Positions 1 to 64,000 of a stretch of 64,000 bases of DNA are shown here, piece by piece (position 1 is the stretch's first letter; each line of letters starts with the position of its first letter). This stretch comes from Dongia deserti (GTDB taxonomy: Bacteria; Pseudomonadota; Alphaproteobacteria; Dongiales; Dongiaceae), in assembly GCF_003574735.1 (NCBI RefSeq), contig NZ_QORW01000006.1, positions 168,887 to 232,886 on the forward strand, given 5' to 3'. Both the position numbers and the translations under genes were made by a program. The notes beneath the pieces were generated by a model. It saw only the letters and a list, made by a program, of their open reading frames with translations. It was not told where the DNA came from and searched no databases.

Positions 1-262
1 TCATGCCGGTGCGCGCGTTGGGCGCGCCGCACACCACCTGCACGATCTCCTTGCCGGTATGGACCTTGCAGACCCGTAGCTTGTCGGCGTTCGGATGCTG
101 CACCGCCTCAACCACATAGCCGATGGTGAAGGGCGCCAGGTCCCTGGCGCGATCCTCGATCCCTTCGACCTCGAGCCCGATCATGGTGAGGGTGCGCGCG
201 ATGGTTTCGACATCGGCATCGGTGTCGAGATGCTCCTTGAGCCACTTCAAGGTGAACTTCAT
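1..262 (-). CDS. pheT: Phenylalanyl-tRNA synthetase beta subunit, N-terminal fragment
   Basis: Only the first 87 codons lie in the window; the gene runs off the left edge. The product begins [14 protein letters not shown] and continues into the tRNA-binding (EMAP/OB-like) domain typical of bacterial PheT, including the VCGAPNAR stretch. PheT pairs with PheS in the alpha2-beta2 enzyme that charges tRNA-Phe in the cytoplasm; the beta subunit carries tRNA-binding and editing domains. Its ATG overlaps the pheS TGA by four bases (ATGA), so the two are translationally coupled. Identification is secure from sequence and neighbour; nothing can be said about the missing C-terminal part. Confidence 0.95.
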
Positions 263-1344
263 CGCGTCAGCCCTCCGGTCATAGAGGGCACGTCCAGTGG
301 CACGAAGCCGTAATGCTTCAGCCAGCGGAGGTCGGCGTCGAAGAACGTACGCAGATCGGGAATGCCGTATTTCAGCATGGCGATGCGCTCGATCCCCATG
401 CCAAAGGCGAAGCCCTGATACTTGGCGGGATCGATGCCGCAATTGCTGAGCACCTTCGGATGCACCATGCCGCAGCCCAGGATCTCCAGCCAATCCTTGC
501 CTTGCCCCAGCTTCAATTCGCCACCCGAGCGGTCGCAGCCGATATCGACCTCCGCCGATGGTTCGGTGAAGGGGAAGAACGAATTGCGGAACCGGACCGG
601 CAGATCCTCGATGCCGAAGAACGCGCGCACGAAATCAATCAGGCAGCCTTTGAGGTGACCCATGTGCGTCGTCTCATCCACCACCAGACCCTCGACCTGG
701 TGGAACATCGGCGTGTGGGTCATGTCGGAATCCGAGCGATAGGTACGGCCCGGGCAGATCACGCGGATCGGCGGCTTCTGGCTAAGCATGGTGCGGATCT
801 GCACGGGCGAGGTATGGGTGCGCAGCACCAGCGCCTCTTCCGGCTTCTGGCCCGGCTTGGGCGGCAGGTAGAACGTGTCCTGCATCTGCCGCGCCGGGTG
901 ATCCGGCGGGATGTTAAGCGCCGTGAAGTTCTTGAAATCGTCCTCGATATCGGGACCCTCCGCGACCACGAAGCCCATCTCGCCGAAAATCGCGACGATC
1001 TCGTCGATGGTCTGGCTGATCGGGTGCAGGCGGCCTTCCTGTTCCGGGCGCGCCGGCAGGGTCAGATCCAGCGTCTCGCTCTTCAGGCGCTGGTTCAGCG
1101 CCTGCTCTTCCAGGGCGGCCTTGCGCGAATCGATCGCCTCGGTCAGCGCGTCCTTGAGCTGGTTCAGCGACTGGCCGGCCTGCTTGCGCTCCTCCGGCGA
1201 CAGGCTGCCCAGGGTCTTCATCAGGCCCGTAACTTCGCCCTTTTTGCCCAGCGCCTCGACCCGGAGACTCTCCAGCTGATCCAGGGCTCCCGCGCTGGCA
1301 ATCGCCGCCAGCCACTTGTCCTTGAGCCCACTCAGATGTTGCAT
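259..1344 (-). CDS. pheS: Phenylalanyl-tRNA synthetase alpha subunit
   Basis: This 361-residue protein is the catalytic subunit of PheRS, which forms Phe-AMP and Phe-tRNA. Seen in sequence: the N-terminal coiled-coil region (about residues 1-90), then the class II core with [11 protein letters not shown], the motif 2 region around [10 protein letters not shown] and [10 protein letters not shown], and motif 3 near [14 protein letters not shown]. The frame stays open 25 codons further upstream, but the start at [10 protein letters not shown] matches the family N terminus; the extension would run through a GC hairpin and looks non-coding. An AAGG lies about nine bases upstream. It overlaps pheT by ATGA and follows the lipoprotein gene by 93 bases. 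Confidence 0.95.
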
Positions 1345-1383
1345 CGATCCCATCCTTAACTTTCGCGCCATCCAGATACGAGA

Positions 1384-1415
1384 AGGGGAGGCCCGGAGCA
1401 AGTCCGGCCTCCCCT
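1384..1415 (-). terminator. GC hairpin between the lipoprotein gene and pheS
   Basis: Two arms, 1384-1397 and 1403-1415, pair over 13 bp with one bulged C around the 5-base loop GCAAG. On the minus strand it follows the lipoprotein stop and precedes the pheS start by about 40 bases. No long T run follows, so it may be a weak terminator, a processing site or part of a pheST leader. No Phe-rich leader peptide was seen. Role inferred only. Confidence 0.4.
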
Positions 1416-1437
1416 CCAAACGTTCCTGGCCGGCTTG

Positions 1438-1854
1438 CTATTGCAGTTGCAGCTTAAACTGGTTCAACAGCATGAGGTTCAGGGCGCCCGACAGCCAGTC
1501 CTGCCGCCGGCCGTTCAGGCGCAGCTCCTCGAATGCGACCTTCTTGGTCTGCCGGTTGTGGATATAGACCAGATCCACCCTGCTGCGCTGGCCCGCCTGT
1601 CCCAGTCGGTTGATGGTGGCGGTCACGGCAACGATGTCGTCGTTGTCGTAGACCTTCGAGCGCTCGGCCGCCCATTCGATCGAGGCACGCGCCCCGGCGA
1701 GATCCATCACGAGTTCCTCGTTGGTCTTGCCGGGAATGGTTTGGGCGCGCTTCACGGCAGCGATGTCGGCTTTGTAGCTGTCGCACCCCACCAGTGCCAG
1801 GATGCCGGCCAGCGGGAGGATCAGGACAAGTCGCCGAACACAACCGCCAGCCAT
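1438..1854 (-). CDS. Small predicted lipoprotein, unknown function
   Basis: A 138-residue protein with a basic N terminus, a hydrophobic stretch (residues 9-23) and a lipobox LVGC with Cys24, followed by Asp at +2. In Gram-negative cells Asp+2 is known as an inner-membrane retention signal, so an inner-membrane lipoprotein is likely. The mature part is charged and contains no catalytic motif I recognise. It begins six bases after the rplT stop with an AGGAG just upstream, so it is probably co-transcribed with rpmI-rplT. A lipoprotein between rplT and pheS is not part of the usual operon. Function unknown. Confidence 0.75.
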   Translation of the reverse strand: MAGGCVRRLVLILPLAGILALVGCDSYKADIAAVKRAQTIPGKTNEELVMDLAGARASIEWAAERSKVYDNDDIVAVTATINRLGQAGQRSRVDLVYIHNRQTKKVAFEELRLNGRRQDWLSGALNLMLLNQFKLQLQ

Positions 1855-1860
1855 CGGCTC

Positions 1861-2223
1861 CTAAGCCTTTTTGAGTGCCTCTTGCGCCTGCTTCGCAATG
1901 GCCGCAAAAGCCGCCGGCTCGCGGATCGCCAGATCCGACAGAACCTTGCGGTCCAGCTCGATCCCGGCGCGCTTCACGCCATTGATGAACTGAGAATAGG
2001 TCAAACCGTGCTCGCGCGCACCGGCGTTGATGCGCTGGATCCAGAGGCCGCGGAAGTCGCGCTTCCGGTTGCGCCGGTCGCGATAGGCGTATTGCAGGCC
2101 CTTTTCGACCTTCTCGAGGGCGATACGGTAATTGTTGTTGGCCCGGCCGACATAGCCCTTGGCCATGTCGAGGACCTTCTTGTGGCGCGCATGCGTTGTA
2201 ACGCCGCGTTTGGTACGTGCCAT
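1861..2223 (-). CDS. rplT: 50S ribosomal protein L20
   Basis: A 120-residue, very basic protein beginning [16 protein letters not shown] and containing [10 protein letters not shown] and [13 protein letters not shown], the hallmark sequences of L20. L20 binds 23S rRNA early in 50S assembly. Length fits the family. It sits 27 bases after rpmI and six bases before the lipoprotein gene, on the same strand, with GGAGAG upstream of the ATG. In many bacteria L20 represses its own operon through the leader; nothing specific for that is visible here. Confidence 0.98.
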
Positions 2224-2250
2224 GGTGTCTCTCCGTCGTCGCGCTAAGGG

Positions 2251-2454
2251 TTAGAGGCCGTTCGGGAGGAAGAAGCGGACCACGTTCTTCGCGTCGCTGT
2301 CGAACATCACTTCGTTGCGACGGCTTTGCCGCTTCATCTGCTTCGGCCGCTTGACGAGGCCATGGCGCTTGTTGGCAGGCTTGAACTTCACCTTGCCGGA
2401 GGCGGTGAGCTTGAAGCGCTTCTTGGCGCTGCTCTTGGTCTTCATCTTGGGCAT
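2251..2454 (-). CDS. rpmI: 50S ribosomal protein L35
   Basis: A 67-residue basic protein starting [15 protein letters not shown], the L35 signature. A second ATG two codons upstream (2460) exists, but AAGGA is only about two bases from it and about eight from the chosen ATG, which also matches the family start. It is the first gene of the rpmI-rplT-lipoprotein-pheST group. The usual partner infC is not upstream; the preceding DNA is a promoter and then an unrelated set of small basic genes. Confidence 0.97.
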
Positions 2455-2541
2455 TTTCATTGTCCTTCAATAAGTTAACTGCGGCGATGGCGCATGGGCA
2501 TGCCCGTACAAGGCCCAGAGGCGGCTGTCGCTGGACGCGCG

Positions 2542-2570
2542 GTTATACAGAGGGGTTTTCTCCTTTGCAA
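2542..2570 (-). promoter_or_regulatory. Sigma-70-type promoter for rpmI-rplT
   Basis: On the minus strand TTGCAA (2565-2570) is followed by a 17-base spacer and TATAAC (2542-2547), close to the housekeeping consensus. It lies about 80 bases upstream of rpmI and downstream of the DUF3175 stop, so it gives the ribosomal genes their own start. It supports infC being absent from this transcript. Confidence 0.65.
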
Positions 2571-2584
2571 GGCAGGGGATGTGG

Positions 2585-2626
2585 GTACTAACGCGCCGTG
2601 TGCAGGTATTAACGCGCCGTGCGCAG
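2585..2626. repeat. Two imperfect 21-bp direct repeats
   Basis: Units 2585-2605 and 2606-2626 share the core TAACGCGCCGTG and differ at two positions (C/T and T/C). They lie between the DUF3175 stop and the rpmI promoter. Two copies only, so this may be a chance duplication or a protein-binding site upstream of the promoter. Confidence 0.6.
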
Positions 2627-2629
2627 GCG

Positions 2630-2992
2630 CTATTCGCGGCCGAAAACCTTGCGCAATTCACCCTTCGCCCGCTCCAGGACGCGGAGCTGGCGCTGGGGCA
2701 GGTTCTTGCCTGCCCGGTTCATGTAGAAGGTGAGCATCGACACAGCGGAGCGGTACGGCGCGCTCTTGCGCCGCTTGCTCCGCTCGGCCGACCGCTTCAG
2801 GGACAAGGCGATCTTGTGCGGGTCGCTCGACTTGAAGACCGATTGCTCCAGATCCAGGGCGTCGCTTCGGCGCGTCACCTCGGCCGACCAGCGGCGATTC
2901 TTCCCACCGGCGGTCTTACGCCCAGCGGATCTGCGCCCACTGGATTTACGGCCCGTGGTTTTGCGGCCCGTGGTTTTGCGGCGCGCTACCAT
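2630..2992 (-). CDS. DUF3175 family basic protein with Lys/Arg repeat tail
   Basis: A 120-residue protein. Residues 1-33 are low-complexity tandem units of the form (T/S)(T/S/A)GRK, resembling histone-H1-like tails. Residues 33-120 carry the DUF3175 core: RRWSAEVTRRSDALDLEQ, SLKRSAERSKRRK, PYRSAVSMLTFYMNRAGK and a C-terminal LERAKGELRK. I recognise the family, but its function is unestablished. The start codon lies inside the end of the upstream small gene (7-base overlap), so the two are coupled. High charge suggests nucleic-acid binding, which is inference. It is the last of four small basic genes on this strand. Confidence 0.8.
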   Translation of the reverse strand: MVARRKTTGRKTTGRKSSGRRSAGRKTAGGKNRRWSAEVTRRSDALDLEQSVFKSSDPHKIALSLKRSAERSKRRKSAPYRSAVSMLTFYMNRAGKNLPQRQLRVLERAKGELRKVFGRE

Positions 2993-3180
2993 GATTCGTT
3001 CCGCCGCTGCTTGGGCTGCAGGGGGACGGGCGCGCGCTGGTGCTTGAAGACCTGCATCGCCTTTTCGCTATCCACGCTGGCCGCGCGGGCGCGATAGAGG
3101 CCAGCCTCCCAGCCGCCGAAATTCCGTGCAACGGTCCTGGGGTGAAGACAGTAGGCTTGAGAGCTCACTTTGCGGATCAT
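2986..3180 (-). CDS. Small basic protein, diverged paralogue of the next gene upstream
   Basis: A 64-residue product beginning MIRKVSSQAYCLHPR. It aligns end to end with the 51-residue product encoded just upstream (MIRKLKSGQYRLYSR; shared MIRK, S, Y, L and R positions, and SEKAMQVFKHQR against EKHERAVQFFKRR), but its middle is diverged and the C terminus is longer. A GAGGAG-type site precedes the ATG. The stop overlaps the DUF3175 start by seven bases. It is either a functional diverged copy or an early stage of decay. Function unknown. Confidence 0.6.
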   Translation of the reverse strand: MIRKVSSQAYCLHPRTVARNFGGWEAGLYRARAASVDSEKAMQVFKHQRAPVPLQPKQRRNESW

Positions 3181-3202
3181 CGTCGGCTCCTCTCCCGTAG
3201 GC

Positions 3203-3358
3203 TCAGTGGGCGCGTCTCTTGAAGAACTGCACCGCGCGCTCATGCTTCTCCGCGGCAGCGCGGGATCCAAACGTTCCCAAGTTGCGGCGCCGCCCGGTCT
3301 TGGGGTCGACCTTGCGCGAATAGAGACGGTACTGGCCAGATTTCAGCTTGCGAATCAT
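3203..3358 (-). CDS. Small basic conserved protein (MIRK...YSRKVDPKTG type)
   Basis: A 51-residue product starting MIRKLKSGQYRLYSRKVD, followed by PKTGRRRNLGTF and ending EKHERAVQFFKRRAH. I recognise this as a widespread small hypothetical family of soil and water proteobacteria; no function is known to me. It is too short for many gene finders but has a clear start, a conserved-looking sequence and a tandem paralogue 22 bases downstream. The N-terminal half resembles a short beta-rich motif and the C-terminal half a basic helix. Confidence 0.75.
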   Translation of the reverse strand: MIRKLKSGQYRLYSRKVDPKTGRRRNLGTFGSRAAAEKHERAVQFFKRRAH

Positions 3359-3468
3359 GGCATTCCATTCCGAGTTCGGACGCCGGCCCAGGATTTAAAA
3401 ACGAGAAAGATCGGCCTCGGTTCCCAGGCGCAGGGGATGCGTGGCACATCCGCGCGGCGCCGCTTTGC

Positions 3469-3978
3469 TCAGCCTCGCTTTCGCGCCCGCGCCGCTCGCG
3501 CCTTGCGGATGTTGCGCGTGCGGGCTTGCCGCTGTGCGGTGGTCGGCTTGGCGCGCTCTGGTACGTTCGGCCGGTCCTGGGCCTTGAACCGGTCAGCCCG
3601 GATGCGCTTGGGCGGCGAGCCGAGCCGCTTCAACACCCTGCGCGCGTCGACTGTATCGCCGACCAATGTGCCACCCTCGACATGCGCATGGTCCTTACCG
3701 ATCAGCCATTTCTGGGTGCTCCATGAGCCGCTGGCACGCTTCCCGGCGACCCGCTCGATGCCGCCTTCCTTGCCGACGTCCTGGGTGCGGAAAGTCTTGA
3801 ACTCGGATTTCGGTCGCACTTCGATGTGGAAGAACGCGCCGCCGCCCGCGCCTGGCTTGGTGCGGGCCCGCCCTTCCGGCTGCGAGCGCGCGCGAGCGCG
3901 AGAGGACATCGACCGCCAAGTCCGCTGTGCCTTGCGAACGTTTCCGCGGGCGACTGCTTTCTGGCGTGCGGTAGCCAT
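3469..3978 (-). CDS. Conserved basic protein, unknown function
   Basis: A 169-residue, Arg/Lys/Ala-rich protein. Both ends are nearly repeats of one another: ARQKAVARGNVRKAQRTWRS near the N terminus and AQRQARTRNIRKARAARAR at the C terminus. The centre contains GGAFFHIEVRPKSEF, TFRTQDVGKEGGIERVAG and a GSWSTQKWLI block with a HVEGG segment, which looks like a small folded domain. Two ATGs are adjacent; the second is chosen because GAGGAG is then about six bases upstream. It lies 110 bases before the MIRK genes. I know similar hypothetical proteins from environmental bacteria but no function. Confidence 0.75.
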   Translation of the reverse strand: MATARQKAVARGNVRKAQRTWRSMSSRARARSQPEGRARTKPGAGGGAFFHIEVRPKSEFKTFRTQDVGKEGGIERVAGKRASGSWSTQKWLIGKDHAHVEGGTLVGDTVDARRVLKRLGSPPKRIRADRFKAQDRPNVPERAKPTTAQRQARTRNIRKARAARARKRG

Positions 3979-4148
3979 CATGATCTCCTCTGTTTGTCAG
4001 AGCTGTCGGCCGTCAGCCGCAGTACTTGAAGGGCTGAATTGCGCACTCATGCCATGCCGCCTGAGCGCGTCTTCCACCTGCATCTTGCGGCCGTTCGACC
4101 GGGTCTTTCTGGTAACAGAAGAGGTAGGAGCCTGTTCCGAGGCCGTTC

Positions 4149-5351
4149 CTAGAACGGTGAGCCCGGCTTGCCGGAGATATCCCAATACATGCCGAGCACC
4201 CTGTGGCGCATCCAGTCGCGGTCGGACCGGCGCTGCAGGTTCTGGATCACCTGCGGGGTGCGCGCTTGCCGTTCCTCGGACGGCAAGGCGAGCGCGTCGC
4301 GGATCGCCCACGCGAGGGCCTGCGCATCATTCGGAGGCACCAGCCACGCCATGGAGCTGCCTTCGACCAGCTCGCGCGCGCACGGATAGTCGCTGACGAC
4401 GAGGGGCCGACCCAGCGCCTGGGCCTCGATCACCACACGATTGTAGGTGGAGGGCGTCAAATATGGCGCCACCACCAGGTCCGCCAGCATCAAGACGGCC
4501 GGCATATCGCGGCATTCGTCCGCCAGCAGGACGCGGTCTTCCAATTCCATCATCTTGACCAGCTTTTCGAGCTGGTCGCGGTACGCGCCGCCATCCTGAG
4601 ACGGACCGACCATCAGGCAGCGCAGATCGATGTCCTTGAGCTCGGTCAACGCTTCCAGCAGCAGCGCGTGGCCCTTCTGCGGCACATAGCGCGCCGGCAG
4701 CATGACGATGTGCTTGTCGTCGGGAAGGCGCCAAGCCTGCGCCATCTGGATCATGCGTTGCGGGGTCACGCGCTGCGGATCGAAGCGCGTGAGGTCGATA
4801 CCGTAAGGCACCACGCTGACCCGCTCGCGCAGCTCCGGCAAGGCATCGGCCAGGAGATTGGCGGTGAGATAGGAGAGCGTCAGCACGTGGTCGGAATTGA
4901 TGAGGGCAGTGCGCGTCTTTTTCGACAGCGTCGCGACCTCGCCCGGTCCATCGCAGAAGGTGGTGATCATCTTCGCGCCGGCCTTGCGTGCGGCCGCCTC
5001 GCCGACAGCCGCCAGTGTGGCGTTCTGCGCATGCACCAAGTCAACCTTCTGCTCACGGATCACATACGCCAGGCGGCGCGTGACAGTGTAGCCGGAGATT
5101 GGGTTTCGGCTGGTCAGCGCCTCTGTAATCGGTGTGATCTTGTGGCGCGTCAGCTCGTAGGTCGAAGAGGCCTCGCCGTCATAGGCGATCAGAGCGCGAC
5201 CGCCGGATTCCACCAATCCGCTGGACAAGTCGATCGCTAATCGCGCTCCGCCGCCGCCGTCCAATCGGCTGACCAGATGCAAGACGGTCGGCGCGTTCGG
5301 GTTCGGCTTGTTTCGGCCGCGGGATTGCAGGACGGAGGTGTCGCTCGACAT
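4149..5351 (-). CDS. GT4-type glycosyltransferase
   Basis: A 400-residue protein with the two-Rossmann-fold layout of family 4 glycosyltransferases. Seen: N-terminal LHLVSRLDGGGGARLAIDL (acceptor-side glycine loop), VDLVHAQN, the hinge region VVPYGIDLTRF, ARYVPQKGHALLLEAL (phosphate-binding Lys), and the donor site RVVIEAQALGRPLV. Such enzymes transfer sugars from nucleotide donors to lipid or polysaccharide acceptors at the inner membrane; the acceptor here is unknown. In the usual E-x7-E motif the first Glu, eight residues before the retained Glu, is Ser. It is divergent from the hydrolase gene 34 bases away. No convincing ribosome-binding site was seen. Confidence 0.85.
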   Translation of the reverse strand: MSSDTSVLQSRGRNKPNPNAPTVLHLVSRLDGGGGARLAIDLSSGLVESGGRALIAYDGEASSTYELTRHKITPITEALTSRNPISGYTVTRRLAYVIREQKVDLVHAQNATLAAVGEAAARKAGAKMITTFCDGPGEVATLSKKTRTALINSDHVLTLSYLTANLLADALPELRERVSVVPYGIDLTRFDPQRVTPQRMIQMAQAWRLPDDKHIVMLPARYVPQKGHALLLEALTELKDIDLRCLMVGPSQDGGAYRDQLEKLVKMMELEDRVLLADECRDMPAVLMLADLVVAPYLTPSTYNRVVIEAQALGRPLVVSDYPCARELVEGSSMAWLVPPNDAQALAWAIRDALALPSEERQARTPQVIQNLQRRSDRDWMRHRVLGMYWDISGKPGSPF

Positions 5352-5385
5352 TCAGCAACCGGAAAGGCACTTTTCGCTTGCGATC

Positions 5386-6225
5386 ATGGAAGCGGCACCA
5401 TACGTGCCGGAGAACAGGGCGGCAACAGAATTGGCGAGCGATACTCCTGAAAGCATAGGCGCCGGCGGCGGCGCGGCACAATTCCTCCACCTATCGGACC
5501 GGCGGCTCGCCTATCGCAAACGGCTCGCAACCGATCGCACACGGGATTGCGCAGGAATCCTGTTTCTGCCCGGCTTCCGGTCCGACATGGCCGGGACCAA
5601 AGCAACTTCCCTCGATGCGTTCTGCGCCAAGCGCGGCCTTAGCTACGTTCGCTTCGACTATTCCGGCCATGGACAGTCGAGCGGCCGGTTCGAGGATGGG
5701 ACAATCGGGCAGTGGACGGAGGATGCGATCGCCATCATTGACAAGGTCGGGGAGGGTTCGCTGATCCTGGTCGGCTCCAGCATGGGTGGCTGGATCATGC
5801 TGCTCGCCGCCTTGGCGCGCCCCGACCGTGTCGCCGGGCTTGTCGGCGTGGCGCCCGCGCCCGACTTCACCGAAACGTTGATCTGGGACCGCCTGACCGA
5901 CGATGAGCGCGATCGGCTGATGCGTGCCGGGCGCCTGAAGGCGCCATCGGACTATTCGGACGAACCGACCACCATCACCCGCACGCTGATCGAAGAGGGG
6001 CGGCGGCACCTGCTGCTCTCCGCGCCGATTGGAATCCACCGTCCGGTGCGCTTGCTGCACGGCACGGCAGATCCTGACGTGCCCTATCGCCTGTCGCTGG
6101 AGCTGGCAGAGCGGATCGCGAGCGATGACGTTCGCGTGACGCTGATCAAGGATGGCGACCACCGCTTGTCGCGCGCGGAGGACCTTGCGCTGCTGGGTGC
6201 GACCATCGAGGAACTGGTGCGTTAG
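5386..6225 (+). CDS. Alpha/beta hydrolase
   Basis: A 279-residue serine hydrolase. Seen: FLPGFRSDMAG (oxyanion-hole region), FDYSGHGQSSG, the nucleophile elbow GSSMGG with Ser132, LLHGTADPDVPY carrying the likely acid, and DGDHRLSR with the catalytic His. The pattern resembles ABHD10-like thioesterases/esterases; the substrate cannot be told. The frame is open upstream to 5308, but that part overlaps the divergent glycosyltransferase gene, so the ATG at 5386 is preferred. It is convergent with, and overlaps by four bases, the next gene. Cytoplasmic; no signal peptide. Confidence 0.85.
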   Translation: MEAAPYVPENRAATELASDTPESIGAGGGAAQFLHLSDRRLAYRKRLATDRTRDCAGILFLPGFRSDMAGTKATSLDAFCAKRGLSYVRFDYSGHGQSSGRFEDGTIGQWTEDAIAIIDKVGEGSLILVGSSMGGWIMLLAALARPDRVAGLVGVAPAPDFTETLIWDRLTDDERDRLMRAGRLKAPSDYSDEPTTITRTLIEEGRRHLLLSAPIGIHRPVRLLHGTADPDVPYRLSLELAERIASDDVRVTLIKDGDHRLSRAEDLALLGATIEELVR

Positions 6226-7085
6226 CCGCCGGCCCCGAGAATCGCGGGCAGGCCGACACGATAGCTTGGATAGTGCAAGGCGACGCCCAGCTCACGCTTG
6301 ATGCGGCTGTTGCTGACGCGCTTGTTGTCGTCATAGAAGCTGCGCGCCATCGGCGACAGCTCCGCCTGCTCGATGGGAATCTCCGGCGGCGACGGCCGAT
6401 TGAGCAGGGCGGCGGCGAAGGCGATCACGTCGGATGGCGGTGCCGGATCGTCATCGCACACGTTGTAGGCGGCGCCTGGATGCGGCCGCGCCATCGACGC
6501 TTCCAGCACCTGCGCGATATCGGCGACATGGATGCGGCTGAAGATCTGGCCGGGCTTGACGATGCGTTTGGCGCGGCCTTCGCGCACGGTGTCGAGCGCG
6601 GAAGAACCTGGGCCATAGATGCCGGCCAGGCGGAACAGATGCGCAGGCTGGCTGAGCGCCAGCCAGCCGCGTTCGGCCGCGACGCGCCGGCGCCCGCGTT
6701 CGCCCGTCGGCGCAAGCTCGCTCATCTCATCGACCCAGCCGCCATCGCGGTTGCCATAGACGCCGGTGGTGGAGAGATAGCCGATCCACGCCAGACGCGG
6801 CGCCGCGGCATCGATCTCGGTGCGGTGCATGTCCAGAACCGGATCGCCCTTCTCATCCGGCGGCACGGAGCTCAAGAGGTGCGTGGCGCGCGAGAGCAAC
6901 TCGGGCAAACTGCCGATCCGATGATCGCGGTCGAACAGATGCGCCTCGATGCCGAGGCGGCTCAGCTCAATCTGATGGTCTCGGCTACGGCAGGTCCCGG
7001 TCACCTGCCAGCCCTTTGCGATCAATTGGCGCGCCAGATAGGTGGCGCTGTAGCCCAATCCGAAGCAGAACAGATGTGGCTTCAT
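6222..7085 (-). CDS. SDR-type NAD(P)-dependent epimerase/reductase (YeeZ-like)
   Basis: A 287-residue extended SDR. Seen: N-terminal nucleotide-binding FCFGLGYSATYLARQL (GxGYxA rather than GxxGxxG), the SSVPPDEKGDP segment, LSTTGVYGNRDGGWVDE around the active-site Ser/Thr and Tyr, RLAGIYGPG and SRIHVADIAQ. This matches the YeeZ/NAD-dependent epimerase family, whose substrates are poorly known. It is convergent with the hydrolase and divergent from the TPR gene. Length fits the family. Confidence 0.85.
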   Translation of the reverse strand: MKPHLFCFGLGYSATYLARQLIAKGWQVTGTCRSRDHQIELSRLGIEAHLFDRDHRIGSLPELLSRATHLLSSVPPDEKGDPVLDMHRTEIDAAAPRLAWIGYLSTTGVYGNRDGGWVDEMSELAPTGERGRRRVAAERGWLALSQPAHLFRLAGIYGPGSSALDTVREGRAKRIVKPGQIFSRIHVADIAQVLEASMARPHPGAAYNVCDDDPAPPSDVIAFAAALLNRPSPPEIPIEQAELSPMARSFYDDNKRVSNSRIKRELGVALHYPSYRVGLPAILGAGG

Positions 7086-7173
7086 CGATGTGCGTTTTGG
7101 CGGACTTGCAATTTGCCGGCACCCGAATGATGGTTCGCCCCAGCACTAAAGCATAATCGAGCCTTGGCAAGCG

Positions 7174-7932
7174 ATGTCTCCTTTGGTCTTACGCGCGCTT
7201 TTCTGGTGTATCGCGACAATAGCCGCGCTGAGTACTGCCGCGCCCGCCGGGGCGCTCGATAACCAGGGGCAGTATCAGGCCTGCATGTCCTTGCTGGAAC
7301 GCGATCCCGGCGGGGCGCTGGACAGCGCGGTGGAATGGGAGCGGCAAGGCGGCGGCGATGCGGCGCGCCACTGCAAGGCGCTGGCGCTGATCCGCACCGG
7401 CGAGGTCGAGGATGGCGCGCTGGAGCTGGAGCGCGTGGCCCAGGCCATGCCGCAGGACAAGGCGCCGCTCGCCGCCGAATTATTCGCCCAGGCCGGCCAG
7501 GCCTGGATCAAGGCCGGCAATCCGCAGCGCGCGCTGTACACGCAGGACCAGGGCCTGAAGCTCGATCCGAACAACGTCGAGCTGTTGATCGACCGGGCGC
7601 TTACCTACGGCACGTCCGGCATGTATTTTGAGGCGCTGGACGACCTCAACGCCGCGGTCGATCTCTCGCCGAACAACCCCGACGTCTATGCCATGCGCGC
7701 CGCCGCATACCGACAGCTCGAGAATCCCGACCTTGCGGAGGACAATATCGAGCAGGCTCTGAAGCTCTCGCCCAGCCATCCCGCCGCGCTGCTGGAGCGC
7801 GGTTATCTGCGCCGCGCCAAGGGCGACGTCGCCGGCGCCCGCACCGACTGGCTGACCGTGATCCAGGTACAGCCCGGCACCGACCTCGCCAGTGAAGCGC
7901 AGAAGAACATCCAGAAGCTGGATATCAGATGA
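7174..7932 (+). CDS. Exported TPR-repeat protein
   Basis: A 252-residue protein with a predicted signal peptide (hydrophobic residues 5-22, cleavage near PAGA-LD). It then carries several tetratricopeptide units, most clearly NPQRALYTQDQGLKLDPNN, GMYFEALDDLNAAVDLSPNN, ENPDLAEDNIEQALKLSPSH and GDVAGARTDWLTVIQVQPG. TPRs mediate protein-protein contacts; a periplasmic scaffolding role is likely, but the partner is unknown. Four Cys-containing positions near the N terminus (such as YQACMSLLERD) could form a disulfide. The gene is followed at once by a strong inverted repeat. Confidence 0.85.
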   Translation: MSPLVLRALFWCIATIAALSTAAPAGALDNQGQYQACMSLLERDPGGALDSAVEWERQGGGDAARHCKALALIRTGEVEDGALELERVAQAMPQDKAPLAAELFAQAGQAWIKAGNPQRALYTQDQGLKLDPNNVELLIDRALTYGTSGMYFEALDDLNAAVDLSPNNPDVYAMRAAAYRQLENPDLAEDNIEQALKLSPSHPAALLERGYLRRAKGDVAGARTDWLTVIQVQPGTDLASEAQKNIQKLDIR

Positions 7933-7992
7933 CAGGGATCAGGAATCAGGTATCAGAATGCGCTTCGTCTGATTCCTGATTCCTGATCCCTG
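7933..7992. repeat. REP-like inverted repeat, probable bidirectional terminator
   Basis: Arms 7933-7956 and 7969-7992 form a 24-bp stem with one mismatch and a 12-base loop. The arms themselves are built of repeated CAGGGATCAGGAATCAGG-type units, and a further copy of the unit follows the right arm. It lies between the convergent TPR and GST genes. Simple ATCAGG/CCTGAT repeats of this sort occur as interspersed palindromes in many proteobacterial genomes. Likely role: transcription end or mRNA stability. Confidence 0.7.
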
Positions 7993-8001
7993 ATCCCTGA
8001 A

Positions 8002-8670
8002 TCAGAAATCCAAATTCGCGTAATGCGCCGGTGGCGTGGTGCCGGGCCAGTGGTCCGCGAGCAGCGGGCGGAAGCTGGGGCGGGATTTCAGGCGCGCATA
8101 CCATTCCTTGGCGACCGGATGGTCTTCCCATGGCACGTCGCCCAGATAGTCCAGGCAGGAGAGATGCGCCGCGGCGGTCAGGTCGGCGGCGGAGATCTCT
8201 TCGCCGGCCAGCCAGTTGCGCCGGTCGATCAGCCAGCTGATATAGTGCAGATGGACGTGGATGTTGGCTTTGCCGGCGCGCAAGGCGGCTGAATCAGGCC
8301 CGCCGCGGCCGTAGAGCCGCTTGACGATCTTTTCATCCAGCAGATGCTGGGTCACTTCGCGCTGGAACTTGCCGTCGAACCAGGTGATCAGCCGCCGCAC
8401 TTCCGCACGCTCCACCTTGGCGCGGCCGAGCAGAGCGGGCTCTTGATAGGCCTCTTCCAGATATTCGGTGATGGCGTAATCGCCACTCAGGGTCAGGCCG
8501 CTATCCTCGGTCAGCACCGGCGTCTCGCATGCGGGATTGAGGCGCAGGAATGCCTCCCGCCGCTCCCAAGGCCGCTCGACGACCAGGTCGCAATCGAGGT
8601 GCTTTTCCTTGAGCAGCAGGCGCAGCTTGCGGGATTGAGGTTGCAGCGGAAAGTGATAGAGGGTGCGCAT
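8002..8670 (-). CDS. Glutathione S-transferase family protein
   Basis: A 222-residue protein with an N-terminal thioredoxin-like GST domain (TLYHFPLQPQSRKLRLLL, NPACETPVL with the cis-Pro, SGDYAITEYLEE) and an alpha-helical C-terminal domain containing NWLAGEEISAADLTAAAHLS, the N-capping/hydrophobic staple region. Such proteins conjugate glutathione or reduce substrates; the substrate is unknown. Cytoplasmic. It stands alone, ending in the inverted repeat. Its residues differ clearly from the second GST in this window near 54.6 kb. Confidence 0.9.
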   Translation of the reverse strand: MRTLYHFPLQPQSRKLRLLLKEKHLDCDLVVERPWERREAFLRLNPACETPVLTEDSGLTLSGDYAITEYLEEAYQEPALLGRAKVERAEVRRLITWFDGKFQREVTQHLLDEKIVKRLYGRGGPDSAALRAGKANIHVHLHYISWLIDRRNWLAGEEISAADLTAAAHLSCLDYLGDVPWEDHPVAKEWYARLKSRPSFRPLLADHWPGTTPPAHYANLDF

Positions 8671-8740
8671 GGCCCGTTAGAATCGATGTCCGCCGCAATC
8701 TAACAGCGCGCGCCCGGGCAATCCAGATGGACGGCAGGCG

Positions 8741-9217
8741 CTAGTCGTGGATCAACCGGAACTCCGGCGGATCCCGGTCCGCGAAGTCGCGCTTGATGTG
8801 CGGCAAGGCCTCGCGTTGGCCGGGATAGGCGAGCGTCTCGATCGCTTCGGCGAATCCGAGCCAACGATAAGCGAGATGCTCATGATCCAGCGTCACCTTC
8901 GGCTCCTGCGCGAAGGGCGCGCAGAAGATCGGCATCATCTCGATCGAATTGGCACCGGAATTGAAATAGCTATCGACGCAGCCAGTGGTATAGAGCGCTT
9001 CCGGCCTGATGCCGGTCTCTTCCTCGATCTCGCGGCGGACCGCCGCCACTGCGCTCTCGCCCTTCTCGAGCCGGCCCATGACCAGGCTCCACAGCCCGCG
9101 CGAGGTGTTCTTGTTGCGCTGGAGCACGAGGACGCGCGCGGCGTCGCCCCGGCCCGCCAAAATGACGGCTGCGACACCGCGGCTGCGGATCGGAATCTGC
9201 ATTGAACTGGACTTCAC
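8741..9217 (-). CDS. Nudix hydrolase
   Basis: A 158-residue protein with a complete Nudix box at residues 48-70 (G-x5-E-x7-REIEEETGI), the Mg-binding helix that hydrolyses nucleoside diphosphates linked to another moiety. The sequence around it (LQRNKNTSRGLWSLVMG, then YRWLGFAEA) resembles dihydroneopterin-triphosphate pyrophosphatase (NudB)-like members, but substrate prediction is weak. The start used is a GTG with AGGG about seven bases upstream; an ATG five codons in (9202) is the alternative. Divergent from the M48 gene. Confidence 0.85.
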   Translation of the reverse strand: MKSSSMQIPIRSRGVAAVILAGRGDAARVLVLQRNKNTSRGLWSLVMGRLEKGESAVAAVRREIEEETGIRPEALYTTGCVDSYFNSGANSIEMMPIFCAPFAQEPKVTLDHEHLAYRWLGFAEAIETLAYPGQREALPHIKRDFADRDPPEFRLIHD

Positions 9218-9296
9218 GGGCGGACCCTGCGTCGTGCTGAGGGCCGCGTTATGGCCCTTTGGCGCGCACGAGGCAAGCCGCGCAGCCGATTCGCCC

Positions 9297-9326
9297 TTGC
9301 CAAAGTCGCCGCACTACCGTTAGTAT
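9297..9326 (+). promoter_or_regulatory. Possible sigma-70 promoter for the M48 lipoprotein gene
   Basis: TTGCCA (9297-9302) and TAGTAT (9321-9326) are separated by 18 bases, about 85 bases upstream of the ATG at 9410. The stretch is AT-richer than its surroundings. Prediction by eye only. Confidence 0.4.
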
Positions 9327-9409
9327 ATGTAACAAAATACCAGCAATCACAGGTTGCGACCATCCAGCAGGCCACGGGGTCAACCAGTGGGGGACAAGGA
9401 GGGTCGGGG

Positions 9410-10216
9410 ATGAGGGCATCGCGCATCGCATGCCTGGCAGCGGCATTGTGCCTGGCAGTGCAGGGGTGTGGCGGCACGACATTTGCGCTGCCGCCAGTCA
9501 GCCCGCAGGAAGCTCTGTTGGCTGCGCGGGAAATAGGCGCGGATCCGGACCTGCCGCAATTCCCGCGTACGCGCACCTACTACCGCTCAGCGATCAAACG
9601 CATCGAAAAGCAGCTCACCGAACGCGTCGCATCGATCTGCGTGCGCGCCGAGACCAGGAACTGCCATTTCACCTTCCACTACGTCGACGATGATGAGGTG
9701 AATGCGTTCACCGATGAAGCGGGGCACATCTATCTGCATCGCGGCTTGCTCGACTATCTGGAAACGGATGAAGAGATCGCCGCCGTGATGGCCCACGAAA
9801 TGAGCCACCAGATCGCCGGCCACGTCGACGAGAGCACGCGCAGTATCCTGCTCGGCGCACTGCTCGGTGGGCTCTTGATGGGCGGGGCTGCCGCAGCCGG
9901 CGGGGCGGACCGGGACAGCGTCGACGGCATGACCGCGCTCGGCCTGGAATATGGCGGGCGGATCGGCATGCTGACCTTCTCCAAGGAACAGGAGCGCGAA
10001 GCCGATCTGCTGGCGGCATACGTGCTGGCGCGCGCCGGCTTCGACCTGCAGCGCGCCGGCCGCACGTTCGAAGTTCTGGCCAAGCTCGACGACAAGACAA
10101 TCGCCAGCTGGAAGGACACCCATCCCGCCGGCGCCGAACGCATCGTCGCCTGGCGCAAGGCGGTCGCGGAGGTCGAGGAAAGCCCCGACAAACTGCCGAC
10201 GATGACCAAGCGTTGA
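9410..10216 (+). CDS. M48 family zinc metalloprotease, lipoprotein
   Basis: A 268-residue protein. A short signal sequence ends in a lipobox-like VQGC with Cys20. The catalytic HEMSH (His129-His133) is followed by IAGH and, further on, EREAD, which supplies the third zinc ligand: the M48 (BepA/LoiP/Oma1-like) pattern. Such periplasmic enzymes degrade misfolded outer-membrane or secreted proteins. A glycine/alanine-rich segment (LLGALLGGLLMGGAAAA) lies between the two motifs. The frame is open upstream to 9251, but AAGGAGGG directly before the ATG at 9410 decides the start. No TPR domain, unlike BepA. Confidence 0.88.
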   Translation: MRASRIACLAAALCLAVQGCGGTTFALPPVSPQEALLAAREIGADPDLPQFPRTRTYYRSAIKRIEKQLTERVASICVRAETRNCHFTFHYVDDDEVNAFTDEAGHIYLHRGLLDYLETDEEIAAVMAHEMSHQIAGHVDESTRSILLGALLGGLLMGGAAAAGGADRDSVDGMTALGLEYGGRIGMLTFSKEQEREADLLAAYVLARAGFDLQRAGRTFEVLAKLDDKTIASWKDTHPAGAERIVAWRKAVAEVEESPDKLPTMTKR

Positions 10217-10276
10217 ATTCGCTCCGCAGCGTGCGCTGTGATTCCCCTGCCCCGGCACCGGGAGGAAGATGAAGGC

Positions 10277-10759
10277 TCAGACTTTTTGATCGGACAGCGG
10301 CTTGGTGAGGCGCAGGGAATCGTCCCGGTATCCTTGCCGCGCATAGAAGGCGCGGGCGCGCTGGTTGTTCGCGAACACATCCAGGCAGATGAGGCGAAAG
10401 CCTTGCTGGCGCGCCCAGTCTTCGGCGGCATCCATCAAGCGGCGCGCAATTCCTTGCCCCAGCGCCGTCTCCACGACGGCGAGAAGCGAGACATACCCGC
10501 AGGGCTCGAGCGTCACCGAATCGGTCGACGCCTCGACATGAACGAAGCCGATCCGGTCGCCCGAGTCGGTCTCGGCGATAAAGGTGGCGCATTCGGTCTC
10601 CGGCCGCGCCAAAGTGTTGGCCATGAAGCGACGCTGGAAGCGCAGCACGTCTTCGCCTGAATGCCACGGGAGCTCGGCGACCGAAGCCAGCCGTGTCGCT
10701 TGGGCGAAGATGAAGTCGCGATCGTCCGGTCTCGATCGGCGGATGTTCAGGTCGGTCAT
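10277..10759 (-). CDS. GNAT family N-acetyltransferase
   Basis: A 160-residue acyltransferase. Seen: TDLNIRRSRPDDRDFIFAQA at the N terminus, beta4 SLLAVVETALGQGIARRLM with the acetyl-CoA-binding Q/GxGIA loop, and the C-terminal NNQRARAFYARQGY typical of the fold. Substrate unknown. The ATG overlaps the stop of the phosphatase gene upstream (ATGA), so the two form a coupled pair. The longer open frame is rejected because it runs far into that gene. Confidence 0.88.
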   Translation of the reverse strand: MTDLNIRRSRPDDRDFIFAQATRLASVAELPWHSGEDVLRFQRRFMANTLARPETECATFIAETDSGDRIGFVHVEASTDSVTLEPCGYVSLLAVVETALGQGIARRLMDAAEDWARQQGFRLICLDVFANNQRARAFYARQGYRDDSLRLTKPLSDQKV

Positions 10760-11325
10760 GATTCGCCTTCCAGGGCCGACAGCATCTCGATCCGCCAAGA
10801 CGTCTCGCCGATCGGCGACAGATGCGCAGGCCGGCAGTGAGCTAACGGCGTGAAGGGCGACCGGCACAGATGCTGCAGGGCCCAGAACACCCCGCCATGG
10901 GCGACGATCAGGACATGGCTGGCGGTGCCGAGGGCCCGGTTGGCCGCTTGCGCCACGCGCTTGCGCACCTCAGGAAACGGCTCGATTCCGGCGACCGGCT
11001 GATCGTCACGCCAGGCGGCAATCCAGGAATAGTCGGCGACACCTTCATAGGGGCCGAGATCCATTTCCTCGAGGCCCGGCACTTCCACGACTGGCACGCC
11101 CAACGCCAGCCCGATGATCTCAGCGGTGTGGCGCGCGCGCTTCAAGGGACTGGCGCAGATCGCGTTGATGCCGAGATGCTTCAGGTGCGGCGCCGCCGCG
11201 TGCGCCTCCGCTTCGCCCTGCATGCTGAGCGGGACATCGCACCGGCCCTGGCACTTGCCGCTGCGGTTCCAGTCGGTCTGGCCGTGGCGCAGGAACCAGA
11301 AGGGCTGCCGTGTCAGCATTGTCAT
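10756..11325 (-). CDS. Histidine phosphatase family protein (phosphoglycerate-mutase-like)
   Basis: A 189-residue protein with the phosphohistidine motif LRHGQTDWN close to the N terminus, CASPLKRARHTAEI, the acid-containing EEMDLGPYEG and VAHGGVFWAL with the second catalytic His. It belongs to the branch-2-like dPGM/acid-phosphatase superfamily; candidate substrates include phosphosugars or alpha-ribazole phosphate, but no cobalamin genes are nearby. Start at MTMLTRQPFW; the first or second Met is possible. Coupled to the acetyltransferase. Confidence 0.88.
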   Translation of the reverse strand: MTMLTRQPFWFLRHGQTDWNRSGKCQGRCDVPLSMQGEAEAHAAAPHLKHLGINAICASPLKRARHTAEIIGLALGVPVVEVPGLEEMDLGPYEGVADYSWIAAWRDDQPVAGIEPFPEVRKRVAQAANRALGTASHVLIVAHGGVFWALQHLCRSPFTPLAHCRPAHLSPIGETSWRIEMLSALEGES

Positions 11326-11395
11326 TCTCTCGTGTCGCCAGGAGCGCGCCGCGCTTCCTAGCATTCTATCGTCGCTCCGCGCCAGCGCACGTCAG

Positions 11396-11424
11396 TTACG
11401 ACCGACCTGCGCGATCGCTAGGAT
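11396..11424 (+). promoter_or_regulatory. Possible sigma-70 promoter for the M15-like gene
   Basis: TTACGA (11396-11401), a 17-base spacer and TAGGAT (11419-11424) lie about 30 bases before the ATG at 11455. Moderate match to consensus. Confidence 0.4.
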
Positions 11425-11454
11425 GCGAGCCTGGAATGCAATTGAGGCAGAGTC

Positions 11455-12060
11455 ATGCGCAAGCCCCGCTCCATGGAGGCGCTCGAGGATTTCAGCCGCG
11501 TGCGCCTGTCGCCGAACTTCTTCATGCGAGACTTCCTCTATTCGGAGATCGCCGGCTTTCACGGCCTTCCGAACCTGCCGGACGATCCCGACCTCGCTGT
11601 CGCCGCTGGAAGGCAACTGTGCGAAACACTGCTGGAGCCGCTACAGGCGGCGTTCGGCCGATTGGGCATCCGCTCCGGTTTCCGCTCGCGCCGCGTCACG
11701 GAGTTCGGCCACCGCCGGGGCGAATGCGGCAGCGTGCGGGTGAATACGGCCTACCACGTGTGGGACCTGCGGGATGCCGACGGCTGCATGGGCGCCGGCG
11801 CCACCGTGGTGGTGCCGTGGTTCGCCGATCGCTACGCCGCCGGAGCGGATTGGCGCAGCCTGGCGTGGTGGATCCACGACCACTTGCCGTACGCGCACCT
11901 GCAATTCTTCCCCAAGCTCGCCGCCTTCAACATCCAGTGGCACGAGAAGCCGGCGCGCCGCATCGACTCCTTCATCAAGCCGCGCGGCTGCCTGACCAAG
12001 CCCGGCATGGCGAACCACGCAGGCAGTCATGTCGATTGGTACACGGGATTTCCCACCTGA
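11455..12060 (+). CDS. Conserved protein related to M15-type peptidases
   Basis: A 201-residue protein: LSPNFFMRDFLYSEIAGFHG, LCETLLEPLQAAFGRLGIRS, GFRSRRVTEFGHRRGECG, then YHVWDLRDADGCMGA, DHLPYAHLQFFPKLAAFN and QWHEKPARRIDS. The LEPLQ...IRSGFRS start and the following His/Asp spacing recall M15/hedgehog-fold peptidases, which would cleave peptidoglycan peptides, but this group has its own conserved sequence and activity is unproven. No signal peptide. I recognise it as a family occurring widely in Alphaproteobacteria. A weak terminator hairpin follows. Confidence 0.7.
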   Translation: MRKPRSMEALEDFSRVRLSPNFFMRDFLYSEIAGFHGLPNLPDDPDLAVAAGRQLCETLLEPLQAAFGRLGIRSGFRSRRVTEFGHRRGECGSVRVNTAYHVWDLRDADGCMGAGATVVVPWFADRYAAGADWRSLAWWIHDHLPYAHLQFFPKLAAFNIQWHEKPARRIDSFIKPRGCLTKPGMANHAGSHVDWYTGFPT

Positions 12061-12061
12061 T

Positions 12062-12085
12062 TGTCTTGTTGAGACAGGCCTTTTT
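12062..12085 (+). terminator. Weak intrinsic terminator
   Basis: TGTCT and AGACA pair around a 5-base loop, followed within a few bases by TTTTT, directly after the stop of the M15-like gene. The stem is short; flanking CCTG/CAGG may lengthen it with a bulge. Confidence 0.4.
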
Positions 12086-12141
12086 ACGGGTTCATTTGCC
12101 AAGCATCCGTGCCCCAGGATATGGCGAGTGACTCACGCATC

Positions 12142-12555
12142 TTACGCGCTAACGTTACGCCGAGATTGCGCAGAGTCCCTTCTATCGGCATTGCCTTCCA
12201 GGGCAGTTCCAAACTCCACCATGGCTTTGGAAACAGCGCCGTCCTCGACCATCGAAAGCTCGCCGGTATACAGCTCCCAAAACCGTCGCTGATCTGCGCT
12301 GGTATCGCCCGAACCGGTCGCGATCCGCGACGTCACCTGTGCGGCTTCCGTGTAGAGCTTCAGTTGCATTTCCAGGAACGGACGTGTGGCCTCGATCCGT
12401 CGGCTCTCCGCGTAGCGGATGGATTCGGCCGTCGCTGCGGCGCGCTCGTCATCAGCGTTGTTCTTCCAGACCCACACGCCCCACATGAAGGTGACGCAGG
12501 CTCCGAGGACCGGCAATATCTTCAGAGTTGTCTCGAGAGGCGACGATTCGGACAC
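12142..12555 (-). CDS. Small membrane-anchored hypothetical protein
   Basis: A 137-residue protein. It uses a GTG start preceded by AAGGAGG at good spacing; the frame extends upstream but without a ribosome-binding site and into the next gene. Residues about 10-30 (ILPVLGACVTFMWGVWVW) form one membrane helix. The rest is helical and charged (RRIEATRPFLEMQLKLYTEA, FWELYTGELSMVED), likely coiled. Domain unknown to me; a general phage-like or sensor role would be guesswork. It lies downstream of the gltB-linked hydrolase on the same strand. Confidence 0.65.
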   Translation of the reverse strand: MSESSPLETTLKILPVLGACVTFMWGVWVWKNNADDERAAATAESIRYAESRRIEATRPFLEMQLKLYTEAAQVTSRIATGSGDTSADQRRFWELYTGELSMVEDGAVSKAMVEFGTALEGNADRRDSAQSRRNVSA

Positions 12556-12628
12556 AGCAAGCCTCCTTGCTACTGCCCAACAATCATAGTGCGAGCCGAC
12601 TGGATTTGCACGCAGAGATTGCGGAGAC

Positions 12629-13180
12629 TTAGGCGCGGTCGTGTCCCTCCGGTGGCAGTCGCGCCAGAATTCGCTCGCCTTCCGGCCACTCGCCGTAGCC
12701 GGCGCTGGTGTTGATATGCCCGGCCTCGCCGATATCGACCAGTTCTGCGTCCCAGGCCTTTGCCATCGCAACTGCGCGATGGAAAGCGACATAGGGATCG
12801 TCGCGGCTCGCCACGACGATGGCGGGGAAGGGCAGCCGCTTCATCGGCAGTGGCCGGAACACGTGCGCTTCGGGCGGTGTGTGAGCGTCCGATTCAACGT
12901 CGGCGGGTGCTACGAGCAGAGCCGCGTGCACGGGCCTCGCGCGTTCGGCGGCCCAGCACGCCACCAGCGCGCACGAGAGGCTATGCGCCACCAGGATGGG
13001 CAGCTGCTCCGCACTCGCCACCGCTTCATCCAGCCGCGCGATCCAGCCGGCGCGGTCCGGCCGATCCCAATCCGCTTGTTCGACCCGGCTTGCGTTGGGC
13101 CAGCGCGCCTGCCAGCGGCTCTGCCAGTGATCAGGTCCGGAGCCGCCGAGGCCCGGCACGATCAGGATCGGCGCGGCCAT
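12629..13180 (-). CDS. RBBP9/YdeN-family alpha/beta hydrolase
   Basis: A 183-residue small serine hydrolase. Seen: LIVPGLGGSGPDHWQSRW, WDRPDRAGWIARLDEAV, the nucleophile region LVAHSLSCALV (HSLSC in place of the classical GxSxG, as is normal in this family), VVASRDDPYV with the acid and DIGEAGHINTSAGYG with the catalytic His. It begins three bases after the gltB stop, so it is probably the last gene of the glt transcript. Substrate unknown. Confidence 0.88.
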   Translation of the reverse strand: MAAPILIVPGLGGSGPDHWQSRWQARWPNASRVEQADWDRPDRAGWIARLDEAVASAEQLPILVAHSLSCALVACWAAERARPVHAALLVAPADVESDAHTPPEAHVFRPLPMKRLPFPAIVVASRDDPYVAFHRAVAMAKAWDAELVDIGEAGHINTSAGYGEWPEGERILARLPPEGHDRA

Positions 13181-13183
13181 GCC

Positions 13184-17710
<4,527 letters not shown>

Positions 17711-17740
17711 AGCCGTCATCCTGAAATCGAAGCATCCGCA

Positions 17741-18244
17741 TCAAATGGGGACGTCGATGCCCTGCTCCTTCAGTTTGGGGGCGATGGTACGCAGCGCATT
17801 GATCGCGGCGCGCTGTCCAAAGGCTTGTCCGGCTTGATTGAGCTCGGTCAGCAGCGCCGGCTGCCGGTCGATGAATTTCTGCCCGGTGGGCGTCTTGTAG
17901 AAGGCGATCACGTCGGCCAGCTCTGCCGCCGTGAAGTTCCGCGCGTAGATCGCGGCAATGTCGTCGATCGCTTCCGGTACGGATTTGCGCATTTCCGGCA
18001 AGAGCAATTCTTCGAGCATCTTGCGAATGAGCGGCCCCTTGTCGGGATTGATTTGTTCGAGCATCTGCCCGACCTGTGGCGTCATCATCGTAAACACTTG
18101 ATCGAGGGCTTGATCGGATTTGGTCAGGGCCATCAGTTCGCGACTGGCGGCCAGAGACTCTGGCGCGACCTCCTGGGCGGTGGCGTGAAATGAAGCCGTC
18201 GCGATGACCAGCGCCGCGGCCATGCTGCAAAGGATCCGTCGCAT
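17741..18244 (-). CDS. DUF2059 domain protein, exported
   Basis: A 167-residue protein with a signal peptide (about residues 1-23, ending ATAQ). The mature part carries the DUF2059 core: ELMALTKSDQALDQVFTMM, PEMRKSVPEAIDDIAAIYAR, FTAAELADVIAFYKTPTGQK. The family is periplasmic and of unknown function. It sits between gltD (12 bases) and gltB (about 30 bases), so it must be co-transcribed with both, an unusual place for an exported protein. Confidence 0.9.
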   Translation of the reverse strand: MRRILCSMAAALVIATASFHATAQEVAPESLAASRELMALTKSDQALDQVFTMMTPQVGQMLEQINPDKGPLIRKMLEELLLPEMRKSVPEAIDDIAAIYARNFTAAELADVIAFYKTPTGQKFIDRQPALLTELNQAGQAFGQRAAINALRTIAPKLKEQGIDVPI

Positions 18245-18256
18245 CTTTTGCGCTCC

Positions 18257-19699
18257 CTACTCCGCAGCCAACTTGGCGCGGGATTGCGTGACGTAGCCGT
18301 CGATCGCGGCCGCTGCGTCGCGGCCATCGCGGATCGCCCACACGACCAGCGAAGCGCCGCGCACGATGTCGCCGGCGGCGAATACGCCGGGCATGCTCGT
18401 CATCAGCGTGCGCCAATCGATCTTGACCGTGCCCCAGCCGGTGAGGGCGAGCTCGCGGCTGCCCGTCGCCACCGTTACATCTTCCGGATCGAAGCCGAGC
18501 GCCTTGATGACGAGATCAGCTTCGATGGTGAAGCTCGACCCTTCGATGACGCGCGGCGTCTGGCGTCCCGTGGCATCGGGCAGGCCGAGATGGATCCGAT
18601 GACAGCGCACGCCGCTGACGCGATTGTCCGCAGTGCCGAGGAACGCCTCGGGTTGCGTCTGCCAGATGAACTGCACGCCCTCTTCTTCGGCATGCGCCAC
18701 TTCCCGCTGCGAGCCGGGCATGTTGGCGCGGTCGCGGCGATAGACGCACTGGACGGAGGTGGCGCCCTGGCGCACGGCGGTACGCACGCAGTCCATCGCG
18801 GTGTCGCCGCCGCCGATCACAACCACGCGCTTGCCCTGTGCATTCAGCGCGCCAGACTCGAAGTCGGGCACGCGGTCTCCCAGGCCCATGCGGTTGCTGG
18901 TGGTGAGATACGAAAGCGCCGGTACGATGTTCTGCAGGCCGCTGCCAGGCCCCGCCATCTCACGCGCCTTGTAGACGCCGATCGCCAGCAGCACCGCGTC
19001 ATGCCGGTCTTGCAGCTCGGCGAGCGTGACGTCGCGGCCCAGTTCGCAGTTCAGCTTGAATTCGATTCCGCCCTCGATCAGCTGCTCGGCGCGGCGCAGG
19101 ACGATCGGCTTTTCCAGCTTGAAACCGGGAATGCCATAGATCATCAGACCGCCGACGCGGTCATAGCGGTCATAGACCGTCACCTGGTAGCCCTTGCGGC
19201 GCAGGAACTCGGCGGCAGCCAAGCCCGCCGGTCCGGCGCCTACGATGCCGATCGATTCCCCGCGTTCGCGCGCCGGCTTGATCGGTTTCACCCAGCCCAT
19301 CTCGAACGCCGTGTCGGTGATGTAGCGCTCGATCGCGCCGATCGTGACCGTGCCGTGGCCGGATTGCTCGATCACGCAATTGCCTTCGCATAGGCGGTCC
19401 TGTGGGCAGATCCGTCCGCAGATCTCCGGGAAAGTATTCGTGGCGGAGGCGATCTCGTAGGCCTCCTCCAGCCGGCCCTCGGCGGTCAGCTTGAGCCAGT
19501 CGGGAATGTTGTTGTTGAGCGGGCAATGGACCTGACAAAAGGGCACGCCGCATTGCGAGCAGCGGCTGGCCTGGGCCTTCGCCGCGGGCGCGCGGAACCG
19601 CTCGAAGATCTCCTGGAAGTCGGCGCGCCGCAGCTCGGCCTCACGCTTGTCAGGCATGGCCTTGGCAAGATTAACGAATTTCAGCAGATGCTCAGCCAT
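18257..19699 (-). CDS. gltD: Glutamate synthase (NADPH) small subunit
   Basis: A 480-residue protein, the usual length. Seen: N-terminal 4Fe-4S cysteines CSQCGVPFCQVHCPL and CGRICPQDRLCEGNC, the FAD site GAGPAGLAAAEFL, the NADPH site GGGDTAMDCVRTA and the C-terminal FAD segment GVFAAGDIVRGASLVVWAI. GltD feeds electrons from NADPH to GltB. The start at MAEHLLKFVN matches the family; an upstream extension is rejected. It is the first gene of the glt group. No clear sigma-54 (TGGC-N-GC) promoter was recognised upstream. Confidence 0.97.
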   Translation of the reverse strand: MAEHLLKFVNLAKAMPDKREAELRRADFQEIFERFRAPAAKAQASRCSQCGVPFCQVHCPLNNNIPDWLKLTAEGRLEEAYEIASATNTFPEICGRICPQDRLCEGNCVIEQSGHGTVTIGAIERYITDTAFEMGWVKPIKPARERGESIGIVGAGPAGLAAAEFLRRKGYQVTVYDRYDRVGGLMIYGIPGFKLEKPIVLRRAEQLIEGGIEFKLNCELGRDVTLAELQDRHDAVLLAIGVYKAREMAGPGSGLQNIVPALSYLTTSNRMGLGDRVPDFESGALNAQGKRVVVIGGGDTAMDCVRTAVRQGATSVQCVYRRDRANMPGSQREVAHAEEEGVQFIWQTQPEAFLGTADNRVSGVRCHRIHLGLPDATGRQTPRVIEGSSFTIEADLVIKALGFDPEDVTVATGSRELALTGWGTVKIDWRTLMTSMPGVFAAGDIVRGASLVVWAIRDGRDAAAAIDGYVTQSRAKLAAE

Positions 19700-19964
19700 C
19701 CCGCGCCCCGTCCCAGTCCTGAATTTGGCGGAGGTTCCCAAAAACGCGGGGCAGATTAGGTCAAACCATGCGACCAATCCAGCAGATTCTGCTCTATATG
19801 GCAGTGTTAATGACATTTTTTACCCGAGCGCACCGACGAAAACCTGTCGAATATCATGAATGAAGCTAGAGTCGGATCAGATAGTACCATTTTGCGACTA
19901 CTTGTTGCGTTTTTCGAAGGAATCCAACGTGCTATAAGCTCTTCCACATCCGGGGATCATCCGA

Positions 19965-20780
19965 GTGCCGAATATCGACATCCTGGTCCTGGCGATTCTC
20001 CAGGGCGCGACCGAATTCCTGCCAGTTGGTTCAAGCGGTCACCTGATCCTGGTGCCGCAACTTTATTGCTGGGGTTCGCAAGCTCCGGGGACGGAACTGG
20101 CGGCCTTATTGGGTGCCCTGCTCGCCGTGACGCTCTGCTTCGCCGGTGACCTGATCGGGATGCTGCAGGGCTTTCTCAAGGTGCTGCAGGGCAAGCGCGA
20201 CGGCCGCGTGCGGCTGATCGGCCTGCTGCTGGTTGCGGCGATTCCCTACCTCGTGGTTGCCTTCCTGGTGGAGCGCTATGCGGGCGACGCGCTGCGCAGT
20301 CCGATGGTGATTGGCGACGCCCTGGTCATTTTCGGCCTTCTTCTCTATGGGGCGGACAAGTTCGGCCTCACCGTCCGGCGGGTGGAGCACATGACGTTCG
20401 GTCAGGCTCTGACGTTCGGCGTGCTGCAATGCTGCGCGGTCATTCCGGGCGCCAGCGCAACCGGCATCACCATGACAACGGGCCGTGTGCTCGGCTACGA
20501 GCGGCCGGATGCCGTGCGATTCGCCTTTTTGCTGTCGATCCCGATCCTTGTCGTCACGGCCGTCTATAAGGGATGGCTGGTGTTCCAGTCCGACAGCACG
20601 ATCGACCTGCCGCAAGCCGGGCTGGCCTTCGGCCTCTCGGCAATAACCGGTCTGCTGGCCATCGCCTTCATAAGCTATTGGGTGCGCCGCTCCGGCTTTG
20701 TGCCGTTCGTGGTCTACCGCGTCGCGCTCGGCGTCTATCTGCTCTATCTGTTCTACTTGGCAGGCGGTCCAAGCTGCTGA
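19965..20780 (+). CDS. uppP: UppP/BacA-like undecaprenyl-diphosphatase, atypical active site
   Basis: A 271-residue polytopic membrane protein with about eight hydrophobic segments. The first motif is present as QGATEFLPVGSSGHL, keeping the (E/Q)xxxE pair and the His of the family but with Gly for the first Ser. The second motif, normally PGxSRSG, reads PGASATGITM: the conserved Arg is Ala and the following Ser is Thr. UppP recycles the lipid carrier for peptidoglycan by removing a phosphate; the Arg is known to matter for catalysis in E. coli UppP. So this copy may be altered in activity or substrate. GTG start with GGGGA upstream. Free-standing gene. Confidence 0.8.
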   Translation: MPNIDILVLAILQGATEFLPVGSSGHLILVPQLYCWGSQAPGTELAALLGALLAVTLCFAGDLIGMLQGFLKVLQGKRDGRVRLIGLLLVAAIPYLVVAFLVERYAGDALRSPMVIGDALVIFGLLLYGADKFGLTVRRVEHMTFGQALTFGVLQCCAVIPGASATGITMTTGRVLGYERPDAVRFAFLLSIPILVVTAVYKGWLVFQSDSTIDLPQAGLAFGLSAITGLLAIAFISYWVRRSGFVPFVVYRVALGVYLLYLFYLAGGPSC

Positions 20781-20781
20781 T

Positions 20782-21720
20782 TCACGGCCGGTGGTAGTAG
20801 CTGCGGGCGCGGTATCGATCGAGATAGGTGGGGATGATTGCTTCGACCGCGGTCGGCGCGATGCCGAGGTCGGTCAGGCCGGCTGAGCCGGCACTTGGCA
20901 CGTTGTCGCGCTTTAAGAGGCGCACCTGGTCGACGGTCAATTGCGGATTGGGCAGGCATTGCATGGCCGCGCCCATCATGCTGGCGATCGGGAAGGGCAA
21001 CGTCATCAGCAGGCGGCTGCGTCCAATCTCCCTCAACATCAGCCGCATCAGCTCGGCGAAGGTGTAGATCTTCGGCCCCGCCAACTCGTAGGTCTTGCCC
21101 ACAGCATCCGGATTTTCGAGGACCTTCATCACGGCTTCGGCGACGTCGCCGACATAGACCGGCTGGAACCGCGTCTTGCCTCCGCCGACCAGCGGCAGGG
21201 CAGGCGACAGCATCGCCATCCGGGCGAAGCGGTTGAAGAAGCCGTCCTCCGGTCCGAAGACGATGGACGGGCGCAGGATGGTCGCGCTGGGGAAAGCCTG
21301 GCGCACAGCCGCTTCGCCTTCGGCCTTGGTGCGGGCGTAGGCGGAATCGGAATTCGGATCGGCGCCGATCGCCGAGATATGGACAAGAAGTCGCGCGCCA
21401 GCCTTGGCCGCTTCCTCCGCGATGAGGCGGGGACCTTCGGCCTGCACAGAATGGAACTTCTGCCGGCCGGCCTCGTGCAGGATCCCCACAAGATTGATCA
21501 CCGCATCCGCGCCCCCGACGGCTCGCGCCACCGAGCCGCGGTCGCGGACATTGGCGGCGACAGGGGTGATCTGCCCGATGGCACCGGAGGTTTTCAGGAA
21601 CAGCGCTTCGTCCGGGCGCCGAACGGCAGCGCGCACCAGCCAGCCTGCTTGGGCTAGGTTGCGCACCACATAGCGGCCGATGAAGCCCGACCCACCGAAC
21701 ACCGTCGCCAAGCGCTGCAT
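20782..21720 (-). CDS. Complex I NDUFA9-like NAD(P)-binding protein
   Basis: A 312-residue atypical SDR. Seen: N-terminal VFGGSGFIGRYVVRNL (GxxGxxG), GADAVINLVGIL, HISAIGADPNSDSAYARTK (Tyr/Lys pair), ILRPSIVFGPEDGFFNRFA and PVYVGDVAEAV. This is the pattern of alphaproteobacterial homologues of the mitochondrial complex I subunit NDUFA9, which binds NADPH and quinone-related lipids. The nuo genes are not in the window. It converges with uppP, with one base between stops. Confidence 0.88.
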   Translation of the reverse strand: MQRLATVFGGSGFIGRYVVRNLAQAGWLVRAAVRRPDEALFLKTSGAIGQITPVAANVRDRGSVARAVGGADAVINLVGILHEAGRQKFHSVQAEGPRLIAEEAAKAGARLLVHISAIGADPNSDSAYARTKAEGEAAVRQAFPSATILRPSIVFGPEDGFFNRFARMAMLSPALPLVGGGKTRFQPVYVGDVAEAVMKVLENPDAVGKTYELAGPKIYTFAELMRLMLREIGRSRLLMTLPFPIASMMGAAMQCLPNPQLTVDQVRLLKRDNVPSAGSAGLTDLGIAPTAVEAIIPTYLDRYRARSYYHRP

Positions 21721-21808
21721 GCATCCCTCATCCCGAGATCATTGATTTGGCTAGGTATGTGGCAACCAACCGCCGTTGTAAACGCCGCTCTCGGCTCTTA
21801 AATGCCGG

Positions 21809-21837
21809 TTGACTTTGAGCCGGTTCTGGACAGAATG
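21809..21837 (+). promoter_or_regulatory. Possible promoter for tRNA-Leu
   Basis: TTGACT (21809-21814) with a 17-base spacer and AGAATG (21832-21837), about 40 bases before the mature tRNA. The -35 is good and the -10 weak. Confidence 0.4.
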
Positions 21838-21877
21838 CGCCGCGCCGCGCGACCCGCCGATCCGGCATGGTCGCTCA

Positions 21878-21962
21878 GCCCAGGTGGCGGAATTGGTAGA
21901 CGCGCAGGTTTCAGGTACCTGTGGGGCAACCCGTGGAAGTTCGAGTCTTCTCCTGGGCACCA
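21878..21962 (+). tRNA. tRNA-Leu (anticodon CAG)
   Basis: An 85-base tRNA with the 7-bp acceptor stem GCCCAGG/CCTGGGC, discriminator A and encoded CCA. The D arm has GGCGGAATTGGTAGACGCG, typical of Leu tRNAs. The anticodon stem CAGGT/ACCTG encloses the loop TTCAGGT, giving anticodon CAG for CUG codons. A long variable arm and the TTCGAGTC T loop follow. CUG is the favoured Leu codon in this GC-rich sequence. The 355-base interval 21721-22075 otherwise holds nothing I can recognise. Confidence 0.95.
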
Positions 21963-22075
21963 TCTCATCAGCATTAGGCGTCCGATCGGCAGCCGATGGC
22001 CGACGCGCTTTGCCAAATGGCGCGAATGGCGGCAGGATGGCGCCGATGATCGAATCGACCGGTAAAGGACGCTGA

Positions 22076-22699
22076 ATGACCATCGAGCTGTACCGCGGCG
22101 ACCTGCCGGCGGATCTGAAGCTTGGCCCGGTGGTCGCGGTCGATACCGAGACCATGGGGCTCAATCCGGTGCGCGACCGTTTGTGCCTGGTCCAGCTGAG
22201 CCAGGGTGACGGGATCTGCCATCTGGTGCAGATCCCCAAGCCGGCGCCCGGCCAGCGTGTGAGCGCGCCTAATCTCAAGGCGCTGCTTGAGGATCGCACG
22301 ACCCTGAAGTTGTTCCATTTCGCCCGCTTCGATCTGAGCGCGCTCAAGGTTAACCTCGATATCGATTGCGCGCCGGTCTATTGCACCAAGATCGCGGCCA
22401 AGCTGGTGCGCACCTTCACGGATCGCCACGGACTCAAGGATCTGTGCCGCGAGTTGCTGGGCATCGATCTGTCCAAGCAGCAGCAGAGCTCGGACTGGGG
22501 CGCCGAGACCTTGACCCCGGAGCAGCTGAAATATGCCGCTTCCGACGTCCTCTACCTTCATCAGCTGAGGGACAAGCTGGACCCGATCCTGGATCGGGAG
22601 GGTCGCCGGGCGCTGGCGGAACAGTGCTTCGGTTTCCTCCCGACGCGGGCTGCCTTGGATCGGCTGGGTTGGGACCAGCCCGATATTTTCGAGCATTGA
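22076..22699 (+). CDS. rnd: Ribonuclease D (catalytic domain only)
   Basis: A 207-residue DEDDy-type 3'-5' exonuclease. Seen: Exo I VVAVDTETMGL (Asp and Glu), Exo II HFARFDLSAL (Asp) and Exo III YAASDVLYLHQL (Tyr and Asp). It lacks the HRDC domains of E. coli RNase D; the short form is common in Alphaproteobacteria. It trims 3' ends of tRNA precursors and other stable RNAs, and it lies just downstream of tRNA-Leu. It precedes kdsD by 165 bases. Confidence 0.92.
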   Translation: MTIELYRGDLPADLKLGPVVAVDTETMGLNPVRDRLCLVQLSQGDGICHLVQIPKPAPGQRVSAPNLKALLEDRTTLKLFHFARFDLSALKVNLDIDCAPVYCTKIAAKLVRTFTDRHGLKDLCRELLGIDLSKQQQSSDWGAETLTPEQLKYAASDVLYLHQLRDKLDPILDREGRRALAEQCFGFLPTRAALDRLGWDQPDIFEH

Positions 22700-22864
22700 C
22701 CGAGGTCTGACGGAGAGTCTCGCCTCGAATTTCTCCATTTCTGCGCAAAGACTTGGCCGACCGGGAGGGAGGCTCATGGCGGGAGTTCGCTGGATTTGCC
22801 GGGCGCGCGGCGCTATGGTCCGGCCAGTCTTGATGGATTGCCGCCGTAAATTGAGGAGAGGGCA

Positions 22865-23905
22865 TTGACGGCACGGGCAAGAGGCGAGGCGAGCGAGGCG
22901 CATCTGGCGTCCGCGGCCCGCGCGCGGACATCATCCACCGCCGCTGAGACGACGGCCGAAGGGCTGGCGGCGGCGCAGCGCGTCCTGACCCAGGAGGCCG
23001 ATGCCCTGGTGCGGCTGGCGCGCGAACTGGATGAGCGGGTGCTGCGCGCGCTCGACATCCTGGCCGGCGTGACCGGGCGTGTGATCGTGACCGGCATGGG
23101 CAAGAGCGGCCATATCGCGCGCAAGATCGCAGCGACTTTTGCCTCGACCGGAACGCCCGCGCAATTCGTCCATCCCGCCGAAGCCAGCCATGGCGATCTC
23201 GGCATGGTGACCGCCGCCGACGCCGTGGTGGCGCTCTCTAATTCCGGCGAGACCTTCGAGCTGGCGGACATCGTCAGCCATACCCGCCGCTGGTCGATTC
23301 CGCTGATCGCAATCACCGGCAACGCGAATAGCAGCCTGAGCAACGCTGCCGATGTCGCGCTGTCGCTACCTAAGGTCGGCGAAGCTGGCACGATGGCGAT
23401 CGCGCCCACCACCTCGACCACCATGATGCTGGCGCTGGGCGATGCGCTGGCGGTGGCGCTGCTGGAGCGGAAGGGGTTCTCGACGGAGGATTTCCGCGCC
23501 CTGCATCCGGGCGGCAAGCTGGGGCAGAAACTGCTGCGGGTTTCCGATCTCATGCATGTCGGCAAGGAATTGCCGCTGATCAGCGTTGAATCGGGGATGC
23601 AGGAAGCGATCCTGGAGATGACCACCAAGACCTATGGGTGTGTTGGAGCAATCGATGGCGACGGTGATCTCGTCGGCATCATCACCGACGGCGATCTGCG
23701 GCGGCATATGAATGTTGACCTCATGCACCGCACGGTCCGCGAGGTGATGACGGAACATCCCCGCACCATCCGCGCCGAAGCACTGGCGGCCGAGGCCGTG
23801 CACCTGATGAACGAGAAGTCGATCACGTCGTTGTTCGTGCTGGAAGACAGCAAGCCGGTCGGGATCGTGCGGCTGCACGACTGCCTCAGGGCTGGCGTTG
23901 CATGA
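22865..23905 (+). CDS. kdsD: Arabinose-5-phosphate isomerase (KdsD/KpsF)
   Basis: A 346-residue protein. SIS domain (about 45-200) with VIVTGMGKSGHIARKIAATF, HPAEASHGDLGMV and ALSNSGET, then two CBS domains (about 230-346) with GIITDGDLRRHM. It converts ribulose-5-phosphate to arabinose-5-phosphate, the first step to KDO for lipopolysaccharide. The start is a TTG with GAGGAG six bases before it; the first 30 residues are an Ala/Arg-rich extension. It heads the kdsD-lptC-lptA-lptB-rpoN series and shares the LPS theme with it. Confidence 0.93.
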   Translation: MTARARGEASEAHLASAARARTSSTAAETTAEGLAAAQRVLTQEADALVRLARELDERVLRALDILAGVTGRVIVTGMGKSGHIARKIAATFASTGTPAQFVHPAEASHGDLGMVTAADAVVALSNSGETFELADIVSHTRRWSIPLIAITGNANSSLSNAADVALSLPKVGEAGTMAIAPTTSTTMMLALGDALAVALLERKGFSTEDFRALHPGGKLGQKLLRVSDLMHVGKELPLISVESGMQEAILEMTTKTYGCVGAIDGDGDLVGIITDGDLRRHMNVDLMHRTVREVMTEHPRTIRAEALAAEAVHLMNEKSITSLFVLEDSKPVGIVRLHDCLRAGVA

Positions 23906-23923
23906 CGAAAGGCTGACGGGCTC

Positions 23924-24640
23924 ATGGCAAACACCAGCGAAAACCTGCCAGGTCCTCCGGTCTCCACGCCGGACGCGGCACCGTCCGGCATGCGCAAGAT
24001 CGCGCCGCGGGCCGGCAAGCCGCAGGCGCGTCTCAAGGCTCGGCGCGGCCGATCGGTGCGCATGCTCAAGGTGGCGCTGCCTTTGATCGTGGCCGCGACC
24101 CTTGGCTATGTCGGCTATCTCTGGCTGGAATCGCGGGACAATATGGTTAACCCGGACCTGATCCAGCAGGTGCCCAAAGAAAATACCGAAAAGGCGGAAG
24201 TGACGGTCCAAGACGTCCAATATGACGGCAGGGATGACAAGGGCCGGCCGTTCAGCATCACCGCGACATCGGCTTCTCACGTCGACGGGGACGATCGCCA
24301 CATTTCCCTGAAGAAGCCGCTGGCGGATATCGTTCTGTCCGGCGGCGCCTATGTGGCCTTGACGGCCAATGACGGCCTCCTCGATCGCGACGCCGACATC
24401 ATGACCTTGATCGGCGACGTGACCCTGTTCCACGACAATGGCTTGTCGTTTCAGACCCATAGCGCCACCATCGACCTCAAGGCCAAGACCGCCGAAGGCG
24501 ACGATGTCGTGGAAGGCCAGAACGGCGACGGCGAACTCATCTCGCAGGGGTTCCGCGTGCGCGACGATGGCGATACGATAGTGTTTACGGGCAAAGCTTA
24601 CATGAAGATTTACCCCAAGCAGAAAGGCCAGGGCGGATGA
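23924..24640 (+). CDS. lptC: LPS export ABC transporter periplasmic protein LptC
   Basis: A 238-residue bitopic protein. The cytoplasmic N terminus is long, basic and Pro-rich (about residues 1-45). One membrane helix follows (MLKVALPLIVAATLGYVGYL), then a periplasmic beta-jellyroll of the LptC/YrbK type with ITATSASHVDGDD and LTLIGDVTL-like strands. It bridges LptB2FG and LptA in LPS transport. Its TGA overlaps the lptA ATG (ATGA). Identification is from fold-like sequence plus position. Confidence 0.9.
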   Translation: MANTSENLPGPPVSTPDAAPSGMRKIAPRAGKPQARLKARRGRSVRMLKVALPLIVAATLGYVGYLWLESRDNMVNPDLIQQVPKENTEKAEVTVQDVQYDGRDDKGRPFSITATSASHVDGDDRHISLKKPLADIVLSGGAYVALTANDGLLDRDADIMTLIGDVTLFHDNGLSFQTHSATIDLKAKTAEGDDVVEGQNGDGELISQGFRVRDDGDTIVFTGKAYMKIYPKQKGQGG

Positions 24641-25587
24641 GCCCGAACGGCGTCACTATCGATTCCACAGCGCCAGCTTCGCGCTGGAGTCTGGCGCGCC
24701 TCACCGGCGCGATCGCGGCGAGCTTGATCCTGGTCCTTGCGTCCTCGTCCTGGGCGCAGGAGACCGGCGGCGCGGCAAGCGACAGCGGGGGCGGCGGGTT
24801 CGGCTTCGACGACAACGACAAGGATCCGATCGAAATCTCCGCCGAGAACGGTATCGAATGGAAGCGCGATGCGCGCACCTATACGGCGCGCGGCAATGCC
24901 CTCGCCAAGCAAGGCGACACGTCGATCGCCGCCGATACCTTGGTCGCCTATCTCGACGAACAGGATGAGCTCGCGCGCTGGGAAGCGTTCGGCAACGTGA
25001 AGATCGTGACCGGTCAATCCACCTCCTACGGCGACTATGCGGAATATAAGGAAGCGCAGCGGCTCCTAGTCCTCACCGGCAAGAACCTGAAGGTGGTCAC
25101 TGAGGAACAGAGGGTGACCGCGCGCGATCAGATCGAATATTGGCGTGACAAGGATGTGGTGGTGGCGAAGGGTAATGTGGTCATCGTGCGCCCCAAGAAG
25201 GACACCACCATCCATTCCGACGAGGCGACCGCTTTCTTCCGCGACAAGGCCGACGATCCTGCGACGCCGGAGAATGAGGCGGACGACGGCCAGGAAGTCT
25301 ATCAGGTCGACGCCCGAGGCCATGTACGCGTGGACCGCAAGGATCAGACCGCCTTCTCCGACCGGCTCGCCTATAATCCCGAAACCGAGATTGCGATCCT
25401 GACCGGCAATGTCGTGATCCACAGCAAGGACAACGTCTATCGGGGCGGCCGGGCGGAGCTTGATCTCAAGAACGACGTCAGCCGTCTCCTGCCGGCGCAG
25501 GGCCAGCGCGTCTTCACCACGATCAAGCCGAAGGACAAGGACAACGGTTCGAACACCGGAACGCCATCGGCACCGGTGACACAATGA
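24637..25587 (+). CDS. lptA: LPS transport periplasmic protein LptA, extended form
   Basis: A 316-residue protein with a signal peptide (hydrophobic segment about residues 24-42, ending SSWAQE). OstA-like beta-strand repeats follow: YTARGNALAKQGDTSIAADT, FGNVKIVTG, VVVAKGNVVIVRP and AILTGNVVIHSKDN. LptA forms the periplasmic bridge that carries LPS to the outer membrane. It is clearly longer than E. coli LptA (about 185 residues), with extra repeats and a Pro/Lys/Asn-rich tail. Overlaps both neighbours by ATGA, so lptC-lptA-lptB are tightly coupled. Confidence 0.92.
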   Translation: MSPNGVTIDSTAPASRWSLARLTGAIAASLILVLASSSWAQETGGAASDSGGGGFGFDDNDKDPIEISAENGIEWKRDARTYTARGNALAKQGDTSIAADTLVAYLDEQDELARWEAFGNVKIVTGQSTSYGDYAEYKEAQRLLVLTGKNLKVVTEEQRVTARDQIEYWRDKDVVVAKGNVVIVRPKKDTTIHSDEATAFFRDKADDPATPENEADDGQEVYQVDARGHVRVDRKDQTAFSDRLAYNPETEIAILTGNVVIHSKDNVYRGGRAELDLKNDVSRLLPAQGQRVFTTIKPKDKDNGSNTGTPSAPVTQ

Positions 25588-26408
25588 TGGATACTGGCGA
25601 CCAGCGCGAGGACCAGGTGAACGGCACGACCCATCCGGTTGGCCCCACCTTCGTCGTCAATGGCGCGGAGGTCGACCCCACCGGCATCGAAGGCTTGGTG
25701 GCCTATCACATCGGCAAGCAATATCGCCGCCGACCGGTGCTGCGCGACGTCACGATCGGCGTGCAACGCGGCGAGGCGGTCGGTTTGCTCGGTCCGAACG
25801 GCGCGGGCAAGACGACCTGCTTCTATATCATGACCGGCCTCACCAGTGCCGATGCCGGTGCCATCTATCTGGACGGCGAAGAGATCACCGACCTGCCGAT
25901 GTATCTGCGCGCCCGCGGCGGCATCGCCTATCTGCCGCAGGAGAGCTCGATCTTCCGCGGCATGAGTGTCGCGGACAACGTCATGGCCGTCCTCGAAGTA
26001 ACCGAGCCCGACAAGCGGGAGCGCGACCATCGCCTGAACCGTCTGCTGGCGGATTTCGCGGTCAGCCATCTGCGCAAGGTGCCGGCGACGGCCCTGTCAG
26101 GCGGCGAGCGGCGGCGGGTGGAGATCGCGCGCTGCCTGGCGGCCAAGCCGAACTACGTGCTGTTGGATGAACCGCTGGCGGGCATCGATCCGATTGCGGT
26201 CGCCGACATTCGTGACCTGGTTTCACACCTCAAGGATCGCGGGATCGGTGTGTTGATCACCGATCACAATGTCCGCGATACGCTTGACATCGTCGATCGA
26301 GCCTACGTCCTCAATGAGGGCGGCGTACTATCCGAAGGTACACCGGCCCAAATTGTGAATGACCCAGCGGTCCGACGCGTTTACCTTGGCGAAAGGTTCT
26401 CGCTCTAG
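25584..26408 (+). CDS. lptB: LPS export ABC transporter ATP-binding protein LptB
   Basis: A 274-residue ATPase. Walker A GPNGAGKTT, Q-loop region AYLPQESSIFRGMSV, signature LSGGERRRVEIARCL, Walker B YVLLDEPLAGIDP and the H-loop ITDHNVRDTLDI, all matching LptB. The N terminus carries about 35 residues before the usual start of the domain. It powers LPS extraction from the inner membrane together with LptF/G, which are not in the window. Confidence 0.96.
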   Translation: MMDTGDQREDQVNGTTHPVGPTFVVNGAEVDPTGIEGLVAYHIGKQYRRRPVLRDVTIGVQRGEAVGLLGPNGAGKTTCFYIMTGLTSADAGAIYLDGEEITDLPMYLRARGGIAYLPQESSIFRGMSVADNVMAVLEVTEPDKRERDHRLNRLLADFAVSHLRKVPATALSGGERRRVEIARCLAAKPNYVLLDEPLAGIDPIAVADIRDLVSHLKDRGIGVLITDHNVRDTLDIVDRAYVLNEGGVLSEGTPAQIVNDPAVRRVYLGERFSL

Positions 26409-26420
26409 CTTCGGGCCCAA

Positions 26421-27941
26421 ATGGCCGTATCGCAACGTTTAGATCTGCGCCAAGCGCAGTCCCTCGTCATGACGCCGCAACTCCAGCAGGCGATCAAGCT
26501 GCTGGAGTTGTCGAATCAGGACCTGGCTGCCTATGTCGAAGATGAGCTGGAGCGCAACCCGCTGCTCGAGCGCGCGGATGATTCGGAGCGCGAAGCACCG
26601 TCCGAAGCCTCCGCCGACGGCGTCGATCCGGACCGCATGCTCGACACCAAGGAGTTCGGCGACCGCGAGCATCTGCCCGACGCTAAGGATTCTCCGATCG
26701 ATGCCGATTACGACAACACTTATACCGGCAACAGCGCCGGCGAAGGCAGCGCCGATTTCGGCGAACCCTCGGGCCAGGCCAATTGGCGCGTGGGTGCTGG
26801 CCGTGGCGACTTCCCGGACGAGGACGGCGATTTCCAGGAGACGCTGACGCGCGACCTCACCCTGCGCGAGCATCTGGAGCAGCAGCTCGGGATCGAGGTC
26901 GCCGATCCGACCGAGCGGCTGATCGGCTTGCAGGTCATCGATCTGATCGACGATGCGGGCTATGTGCAGGGCGATCTCATCGCGCTGGCGGAGCGCCTCG
27001 GCTGCTCGCTCGAATTGGTGGAATGCGTGCTCAAGAAGATACAGCAGTTCGACCCGGTCGGAGTTGCGGCGCGCAATCTCGCCGAATGCCTGGCGCTGCA
27101 ATTGAAGGAACGCGACCGGCTCGATCCGGCCATGCAGGCACTGCTTGATCACCTCGATCTCCTCGCCAAACACGATCGCGCGCAACTCATGAAGGTGTGC
27201 GGCGTCGACGCTGAAGATCTTGCCGATATGGCGGCGGAGATTCGCTCCCTCAATCCGCGGCCAGGCTACGCTTTCGATCGGACCGAGGTGCAGGCGATCC
27301 AGCCCGACATCATGGTCTATCGCCTGCCGGACGGATCGTGGTCGGTGGAGCTCAACAGCGACAATCTTCCGCGCCTGCTGGTGAACCAGCAATATCATGC
27401 GCGCGTCACCGGGAAGGCGCAGAGCAAGGCTGACAAGGAGTATCTCGCCGATCGACTCTCCGCCGCCAACTGGCTGGTGAAGACGCTGCATCAGCGCGCC
27501 ACCACCATCCTCAAGGTCGCGACCGAAATCGTCCGTCAGCAGGAAATGTTCTTCCTGCACGGCGTCAAGCACTTGAAGCCGCTGATCCGCCGCAACATTG
27601 CAGACGAGATCGGCATGCATGAAAGTACGGTGAGCCGTGTCGCCGCCAACAAGTTCATGGCAACGCCGCGCGGCCTATTCGAGCTGCGCTACTTCTTCTC
27701 GGCCGCGATTCAGGCCGCGGACGGCGCCGACAGTCACTCGGCCGAGGCGGTGCGCTCGCGCATCAAGGAACTGATCGACAAGGAGCCCATCGAGGCCGTC
27801 CTGTCAGACGACCGGCTGGTCGCCGTGCTCAAGAATGAGGGCGTGGATATCGCGCGCCGGACTGTCGCTAAATATCGGGAATCATTAAGAATTCCATCAT
27901 CTGTCCAGCGCCGTCGCGAGAAGTCCTTGCGTTCGGCTTGA
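26421..27941 (+). CDS. rpoN: RNA polymerase sigma-54 factor
   Basis: A 506-residue protein. Region I at the N terminus is Gln/Leu-rich (LRQAQSLVMTPQLQQAIKLL). An acidic region II follows (about 50-135), then the core-binding domain, the HTH region (ADEIGMHESTVSRVAANKF) and the C-terminal RpoN box ARRTVAKYRE. It directs RNA polymerase to -24/-12 promoters that need AAA+ activators, classically for nitrogen metabolism. It follows lptB by 12 bases and precedes hpf and ptsN, the usual rpoN neighbourhood. Confidence 0.97.
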   Translation: MAVSQRLDLRQAQSLVMTPQLQQAIKLLELSNQDLAAYVEDELERNPLLERADDSEREAPSEASADGVDPDRMLDTKEFGDREHLPDAKDSPIDADYDNTYTGNSAGEGSADFGEPSGQANWRVGAGRGDFPDEDGDFQETLTRDLTLREHLEQQLGIEVADPTERLIGLQVIDLIDDAGYVQGDLIALAERLGCSLELVECVLKKIQQFDPVGVAARNLAECLALQLKERDRLDPAMQALLDHLDLLAKHDRAQLMKVCGVDAEDLADMAAEIRSLNPRPGYAFDRTEVQAIQPDIMVYRLPDGSWSVELNSDNLPRLLVNQQYHARVTGKAQSKADKEYLADRLSAANWLVKTLHQRATTILKVATEIVRQQEMFFLHGVKHLKPLIRRNIADEIGMHESTVSRVAANKFMATPRGLFELRYFFSAAIQAADGADSHSAEAVRSRIKELIDKEPIEAVLSDDRLVAVLKNEGVDIARRTVAKYRESLRIPSSVQRRREKSLRSA

Positions 27942-27984
27942 GGCGCGCTACATCATGCCCCCAGGATCGATGGGGAGGCTGCCC

Positions 27985-28013
27985 TTGACTTGAGAGGGGG
28001 CGGTACATATGGT
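27985..28013 (+). promoter_or_regulatory. Sigma-70-type promoter for hpf
   Basis: TTGACT (27985-27990), 17 bases, TATGGT (28008-28013), about 90 bases before the hpf ATG. It would let hpf-ptsN be transcribed apart from rpoN. Confidence 0.55.
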
Positions 28014-28104
28014 CCCGGCCCGCCGTCGGACGGGCACGAAGGTACAAGGCCGAATGGCCACCTTAACAGCTATCGGCATCACACCCGTCTGTTGGACAAA
28101 GATC

Positions 28105-28719
28105 ATGAATCTGACAGTCAAAGGTAAGAATATCGACGTCGGTGAAGCGCTGCGGACCCATGTCGCGCAGGCGCTTGACCATGGCATCGCGAAGTACTTC
28201 GGCAATCCGATCGAGGCGACGGTCACCTTCTCGAAACAGTCGCATTTGTTCAGTGCCGACATCTCCGTCCATATCGGCCGCGGCATCCTGGTCCAGGCGG
28301 AGGCCTCGGCTGATCAGGCCTATGCCGCTTTTGATCTGGCGATGGATCATCTGACCAAACGCATGCGGCGCTATAAGCGCCGGCTACGCGACCACCACCG
28401 CGCAGAGACGCAAAGCTTCCGCGCCGCGCAGTACATTCTTGCGCCGGAGCCGGAGGAGGAGAGCGAACCCGCCGTCGCCCACGGCAGCGAGGCGCCCGCC
28501 GTCATCGCCGAGATGCACACCGAGATCCCGACCTTGACGGTCGGTGAAGCAGTGATGCGACTCGATCTGTCGGATTTGAAGGCCATGATGTTCACCAATC
28601 GGGCACATGGCGGATTGAACATGGTGTATCGCCGCAATGACGGCAATATCGGCTGGGTCGATCCGCGCCTTGGGACGGCGCGGCCGGCCAACTCCGGCAG
28701 TGAACGGGCTGCAGGCTGA
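28105..28719 (+). CDS. hpf: Ribosome hibernation-promoting factor, long form
   Basis: A 204-residue protein. The N-terminal HPF/RaiA domain (MNLTVKGKNIDVGEALRTHV, then ISVHIGRGILVQAEASADQ and MDHLTKRMRRYKRRLRDH) is joined by an acidic linker to the C-terminal dimerisation domain (TVGEAVMRLDLSDLKAMMF, GGLNMVYRRNDGNIGWVDP). Long HPF dimerises 70S ribosomes into 100S particles in stationary phase. The ATG at 28105 matches the family start; the longer frame runs back into the promoter. Confidence 0.95.
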   Translation: MNLTVKGKNIDVGEALRTHVAQALDHGIAKYFGNPIEATVTFSKQSHLFSADISVHIGRGILVQAEASADQAYAAFDLAMDHLTKRMRRYKRRLRDHHRAETQSFRAAQYILAPEPEEESEPAVAHGSEAPAVIAEMHTEIPTLTVGEAVMRLDLSDLKAMMFTNRAHGGLNMVYRRNDGNIGWVDPRLGTARPANSGSERAAG

Positions 28720-28741
28720 ATCGGGACCCAAGGACACATTC

Positions 28742-29206
28742 ATGGAAATTGAAGACCTCATAACGCCGGCGCGGGTCATGCCGCGCCTGAAGGCGACCAG
28801 CAAGAAGCATGTCCTGCAGGAACTGGCGAAACGTGCGGCCGAACTAACCGGGCTGCATGAACGCGCCGTCTTTGATGTGTTGCTGGAGCGGGAGCGGCTG
28901 GGGACCACGGGCGTCGGCAATGGCATCGCGATTCCCCACGGCAAGCTGCCGGAGATCAAGGAACTGTTCGGCCTGTTCGCGCGCCTGGATGAGCCCGTCG
29001 ATTTCGACGCCATCGACGAGCAGCCGGTGGATCTGGTGTTCCTGCTCCTGGCGCCGGAGGGTGCGGGCGCCGACCACCTGAAGGCGCTGGCGCGCGTCAG
29101 CCGCCTGCTGCGCGACAAGTCCGTGTGCGAAAAGCTGCGCGGCGCCGATCAGACCGATGCGATCTATGCGCTGCTGACGGACACGGCGAAAAGCCACGCC
29201 GCTTAG
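28742..29206 (+). CDS. ptsN: PTS IIA-like nitrogen-regulatory protein (EIIA-Ntr)
   Basis: A 154-residue protein. It starts MEIEDLITPARVMPRLKATS and carries the phosphorylated His66 in GIAIPHGKLP, followed by VDLVFLLLAPEGAGADHLKA. EIIA-Ntr takes phosphate from NPr and adjusts K+ transport, nitrogen and stress responses; it carries no sugar. It lies 22 bases after hpf, the standard alphaproteobacterial order. Confidence 0.95.
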   Translation: MEIEDLITPARVMPRLKATSKKHVLQELAKRAAELTGLHERAVFDVLLERERLGTTGVGNGIAIPHGKLPEIKELFGLFARLDEPVDFDAIDEQPVDLVFLLLAPEGAGADHLKALARVSRLLRDKSVCEKLRGADQTDAIYALLTDTAKSHAA

Positions 29207-29267
29207 AGCGTCTTCCGCCGAGCCGGCGGGGCTGCCGGTCCGGCGCGGAAAGAGCGGCCAATCGTGT

Positions 29268-30527
29268 TCAGGCGGTTGCGCCGCTCGCAAGCAGCTTCAG
29301 GAAAGCCTCGTCGGCGATCACTCTCTTGGCGGTGACGTTGCTCGCGAGAATCCGGCTTGCTTTCACGTTCTCGAAATTGGTTTCATCCAGCTTGCAGCCG
29401 TTGAAGCGCGGCGGCCATTCGCGCGCCTTGCCGTCGGAGAGGATCGCAATCTCCACCTCCAGGTCGCACTTGCGGAAGTCGGTCCGCCGCAGATTGGCGC
29501 CGGTGAAGTTCGTGCCGCGCAGCGATGCCCCTTCGAAATTGGCGCCGGTCAAGTCGCAGCGCGAAAAGTCGGCCAGATCGACGATCGTGCGCCGGAACTT
29601 GGCGGAACGCAGCCGAGAATCAATAAACAGCGCACCGCGCAGGTTGCGGCTGGAAAAATCCAGGCCGGAGATATCAGCGTGGGAAAAGTCGGCGCGTTGG
29701 CCTTCGACGCCGGACGAGGTCACCCACTTTTCGTGGGCGATGATCATCTCGCCGATCAAGGCCTGGGTCTCCGCCGAATCATCCACCGAGATCGCCACCG
29801 ATGTGTCGAGGCTGTTGAAGATTGCCTTGTTGAGCTCGACGCCGTGCAGGTTCGCATCGGTCAGGACGACGCCGTCGAGGAACGCGCCTTCGAGCACGGC
29901 GCGATTGAGCTGCGTGCCGCTGAGATCAGCATTGGCTAGGTTGGCGCCGCGCAGATCGGCATCCTTGAGGGAAGAGCCGTCGAGATTGGCGCCGCTGAGA
30001 TCGGCATTGCGCAGGACAGCGCCGGAGAAATCCGCCTTGCGGATGATGGAATTGCGCAGCTTCGCGCCGGTCAGGTCGGCACGGTTCATGGCGGTATCGG
30101 ACTTGGTCGGCTTCCATTCCTCGCGCTTCGGTGGCTCGACGCTGCCGCCGCTCGACACCAGCAGCGATCCTTCGCGGAAGTCGGTGCCGCTCAGCTTGGC
30201 TTGGGAGAAGTCGGCGCCTTGCAGATGGGCGCCGCGGAAATCGCAGTCCCGGCAGTCGGCCCCGACGAAGCGGCTGCCGGCAAGATTCGCGGCGAACAGA
30301 TCGCTTTCCCGGAGATTGGCGCCGCTGAGATCGCAATTGATAAGCTGAATGCCGGTGAGCTTGGCCTTGGGCAGATGAAGGCCGCGCAGATTGAGGTCGC
30401 GGAAAACCTTCAAGGCAAGATCGGCGCGCCGGCCGCCACGCTCGTTGCGCAGCCAGACGCGGTGCGCCGTCACGATCTCTTTCAAAGCCTGCAGGTCCAC
30501 ACAACGTCCCCGATTGAGGGCGGACAT
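29268..30527 (-). CDS. Pentapeptide-repeat protein
   Basis: A 419-residue protein built mostly of A(D/N)LxG-type pentapeptides, which fold as a right-handed quadrilateral beta-helix. Runs are seen at about residues 45-115 (CDLSGANLRESDLFAANL), 147-235 (ADLTGAKLRNSIIRKADFSG) and 285-355. Two segments with a conserved His-x2-Trp (AHRVWLRNERGGRRADL and AHEKWVTSSGVEGQRADF) introduce the first and third runs. Some family members bind DNA gyrase, but most have no known role. No signal peptide or added enzymatic domain. It converges with ptsN. Confidence 0.88.
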   Translation of the reverse strand: MSALNRGRCVDLQALKEIVTAHRVWLRNERGGRRADLALKVFRDLNLRGLHLPKAKLTGIQLINCDLSGANLRESDLFAANLAGSRFVGADCRDCDFRGAHLQGADFSQAKLSGTDFREGSLLVSSGGSVEPPKREEWKPTKSDTAMNRADLTGAKLRNSIIRKADFSGAVLRNADLSGANLDGSSLKDADLRGANLANADLSGTQLNRAVLEGAFLDGVVLTDANLHGVELNKAIFNSLDTSVAISVDDSAETQALIGEMIIAHEKWVTSSGVEGQRADFSHADISGLDFSSRNLRGALFIDSRLRSAKFRRTIVDLADFSRCDLTGANFEGASLRGTNFTGANLRRTDFRKCDLEVEIAILSDGKAREWPPRFNGCKLDETNFENVKASRILASNVTAKRVIADEAFLKLLASGATA

Positions 30528-30619
30528 TTCCGCCGGGAGAGGACCTAGGCTGCGGCGAACGTGGTTAGAAAACCCTTAAGGGTACTGAAGGGGCATTCAG
30601 TCTCAGGCAGGACCTTCGA

Positions 30620-30835
30620 TCAGTGCACCGTCATCGGAGCGAGGCCATTCTGCCAGGCGGCAGCGACCGCCGTCTGTCGGTCTTCCATGACTGCAATCTG
30701 TTGGCCATTGGCGGCAAACAAAGCGACCGCTGTCTCGCCATCGACCTCGATATCTTTCATATAGGCGATGTTCTTGATCCCCAGCATCAGCAGGTCATCG
30801 GGGGTCAAGGCACGAATGCGTTCCAGTTCCGTCAT
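30620..30835 (-). CDS. DUF1150 family protein
   Basis: A 71-residue protein with ALTPDDLLMLGIKNIAYMKD and VALFAANGQQIAVMEDR, the DUF1150 pattern. The family is small, restricted largely to Alphaproteobacteria, and regularly sits just downstream of a small heat-shock protein gene, as here (62 bases after hsp20). Function unknown; a role in the heat-shock response is inferred from context. Confidence 0.9.
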   Translation of the reverse strand: MTELERIRALTPDDLLMLGIKNIAYMKDIEVDGETAVALFAANGQQIAVMEDRQTAVAAAWQNGLAPMTVH

Positions 30836-30897
30836 ATTTTCACTCCGTCACCTGAGGATCCAATGCCCGCCTGGCGGCACCTCGGCTCCTTGCGCTC

Positions 30898-31359
30898 TCA
30901 TTTGCTCTCAGCGTCCACTGTCAACCTTTTGGCAGTGGCCTTGTCGCCCGTGCCCCGACTGATCGGGATGGTACGCGCCTGACTGACGGCCTTCGGCCGT
31001 TGCAGGTCGACCGACAGCAGGCCGTTGTCGAGGGTCGCCGCTTTGACCTCGATTCCTTCAGCCAACACAAAGCTGCGCTGGAACTGTCGCGCCGCAATCC
31101 CCCGATAGAGGTAGACGCGGCCCGTATCGTCCTTCTGCCGACCCTTGATGGTGAGCTGATTGTCCTCGATCTGAATCTCCAGATCGTCGAGCCCGAACCC
31201 GGCAACCGCCAGCGTGATGCGCAGGCGATCCTCGCCGATCTGCTCGATATTGTAGGGCGGATAACCTTCCGCGCCGCTCTTGGCGATCCGATCCAGAGTT
31301 CGCTCGAAATGATCGAAACCGAGCAGCAGCGGGCTGTTGAACAAAGACAAGCGCGTCAT
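30898..31359 (-). CDS. Small heat-shock protein, Hsp20 family
   Basis: A 153-residue protein. A short N-terminal arm (LFNSPLLLGFDHFERTLDRI) is followed by the alpha-crystallin domain with YPPYNIEQIGEDRLRITLAV, LTIKGRQKDD and GLLSVDLQRP, and a C-terminal tail. The VYLYRGIAARQFQRSFVL segment is typical of the IbpA-like proteobacterial class. It is an ATP-independent holdase for unfolding proteins. The ATG at 31359 has GGAGG about 12 bases upstream; a TTG three codons earlier is nearer to it and possible. A heat-shock-type promoter lies upstream. Confidence 0.93.
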   Translation of the reverse strand: MTRLSLFNSPLLLGFDHFERTLDRIAKSGAEGYPPYNIEQIGEDRLRITLAVAGFGLDDLEIQIEDNQLTIKGRQKDDTGRVYLYRGIAARQFQRSFVLAEGIEVKAATLDNGLLSVDLQRPKAVSQARTIPISRGTGDKATAKRLTVDAESK

Positions 31360-31367
31360 AATTTCCA

Positions 31368-31390
31368 AGCTCCTCCAGCACGAGCGAGCT
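31368..31390 (-). promoter_or_regulatory. Possible hairpin masking the hsp20 Shine-Dalgarno site
   Basis: AGCTC (31386-31390 on the mRNA-sense minus strand) can pair with GAGCT (31368-31372), the 3' end of GGAGGAGCT next to the start. Such pairing recalls the last hairpin of ROSE thermometers, known in front of rhizobial hsp genes. Only five pairs are certain, so this is a weak candidate. Confidence 0.3.
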
Positions 31391-31453
31391 ACCCAATTCC
31401 GGCACCGCCCGATTCGGCGCGGCCCCGGATGACCCGATTGCGGCCATGTTTAG

Positions 31454-31482
31454 AATCTAGGTGGGAAATTAACGATTTCAAG
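31454..31482 (-). promoter_or_regulatory. Heat-shock (RpoH-like) promoter for hsp20
   Basis: Minus-strand CTTGAA (31477-31482), a 17-base spacer and TAGATT (31454-31459). CTTGAA is the alphaproteobacterial RpoH -35; the -10 is partial. It sits about 95 bases upstream of hsp20, leaving a leader long enough for RNA structure. Confidence 0.5.
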
Positions 31483-31487
31483 GCCGG

Positions 31488-32042
31488 CTAGGATGGCCAG
31501 CTCCGGGCCAAGATATCTTCATAGCCGTCCTCATTATCAATGTGGCTGCCGATCTGGGTAAAGCCGAGTTTGCGTGCCATGGCAACGGAGGCCGGGTTAT
31601 GGGGACTGATGGAGACCACAAACCGGCTCACCCCATGCACCCGGTTGGCCCAGTCCATCATCCCCAGGGCGGCTTCTTGAGCAAGGCCTTGGCGGTGGAA
31701 GTTCGGCATCACGGAGTAGCCCAATTCCACCGCGCCAGGCGCCAGCTCCTTCAGATAATCCGCACCCGGCTTGGTGTGGAAATTGAAGTAGCCGACGAAC
31801 GTAAGATCAGGCTTCAGCGCCATGGCCCGCAGCGACCATGGAAGATAGGTGAGGTCTGTGACCAGGTCTTGTAGCCTCATCGCTGCGAGTGGGAGTGCTG
31901 CGTCAGGAAAATCGTCCAGCCTGCAGCCAGCCAAGCGTGATGCTTCGGCCCTATCATGTGCGACCAGGGCAGCGAGCGCCGCAGGAGGAAGCGTGCGCAA
32001 GATGAGGCGTCGAGTCTCGATGCTGAGCCAATCGGAATCCAT
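31488..32042 (-). CDS. GNAT family N-acetyltransferase (RimJ/RimL-like)
   Basis: A 184-residue protein with IETRRLILRTLPPAALAALV at the N terminus, VELGYSVMPNFHRQGLAQEA (acetyl-CoA loop) and the C-terminal NPASVAMARKLGFTQIGSH, the RimJ-like pattern. The substrate could be a protein N terminus or a small molecule; unknown. The much longer open frame upstream is rejected: it would run antisense through the PAS gene, and the Met at 32042 fits the family start. Divergent from the PAS gene. Confidence 0.88.
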   Translation of the reverse strand: MDSDWLSIETRRLILRTLPPAALAALVAHDRAEASRLAGCRLDDFPDAALPLAAMRLQDLVTDLTYLPWSLRAMALKPDLTFVGYFNFHTKPGADYLKELAPGAVELGYSVMPNFHRQGLAQEAALGMMDWANRVHGVSRFVVSISPHNPASVAMARKLGFTQIGSHIDNEDGYEDILARSWPS

Positions 32043-32156
32043 GCCTCGGTTGTTACCATGTCGATGGCAGGTGTGACAGTTCGGCGCTTCGGCTGTTCCT
32101 TCGCACAACTTGTGCTGTGCGCAGCGCAGTGCAACGCTTCTGCCGAGGGGGAGATC

Positions 32157-32645
32157 ATGGGGCCCACCACCAGAACGCCATCGCATTGCGCCACTGAAGC
32201 TCTTCCCGATCTGGCCAACTTCGAGTCGGACATCGCCACGTTCTATGCCTATTGGGATCACAAGCGCCGCGACCGTCGCATGCCGTCGCGCGCCAACATC
32301 GACCCGAGCGAAATCGTGCCATTTCTTCCCGGGATCATGCTGGTCGAAGTAGTCGCCGACGAACGCCGCTTCCTCTATCGGCTGGTCGGCACGCGCGAAG
32401 TCGCGATGCGGGGGCGCGATCCGACGGGCAAATCGGTAGCCGAAGGCTTCTATGGCGCATCGGCCGACGCGTCGATGGCGAGTTATCAGGACGTCGTCGC
32501 CCGGCGCGCGCCGCGCCTGGAGCGCCGCGAATTCACGACACCCGATGGTCGCTACGCCCGCGAGCAGGTCATCCTTCTTCCGCTTTCCGATGATGATGCG
32601 CGCGTGAACATCATACTCGTGTATAGCCATCACATGGTGGACTGA
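32157..32645 (+). CDS. Single PAS-domain protein
   Basis: A 162-residue protein of the PAS_5 type that is abundant in Rhodospirillales: FYAYWDHKRRDRRMPSRANI, DPSEIVPFLPGIMLVEVV, FLYRLVGTREVAMRGRDPTG and a C-terminal VNIILVYSHH strand. There is no attached kinase, cyclase or HTH output domain. GAGGGGGA precedes the ATG; the open frame upstream is non-coding. Such stand-alone PAS proteins probably sense a small ligand and act through a partner; that is inference. Confidence 0.8.
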   Translation: MGPTTRTPSHCATEALPDLANFESDIATFYAYWDHKRRDRRMPSRANIDPSEIVPFLPGIMLVEVVADERRFLYRLVGTREVAMRGRDPTGKSVAEGFYGASADASMASYQDVVARRAPRLERREFTTPDGRYAREQVILLPLSDDDARVNIILVYSHHMVD

Positions 32646-32755
32646 GCGACAGATCGTCGCTGTGTCAAAGGCGCTATCTCTTCAGTCGGAAATAAAACGC
32701 GCCGTTAACGAGCGCTGCATGGTTTGCGCGCCCAAGACGCGTTTGGAGGGTGATT

Positions 32756-33260
32756 ATGCGTTTCGGAGACCTCAAGATCGGGCGGCGAATGGGACTGGTG
32801 GTGGCGGTGTCGGTGATCGGCACGCTGCTGGTCGGCGCCGTCGACGCCTGGCGGACGCGCGCTATGCTGCTTGAGGACCGCCAAGTCAAGACGCAGCACG
32901 TAGTCGAAATCGCCCACGGCATCATCGCATCGTATCACAAGCAGGCCGCCGTGACGGGCGAGCAGGAGGCGCAACAAGCCGCGCTGGCGGAGCTGGCCGC
33001 GCTGCGCTACGGCGGCGAGGAATATTTCTGGGTCAACGATATGGTGCCGCAGTCGGTTGCTGCGGCGACCGAAGAACTGTCGACGTCGATCCGCGAGATC
33101 AGCCAGCAGGTCGCCAACTCGGCGAGCATTGCCAATCACGCGGTGCTGGAGGCAAAGCGCACCGACACCACCGTCACCGCTTTGTCGGAGGCCAGCCAAC
33201 GCATCGGAGCTGATGAACCGCGAGGTCGGCAACTTCCTGGCGCGGGTACGTGCAGGCTGA
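32756..33260 (+). pseudogene. Methyl-accepting chemotaxis protein, internally deleted remnant
   Basis: GGAGGG and ATG are intact, followed by an N-terminal membrane helix (GLVVAVSVIGTLLVGAV) and the first half of a single Cache domain, ending ALRYGGEEYFWVNDM at about 33043. The text then jumps to the MCP signalling domain (VAAATEELSTSIREISQQ, ALSEASQRIG), so the rest of Cache, the second membrane helix and HAMP are missing. At about 33207 a second loss removes the signalling hairpin tip and shifts frame; the normal MCP C terminus ELMNREVGNFLARVRAG-stop follows in another frame. The fragment cannot work as a receptor. Clear decay, probably by two deletions. Confidence 0.85.
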
Positions 33261-33429
33261 TGAGCGTGGCTTCCACCGCTGTGACAGCTCGAAGGGATCC
33301 CACAGCGTCTAACCCTTCGCTGATGACAAGGTAGGCTGTGACCCGCCACAGCAGTTCGTTGCTCGCGGCGAACAAGCCCGCTATCCTCGGATGAAGCGCC
33401 TCTGGCGCTCACCACTGAGGATAGCGACG

Positions 33430-34194
33430 ATGATGGGTGTTGTGCGAAGCCTCGGGGCCCTCCTGGGGCTCGGCATCACTGTGCAGATTGCATGTTCCAC
33501 GCCTGCGGCGCTGGCCGGCAGCGAAGACAACACGGTCCTGCAGATCTACGGCCTCGCCCTGGATGAGACCCGACTCGGTAATGGCTTCTGCGAAAAGAGG
33601 GAGCTGGGTGAGCCGGTGCGCCGCGGATGCGGCATGAGCAAGCAGGCGCTGCCGGAGATCGTGGCGATCGATGTGCAGACCACACCTGCACCCTATGTCC
33701 GGCTCGCCCTGGCTCCTGATTCCGGCGGCCGGGCGCGCGACGTTCGGATCTGGTACGCGCCGCGCGAAGAGGGCGGGCAGAGCTTCATGATTGCGGCCAC
33801 GACGTACCGCGAGCTCGGCCTGGAGAGCGCACGCGACGAAGTCCTGGAAACCTTCGGTTTGCCGACCATCCAGTTCTCCCACGCCGACATGGAAGCGCGG
33901 GGAATCCACGTATCGGATCTGACGGTCGACACGCTGATCTATGTGGATCGTGCGTTGCCCGGCGCGCAATGGGCGCGGATCGCCCATCGTCTGCGGACGG
34001 ACTTCAGGGCGACGGGCGCTGAATTGTTTTCCGTGACCAACACCAGACTACGCACGCTGGCGCGGCTGCTGGGCCCGGACTTCCGCGGTGCCATCGTCCA
34101 GATCAGCGTGTCCGGCTGGACCCATCAGAGCACCGTCAGCACGATCCTGCTGGACCTCAGCCGCGCGCGCTCTGTTTTCCGCTTGGATGGGTGA
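33430..34194 (+). CDS. Hypothetical exported protein
   Basis: A 254-residue protein with a predicted signal peptide (VVRSLGALLGLGITVQIACS, cleavage near AALAGS). A Cys pair lies at GFCEKRELGEPVRRGCGM, possibly a disulfide. Two-domain impression: the first half has ALPEIVAIDVQTTP and ARDVRIWYAPREEG, the second TLIYVDRALPGAQWARIAHR and GAIVQISVSGWTHQ. No family recognised. GAGGA eight bases before the chosen ATG supports it; an ATG 13 codons upstream (33391) is the alternative. It lies between two MCP remnants, a small island of turnover. Confidence 0.65.
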   Translation: MMGVVRSLGALLGLGITVQIACSTPAALAGSEDNTVLQIYGLALDETRLGNGFCEKRELGEPVRRGCGMSKQALPEIVAIDVQTTPAPYVRLALAPDSGGRARDVRIWYAPREEGGQSFMIAATTYRELGLESARDEVLETFGLPTIQFSHADMEARGIHVSDLTVDTLIYVDRALPGAQWARIAHRLRTDFRATGAELFSVTNTRLRTLARLLGPDFRGAIVQISVSGWTHQSTVSTILLDLSRARSVFRLDG

Positions 34195-34238
34195 TCGTAT
34201 CGGGCGCGGTGCGAGCCGCGCGAGCTACCCAGGTCGCG

Positions 34239-34298
34239 CGGGACGAGACCGCGCGCACGATCAATCGCGTGAGTGAAATCTCCACCGCCATCGCGTCG
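34239..34298 (+). pseudogene. Short remnant of an MCP signalling-domain tip
   Basis: Read in one frame, this stretch gives ARDETARTINRVSEISTAIAS. The end, SEISTAIAS, matches the sequence just before the EEQ of alphaproteobacterial chemoreceptor hairpin tips, but the next residues diverge at once. It corresponds to a part missing from the remnant at 32756-33260. The 141 bases 34195-34335 hold nothing else I can recognise. Short match, so moderate confidence. Confidence 0.4.
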
Positions 34299-34335
34299 GT
34301 GCGCCTGAGAGCCGTCGCCCGGATCTCTTGCAAGG

Positions 34336-34370
34336 AAAAACCCCCGCGCATCTCTGCGGCGGGGGTTTTC
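34336..34370 (-). terminator. Intrinsic terminator of tRNA-Ala
   Basis: AAAACCCCCGC and GCGGGGGTTTT pair over 11 bp (34337-34347 with 34359-34369) around an 11-base loop. In the tRNA-Ala direction the stem is followed by a T run; the A/T arms make it usable in both directions. It starts four bases past the tRNA CCA end. Confidence 0.85.
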
Positions 34371-34373
34371 GTC

Positions 34374-34449
34374 TGGTGGACCCAAGCGGGATCGAACCGC
34401 TGACCTCCACAATGCCATTGTGGCGCTCTCCCAGCTGAGCTATGGGCCC
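34374..34449 (-). tRNA. tRNA-Ala (anticodon GGC)
   Basis: A 76-base tRNA: acceptor stem GGGCCCA/TGGGTCC with one G-U pair, D arm AGCTCAGCTGGGAGAGC, anticodon stem CCACA/TGTGG with loop ATGGCAT (anticodon GGC, reading GCC), T arm with GGTTCGATCCC, discriminator A and encoded CCA. It is followed by the intrinsic terminator. Confidence 0.97.
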
Positions 34450-34500
34450 GAAACTCCTTGCGGATCGCCGTCTGGAATGGGCGGTCCGAAACCGGGGCAG

Positions 34501-34529
34501 AAGCTAAGCAGCGGCCCCCTTTAATTCAA
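34501..34529 (-). promoter_or_regulatory. Possible promoter for tRNA-Ala
   Basis: Minus-strand TTGAAT (34524-34529), 17 bases, TAGCTT (34501-34506), about 50 bases upstream of the mature tRNA. The spacer contains a GC-rich GGGGGCC block. Confidence 0.45.
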
Positions 34530-34563
34530 GCGAATAATTACCGCTGGAACGGCTGTGAAAGCC

Positions 34564-34893
34564 TTAACGCTCCTTCTCGTCGTCGACGCCTTCGATGACT
34601 TCGGACATATCCTCCTCATCCTCGCCCAGCTCGGAGGTGTCCTCGATGACCTCTTCCTCTTCGGTGCCGAGGGCCTCGGTTTCCGTTTCCGCTTCGACCT
34701 CCGGCACCTCGGGCTCCAGCGGCTTGACCGGCGTCAACTTCTCCACCACCCGGCCGCGGCGGGACTTGAGCACCGCCTCGGGATCATAGGTTGCCCCGCA
34801 TTTCGGGCAGATGATGGTGTCTTTGCGCAGGTCATAGAAATGCGCGCCGCAGCTCTGGCAGGTGCGCTTGGTTCCCCACTCCGGTTTGCTCAC
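34564..34893 (-). CDS. TIGR02300 family zinc-ribbon protein with acidic tail
   Basis: A 109-residue protein. The N terminus has two CxxC knuckles ([12 protein letters not shown] and [12 protein letters not shown]), a zinc ribbon. The C-terminal half is strongly acidic (runs such as [20 protein letters not shown]). The family is an alphaproteobacterial marker of unknown function, regularly found next to aroA, as here (divergent, about 200 bases). The fold suggests contact with nucleic acid or a protein complex, which is inference. Confidence 0.92.
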
Positions 34894-35093
34894 GTCGCTC
34901 GCTCCTTTGGCCGGGGCCCCCGGGTCGTTGGCCCGCCGGCCGGTTGTTCATGAAGTCGTGGCCCCATTGCCACGCTCGGCCAGCACTGTCAACCGGCCTC
35001 GCGGCTTCGTGTGACGGCGATTATTCGAGGGTTGGCGCTGCTGGCCGGCCCTGTGCTAAAGCCACGCCGATCCCGTTCGAAAGTCCAACCGCC

Positions 35094-36446
35094 GTGACCG
35101 CTTCCAGCTCCGCCGCAGCCCCTCAACCTTTCCGCTCGCGCAAGGCCGCGCCGCTCAGCGGCACCGCGCGCGTGCCCGGCGACAAATCCATCTCGCATCG
35201 TTCCCTGATGCTGGGAGCGCTGGCGGTGGGTGAGACAGAGATCCACGGGCTGCTGGAAGGTGAGGATGTGCTGCGCACCGCCACCGCCATGCGCCTGCTG
35301 GGCGGCGAAGCCGAGCGGGGCGCGGACGGCGTGTGGCGCGCGCAGGGCCGCGGCATCGGTGGCCTGCGCGAGGCGCCTGAAGTGCTGGATCTCGGCAACG
35401 CCGGCACCGGCACGCGCCTGCTCATGGGGCTGGTCGCGCCCTATGATTTCGTCACGTTCTTCACCGGCGATGCGAGCCTGCGCTCGCGCCCGATGGGGCG
35501 GGTGTCGGAGCCGCTGTCACGCATGGGCGCGCGTATCGTCGCGCGCGCCGGCGGCCGCCCGCCGCTCGCGGTGATCGGTACCGCCGAGCCGATGCCCATC
35601 ACCTACAAGCTGCCGGTCGCATCGGCGCAGGTGAAATCCGCGATCCTGCTGGCCGGCTTGAACGCGCCCGGCATCACGACGGTGATCGAGCCGGAGCCGA
35701 CGCGCGATCATACCGAGCTGATGCTGAAAGGCTTTGGCGCGACCTTGACGGTGGAGCAGACACCAGAGGGCCGCGCGGTTTCGCTGACCGGCCAACCGGA
35801 GATTTTCGGGCGCAAGATCATCGTGCCGGGCGATCCGTCGTCCGCCGCCTTCCCGATGGCCGCCGCCTTGATCGTGCCCGGCTCTGACCTCCGCGTGCCG
35901 AATGTCGGTCTCAATCCGCATCGCATCGGCCTCATCGAGACTTTGCTGGAAATGGGCGCAGACATCGTCATCGAGAACCGCCGCGAGGAAGCGGGCGAGC
36001 CGGTCGGTGACCTGCGCGTGCGTCACTCTGCGCTGAAAGGGGTGACGGTCCCGGCCGAACGTGCGCCCTCGATGATCGATGAATATCCGATCCTCTCGGT
36101 CGTCGCCGCCTTCGCAGACGGTGAGACCAGGATGGAAGGCCTCGCCGAGCTGCGCGTGAAGGAAAGCGATCGCCTGTCCGCAATGGCACAAGGTCTCGCT
36201 GCCTGCGGTGTGAAGGTCAGCGAAGGCCAGGACAGCCTCACCGTCACCGGCGGCAAGGCACCTGCAGGCGGCGTGCGCATTCCGGTGAAGCTCGACCACC
36301 GCATCGGAATGTCGTTCCTGGTGCTCGGCATGGCCGCGCAAAAACCGGTGGAGATCGACGACGCCGAGGCGATCGGCACCTCGTTCCCCGGCTTTGTTGA
36401 TCTCATGAACGCCCTCGGCGCCATGGTTACCAAGGCCGACCGATGA
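35094..36446 (+). CDS. aroA: 3-phosphoshikimate 1-carboxyvinyltransferase (EPSP synthase)
   Basis: A 450-residue enzyme joining shikimate-3-phosphate and PEP in the chorismate pathway. Seen: [70 protein letters not shown] and [17 protein letters not shown] and SAQVK fit the class II (CP4-like) group rather than the E. coli class I group; at the position where CP4 has GNAATG this enzyme has GNAGTG. The GTG at 35094 is chosen because it gives the usual N terminus; the frame is open earlier. Its stop overlaps cmk by four bases. Confidence 0.95.
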
Positions 36447-37099
36447 CCGAGAAGCCTAGGTTAATCATCACGGTAGACGGCCCCTCGGCGGCTGGGAAGG
36501 GCACGTTGGCACGGCGCTTGGCCGACCATTTCGGCTTCGAGTTCCTGGATACCGGCGCCCTCTATCGCGGCGTCGGGCTGTCGGTCTTGCGCCAAGGCCT
36601 TGATCCGGCCGACGAAAATGCCGCGACCGCGGCCGCCAAGGCGCTCAAGCCCGAAATCCTGGGCGAGCCAGCCCTCCGGGCGGAGGAAACCAGCACCGCT
36701 GCATCAAAGGTGGCGGCGATCCCCTCGGTCCGGGCTGCCATCCTCAACTGGCAGCGTGATTTCGCCCGGAGTGCCGCAAGGAATAGTGGCGGGGCGGTCC
36801 TCGATGGCCGTGACATCGGGACCGTCGTGTGCCCCGATGCGGATGCTAAATTGTTTGTTACCGCGAGCCTTGAGGCCCGCGCGGACAGGCGGGTCAAAGA
36901 GTTGCAAGCGCGCGGCGAGACGGCTATATACGCGCGGGTTTTGCAGGACATGCAGGAGCGGGATGCCCGCGATCAGGGCCGCTCCATTTCGCCGACCAAA
37001 CCGGCGACAGACGCGCTGACCATAGACACCTCCGACCTCACGGCCGACCAGGTGTTTGAGCGCGCACTGGCTTTCATCGCGACGAAGATGAAGGCGTAG
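36443..37099 (+). CDS. cmk: Cytidylate kinase
   Basis: A 218-residue P-loop kinase phosphorylating CMP/dCMP. Seen: [20 protein letters not shown] (Walker A), [38 protein letters not shown] and [17 protein letters not shown]. Length fits. It overlaps aroA by ATGA and precedes rpsA, the standard aroA-cmk-rpsA order. Confidence 0.97.
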
Positions 37100-37194
37100 C
37101 GCACGCCTCTGCCGAATCCGTTTGTGCAACCAGCTTTCAAGACCGCCGGAGACAACCGGTTGGCCGGAATAGCGATGAAAGGACCAACACCAAT

Positions 37195-38919
37195 ATGGCT
37201 AAGTCAGCCTTGAAGGAAAAACCGCAATCTGAATCGTTTGCTGCACTGCTCGAGGAAACCCTCGGTGCCAGCCAGGGCCTCGAAGGCAGCGTGCTCAAGG
37301 GCACTGTCGTCGGAATCGAAAACGAATTCGTCCTGGTCGATGTCGGCTTGAAGTCCGAAGGGCGCGTCGCGCTCAAGGAATTCGCCACGCCGGGACAGAG
37401 GCCCGAGATCAAAGTCGGCGACATCGTCGAAGTCTATCTCGAGCGTATGGAAGACAAGAACGGCGAAGCCGTTCTCTCGCGCGAAAAGGCCCGCCGCGAG
37501 GAATCCTGGACCCAGCTCGAGCGTCAGTTCAAAGACAACCAGCGCGTCACGGGCGTGATCTTCGGCCGCGTGAAAGGCGGCTTCACCGTCGATCTCAACG
37601 GCGCCGTCGCGTTCCTGCCCGGTAGCCAGGTGGATATCCGCCCGGTACGCGATGTGGGTCCGCTGATGGGCACGCCGCAACCGTTCCAGATCCTCAAGAT
37701 GGACCGCGCGCGCGGCAACATCGTTGTGTCGCGTCGCGCCGTGCTCGAAGAGAGCCGCGCCGAGGCTCGCAACGAGCTGGTTGCCAACCTCAAGGAAGGC
37801 CAGGTGCTGCAGGGCGTGGTCAAGAACATCACCGACTACGGTGCGTTCGTGGATCTCGGCGGCGTCGATGGCCTGCTGCACGTCACGGACATCGCGTGGC
37901 GCCGCATCAACCATCCGAGTGAGGCGCTCTCGATCGGCCAGACCGTGAAGGTCCAGGTCATCCGTTTCAATCCGGAGACCCAGCGCATCAGCCTCGGCAT
38001 GAAGCAGCTGGAAGCCGATCCGTGGGAGGGCGTCGACCAGAAGTATCCGGTCGGCACCAAGTTCACCGGCCGCGTCACCAACATCACCGATTACGGCGCG
38101 TTCGTGGAGCTGGAGCCGGGCATCGAAGGCCTGGTCCACGTCTCAGAGATGAGCTGGACGAAGAAGAACGTGCATCCAGGCAAGATCGTCTCGACCTCGC
38201 AGGAGGTCGAAGTGATGGTGCTGGATGTCGATCCGGTGAAGCGCCGCATCTCGCTGGGCCTCAAGCAGTGCCTGGACAATCCGTGGACCAACTTCGTCGA
38301 GAAATATCCGGTCGGCACCGAGCTGCAGGGCGATGTGAAGAACATCACCGAGTTCGGCCTGTTCGTCGGCCTGCCGGGCGAGATCGACGGCATGGTGCAT
38401 CTCTCCGACCTCTCCTGGGACAAGCCGGGCGAGGAAGCTGTCCAGGCCTACAAGAAAGGCGACAGCGTGAAGGTGAAGGTCCTCGATGTCGACGTGGAGA
38501 AGGAGCGCATCTCCCTCGGCATCAAGCAGCTGCAGAAGGATACCTTCGCGGAGGCCGCCACCAGCCTGAAGAAGGGCGCGGTCGTGACCTGCACGGTCGC
38601 GGCGGTGGTGGACGGTGGTCTCGAAGTGACCATAGGCGATGGCGTGTCGGGCTTCATCAAGAAGGTGGACCTGTCGCGCGAGCGTTCCGAGCAGCGGCCT
38701 GACCGCTTCGCGGTCGGTGAGAAGGTCGATGCCAAGATCATGCAGGTCGATGCCAAGACCCGGAAGCTGACCCTGTCCATCAAGGCCCGCGAGGTCGAGG
38801 AGGACAAGCAGGCGATGGCGGAGTATGGCTCGTCCGACTCGGGCGCCAGCCTGGGCGACATCCTGGGCGCTGCGCTCAACAAGGCCAAGAAAGGCAAGAA
38901 AGAGGGCGAGGAAGCTTAA
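37195..38919 (+). CDS. rpsA: 30S ribosomal protein S1
   Basis: A 574-residue protein with six S1 (OB-fold) domains, for example around GSVLKGTVVGIENEFVLVDV, GVVKNITDYGAFVDLGGVDG, GRVTNITDYGAFVELEPGIEG, GDVKNITEFGLFVGLPGEIDG and CTVAAVVDGGLEVTI. S1 captures mRNA on the 30S subunit. The C terminus ends in a Lys/Glu-rich tail. AAAGGA precedes the ATG. A strong terminator follows 36 bases after the stop. Confidence 0.98.
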   Translation: MAKSALKEKPQSESFAALLEETLGASQGLEGSVLKGTVVGIENEFVLVDVGLKSEGRVALKEFATPGQRPEIKVGDIVEVYLERMEDKNGEAVLSREKARREESWTQLERQFKDNQRVTGVIFGRVKGGFTVDLNGAVAFLPGSQVDIRPVRDVGPLMGTPQPFQILKMDRARGNIVVSRRAVLEESRAEARNELVANLKEGQVLQGVVKNITDYGAFVDLGGVDGLLHVTDIAWRRINHPSEALSIGQTVKVQVIRFNPETQRISLGMKQLEADPWEGVDQKYPVGTKFTGRVTNITDYGAFVELEPGIEGLVHVSEMSWTKKNVHPGKIVSTSQEVEVMVLDVDPVKRRISLGLKQCLDNPWTNFVEKYPVGTELQGDVKNITEFGLFVGLPGEIDGMVHLSDLSWDKPGEEAVQAYKKGDSVKVKVLDVDVEKERISLGIKQLQKDTFAEAATSLKKGAVVTCTVAAVVDGGLEVTIGDGVSGFIKKVDLSRERSEQRPDRFAVGEKVDAKIMQVDAKTRKLTLSIKAREVEEDKQAMAEYGSSDSGASLGDILGAALNKAKKGKKEGEEA

Positions 38920-38955
38920 AAGACCGGTCGGTCTCCGCTTTTCGAGCCGAAATCT

Positions 38956-38995
38956 GGGGCCGGCGGGCCGAAAAACCCGCCGGCCCCTTGCTTTT
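38956..38995 (+). terminator. Intrinsic terminator of rpsA
   Basis: A perfect 12-bp GC stem (38956-38967 with 38976-38987, GGGGCCGGCGGG and its complement) with an 8-base A-rich loop, followed by TTGCTTTT. Confidence 0.9.
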
Positions 38996-39200
38996 GGGCT
39001 CTTTTCAGATGGCTGGGAAGCCGGCGGCGGGCTGGGGCGGCTGGAACCGCCCTGCAAAAAACTCATATAAATGAGCGACTTATCCTTGACGCCCGGGCGG
39101 ATGCTTGGCAGGCTTGGGATGAGGCGCGGGATGGGCGCCGTTCTCATAGGGGCCGCCCGGGCGCCGAGATACATGCGTCGGGGTGGGGGGATAAAATCAG

Positions 39201-39539
39201 ATGACCAAATCGGAGCTCATACTGCGCATCGGGGAACTTAACCCCCATTTGTATCACCGCGACGTCGAGCGGATCGTCACCACGATTTTCGAAGAGATCA
39301 CCCAAGCACTTGCCAAGCGGGAGCGTGTCGAGCTGCGCGGCTTCGGCGCCTTTTCCGTGAAGTTCCGCGAAGCCAGGCGCGGCCGCAATCCGCGCACAGG
39401 CGAGACCGTTGCCGTGGAGCAGAAAGTCGTGCCGTTCTTCAAGACCGGCAAGGAGTTGCGCGACCGGCTGAACGGCCGTATCGAGACCGAGCCGGCGAAG
39501 ACGCCCTCGTCTGCAGGCGGCGCCGGCAAGGAGCCCTAG
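39201..39539 (+). CDS. ihfB: Integration host factor subunit beta
   Basis: A 112-residue HU/IHF-family DNA-bending protein: [44 protein letters not shown] (the arm that inserts at the bend, with the conserved NPRTGE) and [11 protein letters not shown]. It pairs with IhfA to bend DNA at promoters, including sigma-54 ones. About 15 C-terminal residues (Pro/Ala/Gly/Lys) exceed E. coli IHF-beta. Position after rpsA supports ihfB rather than HU. Confidence 0.95.
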
Positions 39540-39643
39540 CATCGTCCAGGCGCGCGATGCCGGCTGCGGCACACGGATGTTTTGCGCCGCGTCTTTGGCC
39601 GCAATAGACTGAGTCTCAAGATTCTTTTCGCGGAGCATCGAGC

Positions 39644-39994
39644 ATGCGCACCGTCCTGCGATTCCTGCAGTGGTTCCTGTTCCTGGTGGTGGCGTTGATC
39701 GTCGTCACGTTCGTTGTCCAGAACCGTGACGTGGTGGACGTGCGCCTGTGGCCGCTGCCCTACGTCATGCCCGCGCCCCTGTTTGCCGTCATCATCGCCT
39801 GTGTCCTGCTGGGCTTCGTGGTGGGCGCGTTCAGCGCCTGGCTCAGCGGCGGTGGCGCCCGCAAGCGGGCTCGCGAGCTGGGCCGCCTGAACGCCGAAAA
39901 AGCCCAGCAAATCAGCCAGTTGCGCCAGCAGCTCGAGGCTCAGAAGCAGGCCGGCCCACAATCCCGTCCACCCGCCATTACCCATGCGGCCTGA
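39644..39994 (+). CDS. lapA: LapA-domain (DUF1049) membrane protein
   Basis: A 116-residue protein with two membrane helices (FLQWFLFLVVALIVVTFVV and LFAVIIACVLLGFVVGAFSA) separated by QNRDVVDVRLWPLPY, the LapA hallmark, and a C-terminal cytoplasmic coiled coil (RARELGRLNAEKAQQISQL). In E. coli LapA works with LapB/FtsH in control of LPS synthesis; lapB is not seen here. Position after ihfB is the usual one. Confidence 0.85.
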   Translation: MRTVLRFLQWFLFLVVALIVVTFVVQNRDVVDVRLWPLPYVMPAPLFAVIIACVLLGFVVGAFSAWLSGGGARKRARELGRLNAEKAQQISQLRQQLEAQKQAGPQSRPPAITHAA

Positions 39995-40008
39995 GTAAGG
40001 CTGATTGC

Positions 40009-40037
40009 TTGACTTAACTACCGCCTAAGCCTAGTTT
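40009..40037 (+). promoter_or_regulatory. Sigma-70-type promoter for ffh
   Basis: TTGACT (40009-40014), 17 bases, TAGTTT (40032-40037), about 145 bases before ffh. The leader contains GC-rich inverted pieces (for example GGTCCCGAGGGGCC) but no known riboswitch. Confidence 0.55.
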
Positions 40038-40181
40038 CCGCGCGCCTTACGGCATTGTTGAAGGCCGGTCCCGAGGGGCCCCGTCCGTCCGCGAGTTTCG
40101 CGCACGGGCGTGAAACTGTTTTGCGCCAGCCGCGGCACGCGGCAAACCGACTGACGAGCGTTTGAGGATCGACAGAGCGAC

Positions 40182-41582
40182 ATGTTCGAGAAGCTGCAGG
40201 AACGGCTGAACGGCGTCTTCGACAAGCTGACCCGGCGCGGCGCCCTGTCGGAGGCAGATGTCGACGAGGCAATGCGCGAGGTGCGCGTGGCCTTGCTCGA
40301 GGCCGACGTCGCCCTGCCGGTGGTCAAGGATTTTGTTGCCAAGGTGCGCGAAGGCGCCGTCGGCGAACGCGTTGTCAAGTCGGTGACGCCCGGCCAGATG
40401 GTGGTGAAGCTCGTCCATGACGAGCTGGTGAAGACCCTCTCTGCCGGCGAGGGCGTCGAGCCTGGCCTCGATCTCAATGCGCCGGCACCCGTTCCGATCC
40501 TGATGGTCGGCCTGCAAGGCTCGGGCAAGACCACAACCACGGCCAAGATCGCCAAGCGCTTGTTCGAGCAGCGCGGCAAGCGCGTGCTGATGGCCTCGCT
40601 CGACGTGCGCCGGCCCGCCGCGCAACAGCAACTCGCCATCCTCGGCGAGCAGGTCGGCGTGAAGACGCTGCCGATCGTGCTGGGCGAGACGCCGGTGGCG
40701 ATCGCCAAGCGCGCGATCCAGATGGGCCGCCTCGAAGGCTTCGACGTCGTGCTGCTTGATACCGCGGGCCGCCTCGCGATCGACGAGGAGTTGATGAGCG
40801 AAGTGGCGGAGGTGCACGCCGCCGCCAAGCCGCATGAGACGCTGCTCGTCGCCGATGCGATGACCGGCCAGGACGCGGTGAATGTCGCGAAGGCCTTCAA
40901 GGAACGCGTCAACGTCACCGGCATCGCGCTGACGCGTGTCGATGGCGATGCGCGTGGCGGCGCTGCGCTCTCCATGCGTGCGATCACCGGCTGCCCGATC
41001 AAGCTGATTGGCGTCGGCGAAAAGATGGATGCGCTGGAAGACTTCCACGCCGACCGTATCTCCAGCCGCATCCTCGGCATGGGCGACATTGTCAGCCTGG
41101 TCGAGAAGGCGATCGAGACGACCGAGGCCGAAGAAGCCGAACGCCTCGCCAAGAAGATGCAGAAGGGCGAGTTCGATATGAACGATCTCGCCGGCCAATT
41201 GAAGCAGCTGCAGAAGATGGGCGGCCTCGCTTCCATCGCTGGCATGCTGCCCGGCCTGGGCAAGATGCAGAAGCAGCTCGAGGGGCGCGTCGACGACAAG
41301 GTCATCCGGCGCTCCCTCGCCATCATCTCGTCGATGACGCCGAAGGAACGACGCAACCCCGACCTCATCAAGGCATCGCGCAAGAACCGCATCGCCAAGG
41401 GCTGCGGTATGCAGGTGCAGGACGTGAACAAGCTGCTGAAGCAGCACCTGGAAATGGCCCGCATGATGAAGCAGGTCAGCAAGCTGGGCCAGAAGGGCCT
41501 GATGCGCTCTGGCATGGCCGGACTGATGAAGGGCGGCGCTGGCGGCATGGGCGGGCCCCCACCATTCGGAGGACGGCGATGA
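40182..41582 (+). CDS. ffh: Signal recognition particle protein Ffh
   Basis: A 466-residue SRP GTPase. N domain (about 1-85), G domain with GLQGSGKTTTTAKIA (G1), LLDTAGRLAIDEEL (G3) and ALTRVDGDARGGAAL, then the Met-rich M domain (DMNDLAGQLKQLQKMGGL, RIAKGCGMQVQDVNKLLKQH) that binds 4.5S RNA and signal sequences. It directs nascent membrane proteins to FtsY. The stop overlaps the VOC gene by ATGA. First gene of ffh-VOC-rpsP-rimM-trmD-rplS. Confidence 0.98.
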   Translation: MFEKLQERLNGVFDKLTRRGALSEADVDEAMREVRVALLEADVALPVVKDFVAKVREGAVGERVVKSVTPGQMVVKLVHDELVKTLSAGEGVEPGLDLNAPAPVPILMVGLQGSGKTTTTAKIAKRLFEQRGKRVLMASLDVRRPAAQQQLAILGEQVGVKTLPIVLGETPVAIAKRAIQMGRLEGFDVVLLDTAGRLAIDEELMSEVAEVHAAAKPHETLLVADAMTGQDAVNVAKAFKERVNVTGIALTRVDGDARGGAALSMRAITGCPIKLIGVGEKMDALEDFHADRISSRILGMGDIVSLVEKAIETTEAEEAERLAKKMQKGEFDMNDLAGQLKQLQKMGGLASIAGMLPGLGKMQKQLEGRVDDKVIRRSLAIISSMTPKERRNPDLIKASRKNRIAKGCGMQVQDVNKLLKQHLEMARMMKQVSKLGQKGLMRSGMAGLMKGGAGGMGGPPPFGGRR

Positions 41583-41980
41583 TCGATCACATCTCGATCG
41601 GCGTATCCGATCTCGGCAAGGCCAAGGGTTTCTATGACGCGGTGCTGCAGCCCCTCGGCTATGCCTGCGTCTACACCGTCGATATTCCCGGTCAAGGCGT
41701 GATCGCGCACGGCTATGGCGAGGCCGAGAAGCCCAGCTTCTGGATCGGTGAGCCGGAAAAGTTCGACAAGGAGTCGAATGCGAAGGGCGGCACCCATGTC
41801 GCCTTCCAGGCGAAGAGCCGGAAATCGATCGACGAATTCCATGCAGCCGCACTCAAGGCCGGCGCCAAGGACAATGGCGCGCCGGGCCTCAGGCCGCACT
41901 ATCACCCGAACTATTACGGTGCATTTGCGTATGACCCGGACGGCAACAAGATCGAAGCTTGCTGTCACCATCCGGAATAG
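41579..41980 (+). CDS. VOC family (glyoxalase-like) protein
   Basis: A 133-residue vicinal-oxygen-chelate protein: MIDHISIGVSDLGKAKGFYD (first metal-binding His), HVAFQAKSRKSIDEFHAAAL, and HPNYYGAFAYDPDGNKIEAC (with the conserved Tyr and Glu). It resembles the glyoxalase/bleomycin-resistance group common in proteobacteria; the substrate is unknown. It is inserted between ffh and rpsP and coupled to ffh by ATGA, an unusual place for a metabolic gene. Confidence 0.88.
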   Translation: MIDHISIGVSDLGKAKGFYDAVLQPLGYACVYTVDIPGQGVIAHGYGEAEKPSFWIGEPEKFDKESNAKGGTHVAFQAKSRKSIDEFHAAALKAGAKDNGAPGLRPHYHPNYYGAFAYDPDGNKIEACCHHPE

Positions 41981-42022
41981 ATAGCTGAGACGAACAACAG
42001 ACCATCCAAAGGAGAGAACCAA

Positions 42023-42388
42023 GTGTCGTTGAAGATCAGACTGACCCGCGGCGGCGCCAAGAAGCGCCCGTACTATCGCATCGTGGTTGCCGAATCGCGT
42101 TTCGCGCGCGACGGCCGCTTCGTCGAGCATATCGGCGCCTACAATCCGATGCTGCAGAGAGATGACCCGAACCGCGTCACCTTCGACGTCGAGCGCGCTA
42201 AGCATTGGCTGAAGATGGGCGCGACGCCGAGCGAGCGCGTGCAGCTCTTCTTCTCCCGCGCCGGCTTATGCGAGGCGCCGAAGCGCCACGAGCAGAGCAA
42301 GCAGCATCTGCCGAAGGCAAAGGCGCAAGAGCGCGCGAAGGCCCAGGCCGAAGCGGCCGCCAAGGCTGCTGAAGCGCCGGCTCAGTAA
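42023..42388 (+). CDS. rpsP: 30S ribosomal protein S16
   Basis: A 121-residue protein: LKIRLTRGGAKKRPYYRIVV, RDGRFVEHIGAYNPM and DVERAKHWLKMGATPSERV, as in S16, plus an Ala/Lys/Gln-rich C-terminal extension usual in Alphaproteobacteria. GTG start with AAAGGAGAG upstream. It lies 42 bases after the VOC gene. Confidence 0.97.
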   Translation: MSLKIRLTRGGAKKRPYYRIVVAESRFARDGRFVEHIGAYNPMLQRDDPNRVTFDVERAKHWLKMGATPSERVQLFFSRAGLCEAPKRHEQSKQHLPKAKAQERAKAQAEAAAKAAEAPAQ

Positions 42389-42410
42389 GCGGGGCGGATC
42401 GGACACAATC

Positions 42411-42995
42411 ATGCCAGCTTCGGCAACATCGCAGCGACTTGTGCTGATGGGCGCCGTCCTTGGCGCGCACGGCATCAAGGGTGAGGTGAAGGTGAAATCC
42501 TTCGCCGCCAAGCCCGCAGCCATTGCCGAATACGGGCCGCTGACCGATCCCAAGCGCAAGCGCACCTTCGAGCTCAGCATCGTCGGCACCGCCGATGCGG
42601 CGAAGGGCATCCTGATCGCGCGCATGGCCGGCATCACCGACCGCAACGCGGCCGAGGCGCTGAAAGGCGTGGAGCTGTTCGTGGACCGCGGACGTCTGCC
42701 GGCGCCGGAAGATCCGGAAGAATACTACCTCGCGGATCTGATCGGCCTCAGCGCGTTCGATGGCAAGGGCGAGAAACTGGGCGAGATCGTCTCGGTCGAC
42801 AATTACGGCGCGGGCGATCTGCTGCTCGTGGTGCCGGAGTCGGGCGAAGGCTTCGTGGTGCCCTTCACCAAGGCCTTTGTACCGGTGGTCGACATCAAGG
42901 GCGGTCGCGTGGTGCTGGACTTGCCGGCGGACTTCTTCGAGGTCCCGGAGCACGAGGAGGAAGAGGCGGCCGAGTTGCAGGAGGCCGCGCCATGA
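42411..42995 (+). CDS. rimM: Ribosome maturation factor RimM
   Basis: A 194-residue protein: an N-terminal RimM barrel ([20 protein letters not shown]) and a C-terminal PRC barrel ([40 protein letters not shown]), ending in an acidic tail. It acts in maturation of the 30S head and contacts S19. It overlaps trmD by four bases. Confidence 0.96.
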
Positions 42996-43732
42996 GTTGG
43001 ACCGCGCGCATCCTCACCCTGTTCCCGGAGATGTTCCCGGGACCGCTTGGCCACAGCCTCGCCGGCAAGGCGCTGGAGCGCGGCGATTGGACGATCGAAA
43101 CCATCGACATCCGCCGCTTCGCCACCGACAGGCATCGCACGGTCGACGACACGCCGTTTGGCGGCGGGCCGGGCATGGTCATGCGGCCGGATGTGGTGGA
43201 TGCGGCGCTCGATCACGCGACGCGCGATGGCCTGAAGCCGGCGATCTACCTGACACCGCGCGGCAAGGTCCTGAACCAGGAGATGGTGAGGGAACTGTCC
43301 ACCGGTCCGGGCGTGGTGCTGCTGTGCGGCCGCTATGAAGGGCTGGATGAGCGCGTGATCGAAGCGCGCGGCCTCATGGAAGTGAGCCTCGGCGACTTCG
43401 TGCTGTCGGGCGGAGAGCCGGTGGCGATCGCGCTCATCGACGCGGCGGTGCGTCTGCTGCCCGGCGTCATGGGCGCGGAAGAGACCTTGGAGGAGGAGAG
43501 CTTCGAATCGGGCCTCCTCGAATATCCCCACTACACGCGGCCTGCGGACTGGTGCGGCCGGCAGGTGCCCGAGATCCTGATGAGCGGGCATCACGAGAAG
43601 ATCAAAGCCTGGCGCAAGCTGCAGGCCGAACAGACAACGGAATCGCGGCGGCCCGATCTGTGGGCTGCCTATCAGAAACGGATGGCGCAGCAGAGCGCCG
43701 GACAGATTCAGAAGAAAGGACGTGGATCATGA
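42992..43732 (+). CDS. trmD: tRNA (guanine-37-N1)-methyltransferase TrmD
   Basis: A 246-residue SPOUT methyltransferase: [53 protein letters not shown] and [18 protein letters not shown] (trefoil-knot SAM site), and [20 protein letters not shown]. It makes m1G37 and so prevents frameshifting. Coupled to rimM upstream and to rplS downstream, each by an ATGA overlap. Confidence 0.97.
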
Positions 43733-44109
43733 ACACCTTGCAGAAATTCGAGAAGGCCCAGGTCGCCAAGCTTGGCGGCAACAAGGCGCCGGACTTCGCG
43801 CCCGGCGATACCGTGAAGGTCAACGTGAAGGTGGTCGAGGGCGACCGCGAGCGCGTGCAGGCCTTCGAGGGCGTATGCATCGCGCGCAAGAACGCCGGCA
43901 TCAACTCCTCCTTCACGGTGCGCAAGATCAGCTATGGCGAGGGCGTGGAGCGCGTGTTCCCACTGCACTCCCCGCGCCTGGTCTCGATCGAGTTGGTGCG
44001 CCGCGGCGACGTGCGCCGGGCGAAGCTTTATTACCTGCGCGGCCGCCGCGGCAAGGCTGCCCGCATCACCGAAAAGGCTGGCCCGATCGGCGCAAGCGCG
44101 GAAGAATAG
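43729..44109 (+). CDS. rplS: 50S ribosomal protein L19
   Basis: A 126-residue protein: [60 protein letters not shown] and [16 protein letters not shown], the L19 signature. L19 lies at the 30S/50S interface. The ATG overlaps the trmD stop; a longer upstream frame is rejected. It ends the ribosomal series; leuC begins 48 bases later and may be read through. Confidence 0.97.
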
Positions 44110-44157
44110 GGCGCGGAAGAGTAGGCATCAGGCAAATCGGCTGGAACGGCATCGGTC

Positions 44158-45564
44158 ATGGCAAAACCTCGGACCCTGTTCGACAAGATCTGGGACAACC
44201 ATCTGGTCCATCAGCAGGACGGCGGGACGTGCCTGATCTACATCGACCGGCACCTCGTGCATGAGGTGACCTCGCCCCAGGCCTTCGAAGGCCTGCGCAG
44301 CTCGGGCCGCAAGGTGCGCCAGCCGAAGGCGACGCTGGCGGTGGCGGACCACAACGTCCCCACCACCGATCGCTCCAAGGGCATCACCGAGGAAGAGAGC
44401 CGCATCCAGGTCGAGACGCTGGAGCAGAACTGCCGCGAATTTGGCATCGACTATTTCTCCATGGATGATGTGCGGCAGGGCATCGTGCACATCATCGGGC
44501 CGGAGCAGGGCTTCACCCAGCCCGGCATGACCATCGTGTGCGGCGATTCTCACACCTCGACCCACGGCGCGTTCGGCGCGCTGGCGTTCGGCATCGGCAC
44601 CTCGGAGGTGGAGCATGTGCTCGCCACACAGACGCTGATCCAGAGGCCGGCGAAGAATATGCGCATCACGGTCGAGGGTCATGTCGGCCCGGGTGTAACG
44701 GCGAAGGACATCGTGCTGGCGATCATCGGTCGCCTCGGCACCGCGGGCGGCACCGGCCATGTCATCGAGTATGCGGGCGATGCGATCCGCGCGCTCTCGA
44801 TGGAAGGGCGCATGACGATCTGCAACATGTCGATCGAGGCTGGCGCGCGCGCCGGCCTGATCGCGCCGGATGAGACCACCTTCGCCTACTTGAGGGGCCG
44901 GCCGATGGCGCCGAAGGGCGGCGCGTGGGAGCAGGCGGTCGCCTTCTGGAAGACATTGCCCAGTGATCCCGGCGCGAAGTACGACACCGAGATCGTGATC
45001 AAGGCCGCCGACATCATCCCGCAAGTGACCTGGGGTACCAGCCCGGAAGACGTGTTGCCGATCACCGGCAAGGTGCCGAACCCGGCGGATATCGCCGACG
45101 AGAACAAGCGCCGCGCTGTCGAACGGTCGCTGGAATATATGGGCCTGCAGCCCGGCACGAGGCTCGAGGAGGTCAAGGTCGACCGCGTCTTCATCGGCTC
45201 CTGCACCAACGGCCGCATCGAGGACCTGCGCGAGGTGGCCAAGATCGCCAAGGGCCGCAAGGTCGCCGCGCACGTGAACGCGATGGTGGTGCCCGGCTCC
45301 GGTTTGGTGAAGCACCAGGCCGAAGCGGAAGGGCTGGACAAGATCTTCCTCGAAGCCGGCTTCGAATGGCGCGAGCCCGGCTGCTCCATGTGCCTCGCGA
45401 TGAATCCCGACAAGCTCGCGCCCGGCGAACGCTGCGCCTCGACGTCCAACCGCAACTTCGAAGGCCGCCAAGGCCGCGGCGGCCGCACGCATTTGGTCAG
45501 CCCCGCGATGGCCGCGGCAGCGGCGGTGACCGGGCACCTGACGGACGTGCGGAAACTGTCGTAG
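44158..45564 (+). CDS. leuC: 3-isopropylmalate dehydratase large subunit
   Basis: A 468-residue aconitase-family enzyme of leucine synthesis. Seen: [36 protein letters not shown], and the 4Fe-4S ligands in [14 protein letters not shown] and [17 protein letters not shown]. It acts with LeuD, encoded 1.7 kb away after an inserted LysR and two small genes. No leader peptide with Leu codons was noticed in the 48 bases upstream, so transcription from the rplS operon is plausible. Confidence 0.97.
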
Positions 45565-45688
45565 GTCCAAGCACGCGCCTCTCATTTCGCTCTACCCGCG
45601 CTTGGTACGGGCACCCACGAGTTCGCTCCACGCTTTGATCTCGCCCACGGCCAAGCCTTTGATGGCGGTAGGCTACGACCTTTTCTGA

Positions 45689-46612
45689 TCAGCCCGCACC
45701 CTCGGGCTGGAGCTGATGGCGATAGCGGTGGAACAAGGCGGCGATCCGGTCGGCCGCCAAGCGCACACGCGGCCGGTCGCGCATGTCTTCATGCACGACG
45801 AGCCACAGGCCCTCGCGGTCCAAGTCGTCGATCGGCGCGGTCAGCTGCACCAGCGATGGTTCTTCCGCGGCGAGGAAGCAGGGCAACACGGCGAGGCCCG
45901 CGCCGGTGACCAGGGCGTCGAGGATCGTGCTGGCGTTGCTGCAGCGAATGTGCGGCGCACGGCCGAGCTTGGCGGTCAGCCACAGCAGGCTTTCGCTGTA
46001 GCCGCGCGTGTCATCGAAGCCGATCCAGCGGCATTCCTCGTAACGCGCCTCGGTCGCCGCCACCGGGTGGCGCGCGACATAGACCTTGGAGCCAAACACG
46101 GCATAGGTTGGTTGCGGCAGGGCGCGCATGGCCAGCCGGCCTTCCTCCGGTCGGCGGTTGCGCAGTGCGATGTCCGCTTCGCGCCGCGAAAGGTTGATCA
46201 GCGAATAGGAGCTGTAGAGCTCGATCTCGATCCCGGGCAGCGCATCGAGCAGTTCGGGCAGCCGGCGGGCGATGAAGCGGATGGTCATCGGGCCGGAGGC
46301 GACCCGGACGATGCCGGTGGCGTCCTCGGTGAAATCCGGCCTGGCCCGCTCGATTGCTTCGCCCGCCTCGACCATGCGCTCAACAAGGGGCAGGAGCTCG
46401 GCGCCTTTGGGCGTCAGCACATAGCTGCCGGCCGGCCCGCCGCCCACTCGTTCCAGCAGCTTGGCGCCCATCTGCGCTTCGAGAGCCTGCAGCCGGCGGC
46501 TCATGGTCGGCTGGCTCAACTTCAGGCGCCGGGCGGCCGCGCTGAGGGAGCCTGCCGCTGCAATGGCTGCGAACAGGCGTAAGTCATCCCAGTTCGGCAC
46601 TGATCCATTCAT
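45689..46612 (-). CDS. LysR family transcriptional regulator
   Basis: A 307-residue protein: an N-terminal winged HTH (WDDLRLFAAIAAAGSLSAAA, LSQPTMSRRLQALEAQMG) and a LysR substrate-binding domain with SGPMTIRFIARRLPELLDAL and SLINLSRREADIALRNR. It is convergent with leuC and divergent from the first small DUF1127-like gene (80 bases). The target is unknown; the small genes are the obvious candidates. The start at MNGSVPNWDD is chosen; the longer frame adds sequence unlike any LysR N terminus. Confidence 0.9.
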   Translation of the reverse strand: MNGSVPNWDDLRLFAAIAAAGSLSAAARRLKLSQPTMSRRLQALEAQMGAKLLERVGGGPAGSYVLTPKGAELLPLVERMVEAGEAIERARPDFTEDATGIVRVASGPMTIRFIARRLPELLDALPGIEIELYSSYSLINLSRREADIALRNRRPEEGRLAMRALPQPTYAVFGSKVYVARHPVAATEARYEECRWIGFDDTRGYSESLLWLTAKLGRAPHIRCSNASTILDALVTGAGLAVLPCFLAAEEPSLVQLTAPIDDLDREGLWLVVHEDMRDRPRVRLAADRIAALFHRYRHQLQPEGAG

Positions 46613-46692
46613 AATCGCATGAAATATATCGAATGATGGCGAATGTCGATCCGAACTTGTCGCGCATAGAGTCGAAGCCACGGAGGATCGCC

Positions 46693-46863
46693 ATGGCCCA
46701 CGCATTCACCCTTTGGCTCGCCCGGTTCCGGTTGGGAGCCCGTCCGGTCGCCCACGTGCCACCGGTCGCGAAGCCGCCGTTGAAGATCGAGATCAGGCGC
46801 CTGCCGGATTATCTTTGGCGGGATCTCGGTTTCCCGGCCCCGCAGCATCCAGACCAGGAGTGA
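46693..46863 (+). CDS. Small DUF1127-like protein 1
   Basis: A 56-residue basic protein. After a hydrophobic and Arg-containing start (MAHAFTLWLARFRLG) it ends with IEIRRLPDYLWRDLGFPAPQ, which resembles the L-x-D-H/Y-x-x-R-D-x-G core of DUF1127 proteins. CGGAGGA precedes the ATG at the right distance. The frame is open 20 codons upstream, but without support. Small DUF1127 proteins in other Alphaproteobacteria affect phosphate/carbon metabolism and RNA turnover; no function is shown here. Confidence 0.6.
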   Translation: MAHAFTLWLARFRLGARPVAHVPPVAKPPLKIEIRRLPDYLWRDLGFPAPQHPDQE

Positions 46864-46928
46864 ACTGCTTCACTCCGCGCCGGCCCGACAGCCCTTAGGT
46901 CTCCTGCCACCAAAGCAAGGAGACTGAG

Positions 46929-47123
46929 ATGTTAACGACTTCGCGTTTTTCGTCGGCCCCCATCTTCGCCATGGATTGGCTGGGCGAGGCCCTGCTGAAC
47001 TGGGGCTTTCTGCGCACGGGCCTCCGGCGGTCCGCGATCGAGGAACTGCCGGACCATCTGCGCCAGGATGTTGGGCTGCCGCCCGTCGACGGCCCGTCGG
47101 ACCCACGCGATTGGCGCTGGTAG
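46929..47123 (+). CDS. Small DUF1127-like protein 2
   Basis: A 64-residue protein with the same layout as its neighbour 65 bases upstream: WLGEALLNWGFLRTGLRRSA then IEELPDHLRQDVGLPPVDG, again the L-P-D-x-x-R-x-D-x-G core. AAGGAGA lies six bases before the ATG, a strong ribosome-binding site. It precedes leuD by about 107 bases. Confidence 0.6.
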   Translation: MLTTSRFSSAPIFAMDWLGEALLNWGFLRTGLRRSAIEELPDHLRQDVGLPPVDGPSDPRDWRW

Positions 47124-47230
47124 ACCCGTCCAAAAGATGTGCCCGCGTGAAGGGCTTGTGAGGGGCCGCCGCGCCGTGACATAACCGCCCGTCGGCGGCC
47201 CCACACGGCCGCTCTTCGCGGATATGTCTG

Positions 47231-47839
47231 ATGCAGAAATTCGACCAGCTCACCGGGGTCGCAGCGCCCCTGCCGATGATGAATGTCGATACCGACATGA
47301 TCATCCCCAAGCAGTTCCTGAAGACCATCAAGCGCACCGGGCTCGGCAAGAACCTGTTCGACGAGATGCGCTACACGCCCGACGGGAAGGAGATCCCGGA
47401 TTTCGTCCTCAACAAGCCGCAGTACCGCAATGCCAAGATCCTGGTGACCGGCGCTAATTTCGGCTGCGGCTCGAGCCGCGAGCACGCGCCCTGGGCGCTG
47501 CTCGATTTCGGCATCCGCTGCGTGATCGCGCCCTCGTTCGCGGACATCTTCTATAACAACTGCTTCAAGAACGGCATCCTGCCCATCACGCTGCCGCAGG
47601 AAGAGGTCGACAAGCTGATGGACGATGCCAATCGCGGCGCCAATGCCGTGATCTCGATCGATCTCGAGAAGCAGGAGATCCGCGGGCCGGACGGCGGTTG
47701 CATCAAATTTGAGATCGACGCCTTCCGCAAGCACTGCCTGCTGAACGGCCTCGACGACATCGGCCTCACCATGCAGAAGGCCGCCAACATCGACAGCTAC
47801 GAGCAGAAGGCCAAGGTCGGCCAGCCCTGGCTGTGGTAG
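47231..47839 (+). CDS. leuD: 3-isopropylmalate dehydratase small subunit
   Basis: A 202-residue protein: [60 protein letters not shown] (the swivel-domain signature) and [20 protein letters not shown]. It completes the LeuC active site. Same strand as leuC and leuB. Confidence 0.97.
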
Positions 47840-47866
47840 GCCGCCGGCGCTAGTCACACTCTCGTC

Positions 47867-47982
47867 CGTCATGGTCGTGGCCAATGGTTCAAGCGGGGCA
47901 CGACCATCCACGAGTTTGTCCGACGCGCCGCGGCTTTGCTCACCGAAACTCGTGGATGGTGGGACCAAGTCCGACCATGACG
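47867..47982. repeat. Nested inverted-repeat element (REP/MITE-like)
   Basis: The outer arms CGTCATGGTCG (47867-47877) and CGACCATGACG (47972-47982) match over 11 bp. The inner arms ACCATCCACGAGTTT (47903-47917) and AAACTCGTGGATGGT (47946-47960) match over 15 bp. The words 'gaccatccacg' and 'gaccatgacg' are, in my experience, common in interspersed palindromes of Rhodospirillales/Rhizobiales. It lies between leuD and leuB and encodes nothing. Confidence 0.75.
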
Positions 47983-48029
47983 AAAGGAAAAATCGGCGGC
48001 GTTGCCGCGTGCAAGTCTGAGGAAGCTAC

Positions 48030-49142
48030 ATGCCCACCAACAAGAAACTCCTGATCCTCGCCGGCGACGGCATCGGTCCTGAAGTGATGACGCAAGTGAA
48101 GCGCGTGCTGGACTGGTTCGCGAAGAACCAGGCGCTGAAGTTCGACGTCGAGGACGACCTGGTCGGCGGCTGCGCGATCGACAAGCACGGCATGCCCTTG
48201 ACTGACGAGACCATGGCGAAGGCGATGAAGGCCGATGCAGTGCTGCTCGGCGCCGTCGGTGGGCCGAAGTGGGACAATCTGCCGTTCGAGATCAAACCGG
48301 AGCGCGGCCTGCTCCGCCTGCGGAAGGATATGGAGCTGTTCGCGAACCTGCGTCCCGCGATCGTGTTCGACGCGCTGGCGGAAGCCTCGAGCCTGAAGAC
48401 GGAGCTGGTGGCCGGCCTCGACATCGTGATCGTGCGCGAGTTGACCGGCGGCGTCTATTTCGGTTCGCCCCGCGGCATCGAGACTCTGCCGAATGGCGAG
48501 CGCCGCGGCATCAACACCCAGGTCTACACCACCAGCGAGATCGTGCGCGTCGCGCGCGTTGCCTTCGAGCTGGCGCGCAAGCGGGGCCGCAAGGTCTGCT
48601 CGGTCGAGAAGGCCAACGTGATGGAAAGCGGCGTGCTGTGGCGCGAGGAAGTGACCAAGCTGCACAAGGCGGAATACAGCGACGTCGAGCTCAGCCACAT
48701 GTACGCCGACAACTGCGCCATGCAGCTGGTGCGCCAGCCCAAGCAGTTCGACGTGATCGTGACCGACAATCTGTTTGGCGATCTGCTCAGCGATTGCGCG
48801 GCGATGCTGACTGGCTCGCTTGGCATGTTGCCGTCGGCTTCGCTCGGCGCGCCCGACGCGAATGGCCGGCGCAAGGCGCTCTATGAGCCGGTGCACGGCA
48901 CCGCGCCCGACATCGCCGGCAAGGATCTCGCCAATCCGCTGGCGTGCCTGCTCAGCCTGGCGATGATGTTCCGCTATTCCTTCGACCTCGGCTCCTCGGC
49001 CGACCTGCTCGAGCAGGCCGCTAAGAACGTGGTCGCCGCTGGCTTCCGCACCGGCGACATTATGGCCGCGGGCTGCACCAAGGTCTCGACCACGCGCATG
49101 GGCGACGAGATTTTGAAGGAGCTCGATAGGCTCGCGAAGTAG
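48030..49142 (+). CDS. leuB: 3-isopropylmalate dehydrogenase
   Basis: A 370-residue NAD-dependent oxidative decarboxylase: [55 protein letters not shown], the metal-binding [19 protein letters not shown] and [20 protein letters not shown]. It carries out the third leucine step. It follows leuD across the inverted-repeat element and is followed by a hairpin. Confidence 0.97.
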
Positions 49143-49172
49143 CTCTTCGCCCGCTTCTGTCCATACTCTTTC

Positions 49173-49202
49173 TGTCACCCCGGCTCTTCGGCCGGGGTGA
49201 CA
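49173..49202 (+). terminator. Hairpin after leuB
   Basis: A perfect 12-bp stem (49173-49184 with 49191-49202, TGTCACCCCGGC and complement) with the 6-base loop TCTTCG. No strong T run follows. It lies between the convergent leuB and phyH-like genes; terminator or REP-type palindrome. Confidence 0.65.
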
Positions 49203-49226
49203 TTGAATTGTGCGCAGCTGTTGGGG

Positions 49227-50198
49227 CTACTCAGCCGCCGCCGATTGTTCCTTCCAACTCCTCAAGCCCAGCAGCTTCTCGCCCAACTCCGTCAGCTTGG
49301 CGCGGTCGTAGCGCGTCTTCTCCCACTGCCGCGGATCGCCGGGGAAGGCATAGCCCTTGGGTGGCTCGCGATCGCGCCAGGATGCGATGCGCAACTCGCG
49401 CAGCGCCTGGTTATCTTCATCCGCCGGCGCCATGGAGATGTATTGCGCCATGCGCACGCGGTTCTCGGAGCGGTTCGGCCGGATGCCGTGCGCCAGCAGC
49501 GAGTTGAAGATCAGGAGATCGCCGGCCTGCATCGGCACGTTCACGATCTCGAAGCCGGTGGTGTCCGGCACCCAGCCGTTGCGGTCGGCAGGCTGCGTCT
49601 TGCGCCAGTCTTCCAGCGTGCGGAACAGCTCCGGCACGCATTGGAAGCCGCCCACTTCTGAGTCGGTATCGACCAGCGAGACCACGCCTTGCACGTTGAC
49701 CGGCAGCGGGTCCAACCGTGTGTCGGCATCCCAGTGGATGAAACCGTTGAAGCCGCGCGCCTTGCGGTTCGGCGGGTTCAGGTTCGCGCGATCGATCGTC
49801 ACCCAGAGCTCTTCTCGGTCCCAGATGTCAACAAACGCGTCGTAGACACGGCGGTGCTGGCGGTTGTCCCAAAGGTGCTGGTGGTTATAGATCTCCACCA
49901 TGCCGCTGTTGTTGAGCTCCTTCATCTCGTGATCGCGGAGCTGCGGTTTGTACCAAGTCGCCGGATCCTGCGGGTCCATCTCCTGGAACTCCCAGAGCAG
50001 ATCGACCAAACGGCGGACGTTCGCCGCGGGGACCGCGTTCTTCACCACGACATAGCCCCAGGTCGTCCAGTGCTCCCAATCGGCGGAGGAGAGCACGCGC
50101 AGCGGAAGCCGCTTCTTGATGTCCTTCAGCTGCGTGGTCGCGGCATAACCGACCGAGGGATTGCCGGGCTTGCCATCGCCATATCCATAGCGGTCCAT
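49227..50198 (-). CDS. Phytanoyl-CoA dioxygenase (PhyH) family protein
   Basis: A 323-residue Fe(II)/2-oxoglutarate-dependent oxygenase: WTTWGYVVVKNAVPAANVRR, the metal-binding HWD in GFIHWDADTRLDP, VGGFQCVPELFR, and the distal His and 2-oxoglutarate Arg in SLLAHGIRPNRSENRVRM. Substrates in this family are diverse. GGAGAGG precedes the ATG at 50198; the longer frame is not needed. Divergent from an AraC gene, which probably regulates it. Confidence 0.88.
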   Translation of the reverse strand: MDRYGYGDGKPGNPSVGYAATTQLKDIKKRLPLRVLSSADWEHWTTWGYVVVKNAVPAANVRRLVDLLWEFQEMDPQDPATWYKPQLRDHEMKELNNSGMVEIYNHQHLWDNRQHRRVYDAFVDIWDREELWVTIDRANLNPPNRKARGFNGFIHWDADTRLDPLPVNVQGVVSLVDTDSEVGGFQCVPELFRTLEDWRKTQPADRNGWVPDTTGFEIVNVPMQAGDLLIFNSLLAHGIRPNRSENRVRMAQYISMAPADEDNQALRELRIASWRDREPPKGYAFPGDPRQWEKTRYDRAKLTELGEKLLGLRSWKEQSAAAE

Positions 50199-50337
50199 GA
50201 ACACCTCTCCCAAAGCACAACAAAAACACAACAAGAGCAAAAGGTGCCGAGATGCTAGGTCAGCGCGCCAGGTCCATGTTCGCCGGCTCTGTCAAAAACA
50301 TATACTCATCGGTCAAGTTCGGCGTATTCTACGCGCG

Positions 50338-51207
50338 ATGAAGCCCATTTTCGAGAAAGTGACTGTGCCGGCGGGGGCGTCCTGGACCCTGTTCCACCGG
50401 CGGCTGCCCTCTTTCCCGTTCGAGTGGCACTACCACCCCGAATACGAGCTGACCTTCACGCTGAACAGCTTCGGCCAACGCTATATCGGCGACCACATCG
50501 CGCCCTACCGCGATGGCGACCTGGCGCTGGTCGGGCCCAATCTGCCGCACACCTGGCAATCGGCGCGCCCGATCGATCCGGCCAAGCCGCATACTGCCGT
50601 CGTCATGTGGTTCAACCAGGGCTGGGTCGAGCAGGTGCTGCGCCCGTTGCCCGAATTCCGTGCGACCTGCCGCATGCTGGATGCATCCACGCGCGGCCTT
50701 GGCTTCTCCCACAAGAGCGCTGCAGAGGCTCGGAGCCGCATTCTGGCGCTGCTAGCGCGCGATCAGACCGCGCAGGTGATCGGACTCATCGATCTCTTGG
50801 CCATGCTGGCGCGCGATGCCGATTTCATGCCGTTGTCGTCGCCGGCCGTCGCCGCAAAGGCGGTCAGCGAAAGCGAGGATGAGCGCATCGCGCCGGTGCT
50901 TGCCTATCTGCACGAGAACTATGCTGACCCCGCGCTCTCCGTCGCGACGCTCGCGCGCCGGGTCCATATGAGCCTCAGCACCCTGCATCGGCTGTTCCAC
51001 CGTCACGCGCATATGAGCGTGACGGATTATGTGGTGCAGCTCAGGATCGGCCGCGCATCGGCTCTGCTGATCGGGAGCGATCGCCCCATCGCCCATATCG
51101 CCGACGAGGCCGGCTACCACAACCTCGCCAATTTTCATCGTCAGTTCAAAGCGATGAAGGGCGTCACGCCGCGGGCATTTCGGCGGGCCTACCGGGAAAA
51201 GCGCTGA
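50338..51207 (+). CDS. AraC family transcriptional regulator
   Basis: A 289-residue protein: a cupin-like N-terminal sensor domain (FPFEWHYHPEYELTFTLNS, GDLALVGPNLPHTWQSA) and a C-terminal double HTH (LSVATLARRVHMSLSTLHRL, ADEAGYHNLANFHRQFK, GVTPRAFRRAYRE). It is divergent from the PhyH-type oxygenase with 139 bases between the start codons, suggesting it controls that gene in response to its substrate. The ATG at 50338 gives the usual N terminus. Confidence 0.9.
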   Translation: MKPIFEKVTVPAGASWTLFHRRLPSFPFEWHYHPEYELTFTLNSFGQRYIGDHIAPYRDGDLALVGPNLPHTWQSARPIDPAKPHTAVVMWFNQGWVEQVLRPLPEFRATCRMLDASTRGLGFSHKSAAEARSRILALLARDQTAQVIGLIDLLAMLARDADFMPLSSPAVAAKAVSESEDERIAPVLAYLHENYADPALSVATLARRVHMSLSTLHRLFHRHAHMSVTDYVVQLRIGRASALLIGSDRPIAHIADEAGYHNLANFHRQFKAMKGVTPRAFRRAYREKR

Positions 51208-51227
51208 GGCGGATTCCCTCTCTGCAC

Positions 51228-51268
51228 CTGATCCAGATCAAGCAACGGGAACGAAATTGCGCTATGCT
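51228..51268 (+). promoter_or_regulatory. FNR/FixK-type box with -10 element upstream of the stress gene
   Basis: CTGATCCAGATCAA (51228-51241) matches the FNR/FixK consensus TTGAT-N4-ATCAA at 9 of 10 positions. A -10-like TATGCT lies at 51263-51268, so the predicted start is near 51275 and the box centre is about 41 bases upstream, the classical class II activator position. Inferred: activation by a low-oxygen or nitrosative regulator. Confidence 0.6.
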
Positions 51269-51303
51269 CCGTTCCAACAACAATAAGGAGGAGGGCTTGG
51301 ACC

Positions 51304-52182
51304 ATGTCCTTCAAGCATGTTCTTGTTCCGCTGTTCGGGCTGGACTCGGATCGCACGGCGCTTGATGCAGCCCTGATCGTCGCTCGCGCTCATCAGGCCC
51401 ATGTCCAGGCGCTCCATGCGGTGGCCGATCCCTTGAAGACGACGCCCCTGATGGTCGATGTCGGTGTCGCGATTGCAGAAGTGGTAGCTGCTGCCGAACG
51501 CCACGCGGAAGCGCGCTCCGCGCAGGCGAAGTCGGCCTTCGATGGATGGATGCGGGCGAACAACGTCGCGCTCGGCGATCGGCCGGAACCGCACCCCAGC
51601 GCGACCGCGGAGTTCCGCGCAGAGAAGGGGCAGGAATCGGAGCTGCTCGCGCGCTTCGGGCGGCTGACGGACCTCATCATCATGGCGCGGCCGAAATCGG
51701 AGCAGGCGCTGGATCTGGTCGCGGTGGCGGTGGAGGATGCGCTGTTCTCCGCCGGTCGCCCCGTGCTGCTGATCCCCTCCGATTGCACGCCGGCGCAGCT
51801 CGAGGCGATGATGAATGGCGCTGCGATCATCTCCTGGAACGGCAGCATCGAGGCCATCCGGTCCATCAGCGCGGCGCTGCCGCTGCTCGGCGATCGTCCA
51901 CGCGTACGCGTGATCAATGTGCAGGATTCCCATGCCGGCGTGCAGTCGGCGGCCGACCTGGTACATTACCTCGCGTGGCACGGAATCTCGGCGTCGGTCG
52001 GCGAAGGCGCGGAGATGGGCGGCAGCATCGCCGAGAAGCTGCTGTTGGCCGCGCGCGAGGTCGATGCCGGCCTGCTGGTCATGGGCGCCTACACACACAG
52101 CCGCCTGAAGCACCTGGTGCTGGGCGGAGTCACCAGCCACATGATCGACGCCGCCAACGTTCCGGTCTTCATGACGCACTGA
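51304..52182 (+). CDS. Universal stress protein (tandem UspA domains)
   Basis: A 292-residue protein of two Usp domains. The first begins MSFKHVLVPLFGLDSDRTAL and ends VEDALFSAGRPVLLIP; the second ends LLVMGAYTHSRLKHLVLGGV and TSHMIDAANVPVFMTH, including the G-x9-G-(S/T) ATP-binding pattern typical of the nucleotide-binding type. Usp proteins help survival under starvation and anaerobiosis. The upstream FNR/FixK-like box fits this role. Monocistronic to judge by spacing. Confidence 0.92.
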   Translation: MSFKHVLVPLFGLDSDRTALDAALIVARAHQAHVQALHAVADPLKTTPLMVDVGVAIAEVVAAAERHAEARSAQAKSAFDGWMRANNVALGDRPEPHPSATAEFRAEKGQESELLARFGRLTDLIIMARPKSEQALDLVAVAVEDALFSAGRPVLLIPSDCTPAQLEAMMNGAAIISWNGSIEAIRSISAALPLLGDRPRVRVINVQDSHAGVQSAADLVHYLAWHGISASVGEGAEMGGSIAEKLLLAAREVDAGLLVMGAYTHSRLKHLVLGGVTSHMIDAANVPVFMTH

Positions 52183-52282
52183 TCGCGACCGCTCTCCCCT
52201 ATTGACGAGTAGTCCGCAACCGGCCGTGATGGGCCGGCTCATGCGCGACTATGCTTAGTCCAATTCATAAGGAGGGGCAGAT

Positions 52283-52630
52283 ATGCTCTACAAAGGCGGC
52301 TGCCATTGCGGCAACTTGGCTTTCGAAGTCGAAGGTGAATTGACCGAAGTCGTTTCCTGCAACTGCTCGATCTGCTCGCGCAAGGGTGCATTGCTGTGGT
52401 CCGTGCCGCGCGACAAGCTGCGTCTGCTGGGTTCGGGGCAGGGTGTGGGGCGCTACACCTTCAACAACCACGTCATCGAACATCGCTTCTGCCAGACCTG
52501 CGGCATACACCCCTATGCCGAGGATGCGGGCTCGCAGGAGGGACGCTCGGCTTACATCAACGTGCGGTGCCTGGAGGGTGTGGAGGCCGCTTCGTTGCCC
52601 GTCATCAATTTCGACGGCCGCGCGATGTGA
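52283..52630 (+). CDS. GFA/CENP-V family zinc protein
   Basis: A 115-residue protein with the family's zinc-binding cysteines: GGCHCGN at the N terminus, SCNCSICSRKG in the middle and FCQTCGIHPYAED. GFA relatives (for example glutathione-dependent formaldehyde-activating enzyme) bind glutathione adducts; the actual substrate here is unknown. AAGGAGGGG precedes the ATG. A paired-arm hairpin without a T run (near 52220-52237) lies upstream. Confidence 0.88.
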   Translation: MLYKGGCHCGNLAFEVEGELTEVVSCNCSICSRKGALLWSVPRDKLRLLGSGQGVGRYTFNNHVIEHRFCQTCGIHPYAEDAGSQEGRSAYINVRCLEGVEAASLPVINFDGRAM

Positions 52631-52692
52631 TGTCGGCTTCCGGCCCGCCCGTTCGTCCTTGCTGATGAGAGGCAAGCAGCGGAGGCGACGCG

Positions 52693-53319
52693 ATGAGAAA
52701 GCTGATCTTGAGAATGAACCTGTCGTTGGACGGCTTCATGGGCGGTCCAAACGGCGAAATCGACTGGATCTTCAAGAGCTTCGATGACAGTGCGAGTTCC
52801 TGGACCGTCGAGACGCTGTGGCAAGTGGGGGTCCACATCATGGGCAGCCGCACCTTCCGCGACATGGCGGCCTATTGGCCGAGCTCGACCGATCCCATCG
52901 CAGCGCCCATGAACGAAATCCCGAAGGTCGTCTTCACGCGCAGAGGGTTGGAACAAGCCTCGACGACCCAGGCCCTGAAGGATGCGCCACGCGCGCAAGC
53001 GAAAGGCTCCGCTGCGGTCCCGCCTTCCGTTCTGGAGTCCTGGGCCAATCCGGGGATCGCGCGCGGCGAGCTGGCCTCCGAGATCGCGCGGCTGAAGCAG
53101 CAGCCCGGCAAGCCCATCTTGGCGCACGGTGGGGCCAGCTTCGCGCGCAGCCTCGTGCGGGAACGGCTGGCCGATGAATACTGGCTGCTTGTGTATCCGG
53201 TCGCGCTCGGTCGCGGGCTGGCGCCCTTCTCGGATCTCGATCGACCGCTCGACCTCAAGCTTGTGAGCTCGACCGCATTCGACGGCGGCTTGGTCGCGCA
53301 CACCTATCGGCCAGTATGA
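52693..53319 (+). CDS. Dihydrofolate reductase family protein (RibD C-terminal-like)
   Basis: A 208-residue protein: RKLILRMNLSLDGFMGGPNG, VHIMGSRTFRDMAAYWPSS, KVVFTRRGLEQA, ILAHGGASFARSLVRERLAD and LVYPVALGRGLAPF. This is the YwjB/RibD-C group of NADPH-dependent reductases, widespread and mostly uncharacterised, distinct from FolA. Its stop overlaps the convergent PNPOx-like gene by 16 bases. Confidence 0.88.
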   Translation: MRKLILRMNLSLDGFMGGPNGEIDWIFKSFDDSASSWTVETLWQVGVHIMGSRTFRDMAAYWPSSTDPIAAPMNEIPKVVFTRRGLEQASTTQALKDAPRAQAKGSAAVPPSVLESWANPGIARGELASEIARLKQQPGKPILAHGGASFARSLVRERLADEYWLLVYPVALGRGLAPFSDLDRPLDLKLVSSTAFDGGLVAHTYRPV

Positions 53320-54284
53320 TCCCAGGTGCCCGTGCGCAGTGACTGCGGCGACCAGCCATCCGGCTGGAAGGTCCAGCGCAGCGGCAGCGCATCGGGGCGG
53401 TAGAGCATGCGGCGCGGGGAGAAGCGCCACAGGCGCTCCGCGCCTTCGAAAGCGGCGATCTCCGGCGAGTCGAGGATCACCTCGGCGTCGCCGGTGAGCT
53501 GCAGGAGGTCGCCGGCCTCGAAATCGACGAACAGCAGCCCGGCCTTCGGATTGGCAATCAGGTTGCCGAGGGTGTTGAAGAACCGATTGCCGGAGAAATC
53601 CGGAATCGTCAGCACACCGTCCGCATCGACGCGCACGAAGCCAGTTTTGCCGCCACGATGTGAAACATCGACCTCGCGTCGACCCGGTGCACGGTCGACG
53701 TAGGATGCGACGAAAAAGGTATCTGCCTGGGCGATTATCATCCGCGCGAGCTCGTTCAGCCGGTCGAGCACGCGTGGCGCTTCGGCCGTCGGTGCGGAGG
53801 GGTCCCGCACGAATGCGAAATCGCGCAGCTGGATGTATTGCGGGCAATTGCCGAAGCTCTGGTGGACAGTCACGTCGAATCCTCCGTCGTCGTGTCGCCG
53901 CACCAAGCCATTCAAGCGATTGCGGCGCCGCGTATGCAGCTCGATGCCGAGCAGGCCGACGGCATCGCCGTCATTCATGCCGTCATCCGCAGGATCGGTC
54001 CCCTCGCGCGCAGCCGCAATGCTGAGCCGGTACGGATCGGGCGCGTGCAGGAAACCCGGACTGCCGGTGCGGATCGTCGCCCAGGCATCGCCTTTGCTGT
54101 CGACCGCTCCCGCCACGATGAACGGCAGTTGCGGATAGAACAGCCGATGTTGCTCGATCAGATGATCGCGCAGGAGCAGATGCCCGTGCGCTGCCAGCTT
54201 CTCGGCGGAACCGGCGCTGCGCTGCATGGCGACCTCGCCGGCGTGCCAAGGCGAAGCGAAAGCCTGTTCCGCAACGTTCGACAT
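53304..54284 (-). CDS. Pyridoxamine 5'-phosphate oxidase-related flavoprotein
   Basis: A 326-residue protein. The split-barrel flavin domain shows FIVAGAVDSKGDAWATIRTG, FVASYVDRAPGRREVDVSHR, IPDFSGNRFFNTLGNLIANP and FVDFEAGDLLQLTGDAEVIL. This is the long, two-barrel PNPOx-like type, not PdxH. The ATG at 54284 follows GAAAGG; an ATG eight codons earlier overlaps the GST stop. It is downstream of, and probably co-transcribed with, the GST gene, suggesting a detoxification role (inference). Confidence 0.85.
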   Translation of the reverse strand: MSNVAEQAFASPWHAGEVAMQRSAGSAEKLAAHGHLLLRDHLIEQHRLFYPQLPFIVAGAVDSKGDAWATIRTGSPGFLHAPDPYRLSIAAAREGTDPADDGMNDGDAVGLLGIELHTRRRNRLNGLVRRHDDGGFDVTVHQSFGNCPQYIQLRDFAFVRDPSAPTAEAPRVLDRLNELARMIIAQADTFFVASYVDRAPGRREVDVSHRGGKTGFVRVDADGVLTIPDFSGNRFFNTLGNLIANPKAGLLFVDFEAGDLLQLTGDAEVILDSPEIAAFEGAERLWRFSPRRMLYRPDALPLRWTFQPDGWSPQSLRTGTWDHTGR

Positions 54285-54304
54285 GGCTGACCTTTCTTTC
54301 CTGC

Positions 54305-54916
54305 TCATGCCGCGTGCCGGACCTGCGCCTTCTGGAATGGGACGAAGCCTGGCAGCGCCTCGATGCGGCGAAGCCAGGCCTGGACGTTGCGATAGGGGGA
54401 GAGGTCGACATTCCCCTCCGGCGCGCGCGCGATATAGCTGTAGAGCGCGACGTCTGCGATGGTGGGCTGGGGCGCGGCGATCCAGCTCCTGCTTGCCAGT
54501 TCCTCGTCGATCACCGTCAGCACCACATGGGCGCGGGCGATCACCTCCTCGGCACTGAACTTGGCGCCGAACAGGGTGACCAGGCGTGCAGCCGCGGGCC
54601 CGAATGCGATCTGCCCCGCCGCGACCGACAGCCAGCGCTGCACCGATGCCGCGGCTTCCGGCGTTTCCGGCAGCCAATCGCTCCGGCCATACTTCTTCGC
54701 GAGATAGACCAGGATCGCGTTGGAATCGCTGATGATGGTGCCGTCATCATCCAGCACCGGCACCTGCCCGAACCGGTTCAGCTTCAGGAACTCCGGCGCC
54801 TTGTGCGCGCCCGCGGCGAAGTCGACCGGCACCAGCTGATGTTCCACCCCGATCAGCGACAGGAACAGATGCGCGCGATGCGCATGGCCGGATACCGGAT
54901 GGTGGTAGAGTTTCAT
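54305..54916 (-). CDS. Glutathione S-transferase family protein
   Basis: A 203-residue [43 protein letters not shown] (cis-Pro), [15 protein letters not shown] and the C-terminal [13 protein letters not shown]. The Ser in the N-terminal HPVSGHAHR loop is the likely glutathione-activating residue, as in theta/beta-like forms. GGAGAGGG precedes the ATG. Paired with the PNPOx-like gene downstream. Confidence 0.92.
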
Positions 54917-55036
54917 GGGTCCCTCTCCCTGGTGAGTGCGCAACGCGCTCGTCGCATCTCAAGATGATTATTTCAGGCACAGACGGAAGTAGGGCAATTC
55001 AGGAGTAACTCTTCCAAAGTACGAGAGGTCAGTTCT

Positions 55037-55053
55037 GCCGGCGTTTCGCCGGC
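55037..55053 (+). terminator. Small hairpin upstream of the asd leader
   Basis: GCCGGC (55037-55042) and GCCGGC (55048-55053) pair around GTTTC and are followed by TTTCCCG. It may be a weak terminator or just part of the leader region. The stretch 54917-55143 otherwise shows no gene. Confidence 0.35.
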
Positions 55054-55143
55054 TTTCCCGTCACTTTTCTATCGACAGAGGCCGCGAACCTCTGTAAAAG
55101 GGCCGCCGACCGGAGCCAGCGGGCTCATTGAGGGATTTGTAAC

Positions 55144-55218
55144 GTGATCCAGTCCGTGATCACCCTGAAGACCAAGAAGACCACCGGCACCAAGACCGGG
55201 TGGTGGAGCGCGGCCTGA
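55144..55218 (+). CDS. Candidate Thr/Lys-rich leader peptide of asd
   Basis: A 24-residue ORF: GTG start with GAGGG about eight bases upstream, stop TGA at 55216. Residues 6-18 read ITLKTKKTTGTKT, with six Thr (all ACC) and four Lys (all AAG), then GWWSAA at the end. Thr, Lys and Ile all derive from aspartate semialdehyde, the product of the downstream gene. The ORF is placed and sized as in amino-acid attenuators, with a terminator 33 bases after the stop. Two tandem Trp codons near the end also recall trp leaders but suit the geometry less. Not known to me as a described leader. Confidence 0.65.
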   Translation: MIQSVITLKTKKTTGTKTGWWSAA

Positions 55219-55280
55219 CGGGATCTCGACGGATCAAAGGAAACCAGGGGCCGCAGCAAGATGCGGCCCTTTTTGCTTTT
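55210..55280 (+). promoter_or_regulatory. Candidate transcription attenuator of asd
   Basis: The terminator is GGGCCGCA (55248-55255), loop GCAAGA, TGCGGCCC (55262-55269), then TTTTT-GC-TTTT. The alternative pairing is GCGGCC (55210-55215, the last two sense codons of the leader) with GGCCGC (55249-55254), which destroys the terminator. A ribosome finishing the leader would cover 55210-55215 and allow termination; one stalled on Thr/Lys codons (55162-55197) would leave it free and allow read-through into asd. The terminator lies 18 bases upstream of the asd ribosome-binding region, with no other gene between. Confidence 0.65.
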
Positions 55281-55297
55281 AGGTGAAGGAGCGGATC

Positions 55298-56329
55298 ATG
55301 GGTTATCGGGTAGCAGTGGTCGGCGCCACGGGCAACGTGGGGCGCGAGATGTTGCAGACGCTGGCGGAGCGCAATTTCCCGGTCGACGAGGTCGTCGCTC
55401 TGGCATCGCAGCGGTCCGCGGGCGGCGAGGTCTCCTTCGGCGAGGGGGAGGTGCTGAAGGTCCAGAGCCTCGACCAGTTCAACTTCAAGGGCATCGACAT
55501 CGTCCTGTCCTCGGCCGGCGCCAAGGTCTCGGCGGACTTCGCCCCGCGGGCTGGCGCGGCCGGTGCTGTGGTCATCGACAACACCTCCTATTTCCGCATG
55601 GACCCCGACGTGCCGCTGGTGGTGCCGGAGGTCAACCCGCAGGCCATTGCCGGCTACAAGAAGAAGAACATCATCGCCAACCCGAACTGCTCCACCATCC
55701 AGATGGTGGTGGCGCTGAAGCCGCTGCATGAGGTGGCGCCCATCAAGCGCGTGGTCGTGGCGACCTATCAGTCGGTGTCGGGCGCCGGCAAGGATGCGAT
55801 GGACGAGCTGTTCAACCAGACTCGCGGCATCTACATGAATGCGCCGCTCGATCGCACCAAGTTCACCAAGCAGATCGCCTTCAACTGCATCCCGCACATC
55901 GACGTCTTCATGGACGACGGCTACACCAAGGAAGAATGGAAGATGTCGGTCGAGACCAGGAAGATTCTCGACCCCAAGATCAAGGTCACGGCGACCTGCG
56001 TGCGCGTGCCGGTCTTCGTCAGCCACGGCGAGGCGGTGAACGTGGAGTTCGAGAAGCCGCTTTCCGCCGACGAGGCGCGCGCGATCCTGAAGGCCGCACC
56101 GGGCGTCGGCGTGGTCGACCACCGGGTCGATGAGGGCTATGTGACCCAGGTCGAGGCCGCCGGCGAGGACAAGGTCTATGTCAGCCGCATCCGCGACGAT
56201 GCGACGATCGATAACGGCCTCTCCTTCTGGGTGGTCGCCGACAACCTCCGCAAGGGCGCCGCGCTCAACGCGGTCCAGATCGCAGAGAAGCTGGCGAGCG
56301 ACTATCTGAGCGGCAAGGCCGCCGCGTAA
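55298..56329 (+). CDS. asd: Aspartate-semialdehyde dehydrogenase
   Basis: A 343-residue NADPH enzyme making aspartate semialdehyde from aspartyl phosphate, the branch point to Lys, Thr, Met, Ile and diaminopimelate. Seen: YRVAVVGATGNVGREMLQTL, VVIDNTSYFRMDPDVPLVVP, the catalytic Cys in NPNCSTIQMVVALKPLH, YQSVSGAGKDAMDEL and CVRVPVFVSHGEAVNVEF. AAGGAG is seven bases before the ATG. It often follows leuB in this group; here about 6 kb of other genes separates them, and asd has its own leader. Confidence 0.97.
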   Translation: MGYRVAVVGATGNVGREMLQTLAERNFPVDEVVALASQRSAGGEVSFGEGEVLKVQSLDQFNFKGIDIVLSSAGAKVSADFAPRAGAAGAVVIDNTSYFRMDPDVPLVVPEVNPQAIAGYKKKNIIANPNCSTIQMVVALKPLHEVAPIKRVVVATYQSVSGAGKDAMDELFNQTRGIYMNAPLDRTKFTKQIAFNCIPHIDVFMDDGYTKEEWKMSVETRKILDPKIKVTATCVRVPVFVSHGEAVNVEFEKPLSADEARAILKAAPGVGVVDHRVDEGYVTQVEAAGEDKVYVSRIRDDATIDNGLSFWVVADNLRKGAALNAVQIAEKLASDYLSGKAAA

Positions 56330-56354
56330 GTTCGAAGCCCTTCCTCCTTTGTTC

Positions 56355-56390
56355 ACTGAGCCCCGTGTCCCGCGCGGGCGGGGGCTCAGT
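56355..56390. terminator. Bidirectional terminator hairpin between asd and the MFS gene
   Basis: ACTGAGCCCC (56355-56364) and GGGGCTCAGT (56381-56390) pair over 10 bp, with an inner CCCGCGCGGG palindrome. It ends directly at the stop of the convergent MFS gene. No T run. Confidence 0.65.
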
Positions 56391-57896
56391 TCACTCCGCG
56401 GGCTGACGAGCCCGCCCGTTGAAGATGAAAAAGCTGAGGCCGGCCAGCGCCCAAACGCCGGTCCCGCCATACAGCATTACCCAACCAAAGCCTTGCGCCA
56501 GCGCTTCGTGGACAGTGGCTTCGGACAGTCCAGGAACTGAGACGACGTTTCCCGCGGCGATCCGCTCGGCAAGGAGCCACAACTGACTGGCGTCCATCTG
56601 CCCCGGCAACGCACCCGCGAGGTGGGCCAGCACGCCGTTCGCCAGGATAAAGCCCATCACCGCTATGTTGATTGCGAGCGAGACCATCCGCGCGCTGATG
56701 TCGATGCCGGAGGCCATGCCGGCGCGGTCGCTCGAGACCGAGCCCGTCGTCGTGTTGGTGACGGGTGTGTTGGTCAGGCCAAGGCCGATACCGGCAATCA
56801 GGCAGCCGGGCAGCATCGTCAGCCAATCTGGCTGCGCGATGGTGCTGCCGACCTTCATCAGCACGAATCCCACACCGATCGTGAACAATCCGGCTGGAAT
56901 GACGAGACCTGGCCGGTAGCGCAGCGAAAGCCGCTCCCCGATGGGCGGCATCACCAAGGTCGGCAGGGTATAGGCTAACAAGGCGAGGCCGGCCGAAACA
57001 CTGTCATAGCCTAGCCCGGCTTGGAACCAGATCGGCAGGTAGATCATGAAGGGCCAGAAGCTGATGTTCATCGCGGCCGAGCCGATGATGGCGCCCGAAA
57101 ATGCGGGGATGCGAAAGACCGAGAAGTCGAACATCGGCCGCGGGCTGACCTTCTCCGCGATGAGGAAGGCGATCAGGCCTGCAATGGAGGCACCGAGGAT
57201 CGCGAGGCCCGTCGGGCTGGTGAATCCGAGATCGGGTCCCTGCGTAATATAGAAAGCCAGGCAGAAAACGGACAGCGACAACGTCAGAATGCCGGCGATG
57301 TCGAGGCTGCTCGCCTTCGGGTCCCTCGACTCCTGGACGCTGTCCAGCGCGAGCACGAATGCCAGGATTGCAAACACCACGTGGACGAGGAACACCCACG
57401 TCCAATTCAGCACCGTAACGATGGTGCCGCCGATGATCGGGCCGAACCCCAGCCCAATGCCGAAGATGACTCCCCACCAGCCAAAGGCGATGGCGCGTTC
57501 CCGTCCGCCCTGGAATTGATGCGACAGCACCGCAATCTGGCAGATCAGCATGGCGCCGCCGCTCAAGCCCTGAAGAAACCGGGCAATGATGAGTGTAAGG
57601 ACGTTCTCGGTCACGCCGCAGATCAATGATGTGAGGCCAAATGCGGCGACCGAGATCATGAAGATACGCTTGCGCCCGTAGCGATCGGCCAGGGTTCCGG
57701 TCGCCATCAAGACCGTGGTCACCGCGATGGTATAGGCGTTCATGATCCACTGGAGTTGCTTGAAGTCCGCGTGCAACTCCTTTTCAAGCGTCGGCAGGAT
57801 TGCCGGGATGCTGGAAATCTCCAGTCCGAACATCAGGCATGATAGGCACACGGCGGCTAGGGCCATCGCGCTTCGGCGCGTCAAGGCAGCAGGCAT
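56391..57896 (-). CDS. MFS drug-efflux transporter, DHA2 (EmrB/QacA) type
   Basis: A 501-residue protein with about 14 membrane helices. Seen: motif A GTLADRYGRKRIFMI between helices 2 and 3, IARFLQGLSGGAMLI, and motif C-like GVIFGIGLGFGPIIGGTIV. The family exports hydrophobic drugs by proton antiport. The ATG at 57896 is chosen over a TTG ten codons upstream. Divergent from a LysR gene, its likely regulator. No membrane-fusion (EmrA) partner is adjacent. Confidence 0.9.
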   Translation of the reverse strand: MPAALTRRSAMALAAVCLSCLMFGLEISSIPAILPTLEKELHADFKQLQWIMNAYTIAVTTVLMATGTLADRYGRKRIFMISVAAFGLTSLICGVTENVLTLIIARFLQGLSGGAMLICQIAVLSHQFQGGRERAIAFGWWGVIFGIGLGFGPIIGGTIVTVLNWTWVFLVHVVFAILAFVLALDSVQESRDPKASSLDIAGILTLSLSVFCLAFYITQGPDLGFTSPTGLAILGASIAGLIAFLIAEKVSPRPMFDFSVFRIPAFSGAIIGSAAMNISFWPFMIYLPIWFQAGLGYDSVSAGLALLAYTLPTLVMPPIGERLSLRYRPGLVIPAGLFTIGVGFVLMKVGSTIAQPDWLTMLPGCLIAGIGLGLTNTPVTNTTTGSVSSDRAGMASGIDISARMVSLAINIAVMGFILANGVLAHLAGALPGQMDASQLWLLAERIAAGNVVSVPGLSEATVHEALAQGFGWVMLYGGTGVWALAGLSFFIFNGRARQPAE

Positions 57897-58065
57897 GGTT
57901 CGACCTTTCGACGATATGGTCGGCAAACACGGGAATTCGACGATGACGAATGAGAGCTCCGGTCGCTCTCCGCAGATTGCTCTGCGACGTAGAGGTAGTC
58001 GCCGCTTGATGATCTTGGAATTGGATGATTGACTATTTCAGAGACAACGAATTTGGATAGCTGGC

Positions 58066-58938
58066 ATGACTACGTTGGATGTCGATGCCGTCCAGGCATT
58101 CGTGGCGATCGCCGATCACCAAAGCTTCACGCGCGCAGCAAAAGCGCTCGGCTCCACGCAAGGTGCGATCAGCGTCAAGCTGAAACGGCTGGAGGAGCGG
58201 ATCGGCCAGAGGCTGATCGAGCGGACGCCGCGGTTGGTGCGTCTGTCTGCGCAGGGCGCGGTGTTCCTAGATTTTGCGCGCGACTTTCTGGTCGCCCATG
58301 ACCGCGCGGTGGCAGGCTTGCACGCGGGACGCCGCCGCCTTGTGCTCGGCATCGCAACCCACGTCGGCGGGGCCGAGGTTCCGACGCTGCTCGCCCGGCT
58401 GAACGCACACGACCCGGCACTCACCATCGAGGTGCGGCTCGACAATTCACGCGCCTTGCTGGATGCATTCGACCGCGGGGAAGTCGACGCGGCCATCATC
58501 CGCCGCGAAGACGACCGCCGCGATGGTGAAGTGCTTGCACCGGAACATTTCGGCTGGTTCGCAACGCCGAGTTTTGTGCATCGACCGGGCGAGCCATTGC
58601 GTTTGGCAGCATCGTCCCCGTCCTGCGGCATCCGGAACATCGCCACCCGTGCGCTGGACGCTGCGGGGATCGCGTGGACCGAGGTCTTCCTCGGGTGCGG
58701 TACCTTTGCCGTCTCCGACGCCGTCTCAGCCGGCTTGGCCGCCGCAGTATTCTCTCGCCGGCTTGCGCCGCCTGGCACGGTCGAGATCAGCCAGCGCTGG
58801 GGACTTCCGCCGCTCCCGTCATCCGAGATCGTGCTGCTGTCAACGCCCTCGGATGCGAGATCCCGCGCGACGCTGAAGACGCTCGCAACAGCCTTTCGCG
58901 AACACAGTACGTCAGAGTCCGTAGGCAGCGCCGCATGA
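58066..58938 (+). CDS. LysR family transcriptional regulator
   Basis: A 290-residue protein: HTH in FVAIADHQSFTRAAKALGST and QGAISVKLKRLEERIGQRLI, then the effector domain with IEVRLDNSRALLDAFDRGEV and AVSDAVSAGLAAAVFSRRL. It is divergent from the MFS exporter with 169 bases between the start codons, the classic arrangement for LysR control of an efflux gene. Effector unknown. Confidence 0.9.
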   Translation: MTTLDVDAVQAFVAIADHQSFTRAAKALGSTQGAISVKLKRLEERIGQRLIERTPRLVRLSAQGAVFLDFARDFLVAHDRAVAGLHAGRRRLVLGIATHVGGAEVPTLLARLNAHDPALTIEVRLDNSRALLDAFDRGEVDAAIIRREDDRRDGEVLAPEHFGWFATPSFVHRPGEPLRLAASSPSCGIRNIATRALDAAGIAWTEVFLGCGTFAVSDAVSAGLAAAVFSRRLAPPGTVEISQRWGLPPLPSSEIVLLSTPSDARSRATLKTLATAFREHSTSESVGSAA

Positions 58939-58954
58939 GCGAGGCCTGTCGGCG

Positions 58955-59767
58955 CTATTTTGCCCAGTCATCCTGCGTCTGCACGATCAGCAGCTCGTCC
59001 GCATCCGCCGCCTCGGTCGCGGTGCAGATCACGTCCATTGCACGCATCGCGAAGTCGAGGGCGCCGGCAGCGTCGCGGTCACGCACGTAGTGTCCGGTGA
59101 AGAGGGCAGTGAATGTGTCGCCATTGCCTGACACGCGTAGTTTGCGGCGCGGCGCTTCCGCGCGATGCACCTTGCCGCCCTCCAGTGCCAAGGCGGCAAT
59201 GCGGTCAGGCCGGTCGGCCGGAATACCGGTCGCCACCAGAATCTTCACGCCGGACTTCTGCTGCAAAGCCTGCGCAGCCTCGAGCGCCGACTTGCCATCC
59301 TTGACTGTGCGGCCGGTCAAGCGCGCCAGCTCGAAAGTGTTCGGCAACAGCACATCCGCGATCGGTACCAGGTCGGTGGTGATGGCGTCGGCTAGATCCG
59401 CCTTCACATAGAGCGCGTCATCATCGCCCATGACAGGATCGCAGGCGAAGATCGCGTGCGGCCTTTGCGCGCGGATGATTCCGGCCAGCTCCGCGGCCAG
59501 ACGCGCGGTATCCGCGGTTCCGAGATAGCCTGTCAACAGCATGTCGACGTCGTCGAGGTAGCCCAGCTCTTTCAATCCCTGGATCAGCTCGTTCGCCTGC
59601 TCCGCCGGCACGGCGCGGCCGCGGAAGGTCGGCTTGCCGAGGTGGTTGGAGAACAGGACCGTCGGCACCTGCCAGACGGCATGGCCCTGGCGCTGCAGCA
59701 CGAAGGCTGCGGCGGAGTTGCCGACATGTCCGTAGACGACTTGGGACTGGATGGAGAGGACGTTCAT
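58955..59767 (-). CDS. pdxY: Pyridoxal kinase
   Basis: A 270-residue ribokinase-fold enzyme: MNVLSIQSQVVYGHVGNSAA, FSNHLGKPTFRGRAVPAEQ, FACDPVMGDDDALYVKADLA, LLPNTFELARLTGR and RVSGNGDTFTALFTGHYV. The last block has Asn-Gly where many members have GTGD, i.e. SGNGDTF. It phosphorylates pyridoxal in B6 salvage. It stands between the LysR gene (convergent) and the frameshifted VOC gene. Confidence 0.92.
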   Translation of the reverse strand: MNVLSIQSQVVYGHVGNSAAAFVLQRQGHAVWQVPTVLFSNHLGKPTFRGRAVPAEQANELIQGLKELGYLDDVDMLLTGYLGTADTARLAAELAGIIRAQRPHAIFACDPVMGDDDALYVKADLADAITTDLVPIADVLLPNTFELARLTGRTVKDGKSALEAAQALQQKSGVKILVATGIPADRPDRIAALALEGGKVHRAEAPRRKLRVSGNGDTFTALFTGHYVRDRDAAGALDFAMRAMDVICTATEAADADELLIVQTQDDWAK

Positions 59768-59892
59768 GAAAGAGGCGGACGCGGGCTGATGGGTGGACGG
59801 CGCCCGGTATCCTCATGATCGCTGCCGCGCTTGCAAGCGAAATCGGCCCCAAGACGGGGCCGATCTTGTTGCCGGACAATTGACAGCGCTAT

Positions 59893-60224
59893 CTATTGGC
59901 CGCTCTCGGAGACAATATGGACAACGTCTGCCGGGCTGGCGATCCAGAAGCCGCGGAAGCCCTCCGGTAGCTTCTCGATCGCGTCGCAGCGGACAACCTT
60001 CCGCTCGCCCAGATGGCTGGCGGCCTCCTCGCTGTTGCTCGCCACGACTTCCAGCCACAGCTCGGTCTGGGAGAATTGTGGGCAATGATCACCAGCTTCG
60101 ACTCGCCGTGATCGGTGACCGTGAGGCCGAGCGTGTCGCGGTAAAACTTCACGGCACTTTCGCAATGATGTGGCGGCAGCTTCATCGCCACGTTGTTGCC
60201 GCCGCGGTACTTGACGTTGGCCAT
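59893..60224 (-). pseudogene. VOC/glyoxalase-like gene with a single-base frameshift
   Basis: The N-terminal half (ANVKYRGGNNVAMKLPPHHC, FYRDTLGLTVTDHGESKLVI, IAHNSP) is in one frame, the C-terminal half (QTELWLEVVASNSEEAASHL, IEKLPEGFRGFWIASPADVV) in the next. Adding one C in the C run at 60069-60071 (GGG on the plus strand) restores a normal protein of about 110 residues, reading AHNSP-QTELWLEV. So the break is a one-base loss in a homopolymer, either a real mutation or a sequencing error. The start overlaps the SRPBCC stop by ATGA, showing it belongs to that operon. Confidence 0.75.
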
Positions 60225-60760
60225 CACGCTGCTCCCTTTGTCTGCAAGGCTGCGATCCTGTCGCTGTAACTGGGATGAAGATCCCCGAAAATCTTCGCGA
60301 CGTCGATGGCGTCTCGGCCGGCCGTACGCGCCTCTAGGTTGTCGAGATACGCATGCCAGCCGGCGCTATGATTGGCCAGCTCATGGATCGGAAGGCCCGA
60401 GTGGAGCAGGGTCAGCAGCACCTTGTCGCCCTTCTCCGCAAGTTCGAAGCGCACCTCGCCTTCATCGCTTCCCTGGTACGAGCCGTCCGGCTGCTGGCGC
60501 TGCTGGAACCAGGAGAACGCGATGATATGCGGCTTCCGGAACTCGCGGATGGTTCCGCGAACACCGTCCGTTTCGCAGGCATGATCGCCGAAGCGAATCG
60601 CGATCGCGCCGCCGACCCGCGGCTCCAGTGTGACGTCGGCAAACCAGGTCTTCAGCAGCTCCGGCTTGGTGAGATAGTCCCAGGCCAGCTCGATCGGGCC
60701 CGGCAGCAGCCGTTTGAACTCCACCGTATGCAGATCGAGGATGCTTCCGTCGTGACTCAT
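60224..60760 (-). CDS. SRPBCC (AHSA1-like) protein, copy 2
   Basis: A 178-residue START/Bet-v1-like protein: TVEFKRLLPGPIELAWDYLT, PELLKTWFADVTLEPRVGG, IAFSWFQQRQQPDGS and VLLTLLHSGLPIHELANHSA. It is nearly identical to copy 1 (62448-62990) over the first 47 residues and similar throughout, including at the DNA level, so the two arose by duplication. The family binds hydrophobic ligands; in ArsR-linked operons the role is unknown. The start at MSHDGSILDL parallels copy 1. Confidence 0.9.
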   Translation of the reverse strand: MSHDGSILDLHTVEFKRLLPGPIELAWDYLTKPELLKTWFADVTLEPRVGGAIAIRFGDHACETDGVRGTIREFRKPHIIAFSWFQQRQQPDGSYQGSDEGEVRFELAEKGDKVLLTLLHSGLPIHELANHSAGWHAYLDNLEARTAGRDAIDVAKIFGDLHPSYSDRIAALQTKGAA

Positions 60761-60847
60761 GGTTCCGTCCTTTTGGCTTGCTTGGCTAGAGGCTACCCGA
60801 CGCTTGTCGTGACTGTCCTTTGCAGCCACTGTCTTGTTGGGATGAAC

Positions 60848-61600
60848 TCAGTGGCTGTCAGTGCCCAGGTCGTCAGAATACCCGGCCCTCAGGCGAGACC
60901 ACTGGGAGGTAGGACGTCCATCGATACGCATATGTTGCGTGCCTTCAAACCGTTGCGGCCAGCCGTTCGGCGAGTCCTCCCACGTTTCCTGGCGTCCATA
61001 GGCGGTCAGGTCGAGCAGCCGGAAGCTGTTGTCCATGGCCTCGACGCCGCGCCGCGTCGTCCAGTACGTCTCGAAGACCTTGGTTCCTTGCCGCAGGTAA
61101 CAGACGATGTGCATCATGCCCACGCGGCGCCCAACCAGGAGGCTCTCGAGTGAGGCCTTGGGCGGCGAGTACCATGGCATCTCCCAGCCCATGAAGGCAC
61201 GATACCGGGCGCTCTCTTCATAGGGGCCTTGGCAGAACACCGCGAAGGTCGCGTCTCGGGAATGAAGGTAAGACAGTTCGCGGACCTGCGATGTAACCCA
61301 GGTGCATCCCTCGCACTGCTCCGGCGCAGTTTGGCCGGGGCGCCACATGAAATAGTAGGCGATGAGCATCCGGCGTCCCTCGAACGCGTCCAACAGGGTC
61401 AGGGGTCCGCGCTCGCCGATGATCGGTATCGCGCCGTCAACCTCGGCCATTGGCAACCGCCGGCGGGCGGCCGCAATCGCATCGCCTTCTCGCGTGTGAG
61501 CTTTCTCGCGAACCCGCAGTGCCGCCAGCTCGGTCTCGAAAGTGCTCCGATCGACCACCGCAGGTGCTGTTGCAAATGCATCTGTCATGGCGTCTTTCAT
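60848..61600 (-). CDS. DUF899 family thioredoxin-like protein, copy 2
   Basis: A 250-residue protein of the DUF899 family: LLDAFEGRRMLIAYYFMWRP, a CEGC motif in PEQCEGCTWVTSQ, FAVFCQGPYEESARYRAFMG and FRLLDLTAYGRQETWEDSP. The thioredoxin-like fold and CxxC suggest a redox role, but the activity is not established. It starts 27 bases after the other DUF899 gene. GGAG precedes the first ATG; a second Met four codons in is possible. Confidence 0.88.
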   Translation of the reverse strand: MKDAMTDAFATAPAVVDRSTFETELAALRVREKAHTREGDAIAAARRRLPMAEVDGAIPIIGERGPLTLLDAFEGRRMLIAYYFMWRPGQTAPEQCEGCTWVTSQVRELSYLHSRDATFAVFCQGPYEESARYRAFMGWEMPWYSPPKASLESLLVGRRVGMMHIVCYLRQGTKVFETYWTTRRGVEAMDNSFRLLDLTAYGRQETWEDSPNGWPQRFEGTQHMRIDGRPTSQWSRLRAGYSDDLGTDSH

Positions 61601-61627
61601 CGGTCCGACTCCATCCAGCTCTACTGT

Positions 61628-62395
61628 TCAGCGCTTGTCATAGTCGTCGTGGTGGCGCAGCCAATAGCCCGGCTCGTTGCGTCCCTTGGGCGCGCGGTCG
61701 AGCCACTGGTACATGCCCCAGAGGCCATCCAGTCCCCGGGCATAGGTGGAATATGTGTGATAGACGACGCCGTCCTCGCGCACGAAGGCGCTCATGCCCG
61801 GCCGCTCGCGCGTATACGTGGGCACGTCGGTGCCGGTCATGGCAGCGACGGGCCCGTCGTCGGGCATCGCGCGCGAAGGCATCGTGGCAAGAGGCGCCTC
61901 GCGCTGATAGTTGTATTCGATGCCACCTTCGCGCTGCTGCTGCTCGCTGAACCAGACGTTGAAGTCGGCGTTGAAGTCGCCGCCAAAGGATGATGCCCAG
62001 GGAAAGGTCCAGCCCATGCGCCGCTTGAACGCCTGCAGCTTCGCGAGCGGCGCCCGCGAAACCGCCCACAGCAGCACGTCGTGGTTGGCCAGGTGCACGG
62101 CAATACCGTTGAATCCATCCGCGATCGCCGAGCAGGAGGGGCACCCTGCCTTGTAGTCAGGCCCAAACATGAAGTGGTAGACGAGCAGCTGCGAGCGCCC
62201 TTTGAAGAGGTCCTTGAGGGAGGCGCTGCCGTCATCAGTCTCGAACCGATACTCCTTGTCGATCCGCACCCACGGCAGGCTCTGCCGTTGCTGCGCGACG
62301 GCGTCGCTGCGCCGCGTCAGCTCCTTCTCCGTCTTGAGCAGATCGAGCCGTGCCGCCAGCCACTCGTCGCGTGTTCCGGTCCTATGTGCCGTCAT
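61628..62395 (-). CDS. DUF899 family thioredoxin-like protein, copy 1
   Basis: A 255-residue protein: KELTRRSDAVAQQRQSLPWV, SLKDLFKGRSQLLVYHFMFG, a CPSC motif in YKAGCPSCSAIADGFNG, VSRAPLAKLQAFKRRMGWTF and YHTYSTYARGLDGLWGMYQW. It is homologous to, but clearly different from, the next gene, so this is an old duplication or two distinct subfamilies. The redox-active look of CPSC is inference. Confidence 0.9.
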   Translation of the reverse strand: MTAHRTGTRDEWLAARLDLLKTEKELTRRSDAVAQQRQSLPWVRIDKEYRFETDDGSASLKDLFKGRSQLLVYHFMFGPDYKAGCPSCSAIADGFNGIAVHLANHDVLLWAVSRAPLAKLQAFKRRMGWTFPWASSFGGDFNADFNVWFSEQQQREGGIEYNYQREAPLATMPSRAMPDDGPVAAMTGTDVPTYTRERPGMSAFVREDGVVYHTYSTYARGLDGLWGMYQWLDRAPKGRNEPGYWLRHHDDYDKR

Positions 62396-62447
62396 TACTC
62401 ACTCCCTTCGCGTTGTCGGCCCTCGATTGGGAACTGAGAGCCCCCGG

Positions 62448-62990
62448 TCACGCCGCTCCCGATCGCTGCAGGGATGCGATCCGCTCTTCGTATTTGGGGC
62501 GAACGCGCTCCACAACTTCCATGAAGTCGATGCCACCTCGACCGGCGATCCGCGAATCCAGATTGTCGAGATAGGCATGCCAGCCGGCGCTGTGAGGTGC
62601 CAGCTCCTCGGTCGGGAGGCGCGAATGGAGTAGCGTCAACAGCACCTTCTCGCCTTTCTCTTGCAGCTCGAAGCGCACTTCGCCTTCATCGATTTCCTTG
62701 ATCGAGCCGTCGGGCTGTTGATACCGCTGGAACCATGTGAAGCAGAGCACGTGCGGCCGCCGGAGCTCGCGGATGGTGCCGTGGACGCCGGCCGTATGAC
62801 CGCCGCAGGTCTCTGTGCTGAAGCGCACGTCGACGGTTCCGCCGACATGCGGCTCCAGCGTGACGTCGGCGAACCAGGTCTTCAGTAATTCCGGCTTGGT
62901 GAGATAGTCCCAGGCCAGCTCGATCGGGCCGGGCAGCAGGCGCTTGAATTCGACGGTGTGCAAATCGAGGATCGATCCATCGCGACTCAT
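62448..62990 (-). CDS. SRPBCC (AHSA1-like) protein, copy 1
   Basis: A 180-residue protein beginning MSRDGSILDLHTVEFKRLLP, with VLCFTWFQRYQQPDGS and VLLTLLHSRLPTEELAPHSA. Its ATG overlaps the ArsR stop (ATGA), so it is coupled to the regulator. Ligand unknown. Near-identity with copy 2 in the N-terminal third contrasts with divergence in the middle (HVGGTVDVRFSTETCGGH against RVGGAIAIRFGDHACETD). Confidence 0.92.
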   Translation of the reverse strand: MSRDGSILDLHTVEFKRLLPGPIELAWDYLTKPELLKTWFADVTLEPHVGGTVDVRFSTETCGGHTAGVHGTIRELRRPHVLCFTWFQRYQQPDGSIKEIDEGEVRFELQEKGEKVLLTLLHSRLPTEELAPHSAGWHAYLDNLDSRIAGRGGIDFMEVVERVRPKYEERIASLQRSGAA

Positions 62991-63346
62991 GGCTTCTTTC
63001 CTTTCGGCTTGCGTGGTTTGGAACGCGGCTTCTTGGCTTCCTCGGCCTTGTGGCGCTGTATCTGCCGCTCCAGCTCGTCCAGCCGCGGAATCCAGAAGCG
63101 GCGGACGTCGGAGAGCCACTGCTCGAGCTCGGCGAAGCCGGCGGGGTCGAGCGCGTAAATCCGGCGTTGTCCGTCGACCCTGACCCGAACAATGCTCGCT
63201 TCCCTCAGCACTTTCAAATGCTGCGAGACGGCCGGGGCGCTGATGTCGAAGGCGCCGCCAATCTCTCCGGCCGCCAGCTCGCGCCCTGCCAGCATCTCCA
63301 CGATGCGGCGCCGGTTCGGGTCGGCAAGGGCGATCAGGGACTGCAT
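62987..63346 (-). CDS. ArsR family transcriptional regulator
   Basis: A 119-residue winged-HTH protein: IALADPNRRRIVEMLAGREL, EIGGAFDISAPAVSQHLKVL, and RVRVDGQRRIYALDPAGFAE (wing), with a Lys/Arg/Pro-rich tail. It has no ELCVCDL metal-binding motif, so metal sensing is unlikely; it belongs to the group linked to SRPBCC genes. There is no Shine-Dalgarno before the ATG, and the predicted transcription start almost coincides with it. It probably represses its own operon through the palindrome upstream. Confidence 0.92.
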   Translation of the reverse strand: MQSLIALADPNRRRIVEMLAGRELAAGEIGGAFDISAPAVSQHLKVLREASIVRVRVDGQRRIYALDPAGFAELEQWLSDVRRFWIPRLDELERQIQRHKAEEAKKPRSKPRKPKGKKP

Positions 63347-63353
63347 GTCGCAT

Positions 63354-63383
63354 ATGATGAAGTATGAACTTAATTAAGTCAAG
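63354..63383 (-). promoter_or_regulatory. ArsR operon promoter with 12-bp palindromic operator
   Basis: Minus-strand TTGACT (63378-63383), an 18-base spacer and CATCAT (63354-63359). A perfect palindrome ACTTAATTAAGT (63369-63380) overlaps the -35 element and spacer, a position suited to repression by the ArsR dimer. The predicted start (about 63347) lies next to the ATG at 63346. Confidence 0.6.
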
Positions 63384-63464
63384 ACGAAAATAATGGCGCG
63401 AGGGGTGTCCAATCGACCTTGCCTTGGGTCGGTCGCCTTTCAGAGGGTGGCGGAGTGGTGAGTC

Positions 63465-63995
63465 CTAGTTGTGCGCGTGCAGGTCGCTGGCCGCGATTTC
63501 GAAGCGCAACAACTCCTTCTGCGCGCCCTCGCTGCGGTAGGTGACGCGCACCTGCGCATCCTCGTCGAGCGGCAGCGTCACAAGGTCGGTCTGCGGCAGC
63601 AGGAATTCGAGATAGCGCAAACTGTAGTGGCGGTATTCGAAATCGACGCCGTTCACGGCGAAGCGCTGACTGGTCTCAATAAACAGCCCGTCGGGCTGCC
63701 GATCGATGGCGGTTGCAGCGACCGGTCCGGCCTCGATCGACATCTGCGTCGCATCGCGCGCCGCGGCCCGGCTGTGCCATAGGGTCCAATATTGATAAAG
63801 AACCGTGGGCGCATAGGAGAGATAGAGCACCCAGAGGCCGAGCTGAATCGGCCTGCCGGCCGACCTCCACCTACGCGCTTTGGCCACATGGGAGAAGGCG
63901 AGCAGCAGCACCGGCACGGATAGCACGATCACCAGTGGACCCGGCTGAAGTTGTGCGGCCCCCGCATCCAGCACGGTGGTATATTCGGACTTCAT
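63465..63995 (-). CDS. Hypothetical membrane protein
   Basis: A 176-residue protein with two predicted membrane helices (LVIVLSVPVLLLAFSHVA, about 21-38, and GLWVLYLSYAPTVLYQY, about 53-69) joined by a short basic loop. A C-terminal domain of about 100 residues, rich in beta strands, follows (GLFIETSQRFAVNGVDFEYR, LDEDAQVRVTYRSEG). With an Arg-rich loop inside, the C-terminal domain would sit outside the same face as the N terminus. No family recognised. It ends about 120 bases before the ArsR gene region on the same strand. Confidence 0.65.
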   Translation of the reverse strand: MKSEYTTVLDAGAAQLQPGPLVIVLSVPVLLLAFSHVAKARRWRSAGRPIQLGLWVLYLSYAPTVLYQYWTLWHSRAAARDATQMSIEAGPVAATAIDRQPDGLFIETSQRFAVNGVDFEYRHYSLRYLEFLLPQTDLVTLPLDEDAQVRVTYRSEGAQKELLRFEIAASDLHAHN

Positions 63996-64000
63996 CGAAC

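Follow-up and report, generated by a model that had tools for sequence, protein, structure and literature searches.

A candidate threonine- and lysine-responsive attenuator in front of asd in Dongia deserti and other Alphaproteobacteria

Introduction

The product of Asd is the branch-point intermediate for lysine and diaminopimelate (cell wall) on one side and for threonine, methionine and isoleucine on the other. In Escherichia coli, the thrL leader follows ribosome-mediated logic, with a Thr-rich leader, a terminator and an antiterminator. In Lactobacillales, the asd RNA motif (Rfam) precedes asd genes. Vitreschak et al. are said to have described in 2004 a thrA attenuator of Pasteurellales with Thr, Ile and Met codons.

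A small open reading frame (ORF) of Sinorhizobium meliloti, SEP5, comes closer to the present case; the study that reports it is one we take to be Hadjeras et al. 2023. According to the parts of that paper available, SEP5 has six codons for Thr and three for Lys toward its 3′ end, is located in the 5′-UTR of a gene named aspartate dehydrogenase in the paper, and its translation was detected by Ribo-seq and Western blot (PMC10117765). The downstream gene is presumably asd. The same text suggests SEP5 as a leader peptide and states its conservation for Sinorhizobium only (PMC10117765). An earlier note on the D. deserti sequence knew of no described asd leader of this type; as far as the available text goes, SEP5 had already been suggested as one, and that statement must be given up (PMC10117765). 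In the literature covered, mostly open papers of which parts were available, no other Thr/Lys leader of this kind was found. None is described in the available parts of PMC12925634, PMC2965389, PMC1273637 and PMC10454058, the first of which reports that the E. coli thrL attenuator controls thrABC by Thr and Ile (PMC12925634).

Here we describe the region in front of asd in a 64,000-nt stretch of D. deserti DNA (contig NZ_QORW01000006.1), which is called the window below. Comparison with related loci makes it very probable that asd is controlled from this region by ribosome-mediated attenuation of transcription, with charged tRNA-Thr and tRNA-Lys as the signals sensed.

Asd upstream regions compared

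The survey covers 281 non-redundant alphaproteobacterial asd upstream regions, a sample that is biased toward genomes with Asd similar to that of the window. At first, 200 regions were gathered from named contigs (80), a family sample (16) and a class sample (104); a search of the order gave the same 17 genomes as that of the family. For the class sample, asd was found in 342 of 386 genomes, and the best 110 of roughly 150 matches listed were used, 6 of which were already included. Removal of seven duplicates left 193 regions; in eight of them, which were retained, the beginning does not coincide exactly with a start codon. The family of Mesorhizobium albiziae (L041) was added separately. There, asd was found in 90 of 91 genomes, 89 of which gave a usable region (no start was found for L292, which was excluded), and 88 were left once L203, a repeat of L041, was set aside.

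A leader was called when the last 16 residues of an ORF contain six Thr, or eight Thr plus Lys including at least three Thr. L071 (Methylobacterium) meets this rule and is counted, although it looks weak and has no terminator. In what follows, the L041 group comprises 62 leaders, namely 60 from the L041 family sample together with L041 and L060 (Chelativorans); the other leaders number 21. Within the genus, an asd match was obtained in two of three other genomes, and the third (68% complete) gave none.

A leader ORF and a terminator in front of asd

The features of the locus are collected in Table 1. The downstream gene is asd according to its matches to NF011456 (520 bits) and TIGR01296 (467 bits). 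In front of it, a 24-codon ORF starts with GTG and encodes VIQSVITLKTKKTTGTKTGWWSAA. Six of its codons specify Thr (7, 10, 13, 14, 16 and 18) and four specify Lys (9, 11, 12 and 17), just as the earlier note had read them, and GAGGG is a candidate for the ribosome-binding site (RBS) claimed there. Two further codons, adjacent to each other at 55201-55206, specify Trp. Judged from the sequence, an attenuator's short ORF with an RBS 5′ of the gene appears to be in place, and so is a cluster of codons for end products of the pathway, here Thr and Lys before asd. The 161-nt leader region as a whole has no unusual folding stability (z -1.2; 20 of 200 shuffles equally good).

Table 1. Features of the asd leader region, in coordinates of the window
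Feature	Position	Strand	Basis or remark
Candidate promoter TCGACA-N16-GTAAAA	55072-55099	+	conserved in three aligned sequences; inference only
Candidate RBS of leader ORF, GAGGG	55130-55134	+	9 nt before GTG; AGGG conserved in congener alignment
Leader peptide ORF	55144-55218	+	24 codons; comparable leader in 83/281 asd upstream regions
Regulatory Thr/Lys codon block	55162-55197	+	sequence and recurrence of Thr/Lys codons
5′ antiterminator segment GCGGCC (final two sense codons)	55210-55215	+	partner GGCCGC, 55249-55254
Intrinsic terminator hairpin and T run	55246-55275	+	folding and pattern scan; 5′ arm GGCCGC, 55249-55254
asd RBS, AAGGAG	55286-55291	+	sequence
asd, aspartate-semialdehyde dehydrogenase (P0001)	55298-56329	+	ATG 55298; profile matches

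Both congeners have retained the leader and the terminator, along with the GCGGCC/GGCCGC pair. When the three sequences are aligned, the sole indel within the leader ORF is exactly one AAG codon, and 1-nt indels fall outside the ORF. A transcription start 5′ of the leader ORF, as attenuation would need, is suggested by the conserved promoter-like block, yet no sigma-70 consensus promoter was found by a scan of the window region. On the 5′ side of this candidate promoter there is also a perfect hairpin, CCGGCG-TTT-CGCCGG (55038-55052), which is kept in both congeners with a single loop base change in one of them (L084).

Between the leader ORF and asd, the GC-rich terminator with a T run that the earlier note proposed is borne out: the hairpin has a predicted energy of -19.3 kcal/mol (z -4.4), a stability that none of 200 shuffles matched, and a pattern scan places the terminator at 55246-55271. 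A hairpin that qualifies as an intrinsic terminator might simply end upstream transcription, and the ORF before it might be a chance frame. The upstream gene, encoding a glutathione S-transferase (54305-54943), is located on the strand opposite to the leader and asd, so that the hairpin is not the terminator of that gene, and a plus-strand ORF overlapping it has no Pfam match. As for the chance frame, the only indel in the ORF among congeners is a whole codon, and a Thr or Thr+Lys leader was called in 83 of the 281 asd upstream regions against a mean of 0.15 (maximum 2) in shuffled ones. This explanation is therefore extremely improbable.

Threonine and lysine as recurrent residues

Leaders were called in 60 of the 88 regions of the L041 family sample and in 23 of the 193 elsewhere, the latter including L041 and L060; 198 of the 281 regions have none by the rule. 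Thr-rich leaders that fall below the rule were recognized by eye at L006, L011, L014, L018 (Kiloniella), L019, L147 and L157. The leaders of L011 and L014 end in LTIKATIKTATTR, with Ile besides Thr and Lys, and those of the Kiloniella type (L018, L147, L157) close with (T)MKVKM after a Thr-rich stretch, with a terminator present. Open stretches of 100 codons or more that run on the same strand and end no further than 150 nt from asd are seen in 116 of the 191 leaderless regions and in 29 of the 90 with a leader (the 83 and the seven found by eye). Several leaderless regions look by eye like leuB-asd operons. Upstream of hom and lysC in the window genome, about 1.0 and 1.3 kb were scanned, and no Thr/Lys ORF was found at either locus.

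The commonest pair of amino acids in these ORFs is Thr+Lys, at 79 of the 281 loci, followed by Ala+Thr at 26. Dinucleotide shuffling of the same 281 regions gave a single Thr+Lys ORF in 20 replicates, and the clustering is thus beyond chance. In the L041 family, leaders usually end in TKT(T/M)AKTTTKTV-stop. A search with the codon pattern for TTTKTV-stop gave 24 matches in 24 of 91 genomes, and the reversed pattern, used as a control, gave 2 matches in 91 genomes. Since all 24 matches lie 103-119 nt before asd, the Thr/Lys leader is tied to asd within this family. Synonymous codons are mixed for Thr (ACC 274, ACG 188, ACA 27, ACT 20), and Lys is encoded by AAA (204) and AAG (66).

It may be asked whether such leaders sense threonine only and carry the Lys codons as passengers. 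Thr outnumbers every other residue, with 38% over the last 16 positions of the 83 leaders, and it provides the final Thr/Lys codon ahead of the antiterminator at all 19 loci modelled below. In addition, when leaders were selected on Thr alone (n=88), seven of them had exactly one Lys. However, each of the 88 has at least one, and Lys accounts for 30.9% of the residues that are not Thr, by far the largest share; Ala follows with 13.7%, and Asn, Gln and Glu stay below 1% each. The reverse selection agrees with this, as Thr makes up 45% of the remainder in the 33 leaders selected on Lys alone. By these counts, Lys is a recurrent second residue and not a by-product of selecting on Thr, and threonine-only sensing is unlikely. 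Met, Val, Ala and Ile also exceed their shuffled level in the 83 leaders, though they are rarer (Met 1.7%, Ile 2.8%), so that a minor signalling role is conceivable for Met and Ile.

The adjacent Trp codons of the window leader might instead point to control by tryptophan. The earlier note had found that this fits less well, and the survey bears it out: any Trp occurs in the last 16 residues of 5 of the 83 leaders and two or more in 2 of them, and one of the two congeners is down to a single Trp. By geometry, moreover, a ribosome stalled at the Trp codons would itself mask the antiterminator segment GCGGCC. Tryptophan control is hardly credible for this leader.

Ribosome position and termination

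For the preferred reading, dual sensing of threonine and lysine, we infer the following course of events. Transcription would begin 5′ of 55144, and ribosomes would translate the 24-codon leader. Under shortage of Thr or Lys, the ribosome would stall within the Thr/Lys block and leave GCGGCC free to pair with GGCCGC in the 5′ arm of the terminator; the terminator would then not form, and transcription would read through into asd. When both amino acids are plentiful, the ribosome would reach the stop codon and mask GCGGCC, the terminator hairpin would form, and transcription would stop before asd.

The window has an intrinsic terminator between the leader ORF and the gene, and the two segments of the 6-bp alternative pairing are exactly where the earlier note placed them, although their match is not significant at this locus taken alone (p 0.062). 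In a folding model, the predicted sequestration of the terminator 5′ arm is 0.81 with the ribosome at the last Thr codon and 0.47 with the ribosome at the stop codon. It is across lineages that an antiterminator exclusive of the terminator and set by ribosome position finds its support. In 14 hand-picked lineage representatives, the match between the leader-stop segment and the terminator 5′ arm gave a combined Fisher p of 4e-4, with a single-locus p of 0.05 or better in three of them (L011, L015 and L117). In the window, the match extends over 6 nt, as against 8 nt for L011 and L117 and 4 nt for L018 and L019; at L018, L019 and L178 it is at chance level (p 0.8-0.9). In the same representatives, own pairs of segment and arm match over 6.0 nt and swapped pairs over 4.7 nt (permutation p 5e-5). 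As own pairs match better, comparison of these sequences indicates lineage-specific covariation of antiterminator and terminator arm.

Other tests gave a less uniform picture. A looser test of duplex energy reached 0.05 in just 12 of 28 loci, and the poor ones include L018, L071, L147 and L178. For the Kiloniella type, no antiterminator match exceeding chance was seen at L018 or L157, and L147 stayed at chance level in the duplex test. The folding model predicts the expected direction at 18 of 19 loci, a set that leaves out six loci of the exact-match test, and the predicted differences between stalled and stop states are small at several loci; L104 goes the opposite way (0.46 stalled, 0.53 at the stop). 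Beyond the L041 group, 17 of the 21 leaders have a U-tract terminator after them under a strict rule; the exceptions are L071, L149, L160 and L178. The check that the earlier note had proposed, conservation of the Thr/Lys ORF, the terminator and the antiterminator in relatives, is borne out for some of the loci sampled; a terminator does not accompany every leader.

Termination near 55275 would free a short RNA, and the transcript or its peptide may additionally act in trans, as precedent from S. meliloti rnTrpL and peTrpL suggests in the parts of the literature available. Toward the N terminus, the leader peptides are highly variable, which speaks against such a role, and we consider it very unlikely.

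A different downstream architecture in the L041 group

In the L041 group, just 1 of 62 leaders is followed by a U-tract terminator under the strict rule. A structural analysis was made on 61 leaders chosen for ending in TGA and being of similar length, and in 50 of them a pyrimidine segment 3′ of the leader is predicted to pair with a purine segment adjoining the asd RBS. Double-sided changes in this long-range helix occur in 22 cells, compared with 6.9 in permutations (reached in 0 of 500) and 2 to 9 in slid controls, all counts being inflated by relatedness and taken on the alignment from which the structure itself was predicted. In its number of pair types, the helix is unremarkable, as 111 of 500 permutations reached it. 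The enclosed hairpin passes the permutation test (10 double changes versus 3.5), and it fails the slid control (9 to 13). A short helix of the ORF end with the GGCC that follows shows no change on both sides in this group. The combination of a helix beside the asd RBS, an enclosed hairpin of variable sequence and no U-tract terminator is seen in L041, L209, L259, L266 and others.

When the ribosome is stalled, the modelled exposure of the asd RBS in the group has a mean of 0.52 versus 0.50 at the stop codon (Wilcoxon p 0.024), being higher in 22 and lower in 13 of 62 leaders. With the stall placed five codons further 5′, this difference disappears (p 0.69). Among the 21 leaders outside the group, stalling lowers the exposure (0.42 vs 0.48, p 0.006). 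These values are not taken as support either way; it is the long-range helix ending beside the asd RBS that suggests, as a hypothesis, translational control of asd in the L041 group. More generally, the Thr/Lys sensor might have been kept across Alphaproteobacteria and its output exchanged, with a terminator in some lineages and translational control or factor-dependent termination in the L041 group; we regard the case for this as evenly balanced.

Comparison with known systems

If the proposed reading is true, the leader would act as a sensor with two inputs, Thr and Lys, at the aspartate branch, a function would be assigned to a small protein already detected in S. meliloti, and many alphaproteobacteria would have a testable control point at asd. 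It would also mean that a conserved sensor is coupled to a regulatory output differing among lineages.

No Rfam family was found at threshold in the window region or at gathering score in 14 related loci. The asd RNA motif of Lactobacillales, which resembles the window leader in its position before asd, is absent from the six Rfam matches that the window region gives with E no higher than 10. The window also stays below the threshold of the Rfam family Thr_leader, RF00506 (19.1 bits, E 0.89, versus 55). The thrL leader of E. coli, which this family represents, shares with the window the ribosome-mediated logic, the Thr-rich leader and the pair of terminator and antiterminator; it differs in that thrL acts on thrABC with Thr and Ile, whereas the window has Thr and Lys codons in front of asd. 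The thrA attenuator of Pasteurellales is similar in that several aspartate-family amino acids are sensed by one attenuator, but the gene, the residues and the bacterial class are different.

The nearest likeness is SEP5, which by the paper's description is, like the window leader, a Thr/Lys-rich small ORF in the 5′ region of asd. In the available parts of that paper, no terminator, antiterminator or Thr/Lys response is described for SEP5, whereas the window leader is joined to an intrinsic terminator; and SEP5 is stated there for Sinorhizobium only, whereas comparable leaders here span several alphaproteobacterial families. What appears to be new, and is well supported by comparison of the loci, is dual Thr/Lys ribosome-mediated attenuation of asd that recurs across the class, apparently with two downstream architectures behind the leaders.
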